This document shows, one piece after another, positions 1 to 45,596 of a DNA stretch of 45,596 nucleotides. This DNA comes from Dehalococcoidia bacterium (GTDB lineage: Bacteria > Chloroflexota > Dehalococcoidia > SHYB01 > SHYL01). The notes beneath the pieces were generated by a model. That model did no database searches. It saw only the letters and a program-made list of their open reading frames with translations, and was not told the DNA's origin. How positions within the stretch are numbered: the stretch's first letter is position 1; every line of letters begins with the position of its first letter. The stretch lies in contig SHYL01000005.1 of NCBI GenBank assembly GCA_009692825.1, positions 1-45,596 of the forward strand, given 5' to 3'. Both the position numbers and the translations under genes were made by a program.

Positions 1-1
1 T

Positions 2-154
2 ATAGGCTTCGTTCTAGCTCTTTTGCTTGGCGTAATTTGGCCTCCGCTGCGCAAGATAAGCCCTGATCTTCTTGAGTCTCAAGACAGTCAAGGGGCCGTT
101 GGGGCGACTGCTTCAGGTTCAACCCAGGTAACCGCTGGACAAACAAAGGCGTAA
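2..154 (+). CDS. MFS transporter, C-terminal fragment (5' end outside window)
   Basis: Open from window start: IGFVLALLLGVIWPPLRKISPDLLESQ...KA*; closely resembles the C-terminus of the next ORF (IGLFFAIWLGLLWPPLRNMRSGLE). Confidence 0.7.
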   Translation: MGFVLALLLGVIWPPLRKISPDLLESQDSQGAVGATASGSTQVTAGQTKA

Positions 155-173
155 TAGCTAGCCTTACGAAACA

Positions 174-1484
174 ATGCAACGGACATCTGTATCTAAATTC
201 AAGCTGCCTAAGTCTTTTGCGGCCCTGCGCCATACGAACTACCGCTGGTTCTGGGCCAGTGCGGTCGGCCAGTCAGTTGCAATGGGGATGCAGCAGCTTA
301 CTGTGTCATGGCTCATCCTTGAGATAACAGATTCTCTGTCGCAATTCGGAATAGTCAGCTTTTTCCAAGGCGTCCCGATGCTCATCTTCATGCTCTTTGG
401 CGGAGCGCTAGCTGACAAATTTGACCGACTGAAGCTGATGATTGCCAGCACTATGGCTACTACATTGATAGTTTGTTTGTTAGCGGTACTGACGGTAACC
501 GACTATATACAGATTTGGCATATCTATGTTTCCGCCGCATTCCTCGGCGCTATCCAGGCGGTTAATACGCCTACACGTACGGCCGTTGTGGGAAACCTGG
601 TGCCGCGTGAAGATTTAATGAATGCGGTCGCGCTTAATAACACACTTATGAATCTTGCCAGGATACTTGGACCGTCTGTTACAGGGTTTATTATCGAGTC
701 CCTTGGAATTGGTCCGACGCTGTTTATGAACACTGGCTTTTACATAATGGGCATTTTGTTTTTGTTGCCGATCAGGGGTGTAAAAGTTGCACCCAGACAG
801 CGAAAGACGACCGTCTTTAAGGATGTTGTCGATGGTGTAAAGTACACTAAATCCAATGCTCCTGCGTGGGCTATCGTGCTTATTGGATTCTCTGCCGGGT
901 TATTTACATTTCCAATAGGTCAGATTGTTCCGGCTTTTGCCAAAGAAGAGATGCACCTAAGCGCCAGTGGGGCTGGCCTTCTCCAGATGGTCACCGGAAT
1001 TGGGGCGCTCGTTGCAAGCCTCAGCGTCGCTACACTTGGAAACTATAAGCATAAGAACTGGCTCTTTATAGCCTCAGCATTCCTTTGCGCTATCCCTTTG
1101 TTCTTATTCGCGGTGATCCCGTGGTTCCCGCTATCGATGTTCTTCCTAGCACTCGTTGGCTTTGGGACCATGATTTTTTTGAATCTAGGCATCACTTTAT
1201 TGCAGCTCCTGGTGCCTCCTGAGTATGCAGGCCGCGCATTAAGCTTATGGTTTGTAGGCGCAGCTTTTATCTTCCTGGGTGTGTTCCCTATCAGCGCGAT
1301 CGGAGATATTACAGGCCTGCGCTGGTCGTTAGGCGGCAGCGCATTGATAGGTCTATTCTTTGCCATATGGCTTGGTTTGCTTTGGCCGCCGCTTAGAAAC
1401 ATGAGATCCGGGCTGGAGGTTCAGCAAAAAGCTTCAGCAGAGACTTCGCAATCTTCAGAGGCTTCCGCGTCCAAGCCAAAGTGA
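174..1484 (+). CDS. MFS transporter (enterobactin-exporter-like)
   Basis: 436 aa, multiple hydrophobic helices, N-terminal MFS pattern including GGALADKFDRLKLM. Confidence 0.9.
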   Translation: MQRTSVSKFKLPKSFAALRHTNYRWFWASAVGQSVAMGMQQLTVSWLILEITDSLSQFGIVSFFQGVPMLIFMLFGGALADKFDRLKLMIASTMATTLIVCLLAVLTVTDYIQIWHIYVSAAFLGAIQAVNTPTRTAVVGNLVPREDLMNAVALNNTLMNLARILGPSVTGFIIESLGIGPTLFMNTGFYIMGILFLLPIRGVKVAPRQRKTTVFKDVVDGVKYTKSNAPAWAIVLIGFSAGLFTFPIGQIVPAFAKEEMHLSASGAGLLQMVTGIGALVASLSVATLGNYKHKNWLFIASAFLCAIPLFLFAVIPWFPLSMFFLALVGFGTMIFLNLGITLLQLLVPPEYAGRALSLWFVGAAFIFLGVFPISAIGDITGLRWSLGGSALIGLFFAIWLGLLWPPLRNMRSGLEVQQKASAETSQSSEASASKPK

Positions 1485-1519
1485 TATAATTTTACAGACT
1501 GACCAGTCGGTCTGTAAAA
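1485..1519 (+). promoter_or_regulatory. TATAAT -10 box followed directly by a 30-bp TetR-type operator palindrome
   Basis: TATAAT at 1485-1490; TTTTACAGAC-TGACCAGTCG-GTCTGTAAAA at 1490-1519 with perfect 10-bp arms, abutting the tetR ATG at 1521. Confidence 0.8.
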
Positions 1520-1520
1520 T

Positions 1521-2132
1521 ATGAAAACACACGTAAATCAGGCTACCCAGGAGCGGATACTTCAAGCCGCTGGCGATGTATTTTCTCAGAAGGGCTATCA
1601 CGGGGCGAACGTAGATGAAATCGTTCGCTTGTCGGAGACGTCCAAGGGCGGGATATATTTCCATTTCTCGAGCAAAGAGATCCTATTTTTTGCTGTTATG
1701 GACGGTCTTGCATCTCAACTGGTTGGCAAAGTTGATCGTGCCGTATCGCGCGAGAAGACACCTCTAGGCAAATGTGAGGTTGCCCTTGAGACTGTCCTCA
1801 TGACTCTGGGTAACCACAAAAAGCTAGCTCGTCTCCTACTAGTGCAGGGCTACAGTATGGGCAAAGGCTTTGAGAACAAGCGCCGACAGATTTTCTCACG
1901 CTTTGCCGGACAGATTGAAGGTGTGCTTAATCAGGCGGTTAAAAGCGGTGATATACCTACACTAGATTCGAAGCTGGCCTCGTACGTATGGCTTGGCGCT
2001 ATCAGTGAGGTCGTCATGCTGTGGTTGCAGTCACCGGATGCCCGGTCCCCCAAAGAAGCTTGCCCCTACATGAGAGATATGCTGCTCAGGAGCGTTGGAT
2101 TTAAGGTGCCCGCAGCAACGAGGAGCAACTGA
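1521..2132 (+). CDS. TetR/AcrR family transcriptional regulator
   Basis: N-terminal HTH: RILQAAGDVFSQKGYHGANVDEIVRLSETSKGGIYFHFSSKEIL. Confidence 0.95.
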   Translation: MKTHVNQATQERILQAAGDVFSQKGYHGANVDEIVRLSETSKGGIYFHFSSKEILFFAVMDGLASQLVGKVDRAVSREKTPLGKCEVALETVLMTLGNHKKLARLLLVQGYSMGKGFENKRRQIFSRFAGQIEGVLNQAVKSGDIPTLDSKLASYVWLGAISEVVMLWLQSPDARSPKEACPYMRDMLLRSVGFKVPAATRSN

Positions 2133-3034
2133 TGTCATCCGTTAAAGTCGCGGCAAAAGATACGAACGCTGTCAAGAAAGACAAGCTTTCGTTATTTCTT
2201 GAGACGATCAAATTTGAGCACACGATATTTGCGTTGCCTTTCGCTTACATCGCCCTATTTTTAGTATCTGGCGGGTGGCCTAGCCTAAGTAACCTGGGTT
2301 GGGTCACTATCGCTATGGCAGGGGCTCGGACCTTTGGTATGGGTGTAAACCGCATTATTGATGCACGTATCGACGCGGCTAACCCGCGTACCGCTCAGCG
2401 TGCGCTGGCGTCTGGCAAGCTTTCGATGGTGGAAGGCATAGCCTTTGTAGCCGTTGCCTTTGCCGTATTTCTTATAGCCGTCTACCAATTGAGCGAATGG
2501 GCAGGTTACCTGTGGCCGCCCGTAATTTTCATGATGACTGTCTATCCATATTTCAAGCGTTTCACATGGCTTTGCCATCTGGGGCTTGGCCTGACTTATT
2601 TGATGGTGCCAAGCGGCGTATGGGTTGCAGTCGCAAACGAAATTTCGCTGTCATCAGTAGTGCTGTCTCTGGCTGCCATGTTCTGGGTTACTGGCTTTGA
2701 TCTTATTTACGCTTGCCAGGATGTTGATGTGGACCGCAAACAGGGCCTTTACTCGTTTCCTTCGAAGTTTGGCATCGGTGCAGGACTTAATGCGGCGAAA
2801 TTCATGCATATATTTACAGTGTCAGCTCTAGCGGTTGCGGGTGTTACGCTTGAGGCTGGCCCGCTATACTACCTGGGTGTAGCCGTTGCCGCCTCGATAC
2901 TTTTCTACGAGCACACGCTGGTCTCACTTAAAGACCTTTCGAAACTAAACGCAGCCTTCTTCACAATGAATGGCATCATGAGCGTAGTATTCTTCATTTT
3001 TGTAGCGGCTGACGTTCTCATCAGGAGCAATTAA
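2132..3034 (+). CDS. UbiA-family prenyltransferase (probable menaquinone pathway, MqnP-like)
   Basis: NRIIDARIDAANPRTAQRALASGKLS and DLIYACQDVDVDRKQGLYSFPSKFG motifs; start overlaps tetR stop (ATGA-type). Confidence 0.9.
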   Translation: MSSVKVAAKDTNAVKKDKLSLFLETIKFEHTIFALPFAYIALFLVSGGWPSLSNLGWVTIAMAGARTFGMGVNRIIDARIDAANPRTAQRALASGKLSMVEGIAFVAVAFAVFLIAVYQLSEWAGYLWPPVIFMMTVYPYFKRFTWLCHLGLGLTYLMVPSGVWVAVANEISLSSVVLSLAAMFWVTGFDLIYACQDVDVDRKQGLYSFPSKFGIGAGLNAAKFMHIFTVSALAVAGVTLEAGPLYYLGVAVAASILFYEHTLVSLKDLSKLNAAFFTMNGIMSVVFFIFVAADVLIRSN

Positions 3035-3673
3035 ATGGCAAATTATGTCATAGCTATAACAGGCGCCAGCGGCGCGCCGTATGCAGTCCGGCTGTTGCAG
3101 GCACTGACCTCATCTGGTCACGGCGTGAAGTTGGTAGTGTCCGAGGCAGGGGAGAAGGTGCTTGCGATCGAGTGCAAACTTAAGCTTCGTGGCGGACTTG
3201 CCCACAAGGAAGGCCAGTGGAAACAGGCATTAGGGCTTCCTGAATCGAGCGATCACTTAGAGCTATTTAATGTTAACAATCATGCCGCGACGATTGCGAG
3301 TGGCTCATATAAAGTCGCGGGCATGTGCGTTATACCATGCAGCATGGGCTCATTAGGCCGCATCGCAAACGGCATGGCGAGTAACCTTATAGAGCGTGCC
3401 GCAGACGTGACACTGAAGGAGAAGAGGCCGCTCATACTGGTGCCTCGCGAAACGCCGCTGAATCGCGTGCATCTCAAAAATCTGCTGGCGGCTCATGAAG
3501 CGGGCGCGGAAATCGTTCCGGCGATGCCTGGGTTTTATCACAACCCTAAAAGTATCGACGATATCGTCGACATGCTGGTAAGTCGCGTCCTAGACCGCCT
3601 GGGTGTGGATAACGAACTTTACAGGAGATGGGGCGGTCCCCTACCTGAACACGCGGTGACAGAGATCGAATGA
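3035..3673 (+). CDS. ubiX: UbiX-family flavin prenyltransferase
   Basis: AITGASGAPYAVRLLQAL, VIPCSMGSLGRIANG, LILVPRETPLNRVHLKNL. Confidence 0.93.
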   Translation: MANYVIAITGASGAPYAVRLLQALTSSGHGVKLVVSEAGEKVLAIECKLKLRGGLAHKEGQWKQALGLPESSDHLELFNVNNHAATIASGSYKVAGMCVIPCSMGSLGRIANGMASNLIERAADVTLKEKRPLILVPRETPLNRVHLKNLLAAHEAGAEIVPAMPGFYHNPKSIDDIVDMLVSRVLDRLGVDNELYRRWGGPLPEHAVTEIE

Positions 3674-5430
3674 GCTTTAACGATCTGCAGTCCTATTTGA
3701 AAGCTATTGAGCTCAAGGGCGATCTTAAAAGGGTCAAAGTTGAAGTAGACCCTGAGCTGGAAATCGCTGAGATCGCACAGAGGGTGGTTTTGGAAGATGG
3801 CCCGGCCGTTCTTTTTGAAAACGTGAAAGGCGCGAAGTATCCGCTGGCTATCAATATCATGGGCAGTATGAGAAGGATCGAAACCGCGCTGGGGAGGCAT
3901 CCGGCTGAGCTTGGCATGGAGCTTATAGAGACGATAGAGAAGCTTAACCCTCCATCCTTGAAGAATTTGTGGAGCTCACGGGGCAGGCTGATGAAGTTAA
4001 TAGCAGCGCGTAAGAAAAGAGTTGGCAGCGGAATCTCGCAGGAAGAGATGGATAAGCCAGCGGACCTTACAAAACTGCCGATCATCAAGTGTTGGCCCGG
4101 TGATGGTGGACGATTCATCACTTTTCCTCTGGTGCTTACGTACGACCCTCTGAACGGGCGTAGCAACCTGGGGACATATCGTATGCAGATGTTTGACGCA
4201 GCAACTACCGGTATGCACTGGCAGATCCAGAAGGGCGGCGGATTTCATTATTTTCAGGCCGAAAAACTGGGTAAACCTTTAGAGGTTTCCGTAGCCATCG
4301 GCGGTGACCCTGCGCTGATGCTGTCTGCAATCATGCCGTTGCCTGAAGGCATTGAGGAGCTCATCTTCAGCGGAATCCTTCGCGGCAAACCCACAAGGCT
4401 TACGCGGGGCAAAACCGTGAATATGGATGTGCCTGCGAATGCCGAGTTTGTACTGGAAGGTGTAGTACACCCTAATGAACGCAGACTTGAAGGGCCGTTT
4501 GGCGACCATTTTGGGCACTATTCTGAAGCAGCCCAGTTCCCGGTATTTCACATCAATGCGATAACCCACCGCAAAAATCCTATTTATGTCGCCGCAGTTG
4601 TAGGCAAGCCGCCCCAGGAAGACAAAGCTATGGGCGATGCGGTGCAGGAGATCACACGTCCCGCGATCAGGCTGATACAGCCTGAGGTGAAAGACCTTTG
4701 GGCCTACTACCAGGCCGGGTTCCATAATTTCTTAGTGGTGGCAGTTGAGTCGCGCTATACCAAGGAGCCAATGAAATCGGCGCTTGCGCTTCTCGGAAAC
4801 GGCCAACTCTCTTTAACTAAATGCGTTGTACTTGTAGACTCCACCGTAAGCGTACGTGATTTCAAGGCTGTATTACATGAGATTCGTCAGTATTTTGACC
4901 CTAAAGAAGATTTCCTTATGCTGCCCAAAGTTCCTCTGGATACCCTGGACTTCACAAGCTACAAGATGCACCTGGGAAGCAAGATGGTTATCGATGCCAC
5001 ACGGGCGGGTAAGCCACAGCGCAGCGTCAGGTATGGCTTGCACGTTGATCCGAAGCAGCTCGGGCCGGAGATCAAGCGGTGGCGTTTACTCGAAGATACG
5101 CTGCTTGTCGTGCAGGTGGCAGGCGATGCGAAATCTATAATTTCTAGGCTTGTAAAGTCGGAATCTTTATCAGGCGTAAGCATGGTCGCGGCAGTAAGCC
5201 CGGACGTACAGATCGATGACGAGACTAATCTGCTGTGGGGTATCTTTACGCGCTTTGATCCTGCGCGCGACATGGTTTTTACCGATATGCGCATGACTGA
5301 GGCAGCGCCTTTGTATTCCGGTGTGATGGGCATCGATGCTACGCATAAACAGGGCTATCCGGCACCGCTCGAAATGACCTCTGAAATAAAAGCGAAGGTG
5401 GACAAAAGATGGGGCCAGTACTGGAAGTAA
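3670..5430 (+). CDS. ubiD: UbiD-family decarboxylase (probable menaquinone pathway)
   Basis: 586 aa; EGPFGDHFGHYSEAAQFPVFHINAITHRKNPIYVAAVVGKPPQEDKAMG; 4-nt overlap with ubiX. Confidence 0.93.
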   Translation: MSFNDLQSYLKAIELKGDLKRVKVEVDPELEIAEIAQRVVLEDGPAVLFENVKGAKYPLAINIMGSMRRIETALGRHPAELGMELIETIEKLNPPSLKNLWSSRGRLMKLIAARKKRVGSGISQEEMDKPADLTKLPIIKCWPGDGGRFITFPLVLTYDPLNGRSNLGTYRMQMFDAATTGMHWQIQKGGGFHYFQAEKLGKPLEVSVAIGGDPALMLSAIMPLPEGIEELIFSGILRGKPTRLTRGKTVNMDVPANAEFVLEGVVHPNERRLEGPFGDHFGHYSEAAQFPVFHINAITHRKNPIYVAAVVGKPPQEDKAMGDAVQEITRPAIRLIQPEVKDLWAYYQAGFHNFLVVAVESRYTKEPMKSALALLGNGQLSLTKCVVLVDSTVSVRDFKAVLHEIRQYFDPKEDFLMLPKVPLDTLDFTSYKMHLGSKMVIDATRAGKPQRSVRYGLHVDPKQLGPEIKRWRLLEDTLLVVQVAGDAKSIISRLVKSESLSGVSMVAAVSPDVQIDDETNLLWGIFTRFDPARDMVFTDMRMTEAAPLYSGVMGIDATHKQGYPAPLEMTSEIKAKVDKRWGQYWK

Positions 5431-6515
5431 GGGATATTCTTTTTTCTGACAGGACTTTAATACCTATCTGGGAGAAGGTAAAAGCGGGCGAGCGCCTGAC
5501 TTTTGAAGACGGCATGAAGATGCTGACAACGGAGGACCTTCCGTCTCTAGGTAACATGGCGGACCATGTAAAGCAGAAGAAATCTGATAACTTTGCCTAT
5601 TTCGTCATTAACAGGCAGGTAAATCCCACGAATCTTTGTGTGTTGTCATGCAAGTTTTGTGATTTTGCTAAGAAGAAAGGTGATGAGGGCGCCTATGAGA
5701 TGACCATGGACCATATCTTGGGCATGCTTACGGAAGAGATGCACGAAGTGCATATCGTAGGAGGTCACCACCCTGACTGGCCATTCGAGCATTACCTTGA
5801 GATTGTCAAAACTATCCACGAGAAATTCCCGAACATGCAAATTAAGGCTTTCACTGCGGCTGAATTCGATTATTTTGAGAAGCGTTGGAAAGTTCCGGTA
5901 GCTGAGGCAATGGCCCGATTGAAGGAAGTGGGCCTCCGCGCATTACCAGGTGGTGGGGCTGAGGTCTTCTCCGATAGGGTCCGTAAGATCCTGTTCCCTG
6001 GCAAGGCTGGATATACTCGCTGGCTTGAGATCCATCGTACTGCTCACAAGATGGGCCTGCGCTCTAACGCAACTCTGCTTTACGGTCACATAGAGACGTT
6101 TGAAGAGCGCATCCGACACATGATTATGCTCAGGGAACTCCAGGATGAAACAGGTGGATTCTTTTCGTTCATACCTCTGGAGTATCAGATAGGCGATACA
6201 CACCTTGTGCCCAGGCAGGCATCTGCTATCGATAACCTGCGCACGATTGCTACGTCACGCCTGATGCTGGATAACTTCCCGCATATCAAGGCATACTGGA
6301 TAATGATGGGGGAGGAGTCCGCATCCATGGCCTTAAACTTCGGCGCGGATGATATGGATGGGACGATAGGCAAAGAGCTTATCGCTCATGCGGCCAAGGC
6401 TTCCAGCCCGGTCGGTCTGGCGAAGGAGCACCTTGTTCGATTAATAAGAGATGCCGGCAAGATTCCTGTAGAACGAGACGCACTTTATAACAAGATCAAG
6501 GTCTATGCCGATTAA
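5409..6515 (+). CDS. mqnE: Aminofutalosine synthase MqnE (radical SAM)
   Basis: NPTNLCVLSCKFCDFAKKKGDEGAYEMT (CxxxCxxC) and MqnE/MqnC family architecture; overlaps ubiD. Confidence 0.92.
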   Translation: MGPVLEVRDILFSDRTLIPIWEKVKAGERLTFEDGMKMLTTEDLPSLGNMADHVKQKKSDNFAYFVINRQVNPTNLCVLSCKFCDFAKKKGDEGAYEMTMDHILGMLTEEMHEVHIVGGHHPDWPFEHYLEIVKTIHEKFPNMQIKAFTAAEFDYFEKRWKVPVAEAMARLKEVGLRALPGGGAEVFSDRVRKILFPGKAGYTRWLEIHRTAHKMGLRSNATLLYGHIETFEERIRHMIMLRELQDETGGFFSFIPLEYQIGDTHLVPRQASAIDNLRTIATSRLMLDNFPHIKAYWIMMGEESASMALNFGADDMDGTIGKELIAHAAKASSPVGLAKEHLVRLIRDAGKIPVERDALYNKIKVYAD

Positions 6516-7284
6516 AATTGGCTTAATGCCGTATCTGAATTCAGTGTTGTTCTATAGGGCAATGAAGCCCGATAAGTTCAACCTTGTTGCGCTGCCGCCG
6601 CGCGCTATGACGCAGGCCGCCGCTGAAGGCAAGCTGGACGCCGGCCCGATACCAGTCGTGGGAGGCATGGCGCTTGAGCGCGATTTCGAGCCGCTCGGCA
6701 ATTTCTGCATCGCGACGAAGGATAAAGCGCGAAGCATTTTGCTTTTTTCCAGGGTAAGAATTGAGAAACTTGATGGTAAAAAAGTCGGCGTTACTGATGA
6801 GACATCCACGTCTGAACAGCTTTTGAAGGTATTGCTTACACACAAGTTCAACTTGAAGAATATCTCATATGTCTCGCTGGAATCGCCTAATGATGCTTAT
6901 TTGCTTATTGGCGACGGCGCGCTTAAAAACAGGAGTGGAGTTCAGGGCTACCCATACATGTATGACCTCGGCGAGGTATGGAATAGCTGGAAAGGGCTTT
7001 CTTTTGTATTTGCCGTTTGGATCGTCAGAAAGAGCCTTCCGCAAGAGCAAAAAGACGCCATGAGTGCCGCTATTCGTGCCAGCCTGAACATGCCGCCTGA
7101 CTATAAGCGATTCGGGACAGATAGACTGGGGTTGAACATGAATGATTCTGAAGTGCGTGAATATCTCGAAGGTTTCAATTTCGTAATGGGCGAACAGGAG
7201 TACAAGGCGTTAAAGCTATTCAAGAGCTACTTGCCGGTTTTGTCAGGTAATCCGCAGACGCAAAGTCCAAAAATTGTTCGATAG
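6505..7284 (+). CDS. mqnA: MqnA/MqnD family protein, probable chorismate dehydratase MqnA
   Basis: IGLMPYLNSVLFYRAM, periplasmic-binding-protein-like fold pattern, position between mqnE and mqnC; N-terminal motif somewhat divergent. Confidence 0.82.
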   Translation: MPIKIGLMPYLNSVLFYRAMKPDKFNLVALPPRAMTQAAAEGKLDAGPIPVVGGMALERDFEPLGNFCIATKDKARSILLFSRVRIEKLDGKKVGVTDETSTSEQLLKVLLTHKFNLKNISYVSLESPNDAYLLIGDGALKNRSGVQGYPYMYDLGEVWNSWKGLSFVFAVWIVRKSLPQEQKDAMSAAIRASLNMPPDYKRFGTDRLGLNMNDSEVREYLEGFNFVMGEQEYKALKLFKSYLPVLSGNPQTQSPKIVR

Positions 7285-7305
7285 TCGTAGATAGGGGTAA
7301 CCACC

Positions 7306-8409
7306 ATGCTAAAAGAGATACGCGAAAAAGTCCTTAATCATCAGCGCATCACCAGAGAAGAAGGTATGTACTTGCTCCAGCAGGCGCCTCTCTTGGAGCT
7401 TGCGCCTCTTGCTAACAACTGGAGATACCACTACAACCCCGACAAAAACGTGACGTTTGTTGTGGACACTAACCTGAATTACACCAATGTCTGCGATGCG
7501 TACTGCACCTTCTGCGCGTTCTACAGGACAGAGAAGGATTCAGATGCCTACACGCATACCGTCGACGAGATGATGGACAAGATTGGGCAGGCGTATAGCA
7601 AAGGTGTTACCCGCATTCTTATGCAGGGCGGGCTAAATTCAAAGCTTCCGCTTGAATATTACGAGAACATGCTCAGGGAAGCCCACAAGCGTTTTCCCGA
7701 CCTATCGGCTCACTTTTACTCCGCCCCTGAAGTGAAGAAAATGGCCCAGGTGTCGGGCCTATCTGTAAAGGACGTTTTGATCAGGCTGAAGGCAGCTGGA
7801 TTGAAGAGTATCCCGGGTGGTGGCTCCGAAGTGCTTACGAACCGCGTGAAGTTCAAGGTAAGCCGCTTGTTCCCAAAGGGCCAAGTATCGGACTGGACGG
7901 AGGTTCACCGCGAGGCGCACAAGCTTGGCATATTCACCACAGCTACGATGATGTACGGACACCTTGAAGAAGACGAGGACATCATGGAGCACCTGGACGT
8001 GATAAGGGACCTTCAGGATGAGACTAAGGGGTTCGGTGCTTTCATTCCCTGGAGCTTCAAAAAGAACGATACAGCATTAGACAAGCGTATCAAGGAAGAG
8101 GCAGGCCCAAATAAATATCTTCGAATTATCGCCCTGTCCCGGATCTACCTGGATAACATAAAGCACATCCAGGGCTCGTGGTTCTCAGAGGGCAAGAAGA
8201 CCGGACAGGTATCTCTTCATTTCGGCGCCGACGATTTTGGGGGCACCCTCTTTGATGAAAACGTAATGCTCGCCGCTGGCTTCTACAACAGGGTAACCGT
8301 AGATGAAGTCGTAACGCTCATACGTGAGTCAGGCTTCACGCCAGTAGAACGCACGACTGAGTACGAGATACTGCGTAAATTTGAACGACCTGAGGTTGTG
8401 AAGGCTTAA
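7306..8409 (+). CDS. mqnC: Cyclic dehypoxanthinyl futalosine synthase MqnC (radical SAM)
   Basis: NYTNVCDAYCTFCAFYRTEKDSDAYT (CxxxCxxC), GGLNSKLPLEYYENMLR, HFGADDFGGTLFDENV. Confidence 0.93.
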   Translation: MLKEIREKVLNHQRITREEGMYLLQQAPLLELAPLANNWRYHYNPDKNVTFVVDTNLNYTNVCDAYCTFCAFYRTEKDSDAYTHTVDEMMDKIGQAYSKGVTRILMQGGLNSKLPLEYYENMLREAHKRFPDLSAHFYSAPEVKKMAQVSGLSVKDVLIRLKAAGLKSIPGGGSEVLTNRVKFKVSRLFPKGQVSDWTEVHREAHKLGIFTTATMMYGHLEEDEDIMEHLDVIRDLQDETKGFGAFIPWSFKKNDTALDKRIKEEAGPNKYLRIIALSRIYLDNIKHIQGSWFSEGKKTGQVSLHFGADDFGGTLFDENVMLAAGFYNRVTVDEVVTLIRESGFTPVERTTEYEILRKFERPEVVKA

Positions 8410-8491
8410 AATCAGCCTCTCGAGTTGAGGGGTAATATCTGGTGAGCTACAATACGGTCATTGAAAACTGCTTGAGCTTAAGGGGTTAAAA

Positions 8492-8659
8492 ATGAAATTA
8501 GATGTACTTCTCATCGCCGGCGTCATGATTGCTGCTGCAATATGGTTCGCAATTGAACTGCCATATTACCTCAAGCCAGTTGTTGCAATTCCTTTGGTTG
8601 AAGTCTTAATGTTGTTTGTAGTAGCGATGGGCAAGGAAAAGACCGGAAACCATTCTTAG
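8492..8659 (+). CDS. Small hydrophobic protein (55 aa), unknown function
   Basis: MKLDVLLIAGVMIAAAIWFAIELPYYLKPVVAIPLVEVLMLFVVAMGKEKTGNHS*; stop codon overlaps the convergent mqnD stop. Confidence 0.55.
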   Translation: MKLDVLLIAGVMIAAAIWFAIELPYYLKPVVAIPLVEVLMLFVVAMGKEKTGNHS

Positions 8660-9528
8660 GCTTTCAGGATATCCAGCGGCGGTACCTTATCGATAAGGCC
8701 GCCTGCCGCAGCTCGAGTGTATAGCGCCTTCAGCGCCAGTTTTCCCTCTTCTCCGAGACTTACCGTATCGTCATTTACATACATGCGCACAAACTTACGG
8801 CACGTTTCCGTATCGATCCCGCGTCCGAACTGCAATGCATACTTGATGGCGTCGTTTTCATGGGCTCGTGCGTAAACGATACTCTCACGCAGCATCTTGG
8901 TCATTGCCTTAGCCGTTTTAGGACCTTCGGATCGCCTTACTACGTCCAAGCCCAGAGGGATCGGAAGGTTAGTATCCGCAAACCACTCTTCGCCGAGGTC
9001 AGCGATTTTCTTCAGTCCAGTATCTTTAAAAGTAATCTGGCCCTCGTGGATGATTACTCCAGCGTCTACAGACCCTTTTTTGATTTCATCGATTACCTTG
9101 TCGAAATCCAGGAAAACTGGGATGAACCCCTTGTGATAAATCTGCGTGAGCATGAACGAAGTAGTGAAGATACCTGGGATGCCAACCTTTTTGTCTTTAA
9201 GATTTTTCCCCTTGAAAGTCTTAGGTGCCAGAAGAATAGGACCATATTTACGACCCACTGACGCCCCGCAGTCCATGATTTGATACTTATCTGCAATCTT
9301 TGGATAGACCGCGGCAGAAATGGCAGTCACCGGCAGCTCACTCTTGAAAGCCATCTTGTTTAACGTCTGGATGTCCTTCATGTGATGATCGATTTTGTAG
9401 CCAGGCATACCAACTTTATTCTTGGCGATCGCATAAAACATGAATGCGTCGTCTGCATCCGGACTGTGGCCAATCAACAGGGGTTTATTTGCCGCATCCT
9501 TGGTTACTTTGGTCTTACTTTTCATCAT
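8656..9528 (-). CDS. mqnD: 1,4-dihydroxy-6-naphthoate synthase-like protein MqnD
   Basis: LLIGHSPDADDAFMFYAI, DAGVIIHEGQITF, EEWFADTNLPIPLG. Confidence 0.88.
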   Translation of the reverse strand: MMKSKTKVTKDAANKPLLIGHSPDADDAFMFYAIAKNKVGMPGYKIDHHMKDIQTLNKMAFKSELPVTAISAAVYPKIADKYQIMDCGASVGRKYGPILLAPKTFKGKNLKDKKVGIPGIFTTSFMLTQIYHKGFIPVFLDFDKVIDEIKKGSVDAGVIIHEGQITFKDTGLKKIADLGEEWFADTNLPIPLGLDVVRRSEGPKTAKAMTKMLRESIVYARAHENDAIKYALQFGRGIDTETCRKFVRMYVNDDTVSLGEEGKLALKALYTRAAAGGLIDKVPPLDILKA

Positions 9529-9547
9529 TTTTCCTGAACCGTAAAAT

Positions 9548-10012
9548 TTAGCGTCTATTCCAGCGTCTCATTTGCGTGCGCCATCCATCTCGTAAGCCAT
9601 TCCTGAGATAAAATTCGTGAGCTTCTGTATTGCTCTTTTCTACTTCCAGGTCAATCGATCTTATCCCCAGCTCATCACATTTACCGAATAGGAATTGTAA
9701 TGCCGCTGTCCCTATTCCTTGCCTGCGCATCCCTTTTCTCACATATAGCTCATCTAGGAGCACGGTGTATCCGCCAAACTCTATGCTGTAACCGTAGGTC
9801 ATGATCATGTAGCCTGCGACTGCACTGCTCATCTGGAAGACCCAGGCATGCCCAAGCGATGTGTTGGCAAGCAGGTGCTCAAGCGCCTTGCTTGAGCGTT
9901 CCTTGTTGAACGGATAGCCCTCTTCTTCGTAAAAAACGGCCATCAGGCTATAAATCTCGTCGAGATGCTGCGCCTGCATCGGGACAAATTCTGGCTTAGC
10001 TGAAGTTGTCAT
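9548..10012 (-). CDS. GNAT family N-acetyltransferase
   Basis: LYVRKGMRRQGIGTAALQFL acetyl-CoA loop; DLEVEKSNTEAHEFYLRNGL. Confidence 0.92.
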   Translation of the reverse strand: MTTSAKPEFVPMQAQHLDEIYSLMAVFYEEEGYPFNKERSSKALEHLLANTSLGHAWVFQMSSAVAGYMIMTYGYSIEFGGYTVLLDELYVRKGMRRQGIGTAALQFLFGKCDELGIRSIDLEVEKSNTEAHEFYLRNGLRDGWRTQMRRWNRR

Positions 10013-10016
10013 ATAC

Positions 10017-10094
10017 TCATGCCTGAGAGTCCAACAGAGTTTACATCAGCAGCCCGCCCGAAACTAGAGACGATGTAGGGCAGGCATGATTTTT
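10017..10094. promoter_or_regulatory. Candidate structured RNA element / attenuator upstream of ribE
   Basis: Perfect 9-bp closing stem TCATGCCTG/CAGGCATGA followed by TTTTT; nested TACATC/GATGTA; competing GCCCGCCC/GGGCAGGC. Confidence 0.45.
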
Positions 10095-10138
10095 GGCGAT
10101 ACCAGCTCTGTGTGTTACAGTGACAATAGGGTAGGAAT

Positions 10139-10783
10139 ATGTTTACAGGAATAATTGAAGAAACAGGGAAGACCATCTCAATCGGAAGTGGAAAACTCAG
10201 CGTGGAGGCAGATCGAGTTTTAGAAGGTCTGGCTTTAGGCGATAGCGTGGCAATTAATGGCGCTTGTCTTACCGTGACGAGTATCAAGCGTAAAGAATTG
10301 ACCTTTAACATGGTGCCGGAAACATTGAAGCGGACGAGCCTAGGCTCGTTGAAAAAAGGCTCGATTATTAATTTAGAGCGCGCCTTGCAACCCACAAGCC
10401 GTATGGGTGGACATATGGTGCAGGGACATGTTGAGGGCGTAGTCGTACTCACGGACGTTGAGCTGCAGAAGCTTGGAAAGAAGCTCTGGTTTAAGCCCTC
10501 CGCTAAGCTTATGAGATATATTGTTGAGAAGGGCTTTGTTTGCCTGGATGGGATCAGTCTTACAGTTGTGGACTGCCGTAAGGATGAGTTCTCCGTAGCG
10601 CTGATACCATATACACTTAAGAATACGAATCTGGGCTCCAAAAATTTGGGCGATAAGATTAATATCGAAACAGATATCTTTGCCAGGTATGTTGAAAAAC
10701 TCAATGGTAAGAATAAATCAGGAGTAACCTGGAAACTTCTTGAAAATCATGGTTTTATTGAACGACCTAGCAGAGGACGGTAA
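10139..10783 (+). CDS. ribE: Riboflavin synthase, alpha subunit
   Basis: MFTGIIEETGKTISI, GDSVAINGACLTVTS, duplicated lumazine-binding domain pattern. Confidence 0.95.
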   Translation: MFTGIIEETGKTISIGSGKLSVEADRVLEGLALGDSVAINGACLTVTSIKRKELTFNMVPETLKRTSLGSLKKGSIINLERALQPTSRMGGHMVQGHVEGVVVLTDVELQKLGKKLWFKPSAKLMRYIVEKGFVCLDGISLTVVDCRKDEFSVALIPYTLKNTNLGSKNLGDKINIETDIFARYVEKLNGKNKSGVTWKLLENHGFIERPSRGR

Positions 10784-10785
10784 AT

Positions 10786-11988
10786 ATGCCGCTTTCAACC
10801 ATCGAACAAGGGCTTGAGGACCTCAAGCAAGGCAAGCTCATCATTATTGTTGACGATGAGGACCGTGAGAATGAGGGTGACCTCGCAGTACTCGCGGATA
10901 AGGTAACGCCTGAACATATCAGCTTTATGGCCAAGCACGGCAGGGGACTGATATGCATGCCTGTCATGGGTAAGAGGCTGGACGAACTCCTAATCCCGCT
11001 AATGGTCCAGGATAACACTGCCCGTAATAACACGGCCTTCACAGTATCGGTTGAAGCGAAACAGAACACTACAACCGGAATTTCTGCTTATGACCGTGCT
11101 GCGACAGTCAAGGAGATAATAGACCCCAAAACTCGTCCGGAAGACCTTCTGCGCCCAGGACACCTGTTCCCGATACGCGCTCGCGAAGGCGGCGTTCTTG
11201 TGAGGGCAGGGCAGACTGAGGCGATGGTAGACATGGCGAGACTTTCAGGAATGTACCCGGCTGGTGTGATTTGCGAAATCATGAAGGACGACGGTACGAT
11301 GGCCAGAATGCCAGACCTTGAAATAATGGCAAAAGAGTTCGGGCTGAAAATTGTTAGTGTTGCTGACCTGATCGCTTATAGGCGAAGGCATGAGAAGCTT
11401 GTTGAGCGAGTGACCCAGGCAAAGCTTCCGACTGATTACGGTGATTTTACAGCTATCGTTTACAGGAGTGCCACCGATCCTGAACCTCACGTTGCGCTTG
11501 TGAAAGGCGACATCAGCGGAAATGAACCTGTGCTTGTGCGGGTACATAGCGAATGTCTCACGGGGGACGTGTTGCATAGCCTGAGATGTGATTGCGGTGA
11601 ACAGCTTGCCCAGGCCATGGCGGCTATCGCCAAAGAAGGTAGAGGCATCCTACTGTACATGCGCCAGGAAGGGCGCGGCATGGGATTAGCCAGTAAGATC
11701 ATGGCCTACGCTCTTCAGGATAAGGGTATGGATACCGTCGAAGCGAATGTCGCGCTTGGATTCGCCCCGGACCTAAGAGAGTATGGCATCGGCGCCCAAA
11801 TATTAGTGGACCTTGGTGTAAGGAACATGAAGCTCCTTACCAACAACCCTAAAAAGGTAGTTGGTATTGAGGCACACGGCTTAAAGGTAGTCGAGCAAGT
11901 TCCTATCCAGGTCGTTGCAAACGTCTACAACAAGCGATATCTGCAGACCAAGCGCGATAAGATGGGCCACCTCATAGAAGGTAACTGA
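10786..11988 (+). CDS. ribBA: Bifunctional DHBP synthase / GTP cyclohydrolase II
   Basis: IIIVDDEDRENEGDL; VRVHSECLTGDVLHSLRCDCGEQL; MRQEGRGMGL. Confidence 0.96.
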   Translation: MPLSTIEQGLEDLKQGKLIIIVDDEDRENEGDLAVLADKVTPEHISFMAKHGRGLICMPVMGKRLDELLIPLMVQDNTARNNTAFTVSVEAKQNTTTGISAYDRAATVKEIIDPKTRPEDLLRPGHLFPIRAREGGVLVRAGQTEAMVDMARLSGMYPAGVICEIMKDDGTMARMPDLEIMAKEFGLKIVSVADLIAYRRRHEKLVERVTQAKLPTDYGDFTAIVYRSATDPEPHVALVKGDISGNEPVLVRVHSECLTGDVLHSLRCDCGEQLAQAMAAIAKEGRGILLYMRQEGRGMGLASKIMAYALQDKGMDTVEANVALGFAPDLREYGIGAQILVDLGVRNMKLLTNNPKKVVGIEAHGLKVVEQVPIQVVANVYNKRYLQTKRDKMGHLIEGN

Positions 11989-11989
11989 G

Positions 11990-12703
11990 CTACACCATCG
12001 TTAGGATGACAGCTGAAAAGTTCTCCTCTTTCTTAGCTACAAGAAAGACTCGCTGAATAGCTTGGTCAGGTTCCGCAGTCAGAATAATCGCAAGCTCATC
12101 ATTGCTTATAAGGCTGGCCAATGAATGGGAAGCTAGCAGCACAATATCGCCATCCTGCATTTCATGTCTTTGAAGGTTTATATGGACATTGCCTGACGCT
12201 CCTATAGCGTCATCAATATCTATGACTCCACCATTAGTGGTTGAGGGCGTCACTCTACGGATCGTCTCTCCGCTGTATATGTACGCAAGGCTCGGGCCAG
12301 CCTGAGCTATATAAAGTTCAGTACCTGTTAGCGCTGCGCAGCTTATCCCTACCCGTGGAGTTTCGTTACGGTCATGTCCTGCGCCTAGCTTTAGTAATTG
12401 ACTGTTTGTGGCGTTTAGTACCGAGGTTAGTGCCGCAGTTACCGAAGGGCCGCCGCGTTTGAACTCACCTTCGATATTTCTTATCACTTCGCCTGTTATC
12501 GGCTCAGGGTCTTTTGTATTAAAAGCATCTGCTATCGCATATAAAAAGCTTCTCTTAGCGGGGCCTGAATTTTTGAACATTCCTATCGATGAGCTTTTCT
12601 CCTGGGCAACGCCGTTGACGATATGAAATTGAGCGGTCCATGGGGTGGCCAAATCATTCCTCCAAACAAATATCACGGGCTTTGTAACTGATGATAACAC
12701 CAA
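11990..12703 (-). CDS. Hypothetical protein, possibly divergent PP2C-like phosphatase fold
   Basis: GISCAALTGTELYIAQAGPSLAYIYSGETIRRVTP and MQDGDIVLLASHSLASLI resemble PP2C core strands; canonical metal motifs not clear. Confidence 0.5.
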   Translation of the reverse strand: MVLSSVTKPVIFVWRNDLATPWTAQFHIVNGVAQEKSSSIGMFKNSGPAKRSFLYAIADAFNTKDPEPITGEVIRNIEGEFKRGGPSVTAALTSVLNATNSQLLKLGAGHDRNETPRVGISCAALTGTELYIAQAGPSLAYIYSGETIRRVTPSTTNGGVIDIDDAIGASGNVHINLQRHEMQDGDIVLLASHSLASLISNDELAIILTAEPDQAIQRVFLVAKKEENFSAVILTMV

Positions 12704-12743
12704 ACGTCAACCGCTACCGAAAGAAAGGTTTTGTATTTATGGC

Positions 12744-13229
12744 ATGTTATTCTTTTACGCTGTAATGCTATTTAGAGTTATTCTTGGTATACATCTGACT
12801 GCGATTGCCGCCTGGCTGGGCGGGATGTTGTTCTTTTTGCTTGTTTTAAGACCGGCATCAAAAAAAATGATCTATCCGGAAATTTCGAGAGGAATCGGGC
12901 GCATCTTCCAGGAAGTATCGGAAATCTCCCTGTGGGTTATTATTGGGTCAGGTCTTCTTCTTTCGCTAAATAGGCTGCTGCTTGCAAATATACAAGCGTC
13001 ATATCTGGTAGTACTTGTCGTCAAAGTAGGGCTGGTTGTTTGGATAGTGCTTATTGCCATGAATGTGTGGGGTAGGGTTTCTAGGGCCAGGCCAGCAAGT
13101 GAGATCAAACCTTCGATTGCGAATCGCATATTACGCGTGGTGTGGTCTACCAATACCCAGCTTATTCTGGCAGTCGTCGTGATATTCCTAGCAGAGATAT
13201 TGCGAGTAATCTACAACAGAAGTCTTTGA
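12744..13229 (+). CDS. CopD-like integral membrane protein
   Basis: Four hydrophobic segments; RVILGIHLTAIAAWLGGMLFFLLVLRP; start uncertain (ORF extends to 12645). Confidence 0.65.
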   Translation: MLFFYAVMLFRVILGIHLTAIAAWLGGMLFFLLVLRPASKKMIYPEISRGIGRIFQEVSEISLWVIIGSGLLLSLNRLLLANIQASYLVVLVVKVGLVVWIVLIAMNVWGRVSRARPASEIKPSIANRILRVVWSTNTQLILAVVVIFLAEILRVIYNRSL

Positions 13230-13239
13230 TTTTGGCTCA

Positions 13240-13276
13240 AAATGAAATGAGGCTGATTATCAGCCTCATTTCATTT
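13240..13276. terminator. Bidirectional intrinsic-terminator-like hairpin
   Basis: AAATGAAATGAGGCTGAT-T-ATCAGCCTCATTTCATTT perfect inverted repeat between convergent genes. Confidence 0.8.
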
Positions 13277-13291
13277 ACCAGACTTAATAAC

Positions 13292-15241
13292 TTAAGCAGG
13301 TTGTATTTCAGGATTCTTCTTCGGTACCGGTGGTGCGGCAGGATGTTTTGCCTGAGGCGTTTGCACCACGGTGGCAGGAGAAGCTGGAGTGGTAATTACT
13401 AGGTCTGGAAGCGCTTCTCCCCGGAATAATATCTCCAGATCTTCACCGTCCAGTGTTTCCCTTTGCATGAGGGCTTTGCTAAATCTGTGCAGAGTTTCCT
13501 TGTTTTCCGTTAGGATTCGCTGAGCTTGGTCATCTGCTGAATGAATGATACGCCTTATCTCAGCGTCGATCTCTTCGGCAATCTTTTCGCTGTAATCGCG
13601 CTGCTCACTTATCTCGCGTCCCAGGAAAACCATCCCTTCTTTGCGGCCGAACGTGCGTGGGCCAAGCGTTTCACTCATGCCGTACTCCGTAATCATGCTG
13701 CGTGCCATACGGGTAGCCTTGTCGAGGTCGTCGCTGGCGCCTGTAGTTGCCTCATTGAATGTCACAATTTCAGACGCTCTACCGCCAAGCGACACTGTAA
13801 TTCTGGCTTTGAACTGTTTCTCTGAATATAGCGATCTGTCCTCGGTTGGAAGCATCATCGTATAGCCGCCCATCATGCCGCGGGCCACTATCGTTACTTT
13901 ATGGACAGAATCTGCGCCCTCATTCCTGAGCGAATACGCCACAAGAGCGTGTCCAGCTTCATGGTAGGCTTTGATTTCCTTTTCGCGCTGGCTTGTGATG
14001 CGGCTCTTGCGCTCCGGTCCGGCTATGATTCTGTCAATCGCCTCTTCCATCTCAGGCATACCAATAGCCTTCTTGTTTCGGCGTGCAGCGAGCAGTGCCG
14101 CTTCGTTAACCAAGTTTGCCAGATCAGCTCCGCTGAATCCAGGGGTCTGCTTGGCAAGAGTCTCCAGGTTTATATCGGATTCCAGCGGCTTGCCTTTAGC
14201 GTGAACTTTCAGTATGTCTACTCTGCCCCGGATGTCTGGGCCGTCTAGCACGACACGGCGGTCAAATCGTCCGGGACGGAGTAAAGCTGGGTCCAGGATG
14301 TCGGGCCGGTTGGTTGCGGCAAGTACGATTACGTTGGTCGAGCTCTCAAAGCCGTCCATTTCTACGAGCATCTGATTGAGGGTCTGCTCTCGCTCGTCAT
14401 GGCCGCCGCCGAGTCCGGCGCCTCTGTGCCTGCCTACCGCATCGATTTCATCAACAAAAACGATACACGGTGCATTACGCTTGGCTTGTTCAAATAAATC
14501 GCGCACGCGGGATGCGCCAACACCTACAAACATCTCTACGAATTCAGAACCACTTATAGAGAAGAACGGTACCCCGGCTTCACCAGCAACAGCCCTGCTT
14601 AATAGAGTTTTGCCGGTCCCGGGAGGGCCAACAAGCAATACTCCGCGCGGAATCCTGGCACCTATCGCGGAAAACTTTTCCGGATACTTCAGAAACTCCA
14701 CGACTTCCTGGAGTTCCTGTTTGGCTTCGTCTACACCTGCCACATCAGCGAATGTAACGTTCTGTTTGCTGGCAACGAACATGCGAGCCTTACTTCTAGC
14801 AAAGTTCATCGCCTGGCTGTTCGTGCCCTGTGCCTGTCTCATGATGAAGAAGATGAGGCCCAGGAAGAAAATCAGAGGTAAAAAGTTGATTAGTATGCTA
14901 AATACAGTGCTCCATGAGCTGGCTACCTTGACCTCCACCGTCACAGCACCGGCAGCTTCAGGGCTAACCCCGGCATTAACCAACGTTGCGTATATGCTTA
15001 CTCCCGACTCTTTCTTGGAGCGTACTGTCTCCCCGCTTTTAAGAAAGACTTTCAAATCGTCTTTGTCAACCACTATCTTCTGGACTTGGTTCTTTTGTAC
15101 ATCGGCTATGACTTCACTTATTTTGACCAAAGTCTCTTTGGAATAAGGTTTAAAAACGGTTACGAATATGGCTATTAAAGCCATCGATATGAGTAAATAG
15201 ATGATTCCCTGGCGGATTGTTTTTTGTTTCATTTTATCCAA
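13292..15241 (-). CDS. ftsH: ATP-dependent zinc metalloprotease FtsH
   Basis: [21 protein letters not shown] second region of homology, HEAGH zinc motif. Confidence 0.98.
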
Positions 15242-15469
15242 CTTAATAGCGCTTGAGTTCTAACGAGACCGTAAAAGAAATTATAACAAACGTAGGCTTG
15301 CTTTACGTATGCTGAAGCCTAGTTCTTATAACGGCTACCGAGTGCCTTTATCCTTTATAACGTTAAGGTCCCTACTTATTTAATCATTAGTAATTACAGA
15401 TTTATTTGTTCCTTCGGATTTCTTGAAAAACTACTACAATATTGATAACCAAAAGCAACGGAGGAAAAC

Positions 15470-16267
15470 TTGAACAGTAAAACCTTAGTTGAAACCGCAA
15501 GCGAATACCTTCAGGAGCACAAGACAAAGAAGGGCGAGGCTACCTCAGCCCAGGAGTTGAACCGTTTTGTGCGGTGGTATGGCGGTAATAACCGTGCGGC
15601 CGCGCTTACACCGTTGGATATAGAAAAGTATGTTGAGTACTCCTCACGGTCCACGGGTGACCTGTCAGCAAAAATGGCGCCTGTTAAGAATTTCCTGAAC
15701 CATCTTCACGAGTCAGGAATGACTCAGCAAAAATTAGCCGTTCATCTTAAGTACAAGCGCAGCGGTAGCAAGTCATCAGGCCCGCGCAAGGGTGCTAAGG
15801 GTGTTAACTACTTGACCAAGGAAGGTCATGAGAAACTTAAGGCTGAGCATGAAGAGCTTGTTAAGCAGCGCATCGACGTAGCGGACGACCTTAAGAAAGC
15901 TATGGCTGATAAAGACTTCAGAGAGAACGCCCCCTTAGATGCTGCTCGTGACAGGCAGGCGCACCTTGAGGCTCGCATCCGTGAGCTGGAAGTGATATTG
16001 AAAAGGGCAGAAGTAATGACCGACAACGGGAAAAATGCCACAGGTCGTGTCAGGCTTGGAAGCCGCGTATCTATAAAGGACCTTAGCGATAATGAAACGG
16101 TAGCCTATACATTGGTAAGCTCCTCTGAGGCTAACCTGCGTGAATCAAGGATTTCGGTAGATTCTCCGATAGGGAGCGCTATATATGACAAGCGCGCAGG
16201 TGAGCATATAGAAGTAAAAGCACCGGCTGGGATTCAGCGCTACGTAATTGAAAAGGTACAACCTTAG
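15470..16267 (+). CDS. greA: Recombinase-like SAM (core-binding) domain fused to GreA transcript cleavage factor
   Basis: TTG start after GGAGG; aa ~1-95 resemble tyrosine recombinase N-terminal domain (EYLQEHK...LTPLDIEKYVEYSS...APVKNFLNHLHESGM); aa ~105-265 GreA coiled-coil (DKDFRENAPLDAARDRQ) plus C-terminal domain (RVRLGSRVSIKDL...ISVDSPIGSAI). Confidence 0.85.
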   Translation: MNSKTLVETASEYLQEHKTKKGEATSAQELNRFVRWYGGNNRAAALTPLDIEKYVEYSSRSTGDLSAKMAPVKNFLNHLHESGMTQQKLAVHLKYKRSGSKSSGPRKGAKGVNYLTKEGHEKLKAEHEELVKQRIDVADDLKKAMADKDFRENAPLDAARDRQAHLEARIRELEVILKRAEVMTDNGKNATGRVRLGSRVSIKDLSDNETVAYTLVSSSEANLRESRISVDSPIGSAIYDKRAGEHIEVKAPAGIQRYVIEKVQP

Positions 16268-16400
16268 CTGAAATCTTCCAATTAATTCGGCTCAGGAGAA
16301 TTTGATCCTAACTATTTTTTGTTGCTATAGTTTTGCACTTGGCATTTTTCGATCCGAAAAGTGTTCGTCAGGTGATGCTTGAGCAAGGTCAGGTTTTTTA

Positions 16401-17750
16401 ATGAGCCATAATCCACAAGCTATTCCAGCCTCAACAAGCGCAAAATCTTCCAGAAAAGGCTGGATTCTTCTATTTTTAGCTATAACACTGACTCTTCCAG
16501 GGCTCTACCTTAGGCTTGCTGAGACGCTTGAAAATCCATTACCGCCTGCCACAGCAAGCGCACTTCTGCTTGGACTCACAATGGTCGGTGCCGCATTTTT
16601 GTTGGCATGGGCATCGGATGTTGCCCAGCTAGACGTCTCTAGGTCATTTGCCTTCGCTGTTCTTGCGGTAGTAGCTGTATTGCCGGAATATGCGGTAGAC
16701 GCCTCGTTTGCTTACCGCGCTGCCAGTGACCCGATACAAGGCGAGTATGCGATAGCAAATATGACTGGAGCAAATCGTCTTCTCATAGGCATAGCGTGGC
16801 CTTTGATTCTTGGTCTTTTCTGGTTAGCGACTAATCGACGTAAATCAGGCTTTGAGATGGCGCGCACTAACACGATGGAGCTTGGATTCCTGGCGATGGC
16901 AAGCCTATTTGTTATTGTCATCGTGGTCAAGGGGATGATATTTCATTCGCCCGGATTTTTTGGCCGAATCGATTTAATAGATGCCGGAACGCTCGTTTCG
17001 ATATATGTGGTTTATCTCCTGGCTAGTGCACGCCAGCCGCAGGAAGAACCTCATCTTTTTGGTCCTGCCGCGGCTATTGCCTCTTTAGGTAAATCGAAAC
17101 GCCGTATTGGTGTGGTTGCTTTATTTTTGTTCTCCGGTACCGTAATCCTCCTTTCTGCAGATCCGTTTGCACAGAACCTTGTGAAAACAGGCGAAGCGTT
17201 TAATATCCCGCCTTTCGTTTTGGTTCAATGGCTAGCGCCAATAGCGTCAGAAGCGCCAGAAGTAGTCGTTGCGTCGATATTTGCATTGCGTAATGCCCCG
17301 CTTATAGCGCTGACGCTGCTGATTTCCTCTGAAGTCAACCAGTTCACACTTCTTATTGGTACGCTTCCCGTGGTCTACAGCGTTGGGTTGGGCAGGCCTG
17401 GAGCTCTCCCATTTGGCGAACTTCAGGTTACGGAGATATTCTTAACTGCAGCCCAATCGATTTTTGCAATCGTGTTATTGTCGAATCTTAAGTTTTCTCA
17501 TAGGGGTGCGTGGGCGCTCTTTATTTTGTTTGCTGCCCAGCTGTCGCTATCTGAAGTTAAGCATTCGCATCAGGTATTTGGTGCCGCATACATTGTGCTT
17601 GCAGCGATATTGCTTCTTACAAACATCGACCGATTGAAGGGTAGTTTTATGCTGTTACCGGCAACTCTTAAGGAATTTCTCAGTCCAAAGGTCATGGTGA
17701 TCACAGGGGCGCTGATTGGTACTGGGGTCCTTTTAACTCTGCTTTATTAG
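16401..17750 (+). CDS. Sodium/calcium exchanger (CaCA) family-like membrane protein
   Basis: Duplicated alpha-repeat-like motifs PEYAVDASFAYRA and SEAPEVVVASIFALRN in an ~11-TM protein. Confidence 0.8.
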   Translation: MSHNPQAIPASTSAKSSRKGWILLFLAITLTLPGLYLRLAETLENPLPPATASALLLGLTMVGAAFLLAWASDVAQLDVSRSFAFAVLAVVAVLPEYAVDASFAYRAASDPIQGEYAIANMTGANRLLIGIAWPLILGLFWLATNRRKSGFEMARTNTMELGFLAMASLFVIVIVVKGMIFHSPGFFGRIDLIDAGTLVSIYVVYLLASARQPQEEPHLFGPAAAIASLGKSKRRIGVVALFLFSGTVILLSADPFAQNLVKTGEAFNIPPFVLVQWLAPIASEAPEVVVASIFALRNAPLIALTLLISSEVNQFTLLIGTLPVVYSVGLGRPGALPFGELQVTEIFLTAAQSIFAIVLLSNLKFSHRGAWALFILFAAQLSLSEVKHSHQVFGAAYIVLAAILLLTNIDRLKGSFMLLPATLKEFLSPKVMVITGALIGTGVLLTLLY

Positions 17751-17763
17751 GCTTAAGTTGCAG

Positions 17764-18750
17764 CTATTTGGCAGTGAATGTGCCGCTTTTGCCGCCCGAC
17801 TTACGTGCCAGATGGATTTCTCCGACAATCATTCGCCGATCGATCGCCTTACACATATCGTAAACCGTAAGCGCTGCGACAGAAACAGCCGTAAGCGCTT
17901 CCATCTCTACGCCCGTTTTATCCGTTGTGCGTACCGTTGAGGAAATATTGAGGGATGGGGGAGATTCTGCAAAATCGATTTCCACACTTATGTGAGTGAT
18001 TGCAAGCGGGTGGCACATCGGGATTAGTTCTGCTGTTTTCTTAGCAGCCATAATGCCAGCTATGCGTGCAACGGTAATAACGTCCCCCTTTTCTATCCTG
18101 CCGCCTCTTATAGCGTCAAGGGTCGTCTTTTCCATAGTTATGCGTCCTCTGGCGGTGGCTTCGCGCATAGTGGACTGCTTTTCGGAAACGTCGACCATTT
18201 GCGCCTTCCCCTGCTCGTCGATATGGGAAAGCTTGTGGGATTGGTTGCTGTTTCCTACAGGTGTCATGTAATTCACATTTCTAGTCAGGGAGTGTTGGGA
18301 TGCTCCGGGCAATGTAAAGCTGGTTTGGATTGCGGAATCTTCCTGTGATGAATTTACCTTGGAATAGGCTGCAGCCTGGGAGACTGCAACGCTATCTGCT
18401 TCCTCGTTTAACACATGTCCATTATGCCCGCGTATCCATTCCCAGCTTATGTTCCTATCGGCAACTACAGAATCCAGTTTTTTCCAGAGGTCTTTGTTTG
18501 CCTGGCGTTTCCAACCTTTAGTCATTGTGTTAACCAGGTATTGGCTGTCAGTATGAACCTGTACCGGAGCACCAGGCTGGACAACCTCGAGCCCCTTAAT
18601 AGCTGCCGTTACTTCCATGCGATTGTTCGTGGTTGACCTTTCACCACCCTGTAACACAGTTTTCCCGCCGTCCTCTGTATGTAGGATTGCAGCCCAACCC
18701 CCTGGCCCTGGGTTGCCCTGACAAGCTCCGTCTGTGTAAATGTGAATCAT
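17764..18750 (-). CDS. RNase HI - MoaC (cyclic pyranopterin monophosphate synthase) fusion protein
   Basis: One uninterrupted 328-aa ORF: N-term MIHIYTDGACQGNPGPGGWAAIL, TTNNRMEVTAAI, HTDSQYL, NEEADSVA; C-term LSHIDEQGKAQMVDVSEK, ELIPMCHPLAITH, TDKTGVEMEALTAVSVAALTVYDMCKAIDR. Confidence 0.93.
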   Translation of the reverse strand: MIHIYTDGACQGNPGPGGWAAILHTEDGGKTVLQGGERSTTNNRMEVTAAIKGLEVVQPGAPVQVHTDSQYLVNTMTKGWKRQANKDLWKKLDSVVADRNISWEWIRGHNGHVLNEEADSVAVSQAAAYSKVNSSQEDSAIQTSFTLPGASQHSLTRNVNYMTPVGNSNQSHKLSHIDEQGKAQMVDVSEKQSTMREATARGRITMEKTTLDAIRGGRIEKGDVITVARIAGIMAAKKTAELIPMCHPLAITHISVEIDFAESPPSLNISSTVRTTDKTGVEMEALTAVSVAALTVYDMCKAIDRRMIVGEIHLARKSGGKSGTFTAK

Positions 18751-18820
18751 GCTAATGCCTCGCCATTACTCTAACAGCGTTAAAAGTATGAGTCAAAGTA
18801 TTACTACAGGTCTCCTATGG

Positions 18821-18841
18821 TCTAGGTGTATAATCTAGACG
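18821..18841. promoter_or_regulatory. Inverted repeat enclosing a -10-like TATAAT upstream of the APC permease
   Basis: GTCTAG-GTGTATAAT-CTAGAC. Confidence 0.45.
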
Positions 18842-18908
18842 CTTGACGCTGGAGAGATTAAACGAAAACAAAATTTACTAGATTAAGCAACTTACACGTA
18901 TTTAATTC

Positions 18909-18926
18909 CTCGACCGTAAGGTCGAG
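18909..18926 (+). promoter_or_regulatory. Hairpin in permease leader
   Basis: CTCGACC-GTAA-GGTCGAG perfect 7-bp stem. Confidence 0.5.
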
Positions 18927-18986
18927 TTTGTATTTGTGGAAGTTTTCGCAATCTTTTTCTACGTGTCTGTAAGAAGGTGAGCCCCT

Positions 18987-20810
18987 TTGCTGGGTTCGAT
19001 TAAAAATTTACTTATAGGCCACCCGCTGGCGACTTCGCGAAGCGAGGAAGAGCGGTTAAGCATCCCTCTTGCGATGGCGGTTCTTTCATCAGACGCTCTT
19101 TCCTCTGTGGCATACGCTACTGAAGAATTATTGCTGGTGCTGGTCCTTGCCGGCCCTATGGCCGTCCACTACTCACTTCCGATTGGCTTAGCAATCAGTT
19201 CATTGATTGCTATAGTGATCCTCTCCTATCACCAGGTCGTTAAGGTTTACTCATCTGGCGGAGGGACATACCTGGTAGCCAAAGAAAATCTGGGCGTTCC
19301 ATTTGGATTGATGGCTGCTGCGGGTCTTTTAGTGGACTATGTTCTCACTGTTGCCGTTAGCGTAGCCGCGGGAGTTGCGGCGTTAACGGCAGCATTTCCA
19401 AAGCTCCATTCTGAAGGCATTTTGATCGGTCTGAGCTTTATTGTTTTCTTAACCATACTTAACCTCCGAGGCGTCCGGCAATCTGGCAAGTTCCTTTTCC
19501 TTCCGGTTTACGGCTTCATTTTTTCATTCGTGCTCATGATTGGAGTTGGGGTTTGGAGATACCTCGTAAATGGTGAGCCCGCTGTGCCCGTCAGCGGGAC
19601 TTTGCCTGCCGCAGTTCACGGCCTTACACTTTTTCTTCTTTTAAGGGCATTTTCATCCGGAAGTACTGCCCTTACTGGTATTGAAGCGATTTCCAATGCG
19701 GTTCAAACTATGAAACCGCCAGAAGCGTCTAACGCTAGAAAAACTCTGCTCTTGCTAGGCGTGATCTCCGTATCCCTCTTTGTAGGAATTACTTTTCTGA
19801 GCTACAAATTCGCCATAATTCCTCAAGAAGGCAAGACCGTAGTATCTCAAGTAGCACAGGCCGCATTTGGTAACGGATTCGGATTCTACATAATCCAGAT
19901 TTTCACAGCATTGATCTTATTGCTTGCCGCTAATACAGCATATGCGGATTTCCCAAGGGTATGCTCTAACTTAGGCAGAGACAGCTACCTGCCTCGCCAG
20001 CTCGCGAATTTGGGTGACCGGCTTGTATACAGCAACGGCATCATTGCGCTCGGCGTAATAGCCGGCCTTTTATTGACCGTTTTTAGCGGCAGTGTTCATA
20101 AGTTGATACCCCTTTATGCCATAGGAGTTTTTATCTGCTTCTCCCTTAACCAGGCAGGGATGGTCCGGCACTGGTATAGGGTGCGGGAAAAGGGGTGGGA
20201 AATAGGTCTTGTAATAAATGGTATTGGAGCCGTAGTAACGACCACTGTTTTCATGATTATTCTCGTTACTAAATTTACGTCTGGCGGCTGGCTGATCATG
20301 GTGGCAATACCGATCTTAATGATGGGCTTCCTTGGTATTAAGAGCCATTACACAGAGGTTAGTCTTGAGCTTTCACTGGACTCTCCTGGTGAGTCCTTTG
20401 AGCCGCATGACCATAGAGTGATTATTCCTATAGGCGCAGTACACAGAGCTGTAATCCCTGCGGTGCGCTATGCAAAATCCATTTCCAAGGATGTCACAGC
20501 AGTCTATGTCGCTTCTGACCCAGAAGCTGCCGGGCGCTTACGGGAGAGATGGGAGCGCATTGGGGCTGGGATACCTCTTGTGGTGATTCATTCCCCGTAT
20601 CGGGTCGTTGTAAAACCGCTCATCGAGTATATCGACGCTGCCTCACATAGCACTGAAGATAGCTTAGTGACGGTTGTTCTCCCAGAGTTTATTCCGCACC
20701 AGTGGTGGCAGCACATTCTTCACAATCAGACTGCGCTTTTCATTAAGGCCGCCTTACTATTCAAGCGGAAAGTTGTAGTAACGAGTGTGCCGTTTCACCT
20801 TCGTAAATAA
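18987..20810 (+). CDS. APC superfamily amino acid permease with C-terminal cytosolic domain
   Basis: DALSSVAYATEELLLVLVLAG, SSGGGTYLVAKENLG, STALTGIEAISNAVQTMKPPEASNARKTL. Confidence 0.92.
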   Translation: MLGSIKNLLIGHPLATSRSEEERLSIPLAMAVLSSDALSSVAYATEELLLVLVLAGPMAVHYSLPIGLAISSLIAIVILSYHQVVKVYSSGGGTYLVAKENLGVPFGLMAAAGLLVDYVLTVAVSVAAGVAALTAAFPKLHSEGILIGLSFIVFLTILNLRGVRQSGKFLFLPVYGFIFSFVLMIGVGVWRYLVNGEPAVPVSGTLPAAVHGLTLFLLLRAFSSGSTALTGIEAISNAVQTMKPPEASNARKTLLLLGVISVSLFVGITFLSYKFAIIPQEGKTVVSQVAQAAFGNGFGFYIIQIFTALILLLAANTAYADFPRVCSNLGRDSYLPRQLANLGDRLVYSNGIIALGVIAGLLLTVFSGSVHKLIPLYAIGVFICFSLNQAGMVRHWYRVREKGWEIGLVINGIGAVVTTTVFMIILVTKFTSGGWLIMVAIPILMMGFLGIKSHYTEVSLELSLDSPGESFEPHDHRVIIPIGAVHRAVIPAVRYAKSISKDVTAVYVASDPEAAGRLRERWERIGAGIPLVVIHSPYRVVVKPLIEYIDAASHSTEDSLVTVVLPEFIPHQWWQHILHNQTALFIKAALLFKRKVVVTSVPFHLRK

Positions 20811-20825
20811 GATTTCTGGCTAAAT

Positions 20826-21724
20826 ATGAGGAACAAAACTCCTCTTTATAAATCAGATATTACCGTAGGAGTGGAAGAATCTTCTAGCTATCAGGAACTT
20901 CTTGATAAGGCACGAGAGATCTCTCGTGCCCGGTATGCAGCTTTCGTCAAATTAGATCGAAAGACTCTGCAGGCAAGAGTCGTTTACTTTTCCGGCGCTA
21001 ATACCCAGGCTTTTCTCAAGGGAACGAGTGCCATACAAAAATCGCACCTAACTTTAAGATTCTGAACGTTGGATTCAGCGCTGAGGCAAATAAACTTACA
21101 AGGGCCGTTTACATCCGGGGCCTGATCGTTCAGGCTGGAGTCCAAGAACTCTCAGAGGACGTCACAGATAAGAGAGTTCTGTGGTTAGCACAGCAAATAG
21201 GCGGTTTACGCTATGGGATTATTTCCACTTTTTCTCCAAGGCCGTTTAGCGATTCTCAACGCTCTGCTGCCGATTCATTCGTAAAGCGCGTTCACCCTAC
21301 TATCGAAAGGCTGAGTCGTGCTGAAAAGCTTTCTCTAAACATAAAAGAAATGGAAAGATCAAGAGATAGGCTGATAAATTCAGACCCTCTTTTGCGAATG
21401 GTGTCCCATCAGTTTTCGCAGCCTATGGTATATGACGGCATCACGATAGATCCGAAGTGACAAAGCGTGATGTTCAAAGGTGTTCGTGTGAATGTAACGG
21501 CGCATGAATATTACCTTCTTGCTTGCCTGATGTCTCACACGAATTCCGCGGTATCGACGGAAACCGTTGCTATGCAGGTCTGGGGTTACCCGGAAAGCAC
21601 AGGAAACAAATTTGTAGATATAGCAGTCGCTAAACTCAAGAAAAACTTTGATGACGTCGACTGTACTGACATTATTCACCAGATAAAAAGCTACGGATAC
21701 ATCCTTCAGAAGCGAAATCTATGA
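20826..21724 (+). pseudogene. Disrupted regulator with OmpR/PhoB-type C-terminal winged helix
   Basis: Reading continues across a frameshift at AAAAA (~21036-21042) and an in-frame TGA at 21458-21460 (GITIDPK*QSVMFKGVRVNVTAHEYYLL...VWGYPESTGNKFVDIAVAKLKK...GYIL). Confidence 0.8.
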
Positions 21725-21753
21725 CGATTTCTGTAAGAACCGGTCTTGATTAG

Positions 21754-21782
21754 TTGCTTAAATAGAGGTCCTGACTTATAAT
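21754..21782 (+). promoter_or_regulatory. Candidate gyrB promoter
   Basis: TTGCTT-N17-TATAAT. Confidence 0.5.
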
Positions 21783-21814
21783 TGCTTCGGTTTAGAACCT
21801 GGTTTAATACTAGT

Positions 21815-21886
21815 GTGCAAAATACTATATCTATTTACGAAGGGTTCTGCTACAATTCGTTCGTGAACCTTTCAAGGATTTTGCAC
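21815..21886 (+). promoter_or_regulatory. Structured leader element upstream of gyrB
   Basis: GTGCAAAAT/ATTTTGCAC perfect 9-bp outer arms; nested GAAGGGTTC/GAACCTTTC. Confidence 0.5.
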
Positions 21887-21936
21887 CCCAGTTTTAACCC
21901 GGTCGGGGCCCCGAAAACAATCAATACATTGGATAA

Positions 21937-24408
<2,472 letters not shown>

Positions 24409-24427
24409 CTAACTTTCTTTTTGGTCT

Positions 24428-25077
24428 CTAATCCAGGCTGAATGGCGAGTACTTGTCCGTTACCATTAGAAGCGCATATCCGCACACTCTTGCCCCCCAC
24501 CTCATTACACCTTCAATAAAGGTAAATATTCCTTTTGGATATCTGCCCGTAAATAAAATGGCAAACCATGCGACAATCACTAGGATAATCGCTATAAGGA
24601 TCAGGAAAATCAGGACTATGAAATGAGGGATTGCAAGTAACCATTTGACCAATGGAAGCCATCTGTTCAGCTCTTTAGCGTTTGGGTAATCGATCTCAAG
24701 ATGAACAGATTGCTCTTCATCGACTGAAGGATATTCATCTCGCATCAGGAATAAGTAAACGTCAACCCTTTAGCTAAGCCTGTTTAAGGCAACCGCCAAT
24801 CAAAAATGAATCTTGGGTACTTTTGTCGAAATAATATTAATAGCGCGATAGCTGCGATGACGCCCCAGCCAGCGGTCGATGTATACGTCGCGAGATGCCT
24901 AGAATTATCACCGTAGCTTACTCCGTAATTGGCGCCACTAATTAGGCTGAAAATAATCCATATCGGGATGATAGCGATAATCCTGAAAAACGACGACAGA
25001 CCGTTAAGTTGTCGGTCCGGGTAATTAACACTAAAGCGAACAGGATAAGGTGTCGAAGGTGTTGCTTCAGTTGCCAT
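24428..25077 (-). pseudogene. DUF4389-like membrane protein split by frameshift and in-frame stop
   Basis: ORF 24784-25077 (PVRFSVNYPDRQLNGLSSFFRIIAIIPIW...RFIFDWRLP*) and ORF 24428-24745 (MRDEYPSVDEEQSVHLEIDYPNAKELNRW...); the gap translates as ALNRLS*RVDVYLFLMRDEYP in the downstream frame. Confidence 0.8.
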
Positions 25078-25248
25078 TTTCAGTCCCTCCCATCACATCA
25101 ACATTGCTTGAACAATGTTATGCCTTGTAATCGCTTTGAGTGACCATTACCAATCAGACTCTTGCCTAGTTCCTGAAAACCTGTAAAATTCTTACGTTAC
25201 ATTCGCAGTCGTTTAAGATGGACTGCGGAATCAACTGGAGGTTCTACG

Positions 25249-25509
25249 TTGCCTATACTTAAACTGCCCATGCCTATGCTCGCAGGTGGTGCGATTGCCG
25301 GGATATTCGGCGCCGCTATCGTTATGTCCATAGTCGCCGCCATAGTTAATGACATTAGCGTCGTTAAGCTAGTCGTTCTTGTTCTGGTTGGCATAGTAGG
25401 TGCGATGATTGCGTCTGTTGTTATAGGCGGCATCGTCCTGGCGATAATGTGGCCTGTGACTCAGGCTATATGGGGCGCTTCCAGAATGATGCTCAGGAAG
25501 AAAGGTTAA
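25249..25509 (+). CDS. Small integral membrane protein, unknown function
   Basis: 86 aa, two to three hydrophobic segments; a leftward ORF on the opposite strand has unusual composition. Confidence 0.6.
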   Translation: MPILKLPMPMLAGGAIAGIFGAAIVMSIVAAIVNDISVVKLVVLVLVGIVGAMIASVVIGGIVLAIMWPVTQAIWGASRMMLRKKG

Positions 25510-25515
25510 AGCAAC

Positions 25516-25671
25516 ATGGCTGTACGAACTCAGAGAAAGAACGTTACCAAGGACCGCGGTTCAAACCACGGAGCTATATCAAAGCGCAAGAGAAAGAATA
25601 TTCTTCCCACGCTTCCCTGGCGCAGAGAAGAGCTTGGCATCGCAGAAGAACCCAAAGGTAAGAAAAAGTAA
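25516..25671 (+). CDS. Small basic protein (51 aa), unknown function
   Basis: MAVRTQRKNVTKDRGSNHGAISKRKRKNILPTLPWRREELGIAEEPKGKKK*, tightly packed between neighbours. Confidence 0.55.
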   Translation: MAVRTQRKNVTKDRGSNHGAISKRKRKNILPTLPWRREELGIAEEPKGKKK

Positions 25672-25697
25672 ACTCTCTAACTGTTCTCCCCTATTAA

Positions 25698-26528
25698 TTG
25701 CAGCTTAAAACCATTCTCGCGTCCTCTGTTCAGAAGCTAGCGTCAGCCGGAATAGATAACCCACAGCTGGAGGCTGAGCTTTTGGCTGCGGGAGTTTTGA
25801 AAACTACACGAGCAGACGTTATAGCTCGTGTTTCGTCTGAATTCGACCAGCTTCCACAATATAACGCCGCCCTCAACAGGCGTCTTCAGCGGGAGCCCAT
25901 TCAGTACATTTTTGGTGAAGCATACTTTTTTGGGCTGTCTTTAACAGTTTCAAAGGACGTTCTGATTCCCCGGCCCGAGACCGAGTTGCTGGTGGACGAG
26001 ACTCTCAGGATCCTTGATAAGGTTCCTCCCAGCAAAGAAGCCGTTGTAGTGGATGTTGGGACTGGAAGCGGCGCAATCGCGATAGCTATAGCTGCCAACA
26101 ATAAGAAATGCCGAGTTTTTGCGATTGATTTAAGCCAGGCCGCAGTTAATGTTGCAAAACAAAATGTCGCCAGACATGCGCTAGACACTCGTATAACTGT
26201 CCTTCAGGGAGACCTAATTACTCCGTTAACGCAACGCCCGGACATCGTCATTGCAAATCTTCCATATGTAAAAGGGCGCTCGATTCCCGATTTGCAGCCT
26301 GAGCTGAGGTATGAGCCACTGACAGCGCTAGATGGTGGACCTGATGGTTTGGATGTCATTCGCCGATTGTGGAAACAGCTCACTGAGCGATTCGAAGGCA
26401 GCGGAGCGAGGGTGCTCATAGAGCACGAAGCAGATCAGGCAGAAGCTGTAGCAACTCTGGTGAATAGGCCGCTGCGGCAACTGAAAGACCTCGCTGGTTT
26501 AACCCGGGTTACAGTAGTTTATTTATAG
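25698..26528 (+). CDS. prmC: Release factor glutamine methyltransferase PrmC
   Basis: REPIQYIFGEAYFFGLSLTVSKDVLIPRPETELLVDE; VVDVGTGSGAIAIAIA; VIANLPYV; TTG start. Confidence 0.93.
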   Translation: MQLKTILASSVQKLASAGIDNPQLEAELLAAGVLKTTRADVIARVSSEFDQLPQYNAALNRRLQREPIQYIFGEAYFFGLSLTVSKDVLIPRPETELLVDETLRILDKVPPSKEAVVVDVGTGSGAIAIAIAANNKKCRVFAIDLSQAAVNVAKQNVARHALDTRITVLQGDLITPLTQRPDIVIANLPYVKGRSIPDLQPELRYEPLTALDGGPDGLDVIRRLWKQLTERFEGSGARVLIEHEADQAEAVATLVNRPLRQLKDLAGLTRVTVVYL

Positions 26529-26617
26529 TCTGATAGTTTCCGATTTAATGTCCACTTTGCCACTCCAATAAATAGTTGACCTAGTTTAAAACTGGTCAAA
26601 AAACTTCCGATTTTCTA

Positions 26618-26645
26618 TTGACGTATTAAGCTAATTCCATATAAT
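26618..26645 (+). promoter_or_regulatory. Sigma70-type promoter
   Basis: TTGACG-N16-TATAAT upstream of ORF 26702. Confidence 0.65.
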
Positions 26646-26701
26646 GAAGTACAAAACTAATCTAAAACTAGTTCTAAAATATTAATCTGAAAGGGGCTTA
26701 C

Positions 26702-27007
26702 ATGAAAGTTCGATTTGTTGAAATTACTACAGGCGAGGAGTTACTCCTGTCCAAATGCAACCACTGCAACACCGGCTTTGCAGTAGCAGCCATGAGCAAA
26801 TCCTATAGCGGCATGATAGAGGCCAAGTGCTTTGACTGCGATAGCACACTAGATTTCTACACCTCACGCCAGGGAACCGACCGCAAGATATGGGTACTCG
26901 ACCGCGTCGAGACTGAAAAGGGTCCGATCGCGAGTACAGCCGTTGCAGCTGCTCCGGTTGCCCAGTCTTCGAATGCCGGCGGCGTTAATCTTAGAGACTT
27001 GCGTTAA
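26702..27007 (+). CDS. Hypothetical protein with two CxxC pairs
   Basis: KCNHCNTGFAVAAMSKSYSGMIEAKCFDCDSTLDFYT; AAAGGGG upstream of ATG. Confidence 0.65.
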   Translation: MKVRFVEITTGEELLLSKCNHCNTGFAVAAMSKSYSGMIEAKCFDCDSTLDFYTSRQGTDRKIWVLDRVETEKGPIASTAVAAAPVAQSSNAGGVNLRDLR

Positions 27008-27043
27008 CTGTTCTTTTAATAAACTCAAGGAGGCTTACTAAAT

Positions 27044-27493
27044 ATGAGAAATACTTATCAAGGCCTTAGAACACAACCAGAAGCTGTAAAAAAGGTCTCG
27101 CGCGCAAACTGGATGGGGCTTCTCGGTTCCGGATCGTTCTTTTTTGGCGTGGTATTGGCAACCATCACGGGTCTCTGGTGGCCAAATAATGGCGCCATGC
27201 TAGGCACGCTCGTACTACTTGGGCTCGCTGTTGGTGTGCTTAACATCACAGGTAAGGAAGTGGTTCCGTTCCTGGTATCTGCCATTGCTCTCGTAGTGAT
27301 AGGCACTGCTAGCTTTGCCACAGGCTCTGGCGAAACGACAGGCGTATTTGGTCGTCTCGACAGCGTTTCCGTTGGTTTAGGCTCTAACCTAGACGACATC
27401 GTACGCAATCTGGCTATCTTCGTCGCCCCCGCAGCCATCCTAAATGCGCTCAGGGCTGCAATCGCACTTGCAAGGCCGGGCCAAGCCGATTAG
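27044..27493 (+). CDS. Hypothetical integral membrane protein
   Basis: 149 aa with several hydrophobic helices; AAGGAGG ribosome-binding site. Confidence 0.7.
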   Translation: MRNTYQGLRTQPEAVKKVSRANWMGLLGSGSFFFGVVLATITGLWWPNNGAMLGTLVLLGLAVGVLNITGKEVVPFLVSAIALVVIGTASFATGSGETTGVFGRLDSVSVGLGSNLDDIVRNLAIFVAPAAILNALRAAIALARPGQAD

Positions 27494-27517
27494 CAACTAA
27501 CTTAGGTTATCCTCTTC

Positions 27518-27554
27518 AGGCACGTCGGACTCCTCTCCTGGCGTGCCTTTGTTT
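27518..27554 (+). terminator. Intrinsic terminator
   Basis: AGGCACG...CGTGCCT followed by TTGTTTT. Confidence 0.7.
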
Positions 27555-27577
27555 TAAATCCTGTCTGCGGGGAATGA

Positions 27578-28651
27578 TTACCTGGCTTTTGCCAGCTCAT
27601 CCTTGAGGAAGTCGATCACCTTGACTGGGGCAGGGTTTATCCCGTTTAGGATAGCTAGGTAGTAGCTGGTGTAATCCCCAAGCTGGATCAGGTTAAGCAT
27701 TTGCGCCAGCGGGCTTGCCCCTTTCGCGTCGAGGAGGGTCCCCTTGCCGCCGCTGAATGCGAGGACTTTCTTCGTAACGTCATACCTTACGAGCGTGCGC
27801 TTATTCAGCTTTGCAGACCTGAGCATGATGACCCGCATCGTGTTTTTAGACGCCCCATCAGGAAATTCATAGCCTACTATTGAATTGTGGTCCAGTTCAG
27901 GCAGGAGGTCATAGAATGCCCAGCCCTTAGAATTTTCGTTTATCTGGCCTTTGAATCTGCGCGCGGCGTTGCTAAGGAAGCCCGAACCATAGACCGCAAC
28001 GATTTGCCCATGCAATTCCAGAGCAAGTTTTTTAGCCTGGTTCTTTGCGGAAGGAATTTCAGGGCTTAGCTCCTTATTCCCTTTTTGCAATAAAGAGACG
28101 GCCTCTGCAACATCTTTGCTTTTGTCCTTAATCAGTCGCAGTTTGCACACGATGGCTATGAGCGGCATGAAGCTATATCCTAGTGAAGTTCTAGGCTCGC
28201 CTATGTACTTGATTTGGAATACCGGCAGGCGTTTGTTCCTGGCAGCGGTTAGTAATTTACCGCCGGATGTTACGGCAGCAATCTTTGCCTTTACCGCGAT
28301 AGCACGCTTGAAGCCGTCCAGTGTCTCCTCCGTGCCGCCACTGTAGCTGGACGCTATGAATAGGGTTTTGCTATTCACGTAAGGTGCGAGCCCATAGTCC
28401 CGCCATACAGATATTGGGGGGCTTTTCTCCAGTGAGGCTAAATCACTTAGAAGATCCCCTCCGATTGCAGATCCCCCCATGCCTTGAATTACGACACGGT
28501 CTACATTTGCGTACGAAGCGGGAATATTCCAATTGTTTGCCTCTACCCAGGCGTCTTTGCACTGCTGGCCAAGGCTCGCGATACGCTGATAGAGGCCGGA
28601 CGTATCGAGCTTCTTATAAATCCTTGCGTCGTCTAAATCAACAAACTTCAT
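27578..28651 (-). CDS. Bifunctional phosphoglucose/phosphomannose isomerase
   Basis: VVIQGMGGSAIGGDLLSDL; SSYSGGTEETLDGFKRA; PELDHNSIVGYEFP. Confidence 0.9.
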   Translation of the reverse strand: MKFVDLDDARIYKKLDTSGLYQRIASLGQQCKDAWVEANNWNIPASYANVDRVVIQGMGGSAIGGDLLSDLASLEKSPPISVWRDYGLAPYVNSKTLFIASSYSGGTEETLDGFKRAIAVKAKIAAVTSGGKLLTAARNKRLPVFQIKYIGEPRTSLGYSFMPLIAIVCKLRLIKDKSKDVAEAVSLLQKGNKELSPEIPSAKNQAKKLALELHGQIVAVYGSGFLSNAARRFKGQINENSKGWAFYDLLPELDHNSIVGYEFPDGASKNTMRVIMLRSAKLNKRTLVRYDVTKKVLAFSGGKGTLLDAKGASPLAQMLNLIQLGDYTSYYLAILNGINPAPVKVIDFLKDELAKAR

Positions 28652-28659
28652 GTATTTCC

Positions 28660-30081
28660 TTAAAGTCCGATATAGGACTTTATTTCAGATAGACACTCTT
28701 TCACACGTTTAGGACTTGAGGTTTCGCAATAGATTCTTACCAGCGGCTCAGTGCCCGAGAAACGCACCATACCCCACGAACCATCCTCCAGCATGTAGCG
28801 GACGCCTTCAAGGGTGTTCACTTCTTTGACCTTCACGCCACCAATTTTGCCGGGCGATACCTTTGCCTTCTGCATAACAGACTCTTTTTTCTTCGGGTCA
28901 AAAGGTACGTCCAGCCTATCGTAATAATGCGGTCCGACCTTCTTATACAGGTCGTTGAGAAGCTGCGAGGGACGTTTCTTTGTGCGCACCATAAGGTCCA
29001 GAAAATAGAGTGAGCTTAAAACGCCATCCCTTTCCGGTATGTGCCCTGCGAACCCGTAGCCGCCGCTCTCTTCACCACCGATAATCGCCCTTTCGCTCAT
29101 CATCACCGGAGCTATGTATTTGAAGCCCACCGGGGTCTCTATCACGGGAACGTTGTAGATTTCGCCGAGGCGGTTAATCATGCTTGTCGTTGTAATTGAT
29201 TTGACCATGGGTCCGCGCTCGCCGCGTACTTCGAGAACGTAGTATGCCAACAGGCCGTAAATTTGAAGCTGGGTTACGAATTCCCCTTTTTCGTCGACTA
29301 CGCCCAGTCGGTCAGCATCTCCGTCCGTGGCGAGTCCTACGTCTGCGCCAGCGCGCCGGACAGCGGCCATGAGCTTACTCAGATTTATGGTTATTGGCTC
29401 TGGCTGTTTCATGCCCGGGAACGCGGGGTTGCGGGTGCCCTGTATCTCCGTGACCTTGGTTTTTCCGCGGATCAGATTTTTCAAGTAGCCCGCGCCTGCT
29501 CCGAACATCGGGTCTACGACAACGTGAAGGCCCGAGTTGCGAATCTTGTTTATATCGACCAGCTTGAGGATGTGCGGTATGTAATCGTCATCAGGGTCGA
29601 TAATCTCCATAAGTCCCGATGCCTTGGAGTTTTCCAATGAGATTCTTTTGACCTGGCCTGTTTTTTGGGCAGCCGCAATTTTCGTCTCAAGCGCAGCGTT
29701 GATTTCAGGCGATGAGCTGCCTGCGTACTCGGGCTTGTATTTGAGCCCATTCCACTCTGGGGGGTTGTGGCTGGAAGTGATCACTATTCCGCCAGCGGCC
29801 TTGTGTGTGATGATGTTGTAACTGATGACCGGCGTAGGAGCGGCTTTATCGCATAGGTAGACCTTTATGCCAGCTGCAGTCAAAACCTCTACGACCGCTT
29901 CCGCGAATTCTTTCGATAGGAACCGCGTGTCGTAACCTATTACCAGTCCCTGTTTTCCCAGGTGGCGCTCATTTATGTACTGCGCGATTCCAGCGGCGGC
30001 ATACCGTACGTTTTCAAATGTGAAGTCCTCCGCGATTATCGCACGCCAACCATCTGTTCCAAAATTGATCTCTGCAGGCAT
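28660..30081 (-). CDS. Phosphoglucomutase/phosphomannomutase family protein
   Basis: INFGTDGWRAIIAEDF; GIVITSSHNPPEWNGLKYK; ATDGDADRLGVVDEKG; start at MPAEINFG rather than the longer ORF. Confidence 0.93.
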   Translation of the reverse strand: MPAEINFGTDGWRAIIAEDFTFENVRYAAAGIAQYINERHLGKQGLVIGYDTRFLSKEFAEAVVEVLTAAGIKVYLCDKAAPTPVISYNIITHKAAGGIVITSSHNPPEWNGLKYKPEYAGSSSPEINAALETKIAAAQKTGQVKRISLENSKASGLMEIIDPDDDYIPHILKLVDINKIRNSGLHVVVDPMFGAGAGYLKNLIRGKTKVTEIQGTRNPAFPGMKQPEPITINLSKLMAAVRRAGADVGLATDGDADRLGVVDEKGEFVTQLQIYGLLAYYVLEVRGERGPMVKSITTTSMINRLGEIYNVPVIETPVGFKYIAPVMMSERAIIGGEESGGYGFAGHIPERDGVLSSLYFLDLMVRTKKRPSQLLNDLYKKVGPHYYDRLDVPFDPKKKESVMQKAKVSPGKIGGVKVKEVNTLEGVRYMLEDGSWGMVRFSGTEPLVRIYCETSSPKRVKECLSEIKSYIGL

Positions 30082-30109
30082 CAGCCACCCAGTTCTATAA
30101 GTATTTGTT

Positions 30110-31228
30110 TTATCTTCTAACAAATGTAACAGAGTCAGACTCAAGGTTGTGCCCGGGCCATAGGGCGATCCCATTTGCAAGCTTGTTGCCGTCGCCTATT
30201 ACGGCGTCATCGGCAACGACTGAGCCACTTTTAACCCATACGTTATTGCCTATTTTCGCGTTGTTTCCAATCACGCAGTGGTTGAGGGTGGATTGATTGC
30301 CGACGCTGGTCTGCCGCCATAGCACGCAGTCCTCAAGGGCTGTATCCTCACCGATGTTACAGCCTGCGCCGATCACAACCGGCCCTGTGATGCGGGCCCT
30401 CGGGCCTATGGTACATCCCGCGCCGATCACTACAGGGCCTTGGATTTTTGCGGTGCGGTGTATCCTGGTTGTTTCATCGCTCCAGATACCGTCTTTACTT
30501 TTGCTCTGCATGTTCAAAGCTGCCTGGCCTTTAAGCATATCTCCGTGCAGCTTTAGATAGCTTTCTACAGTGCCCATATCTATCCAGTAGCCTTTGAGTG
30601 GAAAACCGTATAAGGATTCTCCGCCGAGCAGCAATTTCGGGAATAGGCCTTGTTCGAACATATGAAAAGTGCCGTAGGGTATTTGCTCCAGCACTTTTGG
30701 TTCCATTATGTATGTCCCGGCGTTGATATTGTTGCTCGTGACTGAATCCCACCCGGGTTTTTCTGTAAATTTACGTATTTTGTTGGCGGGACTGGTTTCG
30801 ATTACGCCGTACTTTGTCGGATCCTCGACCGGCACCATGGCGATGCTGCAGACTGATTGTTTCTCTTTGTGCATCGCAGCCATTTCAGTGATATCCAGGT
30901 CCGTGTACACGTCGCCGTTCATCACGACGAATGTATCGTCCAGCAGGTGATGGAGTCTCTTTACCGCACCGCCTGTGCCCATGGGTGAGTCTTCGACTTC
31001 GTACGTAAGCTTGATTCCATAGTCTTTGCCGTCGCCGAAATGCTCTTTGATTCGGTGCGGAAGATAGCCCATCGCTAGTATGACTTCATCAATGTTGTGG
31101 TGCTTCAAATAAGAAAATGTGTGTTCGAGAAATGGTCGGTTCACTACGGGGACCATAGGTTTTGGGACATTGCACGTCAAAGGGCGGAGCCTGGTACCCT
31201 CACCGCCAACAAGAATGATAGCTTTCAT
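30110..31228 (-). CDS. NDP-sugar nucleotidyltransferase with left-handed beta-helix repeats
   Basis: MKAIILVGGEGTRLRPLTCNVPKPMVPVVNRPFLEH; C-terminal hexapeptide repeats. Confidence 0.94.
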   Translation of the reverse strand: MKAIILVGGEGTRLRPLTCNVPKPMVPVVNRPFLEHTFSYLKHHNIDEVILAMGYLPHRIKEHFGDGKDYGIKLTYEVEDSPMGTGGAVKRLHHLLDDTFVVMNGDVYTDLDITEMAAMHKEKQSVCSIAMVPVEDPTKYGVIETSPANKIRKFTEKPGWDSVTSNNINAGTYIMEPKVLEQIPYGTFHMFEQGLFPKLLLGGESLYGFPLKGYWIDMGTVESYLKLHGDMLKGQAALNMQSKSKDGIWSDETTRIHRTAKIQGPVVIGAGCTIGPRARITGPVVIGAGCNIGEDTALEDCVLWRQTSVGNQSTLNHCVIGNNAKIGNNVWVKSGSVVADDAVIGDGNKLANGIALWPGHNLESDSVTFVRR

Positions 31229-31299
31229 GAGACCTCACGCCTTAGGATGCAATGATTTTAGCCGATACATTCCGATTTCGAATTTTGTGTACCTGGTGG

Positions 31300-31884
31300 C
31301 TATCTTGCCGGAGCCGCTCCTGCGGGCGCATCCGTTGGACGCATGATCTCGCCATCTAGGTTTATCTTTACCAGTTCGCCTGCGACATGAAGACCACTCG
31401 GAAGCTTGTTGGCCCATGTAGTGCCGAATTCGAATCGGTTTATAGTCATTTCGCCGTGGAAGCCGACGCGCTGGTTGCCGCGCGGATCGAGAATTTGCTC
31501 GCTAAGCGTAACGTCAAGCGAGACTTCTTTTGTGACATCGCGTATCGTGAGGTCACCCACCACGGCATACCTGCGGAAATTCAGGAGCACCACGCGCTTC
31601 GTTTTGAAAGTCAGGTGGGGGAATTTCGCAACGTCTAAGAATGCGGCGCCCTTCACTTCAGTATCGATGCGCTCACGCCCGACGGAGAAAGTGGCGGCGT
31701 CTATCTTTGCCTCAAGGTTGGAGTTTTCAGGCTTGGCCTCATCGAATTCCACGCTTACTTCAAACTTTCCGAATCCGCCCATCATGTTGGAAATCATGTT
31801 GTGCTTTACTGAAAAGCCAACCGTTGTGTGCGTTGCGTCTAGCGTCCATTTTGTGGTCGCTTTTGGCGCAGGTGTGCTTACCAT
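31300..31884 (-). CDS. YceI family protein
   Basis: TKWTLDATHTTVGFSVKHNMISNMMGGFGKFEVSVEFDE; cytosolic-looking (no signal peptide). Confidence 0.93.
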   Translation of the reverse strand: MVSTPAPKATTKWTLDATHTTVGFSVKHNMISNMMGGFGKFEVSVEFDEAKPENSNLEAKIDAATFSVGRERIDTEVKGAAFLDVAKFPHLTFKTKRVVLLNFRRYAVVGDLTIRDVTKEVSLDVTLSEQILDPRGNQRVGFHGEMTINRFEFGTTWANKLPSGLHVAGELVKINLDGEIMRPTDAPAGAAPAR

Positions 31885-31935
31885 AAGGCCTCCTAAATAT
31901 TTGCTAAGTGGATGCTATTCTAATGGGATTAAGCT

Positions 31936-33246
31936 TTATGACATTGTCCTTGGTGAAATCTTGACGTTTGCCCAGCTCGGCGTGTCCATCATCTCTGCCC
32001 AGCGGTCATAGAACGCACGCTGGTTCGTCTCACTAGTAGAGCCTGATAACACGCCCGGCGCTAGCTCGCTCTTGCGCTCGTGCCCGAGCCCCATCGTTTG
32101 GTGGATGACGTATTTCTGAGCGTTTCCGCTGTGGGCGCTGCCTGTGCACTGTATCCAGTTATTCATATCGTCTTGTTCGAAGCCCCCAGCTGGCCCGAAG
32201 CTCAAAGTGAGATTCCGGTGCATTATCTCTTTTATTTCTTTCGGAGCTGCTTTATCCACGATGCTCCACGTCCACAGCTCCATCTTTTCCGGCCCGCGAG
32301 GGTGCCACAATCGCACGAGCGGCGCGCTGTGCCAAGTAAAGTTTGGGAACATGGTTGCGACGTTTACGCCGCCTTGTTTTGCCTTCTGCACGCCAAGACG
32401 TTTCTCCAACTCCGGGTAGTTCTGTTCGTAGTAATCCGCCATCTGCGGTCTCCAGCCGCTCATCGGGGCCGACTTCGGGTCTGCGCCGACGTATGCGCTG
32501 AGGATGCCGTGTCCGTTGCCAGGCGCTGACGACACCCTGTCGGGATTTGGGTTGAAGCCCATACGGCGGTAGGTGCCTGTCACGCCCGCTGATATAGCTG
32601 AGCCGTGTGTCGTGGCTACGTGGTACGTGTCGCCGCAGAAGTTGTCCGCGCCGAACTTCCAGTTCGCATTCAGGACCTGCCTGTGCACCCCGCCGATTGC
32701 CATCGCGCCGCCCTCACGTCTGTCCACCAGGAAGTCCAGATAGTATGCCGCGTCGCCTATGTAATCTCTTAATGACGGCGCACTTTTATCCCACGTTGCG
32801 AATATCAGCTCCTTGTATGTGCCGATCTGTCCGGCCTCGACGAGCCCCCACTGTGAGCGGTCGAGCTCTTCAAAATATGCTTCCTTATATCCTGGCACGC
32901 CTACCAGCTTGCCGTCCGTGGCGAATGTCCAGCCGTGGTATGTGCACATGAATGATGGCGCGTTGCCGTAGTCCGCGCGGCAGATGCGGTTGCCCCTGTG
33001 GCGGCACATGTTTAAGAAAGCGTGTAGCTTGCCTTTGCCGTCCCTAACTAGGAGTATCGGATCCTCGCCCATGTAGTTGGCCATGAAGTCGTTAGGATTT
33101 TGCACCATAGTTTCGTGTCCTATGAATAGCCAGCATCTGCCGAAAACCTGCTCTAACTCCTGCTGATAGAGCTCTGGGTCGGCGAATATCTTTCGGTTGA
33201 CGTAGCCGTGTGTGGTGTCTACGAGACTGCGGACTTTAGTTGTCAT
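31936..33246 (-). CDS. Aromatic ring-hydroxylating dioxygenase, alpha subunit (Rieske)
   Basis: Rieske CRHRGNRICRADYGNAPSFMCTYHGWTF; catalytic-domain DNFCGDTYHVATTH. Confidence 0.93.
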   Translation of the reverse strand: MTTKVRSLVDTTHGYVNRKIFADPELYQQELEQVFGRCWLFIGHETMVQNPNDFMANYMGEDPILLVRDGKGKLHAFLNMCRHRGNRICRADYGNAPSFMCTYHGWTFATDGKLVGVPGYKEAYFEELDRSQWGLVEAGQIGTYKELIFATWDKSAPSLRDYIGDAAYYLDFLVDRREGGAMAIGGVHRQVLNANWKFGADNFCGDTYHVATTHGSAISAGVTGTYRRMGFNPNPDRVSSAPGNGHGILSAYVGADPKSAPMSGWRPQMADYYEQNYPELEKRLGVQKAKQGGVNVATMFPNFTWHSAPLVRLWHPRGPEKMELWTWSIVDKAAPKEIKEIMHRNLTLSFGPAGGFEQDDMNNWIQCTGSAHSGNAQKYVIHQTMGLGHERKSELAPGVLSGSTSETNQRAFYDRWAEMMDTPSWANVKISPRTMS

Positions 33247-33356
33247 GTGTGAGCCCCTCCTCGAGTAGTTTCACAGAGTTTAACCTCAACAACAGGTGTT
33301 ATTCAAGACTATGACTTTAGCGTTTGGACTGCCAGCGTAAAATATGAAAGTCTTAT

Positions 33357-34604
33357 ATGCCAGATGTAATAACAGACCTCAAAAGAATAGAAGAAGTGCT
33401 GAGCCGCGGTGTCGTCGAGGTTATCGACGCCGCCGAGATGCGCAAGCTGCTTTCGTCGGGCAAGCCTCTGCGCCTGAAGATGGGCTTCGACCCCAGCAGG
33501 CCTGACCTGCATCTGGGACATGTCGTCGGACTGAAGAAGCTCCGTCAGTTCCAGGAGCTTGGCCATCAACTTGTGCTTATCGTCGGCGACTGGACAGCCC
33601 AGATAGGCGACCCCAGCGGCCAGTCTGACACGCGCCAGGTGCTAACCGCTGAAGAGGTGCGCAAGAACGCAGAAACGTATATGGAACAGTTTTTCCGTAT
33701 CGTGGATAGGGATAGGACGCAGGCTGTCTGGCAGAGCGAATGGTTCGGCAAGTTCACCCTTACGGAAGTCATTCACCTCACGCGGCGCTTTACGGTCGCG
33801 CAGATGCTCGCCCGCGATGATTTCGCCAAGCGCTACGATGCGAATAGACCTATATCTGTAACAGAGCTTTTATATCCTATGCTGCAGGCATACGATTCCG
33901 TCCAGGTGCGTGCCGATGTTGAATTCGGCGGCACTGACCAGAAGTTTAATCTTCTGCTTGGCCGCGAGCTCCAGCAGATGGTAGGCCAGCGCCCTCAGCA
34001 GGTGGTTACTATGCCCATCATCCCCGGCACCGACGGCGTGCGCAAGATGAGCAAAAGCCTGGGCAACTATATAGGCGTCACGGAGCCCGCCAACGATATG
34101 TTTGGCAAGGTGATGTCCATACCCGACAGCCTCGTTCCGCTTTATTACGAGGTGCTGTCTGATGTTTCATTCGACGAACTCATTTCTATAAAATCCCAAA
34201 TTAACGCGGGTAATGCCAACCCTATGGATATGAAAAAGCGTCTCGCTACCGATATCGTGCGCCAGTTCCACGGCGCAGACGGCGCGAGCGCCGCGCGTGA
34301 TCACTTCGAGCGAGTGGTCCAGCGCAAAGAGACGCCAGATGATGTGCCTAACGTAACGGTGTCTTTGCAGAAATTGGCGGAAGCCGCTAAGAAAGCTTAC
34401 TCGCCGACTGGCTCGATTGTGTCGCTTGCAGACCTGCTTGTAGAGACGAAGCTTGCGTCCAGCAAGAGCGAGGCCAAGCGCCTGATAACCGCGAAAGCGG
34501 TGGAAGTGGACGGCACCATCGCCACTGAAGAGATGATGCTGGTCAAAGACGGCAGCGTCTTGCGCGTGGGCAAACGACGATTCGCGAAAATAGTTAATGG
34601 TTAA
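33357..34604 (+). CDS. tyrS: Tyrosyl-tRNA synthetase
   Basis: MGFDPSRPDLHLGHVVGLKKLRQFQ; KMSKSLGNYIGV; C-terminal S4-like domain. Confidence 0.95.
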   Translation: MPDVITDLKRIEEVLSRGVVEVIDAAEMRKLLSSGKPLRLKMGFDPSRPDLHLGHVVGLKKLRQFQELGHQLVLIVGDWTAQIGDPSGQSDTRQVLTAEEVRKNAETYMEQFFRIVDRDRTQAVWQSEWFGKFTLTEVIHLTRRFTVAQMLARDDFAKRYDANRPISVTELLYPMLQAYDSVQVRADVEFGGTDQKFNLLLGRELQQMVGQRPQQVVTMPIIPGTDGVRKMSKSLGNYIGVTEPANDMFGKVMSIPDSLVPLYYEVLSDVSFDELISIKSQINAGNANPMDMKKRLATDIVRQFHGADGASAARDHFERVVQRKETPDDVPNVTVSLQKLAEAAKKAYSPTGSIVSLADLLVETKLASSKSEAKRLITAKAVEVDGTIATEEMMLVKDGSVLRVGKRRFAKIVNG

Positions 34605-34614
34605 GCTTCACCGA

Positions 34615-34935
34615 CTACCTTCTTGGTACTCTCGCCACCGCCGTCTTCAAATCCTGCTCCCACTCCTCCGCATCGTATTGAGCCGGCACCTTATTCTGTT
34701 TCAGGTACGCCAGCATCTCCCACATGCTTACGCCAGCCTCTGCAGCTGCCTTGGAAGCGCTAAGTTTGCCCTCGGCGTAGGCGTTCGCGAAATGCTGCAG
34801 CTTCCAGTCTCTGGTCGCCTTAAGTAGGAGCTTTCGTATCGTCGTTGAACGGTCGGTCTGCTCGTTGCCCTCTATCAGCTCCAGGTCTTTAATCAGGTTT
34901 TCCGGAAGCCTTGAGCCTACCATTTGCTCTTTCAT
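34615..34935 (-). CDS. UPF0175-like antitoxin
   Basis: MKEQMVGSRLPENLIKDLELI...KLSASKAAAEAGVSMWEMLAYLKQNKVP; AAAGGA RBS before this ATG. Confidence 0.75.
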   Translation of the reverse strand: MKEQMVGSRLPENLIKDLELIEGNEQTDRSTTIRKLLLKATRDWKLQHFANAYAEGKLSASKAAAEAGVSMWEMLAYLKQNKVPAQYDAEEWEQDLKTAVARVPRR

Positions 34936-34977
34936 CGTCTCGTTCCTTTCTGAGATCAAACCATGGATGGTTTTAGC

Positions 34978-35484
34978 TCACCATGTTCTGTGCGTAAGCA
35001 TCCCAGCCACTACGCTCGGGCTGAGCCATGTGATATCCGCAAGCCTGACCACCAAATCCTCGAACGCTTCAAGACGTATCCTGTTCGTGGCAAGCGCCTC
35101 GGTTATTACGCCTGGCATCCCGACACATTGCACTCCCATCGCTCGGGCCATCCCCCTTACCTCTTTGTCGTCGGCAATCAATCGCTGTCTTTTATCTTTG
35201 GCGAGCGCCAGCGCTTCCGCTTCACTTCGGTGCAGCCCTGTCGACCTCGCTAGTTGTTCTGCGAGGTCCTGCTCACCCCGGGACAGACGCACCATCTGCA
35301 GCCAGCCTCCGTCCAGGGCTGACCTGATATAGCTCACTTCTTTTGCGCTCACTTCTACACCACGTTTGATGACCCACTCAAAGCTCGCAGGCCCGATTAT
35401 CAACGGCCCGGTTACCTCTCTGAGTAAATAAAGGCAGTCCAACTTTGCGGCAGTTATTAAAGAAGTCGAATCGGCTACGGCCAT
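34978..35484 (-). CDS. PIN-domain (DUF3368-like) putative toxin
   Basis: VADSTSLITAAKLDCLYLL; GLHRSEAEALALAKDKRQRLIADDKEVRGMARAMGVQCVG. Confidence 0.8.
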   Translation of the reverse strand: MAVADSTSLITAAKLDCLYLLREVTGPLIIGPASFEWVIKRGVEVSAKEVSYIRSALDGGWLQMVRLSRGEQDLAEQLARSTGLHRSEAEALALAKDKRQRLIADDKEVRGMARAMGVQCVGMPGVITEALATNRIRLEAFEDLVVRLADITWLSPSVVAGMLTHRTW

Positions 35485-35587
35485 GTTTGACGTTCTGTTG
35501 TTAACATATGCATCTAATGTTATCAGACTTTTATATTTTGTACCTCATTCGTGTGTTACGTTTGCTCCTATGCCCAAAACTACATAT

Positions 35588-35603
35588 TGTGATATAATTC
35601 ACA
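35588..35603 (+). promoter_or_regulatory. CRP/FNR-type palindrome enclosing an extended -10
   Basis: TGTGA-TATAAT-TCACA; TGATATAAT forms an extended -10. Confidence 0.6.
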
Positions 35604-35658
35604 TGTAGAAATCCTACAATCTTTTCACTATATCAATATTCCTAAGGAGCCCAATATT

Positions 35659-36765
35659 ATGAACCTGCGCATTCCCGGTCCCACGCCTTTACCTGATGAG
35701 GTACTGCAAGCATCCGGCAAGCAGATGGTCGACCACCGCGGACCGGAATTCAAAGCCATGTTTGACCGCATTACGTCTGGCCTCAAAGAGATGTTCCAGA
35801 CCAAGAATGACGTCCTGATCCTCTCATCCTCCGGCACAGGCAGCATGGAAGCTGCCATCGCCAACACACTTTCACCTGGCGACCGTGTTCTGGCCGTATC
35901 CATCGGCGAGTTCGGCGAGCGATTTGCAGCTATCGCCACTGCCTTCGGCGCCAACGTCACCAAACTGAACTTCGCGATGGGCACACACGCCACACCTGAA
36001 GGCGTCCGCGAAGCACTTGTCAAGGATCCGTCATACAAAGCGGTACTCATCACACATAACGAGACCTCCACGGGTATCACGAACGACCTCGGCCCTATCG
36101 CCGCAGTCGTTAAGGGCGAGTTCAATAAGCTTTTCCTTGTCGATGGCATCAGTAGCGTCGGCTCCATCGAATGCAAGACTGACGAGTGGAAGCTCGACGT
36201 AGTTCTCAGCGGCTCGCAGAAGGGCTGGATGGCTGCACCAGGTCTCGCGTTCGTAGCCATGAGCCCCACAGCATGGGAAGCGAACAAGACTTCCAAGATG
36301 CCGAAATATTACTTTGACCTTGCCAAGGCTAAGATCTCAGCCGATGCTAAAGAGACGCCATGGACCCCGGCGATGTCGGTCTTCTACGCTCTGGACAAGG
36401 GCGTCGAAATCCTCAAACGCGAGGGTTACCAGAATGTCTACAAGAGACACGCCGACCTGTCTGCAAGGACGCGCAACGGTCTCAAGGCTCTTGGCCTGAA
36501 GATGGTCGCGACTGAAGACAAGTACGCCTCAAACACCGTTACGGCTGTTTATCTGCCGGAAGGCATCGAGGATGGCGCGCTTCGCAAGCACATCCAGAGC
36601 AAGTACCAGGTAGTACTAGCTGGTGGACGCGGCGCGCTGACAGGCAAGGTCTTCCGCATAGGTCACCTCGGTTACGTCACTGCAAAAGACATTGATGAAT
36701 GCATCGAAGCAGTGCGCGGCAGCCTCATAGACCTGGGCGTTAAGCTCCCTGTCAATATCAAATAA
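35659..36765 (+). CDS. Class V aminotransferase (serine-pyruvate / alanine-glyoxylate aminotransferase family)
   Basis: MNLRIPGPTPLPDEVLQA; LILSSSGTGSMEAAIAN; VLSGSQKGWMAAPGLAFVAMS PLP-lysine motif. Confidence 0.93.
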   Translation: MNLRIPGPTPLPDEVLQASGKQMVDHRGPEFKAMFDRITSGLKEMFQTKNDVLILSSSGTGSMEAAIANTLSPGDRVLAVSIGEFGERFAAIATAFGANVTKLNFAMGTHATPEGVREALVKDPSYKAVLITHNETSTGITNDLGPIAAVVKGEFNKLFLVDGISSVGSIECKTDEWKLDVVLSGSQKGWMAAPGLAFVAMSPTAWEANKTSKMPKYYFDLAKAKISADAKETPWTPAMSVFYALDKGVEILKREGYQNVYKRHADLSARTRNGLKALGLKMVATEDKYASNTVTAVYLPEGIEDGALRKHIQSKYQVVLAGGRGALTGKVFRIGHLGYVTAKDIDECIEAVRGSLIDLGVKLPVNIK

Positions 36766-36793
36766 AAATCAAGCACAGTAAAGGAATGCCCTA

Positions 36794-38377
36794 ATGCCAA
36801 GATGGAAGATTCTGGTCAGCGACCGCATTGCTAAAGAAGGTCTCGATATGCTCACGCCTAAAGCAGACGTGGATGTCAAGACGGGACTGCCGCCTGAGGA
36901 GCTGGGCAAGATAATCGGCGACTACGACGCCCTTATCGTGCGCAGTGAGACGCAGGTGACCGCGGACATCATCAACAAGGGTAAAAACCTACAGGTGATA
37001 GGCCGCGCAGGTGTCGGCGTGGACAACATTGACGTTGATGCCGCTACCAGGCAGGGCATCACTGTTGTCAATGCGCCTACTGGCAACACGATCGCTGCCA
37101 CAGAGCATACGATGGCGCTGATCCTAGCCATGTCCCGCTTCGTAGCGCAGGCAGACGCGAGCATGCGCAAAGGTGAGTGGAACCGCGCAGCCTTCACGGG
37201 CACTGAAATCCGCGGCAAGACGCTGGGTATTATCGGTCTTGGCAAAGTCGGCATCGAAGTCGCGCGCAGGGCGAGGGCGTTCGAAATGAACATCATTGCC
37301 CACGATCCCTATGTTTCCCAGGACCATGCCACGGTCATCGGCGCAAAGCTGGTCACAATGGAAGAACTGCTCAAAGAATCTGATTACATTACCGTCCACG
37401 TCCCCCTCACATCTTCCACTACAGGCCTCATCGGCGCCAAAGAGCTGGCGACCTGCAAGAAAACTGTACGAATCATCAATGTGGCCAGGGGCGGCGTTAT
37501 AGATGAACAGGCTCTCTACGACGCGGCTGAAGCAGGCAAGATTGCAGGCGCTGCCGTAGACGTCTTTTCAAAGGAGCCCGCCAAAGACAACATTCTCGCC
37601 AAGAGCAGCAAAATCATCGTTACTCCTCACCTGGGCGCTTCCACCGCTGAAGCCCAGACAGGCGTTGCGATTGAAGTTGCGGCCCAATTCCTTGCCATGA
37701 TGGAAGGCAACCCCGCACGATACGCTGTCAACGCGCCCATGATTATGCCTGAGGCGCTCGGTGCCCTCTCACCGTTTGTAGACGTATGCGTGAAAGCAGG
37801 CAGCATCGCCATGCAGATGTGCGAAGGCCAGCCTGACCTGATAAAGATTACCTACACGGGCGAAATCGCCAAGTACGACACGACCCTGCTCAAGCCAGCG
37901 GTCATACGCGGCATACTCGGCAACTCCAGTGACATACGTGTGAATGTGATCAACGTGAACCAGGTCGTGCAGGCACGCGGTTACAAGATAGTGGAGCAGA
38001 AAGAGACCGAGTCAGACCATTACACAAGCATGATCGCAGTCGAGCTGACCACCAGTAGGAAGACTGTGATGGTAGCCGGGACGAGCACTCGCGGCGAGAC
38101 TCATATCGTTCGCCTGGATGAATACTGGTTGGACCTCACTGCACCCGGTGGATATATTCTCCTGATCCGCCATACAGATAGGCCCGGAATGATTGGAGCC
38201 GTCGGTACTGAGACCGGAAAACAGAATGCAAACATCAGCTTCATGGAAGTCGGCCGTCTGTCTCCTAAAGGCAGGGCAATCATGGCTGTAGGGCTGGATG
38301 ATGCACTTCCGGAAGCCGCTCTCAAAGGCATACGTGCCATCCCAGGGATTACTGAAGCTACAGTCGTCAAAGTCTAG
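36794..38377 (+). CDS. serA: D-3-phosphoglycerate dehydrogenase
   Basis: VIGRAGVGVDNIDVDAATRQGI; GKTLGIIGLGKVGIEVARRA; C-terminal ACT domain. Confidence 0.96.
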   Translation: MPRWKILVSDRIAKEGLDMLTPKADVDVKTGLPPEELGKIIGDYDALIVRSETQVTADIINKGKNLQVIGRAGVGVDNIDVDAATRQGITVVNAPTGNTIAATEHTMALILAMSRFVAQADASMRKGEWNRAAFTGTEIRGKTLGIIGLGKVGIEVARRARAFEMNIIAHDPYVSQDHATVIGAKLVTMEELLKESDYITVHVPLTSSTTGLIGAKELATCKKTVRIINVARGGVIDEQALYDAAEAGKIAGAAVDVFSKEPAKDNILAKSSKIIVTPHLGASTAEAQTGVAIEVAAQFLAMMEGNPARYAVNAPMIMPEALGALSPFVDVCVKAGSIAMQMCEGQPDLIKITYTGEIAKYDTTLLKPAVIRGILGNSSDIRVNVINVNQVVQARGYKIVEQKETESDHYTSMIAVELTTSRKTVMVAGTSTRGETHIVRLDEYWLDLTAPGGYILLIRHTDRPGMIGAVGTETGKQNANISFMEVGRLSPKGRAIMAVGLDDALPEAALKGIRAIPGITEATVVKV

Positions 38378-38480
38378 TGGTTTTCAGTACAAATTTTGCT
38401 CTGAAATCACGCTTGAGCTATACTCTGTTGGCGAAAGTCTAGTCCGATAGTCAACAAACCTTACCCTAAGAGGAACACGA

Positions 38481-40259
38481 ATGGTACAGGCCAACCCTAA
38501 GCCTAAAGAACAGGCAGTTATCCCGATAATCACCGCCGAATTCGACGAGATGGAAGGCGAAATCAAGAAATTCCGTGCTGGAGAAACGGATGCGGCGAAA
38601 TTCCGCTCGTTCCGCCTGAAGCGCGGCACCTACGGCCAGCGCCAGCCGGATAACCAGATGATGCGCGTGAAGCTCCCGTACGGTCGTGTGACCGCTACAC
38701 AGCTCGAAGCCCTTGGCAAGATAGCCACGGAGCACGCGCCGTTTAAGCGTGGGCACTTCACCACCCGTGAAAATATTCAATACCACTTCCTGAACCTGGA
38801 CAATGTTCCTGAGATTCTCAGAACGCTTGGTGATGCTGGCCTCTCCACACGAGAAGCATGCGGTAACACCGTCCGCAACGTTACGGGATGCCCGATGTCC
38901 GGCATCTGTGGCAAAGAGCCGTTTGACGTTACGCCGTACACATCGGCGTTCGTCCGCTATTTCGTACGCCAGGATTTCGATCAGGACATGCCCCGCAAGT
39001 TCAAGACCGCCTTCTCAGGCTGCCTCGAAGACTGTGCCATCACAGGCATGCACGACCTCGGCTTCATACCTGTTATTAAGGTAGAAAATGGCGTCGAAAG
39101 AAAAGGCTTCAAGATGGTCGCCGGCGGCGGCCTTTCCATCATGGCCAGGATCGCCCCAACGGTGCGCGAGTTTGTGCCTGTCGAGGAATACCTGAAGGTC
39201 AGCGAAGCCATTATCCGTATCTTTAACCAGTCTGACGAGCTGCGCAAGAACAAGATGAAAGCTCGCATCAAGGTTCTTATAGACCGCATCGGTATTGAGA
39301 AGTTCCGCCTAATGGTCGACGAAGAGCTCAAGAAGGACTGGGCGAAGAAAGACTTCTCGCCTGAACCATGGATGTTCCACGATGACCATGACAAGATGAT
39401 CAAGCCTAAACCTGCCCCCGGGACGTATTCACGTGCCAACGGCAGTGTAGATTATGTGAAATGGTATGCGTCTAATGTCTCTCCGCAGAAGCAGGAAGGC
39501 TACAGCGCTGTTTACGTCACGCTTCCGCTTGGAGACGTGCTTGCGGAGCAGTTCAATGGCCTTGCGAAGATTGCGCGAGACTTCGGCAACGGCATCGCTA
39601 AGATAACGCCTCACCAGGATATGGTTTATACGTTTGTGCGCAACGAGTATCTTTACGATGTTTGGAAGGCGCTAGTTGAATTAGGGTTGGCCGATGATGG
39701 CGCGAACGAAATTACTGACATCACGTCATGCCCCGGCACGGAAAGCTGCTCCTTGGCGATCGCTTCTTCACGCGGCCTTGCGGCTGCGCTTAGAGAGACG
39801 CTCGTTAAGATGCAGATTGAGGATCCACTCATTCGCGAGATGCGCATAAAGATAAGCGGCTGCCCTGACTCATGCGGTCAGCACTATATCGGCGACCTTG
39901 GTTTCCAGGGCGCGTCATATAAGAGTGAGAGCGGCCACCATGTCCCGGCCTTCGAGGTATACATTGGTGGATACTTCAAGGATGGACTGCGATATGGCAA
40001 CCGGCTTGCTACTAAGCTTGCCGCAAAACGCGCTCCTGAAGGTGTGAAAGCGATTCTGAGTTTCTATCAGACTAACCGCAAAGATGGAGAGCGCTTTAGG
40101 GATTTCGTTGACCGTGTTACTCCACAGGCCTTTGAAGACCTGGTCGGAAAATTCAAGGCGATCGGTGCTCTAGGGCCCACGACGATTGACCTGCACATGG
40201 ATTGGGGAAAGACTGTTCTTTACAAGGTTGAGCGTGGTGAGGGTGAGTGCGCAGTTTAG
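38481..40259 (+). CDS. Nitrite/sulfite reductase (siroheme, 4Fe-4S)
   Basis: NVTGCPMSGICGKEPFDVTPY; TSCPGTESCSLAIASSRGLA; IKISGCPDSCGQHYIGDLGF. Confidence 0.93.
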   Translation: MVQANPKPKEQAVIPIITAEFDEMEGEIKKFRAGETDAAKFRSFRLKRGTYGQRQPDNQMMRVKLPYGRVTATQLEALGKIATEHAPFKRGHFTTRENIQYHFLNLDNVPEILRTLGDAGLSTREACGNTVRNVTGCPMSGICGKEPFDVTPYTSAFVRYFVRQDFDQDMPRKFKTAFSGCLEDCAITGMHDLGFIPVIKVENGVERKGFKMVAGGGLSIMARIAPTVREFVPVEEYLKVSEAIIRIFNQSDELRKNKMKARIKVLIDRIGIEKFRLMVDEELKKDWAKKDFSPEPWMFHDDHDKMIKPKPAPGTYSRANGSVDYVKWYASNVSPQKQEGYSAVYVTLPLGDVLAEQFNGLAKIARDFGNGIAKITPHQDMVYTFVRNEYLYDVWKALVELGLADDGANEITDITSCPGTESCSLAIASSRGLAAALRETLVKMQIEDPLIREMRIKISGCPDSCGQHYIGDLGFQGASYKSESGHHVPAFEVYIGGYFKDGLRYGNRLATKLAAKRAPEGVKAILSFYQTNRKDGERFRDFVDRVTPQAFEDLVGKFKAIGALGPTTIDLHMDWGKTVLYKVERGEGECAV

Positions 40260-40284
40260 CTTAGTTATTAAATAATCGTTCGTG

Positions 40285-40320
40285 ACATGCCGTCCCGACT
40301 AGGGGCGGCATGTTTATTTC
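40285..40320 (+). terminator. Intrinsic terminator after nitrite/sulfite reductase
   Basis: ACATGCCGTCCC-GACTA-GGGGCGGCATGT then TTTATTT-like tail. Confidence 0.8.
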
Positions 40321-40400
40321 CTGACGCTTCCCTTCTTTAAGGTGTTTTACACACTGCAAACCGAAAATCACGGAAAGTAATTTCACTTTCAGGAGGGGAT

Positions 40401-42125
40401 ATGAAACCCCATAAGGCGAATCTTATAAAGAGAGCGATATTTAACAGCAAATCGCTGTTTTTGTTGATGGCATCTGTAATGTTGCTCACGGTGGTATGTA
40501 CTCCATCTTATGCAAGCACATATCCCGGCAATCAGGTGGAAAGCGATACCGCTGCCGCCTCGTAGGTTAAAGACGCAAGGCCAGCTAATCAGACTTACCA
40601 GTGGAATGGAAAAGTCGTAGTTACTGAGATTGAGGGACGGCACTTTGAGTTTGTTAGAGAGTGTGATACTTGGGCACTGTTGACCAAATTGGATGAAGTC
40701 GCAAAGGAACTTGAAGCCAATATTGGTAATAAAGTAGTTATCTGGGGCAAAGTTTACACAGAGCCCACAACGTTGATGCGGCCAACCATCATGGTAGACG
40801 CAGTGTACGGCCCTAACGACTCTATGCCGCTGACGCTCGTGGCCATACCTGAATATCCATGCAAGGGCAAGCCTGAGCCTGTTTCTCCAGTTCCACCCGT
40901 AAGGGACCTCGTTACGATTGGCTTCTCACAGCTGGCAGCTAGAGGTAATCTCGTATGGGAAAATGGAAAAGCCTGTCTGGTAACTCCTCAGGGAAGAATA
41001 CATCTGAGCATTCCACTTACAAATAATCCAGCACCTAGTTCTCCTTCAGCTGACGGCAGCACAACCAATGCAAATATGGACGTGGTTGCCACAGGCAAAT
41101 GGAAAGTTGATAGCTCTCTGTTGAGCATCGCTGCTCTGAGCGTCAGGTCGTGGCCGGTAGGCGTACTGATTGGCAAAACTTGTGCAGGAACCATATCTGC
41201 CGACAAGTTGGCCGAAGGCGAAGCGGCAGCCCGCGAAACCCTCGTTTGGGCCAGCGACCAGGCTTACCTGAAAACAGAATCAGGACCCATAAGGATTAGC
41301 TTTGAAACCAATAACGACCTTGCGGCTACTTGTGGATTGAGCGATGCATTCGTAGTCGGCAGATGGAAGGTAAGCGAATCGGGTCTTTACATGTCCGTTC
41401 GCAACGTAGGAAATATGCAGCCTGACCGCAAGCCTACCCTAACTCCTCAGCCGCCTCCTTCAAGGCCTACGCTTCTGCCTGGCGAGATTGCCTCAATAGG
41501 TATACTCGTTTGGAATAACGAGCGTTCATCCTTGGAGACGTCCTCTGGGAAAATATACCTGAAGATTCCGAGTGACCAGCAAGCTGCGTTAGCGGAGTTG
41601 CAGGGGTCAGCAAACACGCCGGACGATGAGAAGCCCACGCCGATGCGCCTGAGGGTGCTGGCCGTTGGCACTTGGGGCGGCAGCAGCGGCGAGCTTGTGA
41701 TGAGCGTACGCTACTTGCAGCGCTGGCCGTCGAACGGTGCGGTGCTTTCTACAATGCCTACAGTAAGACCGGTTCCGGAACCCACTCCCATAACGATAAC
41801 TCCAGTTTCTGTTACGAGGGATGTGGGGACTCTGGTAGGTCACGTTAGCATTGGACCACTTTGCCCGGTCGAACCATGCCAGAGAGAGATAGGCGACCTC
41901 TATTCGTTACGCTCAGTGATACTGCAGTCTGAGAATGGCGCTATGACGGAGCAAAAGCTGAATGCGGACGAAAGCTTCAAGATGCTTCTGAAATCAGGCG
42001 TTTAAGTAGTGAACATAACGAACTGCGAATTCATGGGCTGCAAAACAGCTTTGCCACAGAAGGTCGAAATAAAGGCCGGAGCAGTTTCTGAGATGAAGAT
42101 TGAGATAGATACCGGGATTAGATAG
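40401..42125 (+). pseudogene. Secreted protein with internal repeats and carboxypeptidase-regulatory-like C-terminus, interrupted by two in-frame stops
   Basis: Signal peptide MKPHKANLIKRAIFNSKSLFLLMASVMLLTVVCTPSYAS; TAG at 40563-40565 and TAA at 42003-42005 in one frame; C-term GHVSIGPLCPVEPCQ...LLKSGV*VVNITNCEFMGCKTALPQKVEIKAGAVSEMKIEIDTGIR*. Confidence 0.8.
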
Positions 42126-42147
42126 TCACTTTACCCTTGCACATTTT

Positions 42148-42184
42148 GCATAACGGCGCTTTTCAGCCCCGTTATGCTTTTCTT
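42148..42184 (+). terminator. Intrinsic terminator
   Basis: GCATAACGG...CCGTTATGC followed by TTTTCTTT. Confidence 0.75.
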
Positions 42185-43575
42185 TGACTTCCACTAAAGC
42201 ACTGCTCCATAATCTTGTTATGAAGCAACGCATGTTTCGAGAGCAGGATTTTACGGCAGGCGTACCAGACCAGAATGCGCCGCTCGCCGCACGTATGCGT
42301 CCCAGGACGTTCGATGAACTCGTCGGGCAGGAGCATATTGTTGGACCAGGAAAGGTTCTGCGTAAGAGCATCGAGTCCGACCAGATACCGTCGATGATTC
42401 TGTGGGGTCCTCCTGGAAGCGGTAAGACCACACTTGCGCTTCTCATCGCAACAATGACCTCCTCAGACTTTCAGATGGTTAGTGCTGTTATATCGGGCGT
42501 TGCAGACCTCAGGAAAATCATCCGGCTAGCTAAGGAGCGTAAGCTCAAAGGCGGCCAAACAATTCTCTTCATCGACGAGATCCACCGTTTCAATAAGGCA
42601 CAGCAGGACGTTATTCTTCCGCATGTTGAGGACGGGACTGTTGTATTGATAGGCGCCACAACCGAGAACCCATCATTCGAAGTCATATCGCCGCTTCTTT
42701 CCCGCTCGCGCGTCTATGTTCTCAAGGCGCTTACCGATGAGCAAATCCGCGCGATTATCGAGCGTGCGGTTCATGATGAGGTGAGGGGTCTCGGAAAACA
42801 AAACCTGTCGGTTTCAGAAGACGCTATGAGTGCGCTTCTGCGGCTTGCGAATGGAGACGCCCGCTCCGCGCTCAATATCCTAGAGTTAGCCGCTTCCGCT
42901 ACCACCGTCGATACTGGAGGAAAGCGTCATTTGGAAGTAACGACTGTCGAAGACGCGGCCCAGCGCAAGTCTACTCAGTACGACCGCGCCGGCGACCAGC
43001 ACTACGACACCATTTCCGCATTCATCAAATCTGTGCGCGGTTCCGACCCTGACGCCGCTATATATTGGCTGGCGCGTATGCTCGAATCCGGCGAAGACCT
43101 TATGTTTGTTGCCCGGCGCATCGTCATATTGGCTTCCGAGGACATTGGTTTAGCTGATCCGCAGGCGTTATTAGTTGCCGTGGCGGCACAGCAAGCCGCG
43201 CATTTCATAGGTCTCCCGGAAGCAGTCCTTCCTCTCGCTGAGGCCACGATTTATCTTGCTACTGCTCCCAAGAGTAACTCGGCGTATGCCGCCTATAACA
43301 AAGCTAAAGAGGACGTAGCCGGTACCCGCGATGACCCTGTCCCAATGCACCTTCGCAACGCTTCAACTTCTTTGATGCGCGGCCTGGGATACGACAAAGA
43401 CTATAAGTATGCCCATGACTATGCTGGGCATATCGTTGAGCAGCAGTTTCTGCCTGATAACCTCAAAGGGAAACAATACTTTATGCTTGGCGCAGAAGGC
43501 CACGAAAGATTTATCAAAGAGCGCTTAGAGCAGTGGTATCAGGCGAAAAAGTCTTCTTTGCCTGACCCTAAATAG
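42184..43575 (+). CDS. rarA: RarA/MgsA-like replication-associated recombination AAA ATPase
   Basis: PLAARMRPRTFDELVGQEHIVGPG; ILWGPPGSGKTTLALLIA; ILFIDEIHRFNKAQQDVILPHVEDG; likely start at a later Met (MKQRMFREQDF at 42220 or near). Confidence 0.93.
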   Translation: MTSTKALLHNLVMKQRMFREQDFTAGVPDQNAPLAARMRPRTFDELVGQEHIVGPGKVLRKSIESDQIPSMILWGPPGSGKTTLALLIATMTSSDFQMVSAVISGVADLRKIIRLAKERKLKGGQTILFIDEIHRFNKAQQDVILPHVEDGTVVLIGATTENPSFEVISPLLSRSRVYVLKALTDEQIRAIIERAVHDEVRGLGKQNLSVSEDAMSALLRLANGDARSALNILELAASATTVDTGGKRHLEVTTVEDAAQRKSTQYDRAGDQHYDTISAFIKSVRGSDPDAAIYWLARMLESGEDLMFVARRIVILASEDIGLADPQALLVAVAAQQAAHFIGLPEAVLPLAEATIYLATAPKSNSAYAAYNKAKEDVAGTRDDPVPMHLRNASTSLMRGLGYDKDYKYAHDYAGHIVEQQFLPDNLKGKQYFMLGAEGHERFIKERLEQWYQAKKSSLPDPK

Positions 43576-43612
43576 CTCTTCTCGAAAAGATTCCGCTAAA
43601 ATTACGTTTGAT

Positions 43613-43891
43613 ATGCAGGAAATCGTTCTCGGCGGAATAGTCTCAGGCTTGCTTGGTCTCATGGTGGGACTGTTTGTGTCCGGACTCGTTGGGCTCACAT
43701 TCCACAACCTGAGCCAGGTTGGGAAAGCGGTCATTGCCAGCTTCGTCAGCCTCACCCTAGTTATCATCAGCGGCGTAATGACGGGCGGTATTCTCTCTGT
43801 CGTCATTGGGCTATTGCTGTGGCTCTTTCTGTCCGTTATCGCTACGGCGATGGTTGGCTTCGCTTATCGCGCGATGAGCGATGAAAAATAG
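43613..43891 (+). CDS. Small integral membrane protein, unknown function
   Basis: 92 aa, three hydrophobic segments. Confidence 0.6.
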   Translation: MQEIVLGGIVSGLLGLMVGLFVSGLVGLTFHNLSQVGKAVIASFVSLTLVIISGVMTGGILSVVIGLLLWLFLSVIATAMVGFAYRAMSDEK

Positions 43892-43907
43892 ATTACATAA
43901 CGCAATA

Positions 43908-43934
43908 TTAGCACGTGGATTAGCCGAGTGCTAA
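43908..43934. promoter_or_regulatory. CIRCE element (HrcA operator) upstream of groES
   Basis: TTAGCACGT-N9-GAGTGCTAA; consensus TTAGCACTC-N9-GAGTGCTAA. Confidence 0.92.
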
Positions 43935-44047
43935 TATTGCCCTTGCAAACCTCAGCCTGATTTTTATAATCGTTAGTGACGCTCAGGGATGGCAAAACCA
44001 TACCCCTTACATGCGCAATTCAAAAACATCGAGGGAGTAATTCACCT

Positions 44048-44341
44048 ATGCCAAAAAAGCTTGAGCCTTTGGGTAACCGAGTAGTCGTTGAGCCTATGAA
44101 GCTTGATGACGTTACCAAGAGCGGACTTGTCCTTCCAGACACAGCCAAAGAGAAATCTCAGGAAGGGAAAGTTGTCGCTGTTGGTCCAGGCAGGGTTACC
44201 GACGAAGGCAAGAGAATTGAAATTGACGTTAAAGTTGGCGATAAAGTAGTTTACGCCAAGTATGCTGGCACCGAGTTCAAAGAGGATGGAAAAGATTACA
44301 TCATCATGGAAGACTCCAGCATCCTCGCAAAAATTCTTTAA
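44048..44341 (+). CDS. groES: Co-chaperonin GroES
   Basis: MPKKLEPLGNRVVVEPMKLDDVTKSGLVLPDTAKEKSQEGKVVAVGPG; start at internal Met of the longer ORF. Confidence 0.96.
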   Translation: MPKKLEPLGNRVVVEPMKLDDVTKSGLVLPDTAKEKSQEGKVVAVGPGRVTDEGKRIEIDVKVGDKVVYAKYAGTEFKEDGKDYIIMEDSSILAKIL

Positions 44342-44353
44342 TTCACTTAATAA

Positions 44354-45596
<1,243 letters not shown>

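Follow-up and report, generated by a model that had tools for sequence, protein, structure and literature searches.

GreA is usually viewed as a uniform two-domain factor. In E. coli GreA, the coiled-coil tip residues D41 and E44 are required for the activation of transcript cleavage (PMC7527559). GreA sequences are also found as the C-terminal part of larger proteins, as represented by the NCBIfam models PRK06330 ("transcript cleavage factor/unknown domain fusion") and PRK14720 (a GreA model of 906 positions). The protein described here likewise has GreA at its C-terminus, but it matches both models via its GreA part only; the N-terminal parts of the modelled proteins, which are much longer, are unmatched by our protein, and their lineages are different, presumably the chlamydiae and the spirochaetes. 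In the TPR-GreA/B-C-PIN conflict proteins, the GreA C-domain also serves as an RNA polymerase docking module within a multidomain protein; the sections of the source consulted describe no GreA coiled coil in these proteins, and give them other partner domains and a predicted immune role (PMC8195603). The GreA fusion reported here is a new, clade-wide variant of GreA.

The window analysed is a stretch of 45,596 nucleotides from a Dehalococcoidia bacterium. The fused greA gene lies at 15470–16267 on the forward strand and encodes a protein of 265 amino acids in one continuous frame without internal stops, from a TTG start to a TAG stop, as judged from the reading frame and from dN/dS in close relatives. 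TTG is the sole possible start codon within the open frame. A GGAGG Shine-Dalgarno-like sequence is present at 15460–15464 (+); the first-pass annotation had recognised this motif but placed it six nucleotides from the start, whereas the spacing is five. Promoter and terminator scans around the gene returned chance-level matches only. Divergent rsmG-like or ftsH genes recur in the neighbourhood of the fusion, and no conserved gene neighbourhood or partner gene was found beside it in relatives. A second unusual fusion is located nearby at 17764–18750 (−), where a 328-aa ORF joins RNase HI (residues 3–126, PF00075, E 1.5e-32) to MoaC (residues 185–320, PF01967, E 1.5e-58).

The GreA part of the protein is complete, as had been proposed from the sequence. 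Pfam identifies GreA_GreB_N (PF03449) at residues 113–182 (E 5e-19) and GreA_GreB (PF01272) at residues 191–264 (E 2.3e-21), and the best sequence match of this part in the PDB is E. coli GreA (E 4.8e-17). The N-terminal coiled coil (residues 113–186; 15806–16027, +; delimited by Pfam and AlphaFold) carries the tip sequence DKDFREN and is followed by an FKBP-like, RNA polymerase-docking C-terminal domain (residues 191–264; 16040–16261, +), the same order as in GreA. Foldseek matched the GreA part to E. coli GreA (1grj) and to RNA polymerase-bound Gfh1. The codons for D149–E152, equivalent to E. coli D41–E44, occupy 15914–15925 (+), and the catalytic acids D149 and E152 are invariant in all 76 fusions examined, in keeping with the earlier suggestion that the tip acids are retained. 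The protein therefore resembles E. coli GreA in its coiled coil, its FKBP-like domain and its tip acids, with 30–34% identity in structure matches. It differs in an N-terminal extension of 110 residues that holds a recombinase-type domain, and in the surroundings of the tip, which read DKDxRENAPL rather than GDLKENAEY. Against the NCBIfam GreA models it falls narrowly under the cut-off (143.5 versus 145 bits).

The N-terminal domain (residues 1–98; 15470–15763, +) is firmly assigned, by sequence profiles and structural models, as a four-helix core-binding (SAM-like) domain of the tyrosine-recombinase type. A single-sequence Pfam search with these residues gave a weak match to Phage_int_SAM_4 (E 0.08), which is below the cut-off, and the XerC/XerD-type domain proposed in the first-pass annotation therefore needed stronger evidence. 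A profile built from 52 fused relatives found the integrase N-terminal domain 3nrw as the best of 177,635 PDB sequences (E 6.9e-5). When the 52 members were scanned singly, the most frequently matched families were XerD (22 of 52) and XerC (19 of 52), and the Pfam families most often matched were Phage_int_SAM_4 and Phage_int_SAM_1. Aligned by hhalign with the core-binding domains of Xer proteins from the same class, the N-domain profile scored 96.5% (E 7e-10). AlphaFold predicts the whole fused protein with a pLDDT of 89, and the N-domain alone with a pLDDT of 86.6 and a pTM of 0.78, as four helices at residues 6–16, 24–37, 48–59 and 65–81. In Foldseek this model matches 3nrw with a TM-score of 0.82, followed by 2kd1, Tn1549 integrase, XerD, Cre and lambda Int, and the top 35 matches are almost exclusively tyrosine recombinases or integrases. 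The agreement of the profile search, Foldseek and hhalign rules out a chance match and bears out the proposed domain. A decayed XerC or XerD gene is also ruled out, as this genome carries two separate xer genes.

Core-binding domains normally form a C-clamp on DNA jointly with the catalytic domain. The N-domain has the same four-helix fold as 3nrw, 2kd1 and XerD (1a0p), but here the catalytic domain with its R-H-R-Y residues is absent and GreA follows directly, as had been noted at first reading. Phage_integrase appears neither among the matches listed for the window protein nor among the 25 families listed for the 52 members. The two parts are joined by a basic linker (residues 99–112; 15764–15805, +), within which residues 99–109 are predicted to be disordered (pLDDT below 50).

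The fusion occurs throughout the class. Among 245 Dehalococcoidia genomes of at least 90% completeness, about 230 carry it, counted as matches at E 1e-58 or better; the best GreA-only match reached 1e-47, and the matches at fusion-level score, among those listed, start at model positions 1–8. The remaining class genomes comprise 10 with GreA-like scores only, 4 without any GreA match at E ≤ 1e-8 (G056, G267, G298 and G345) and 1 unclear case. Elsewhere in the phylum, the fusion was found in 21 of 133 sampled genomes from other classes. The survey covered the source's own phylum well; in one search of genome contigs, of a kind suited to close relatives, other phyla yielded GreA parts only, and in 52 SAR324-phylum genomes none of the matches listed extended into the N-domain. 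One genome, G027, carries two different fused GreA genes, L005 on contig C78 and L054 on contig C97, which match the window protein at E 4.2e-64 and 5.6e-50.

A maximum-likelihood tree of the GreA part, calculated from 76 fusions and 42 stand-alone proteins, contains one branch that divides the two groups. This branch has support of 97/73, was recovered in 99% of bootstrap trees and appeared in 0 of 500 shuffles, a split that fits a single origin and mostly vertical descent of the fusion. In the closest pairs, dN/dS is 0.01–0.08 for the N-domain and 0.06–0.14 for the GreA part. By this measure purifying selection on the N-domain is strong, and the domain is therefore translated and kept. An assembly chimera is ruled out by the recurrence of the architecture in dozens of independent genomes. 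No match with the N-domain was found among plasmids, phages and viral contigs, which gives no sign of an origin from a phage or plasmid bearing a similar fusion. On these comparisons, Dehalococcoidia and some related classes of the phylum share a GreA variant that is both old and fixed. The first-pass annotation had raised the possibility of a well-documented, common GreA architecture; the architecture is indeed common within one clade, but a literature search, thin on subscription journals, found no description of it.

The source genome has a single fusion and, on another contig, a second, stand-alone GreA that lay outside the view of the first-pass annotation. This copy (L004, G000:C1:18739-19176) has the tip GGSLNNAEY, with no acids. 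It is typical of its class: among 90 stand-alone GreAs from class genomes counted as fusion-bearing, none has the D/E tip pair. Acids are present at both sites in 4, at one site in 13 and at neither in 73, with typical tips such as GGTANNAEY or similar to SSTVNNAEY. Stand-alone GreA keeps both acids in all 11 phylum genomes examined that lack the fusion, and at least one copy keeps both in the two class families that are apparently truly fusion-free (f8, genomes G010 and G264; f104, genomes G272 and G283). One of these fusion-free genomes contains a tandem of two stand-alone greA genes that overlap (L043, G010:C8:7092-8028) and a third copy elsewhere (L044). Most stand-alone tips in the other fusion-bearing classes of the phylum read D/D, which indicates that the loss of acids is specific to Dehalococcoidia. 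Tip decay probably followed the fusion, therefore, and was completed in this class. The stand-alone greA adjoins lysS in 25 of 31 loci checked, and the fusion in 0 of 6. In three Dehalococcoides genomes (G017, G052 and G102), the first two assigned to the genus by their 26–27 reductive dehalogenase (rdhA) genes, the fusion is the only GreA found.

Judged by tip residues, no Gre factor other than the fusion is likely to be cleavage-competent in fusion-bearing class genomes. The simplest reading of the sequences is that transcript cleavage passed to the fusion; the old greA could then degenerate, turn into a channel binder that does not cleave, or disappear. The expected counterpart of such a stand-alone copy is the Thermus anti-Gre factor Gfh1 (2eul, 2f23), a non-cleaving GreA paralogue, although we do not claim that the copies described here belong to that family. 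The tip of Gfh1 is acid-rich, whereas most of the stand-alone copies have lost their tip acids.

The N-domain has a median net charge of +4 and a median pI of 9.5 across the fused family, and the linker a median net charge of +5. Lysine or arginine is present at position 73 in 52 of 52 sequences, at position 94 in 98%, and at positions 68, 96 and 97 in most. The charge of the N-domain equals that of DNA-binding Xer domains, with no enrichment over them. This basic character fits non-specific contact with DNA or with another ligand, and together with the fold it suggests that the domain may bind DNA. The GreA coiled coil, when bound to RNA polymerase, has its N-terminus outside the secondary channel, and a linker of 15–20 residues could thus let the extra domain reach nearby DNA.

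The chief competing explanation is that the N-domain is a protein-protein module, serving in dimerisation or in docking to RNA polymerase or to a repair or nucleoid protein, and has lost DNA binding. We regard this as possible but doubtful. Because core-binding domains can contact proteins as well, a protein ligand is conceivable, and the most strongly conserved residues of the N-domain (F33, W36, G38, F75, L89, N88 and H92) are mainly in the core or are non-basic surface residues. The missing SxNT loop and the lack of conservation at base-reading positions point in the same direction. Against a protein module stand the basic residues and basic linker, which are kept over many families, and the lack of a conserved partner gene beside the fusion.

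The first-pass annotation had instead proposed that the domain targets GreA to particular DNA sites. Such a domain would read sequences or structures, such as pause sites, recombination sites or Holliday junctions, and the fold of recombinase DNA-binding domains and the presence of xer genes in the same genomes are in its favour. The idea is nevertheless improbable, and finds no support in the contact residues. The N-domain positions aligned with the base-reading residues of Cre/Xer (67, 70, 71 and 74, and the start of helix 2) are variable or acidic across the fusion family. In the hhalign alignment the N-domain also lacks the SxNT loop found ahead of helix 2 in Xer proteins, and the catalytic partner of the usual C-clamp is absent. 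Non-specific DNA holding is therefore favoured over site targeting on the sequence evidence, with a protein ligand as its main rival.

The existing annotation of Dehalococcoides bears on whether the N-domain is used at all. A proteome study of strain CBDB1 found GreA (cbdbA743) to be strongly acetylated at K17 in stationary phase (PMC7918482). In two Dehalococcoides relatives (L034 and L035), this numbering fits a count from an internal Met at the start of GreA, and the residue corresponds to K132 of the long form. Since the numbering fits this Met, the public CBDB1 gene model may truncate the fused gene and omit the N-domain. Across the family, a Shine-Dalgarno signal precedes a possible internal start in 6 of 29 cases, compared with a background of 18%, which gives no sign that a short GreA is made from such a start. 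That the recombinase piece is a neutral remnant, in cells that use the GreA part only, is very improbable: the internal Met and the K17 numbering would suit a short form, but neither relative has a ribosome-binding signal at that Met, there is no family-wide enrichment, and the N-domain is retained across the class under purifying selection as strong as that on GreA.

We thus favour non-specific DNA holding as part of a wider account, to which we give a probability of roughly 0.6, in which the fusion is the main or only cleaving Gre factor, the stand-alone copy is non-cleaving and the N-domain is a DNA tether. This account builds on features established by sequence comparison, namely the fusion and its fold, its mostly vertical spread, the selection on the N-domain, the intact fusion tips and the tip decay of the stand-alone copies. 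A core-binding domain without its catalytic domain is joined to the front of GreA by a flexible basic linker, and the GreA part would enter the secondary channel of RNA polymerase and, like ordinary GreA, stimulate cleavage of backtracked RNA. Any stand-alone copy in the cell would bind the channel without activating cleavage. In the least certain step, the N-domain would hold DNA near the elongation complex, probably without strong sequence preference. Such holding would lengthen the stay of GreA at a backtracked polymerase, or alternatively couple rescue with nucleoid proteins or with replication and repair conflicts.

More tentatively, transcript cleavage may have moved across the whole class to a DNA-tethered GreA, with the old greA, usually beside lysS, remaining as a tip-dead competitor for the channel. 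If so, these cells would contain an inbuilt rescue factor together with its antagonist, and only polymerase that the extra domain keeps on DNA would be rescued. Dehalococcoidia, the class to which the dechlorinating Dehalococcoides belongs, probably rely on a fused GreA with a putative DNA-handling module, and their textbook copy lacks the catalytic residues. Annotation by best hit would name the decayed copy GreA and overlook the swap. The arrangement makes it testable how a DNA-tied Gre factor affects the site and speed of rescue of backtracked polymerase, and what role a tip-dead GreA plays in a cell.
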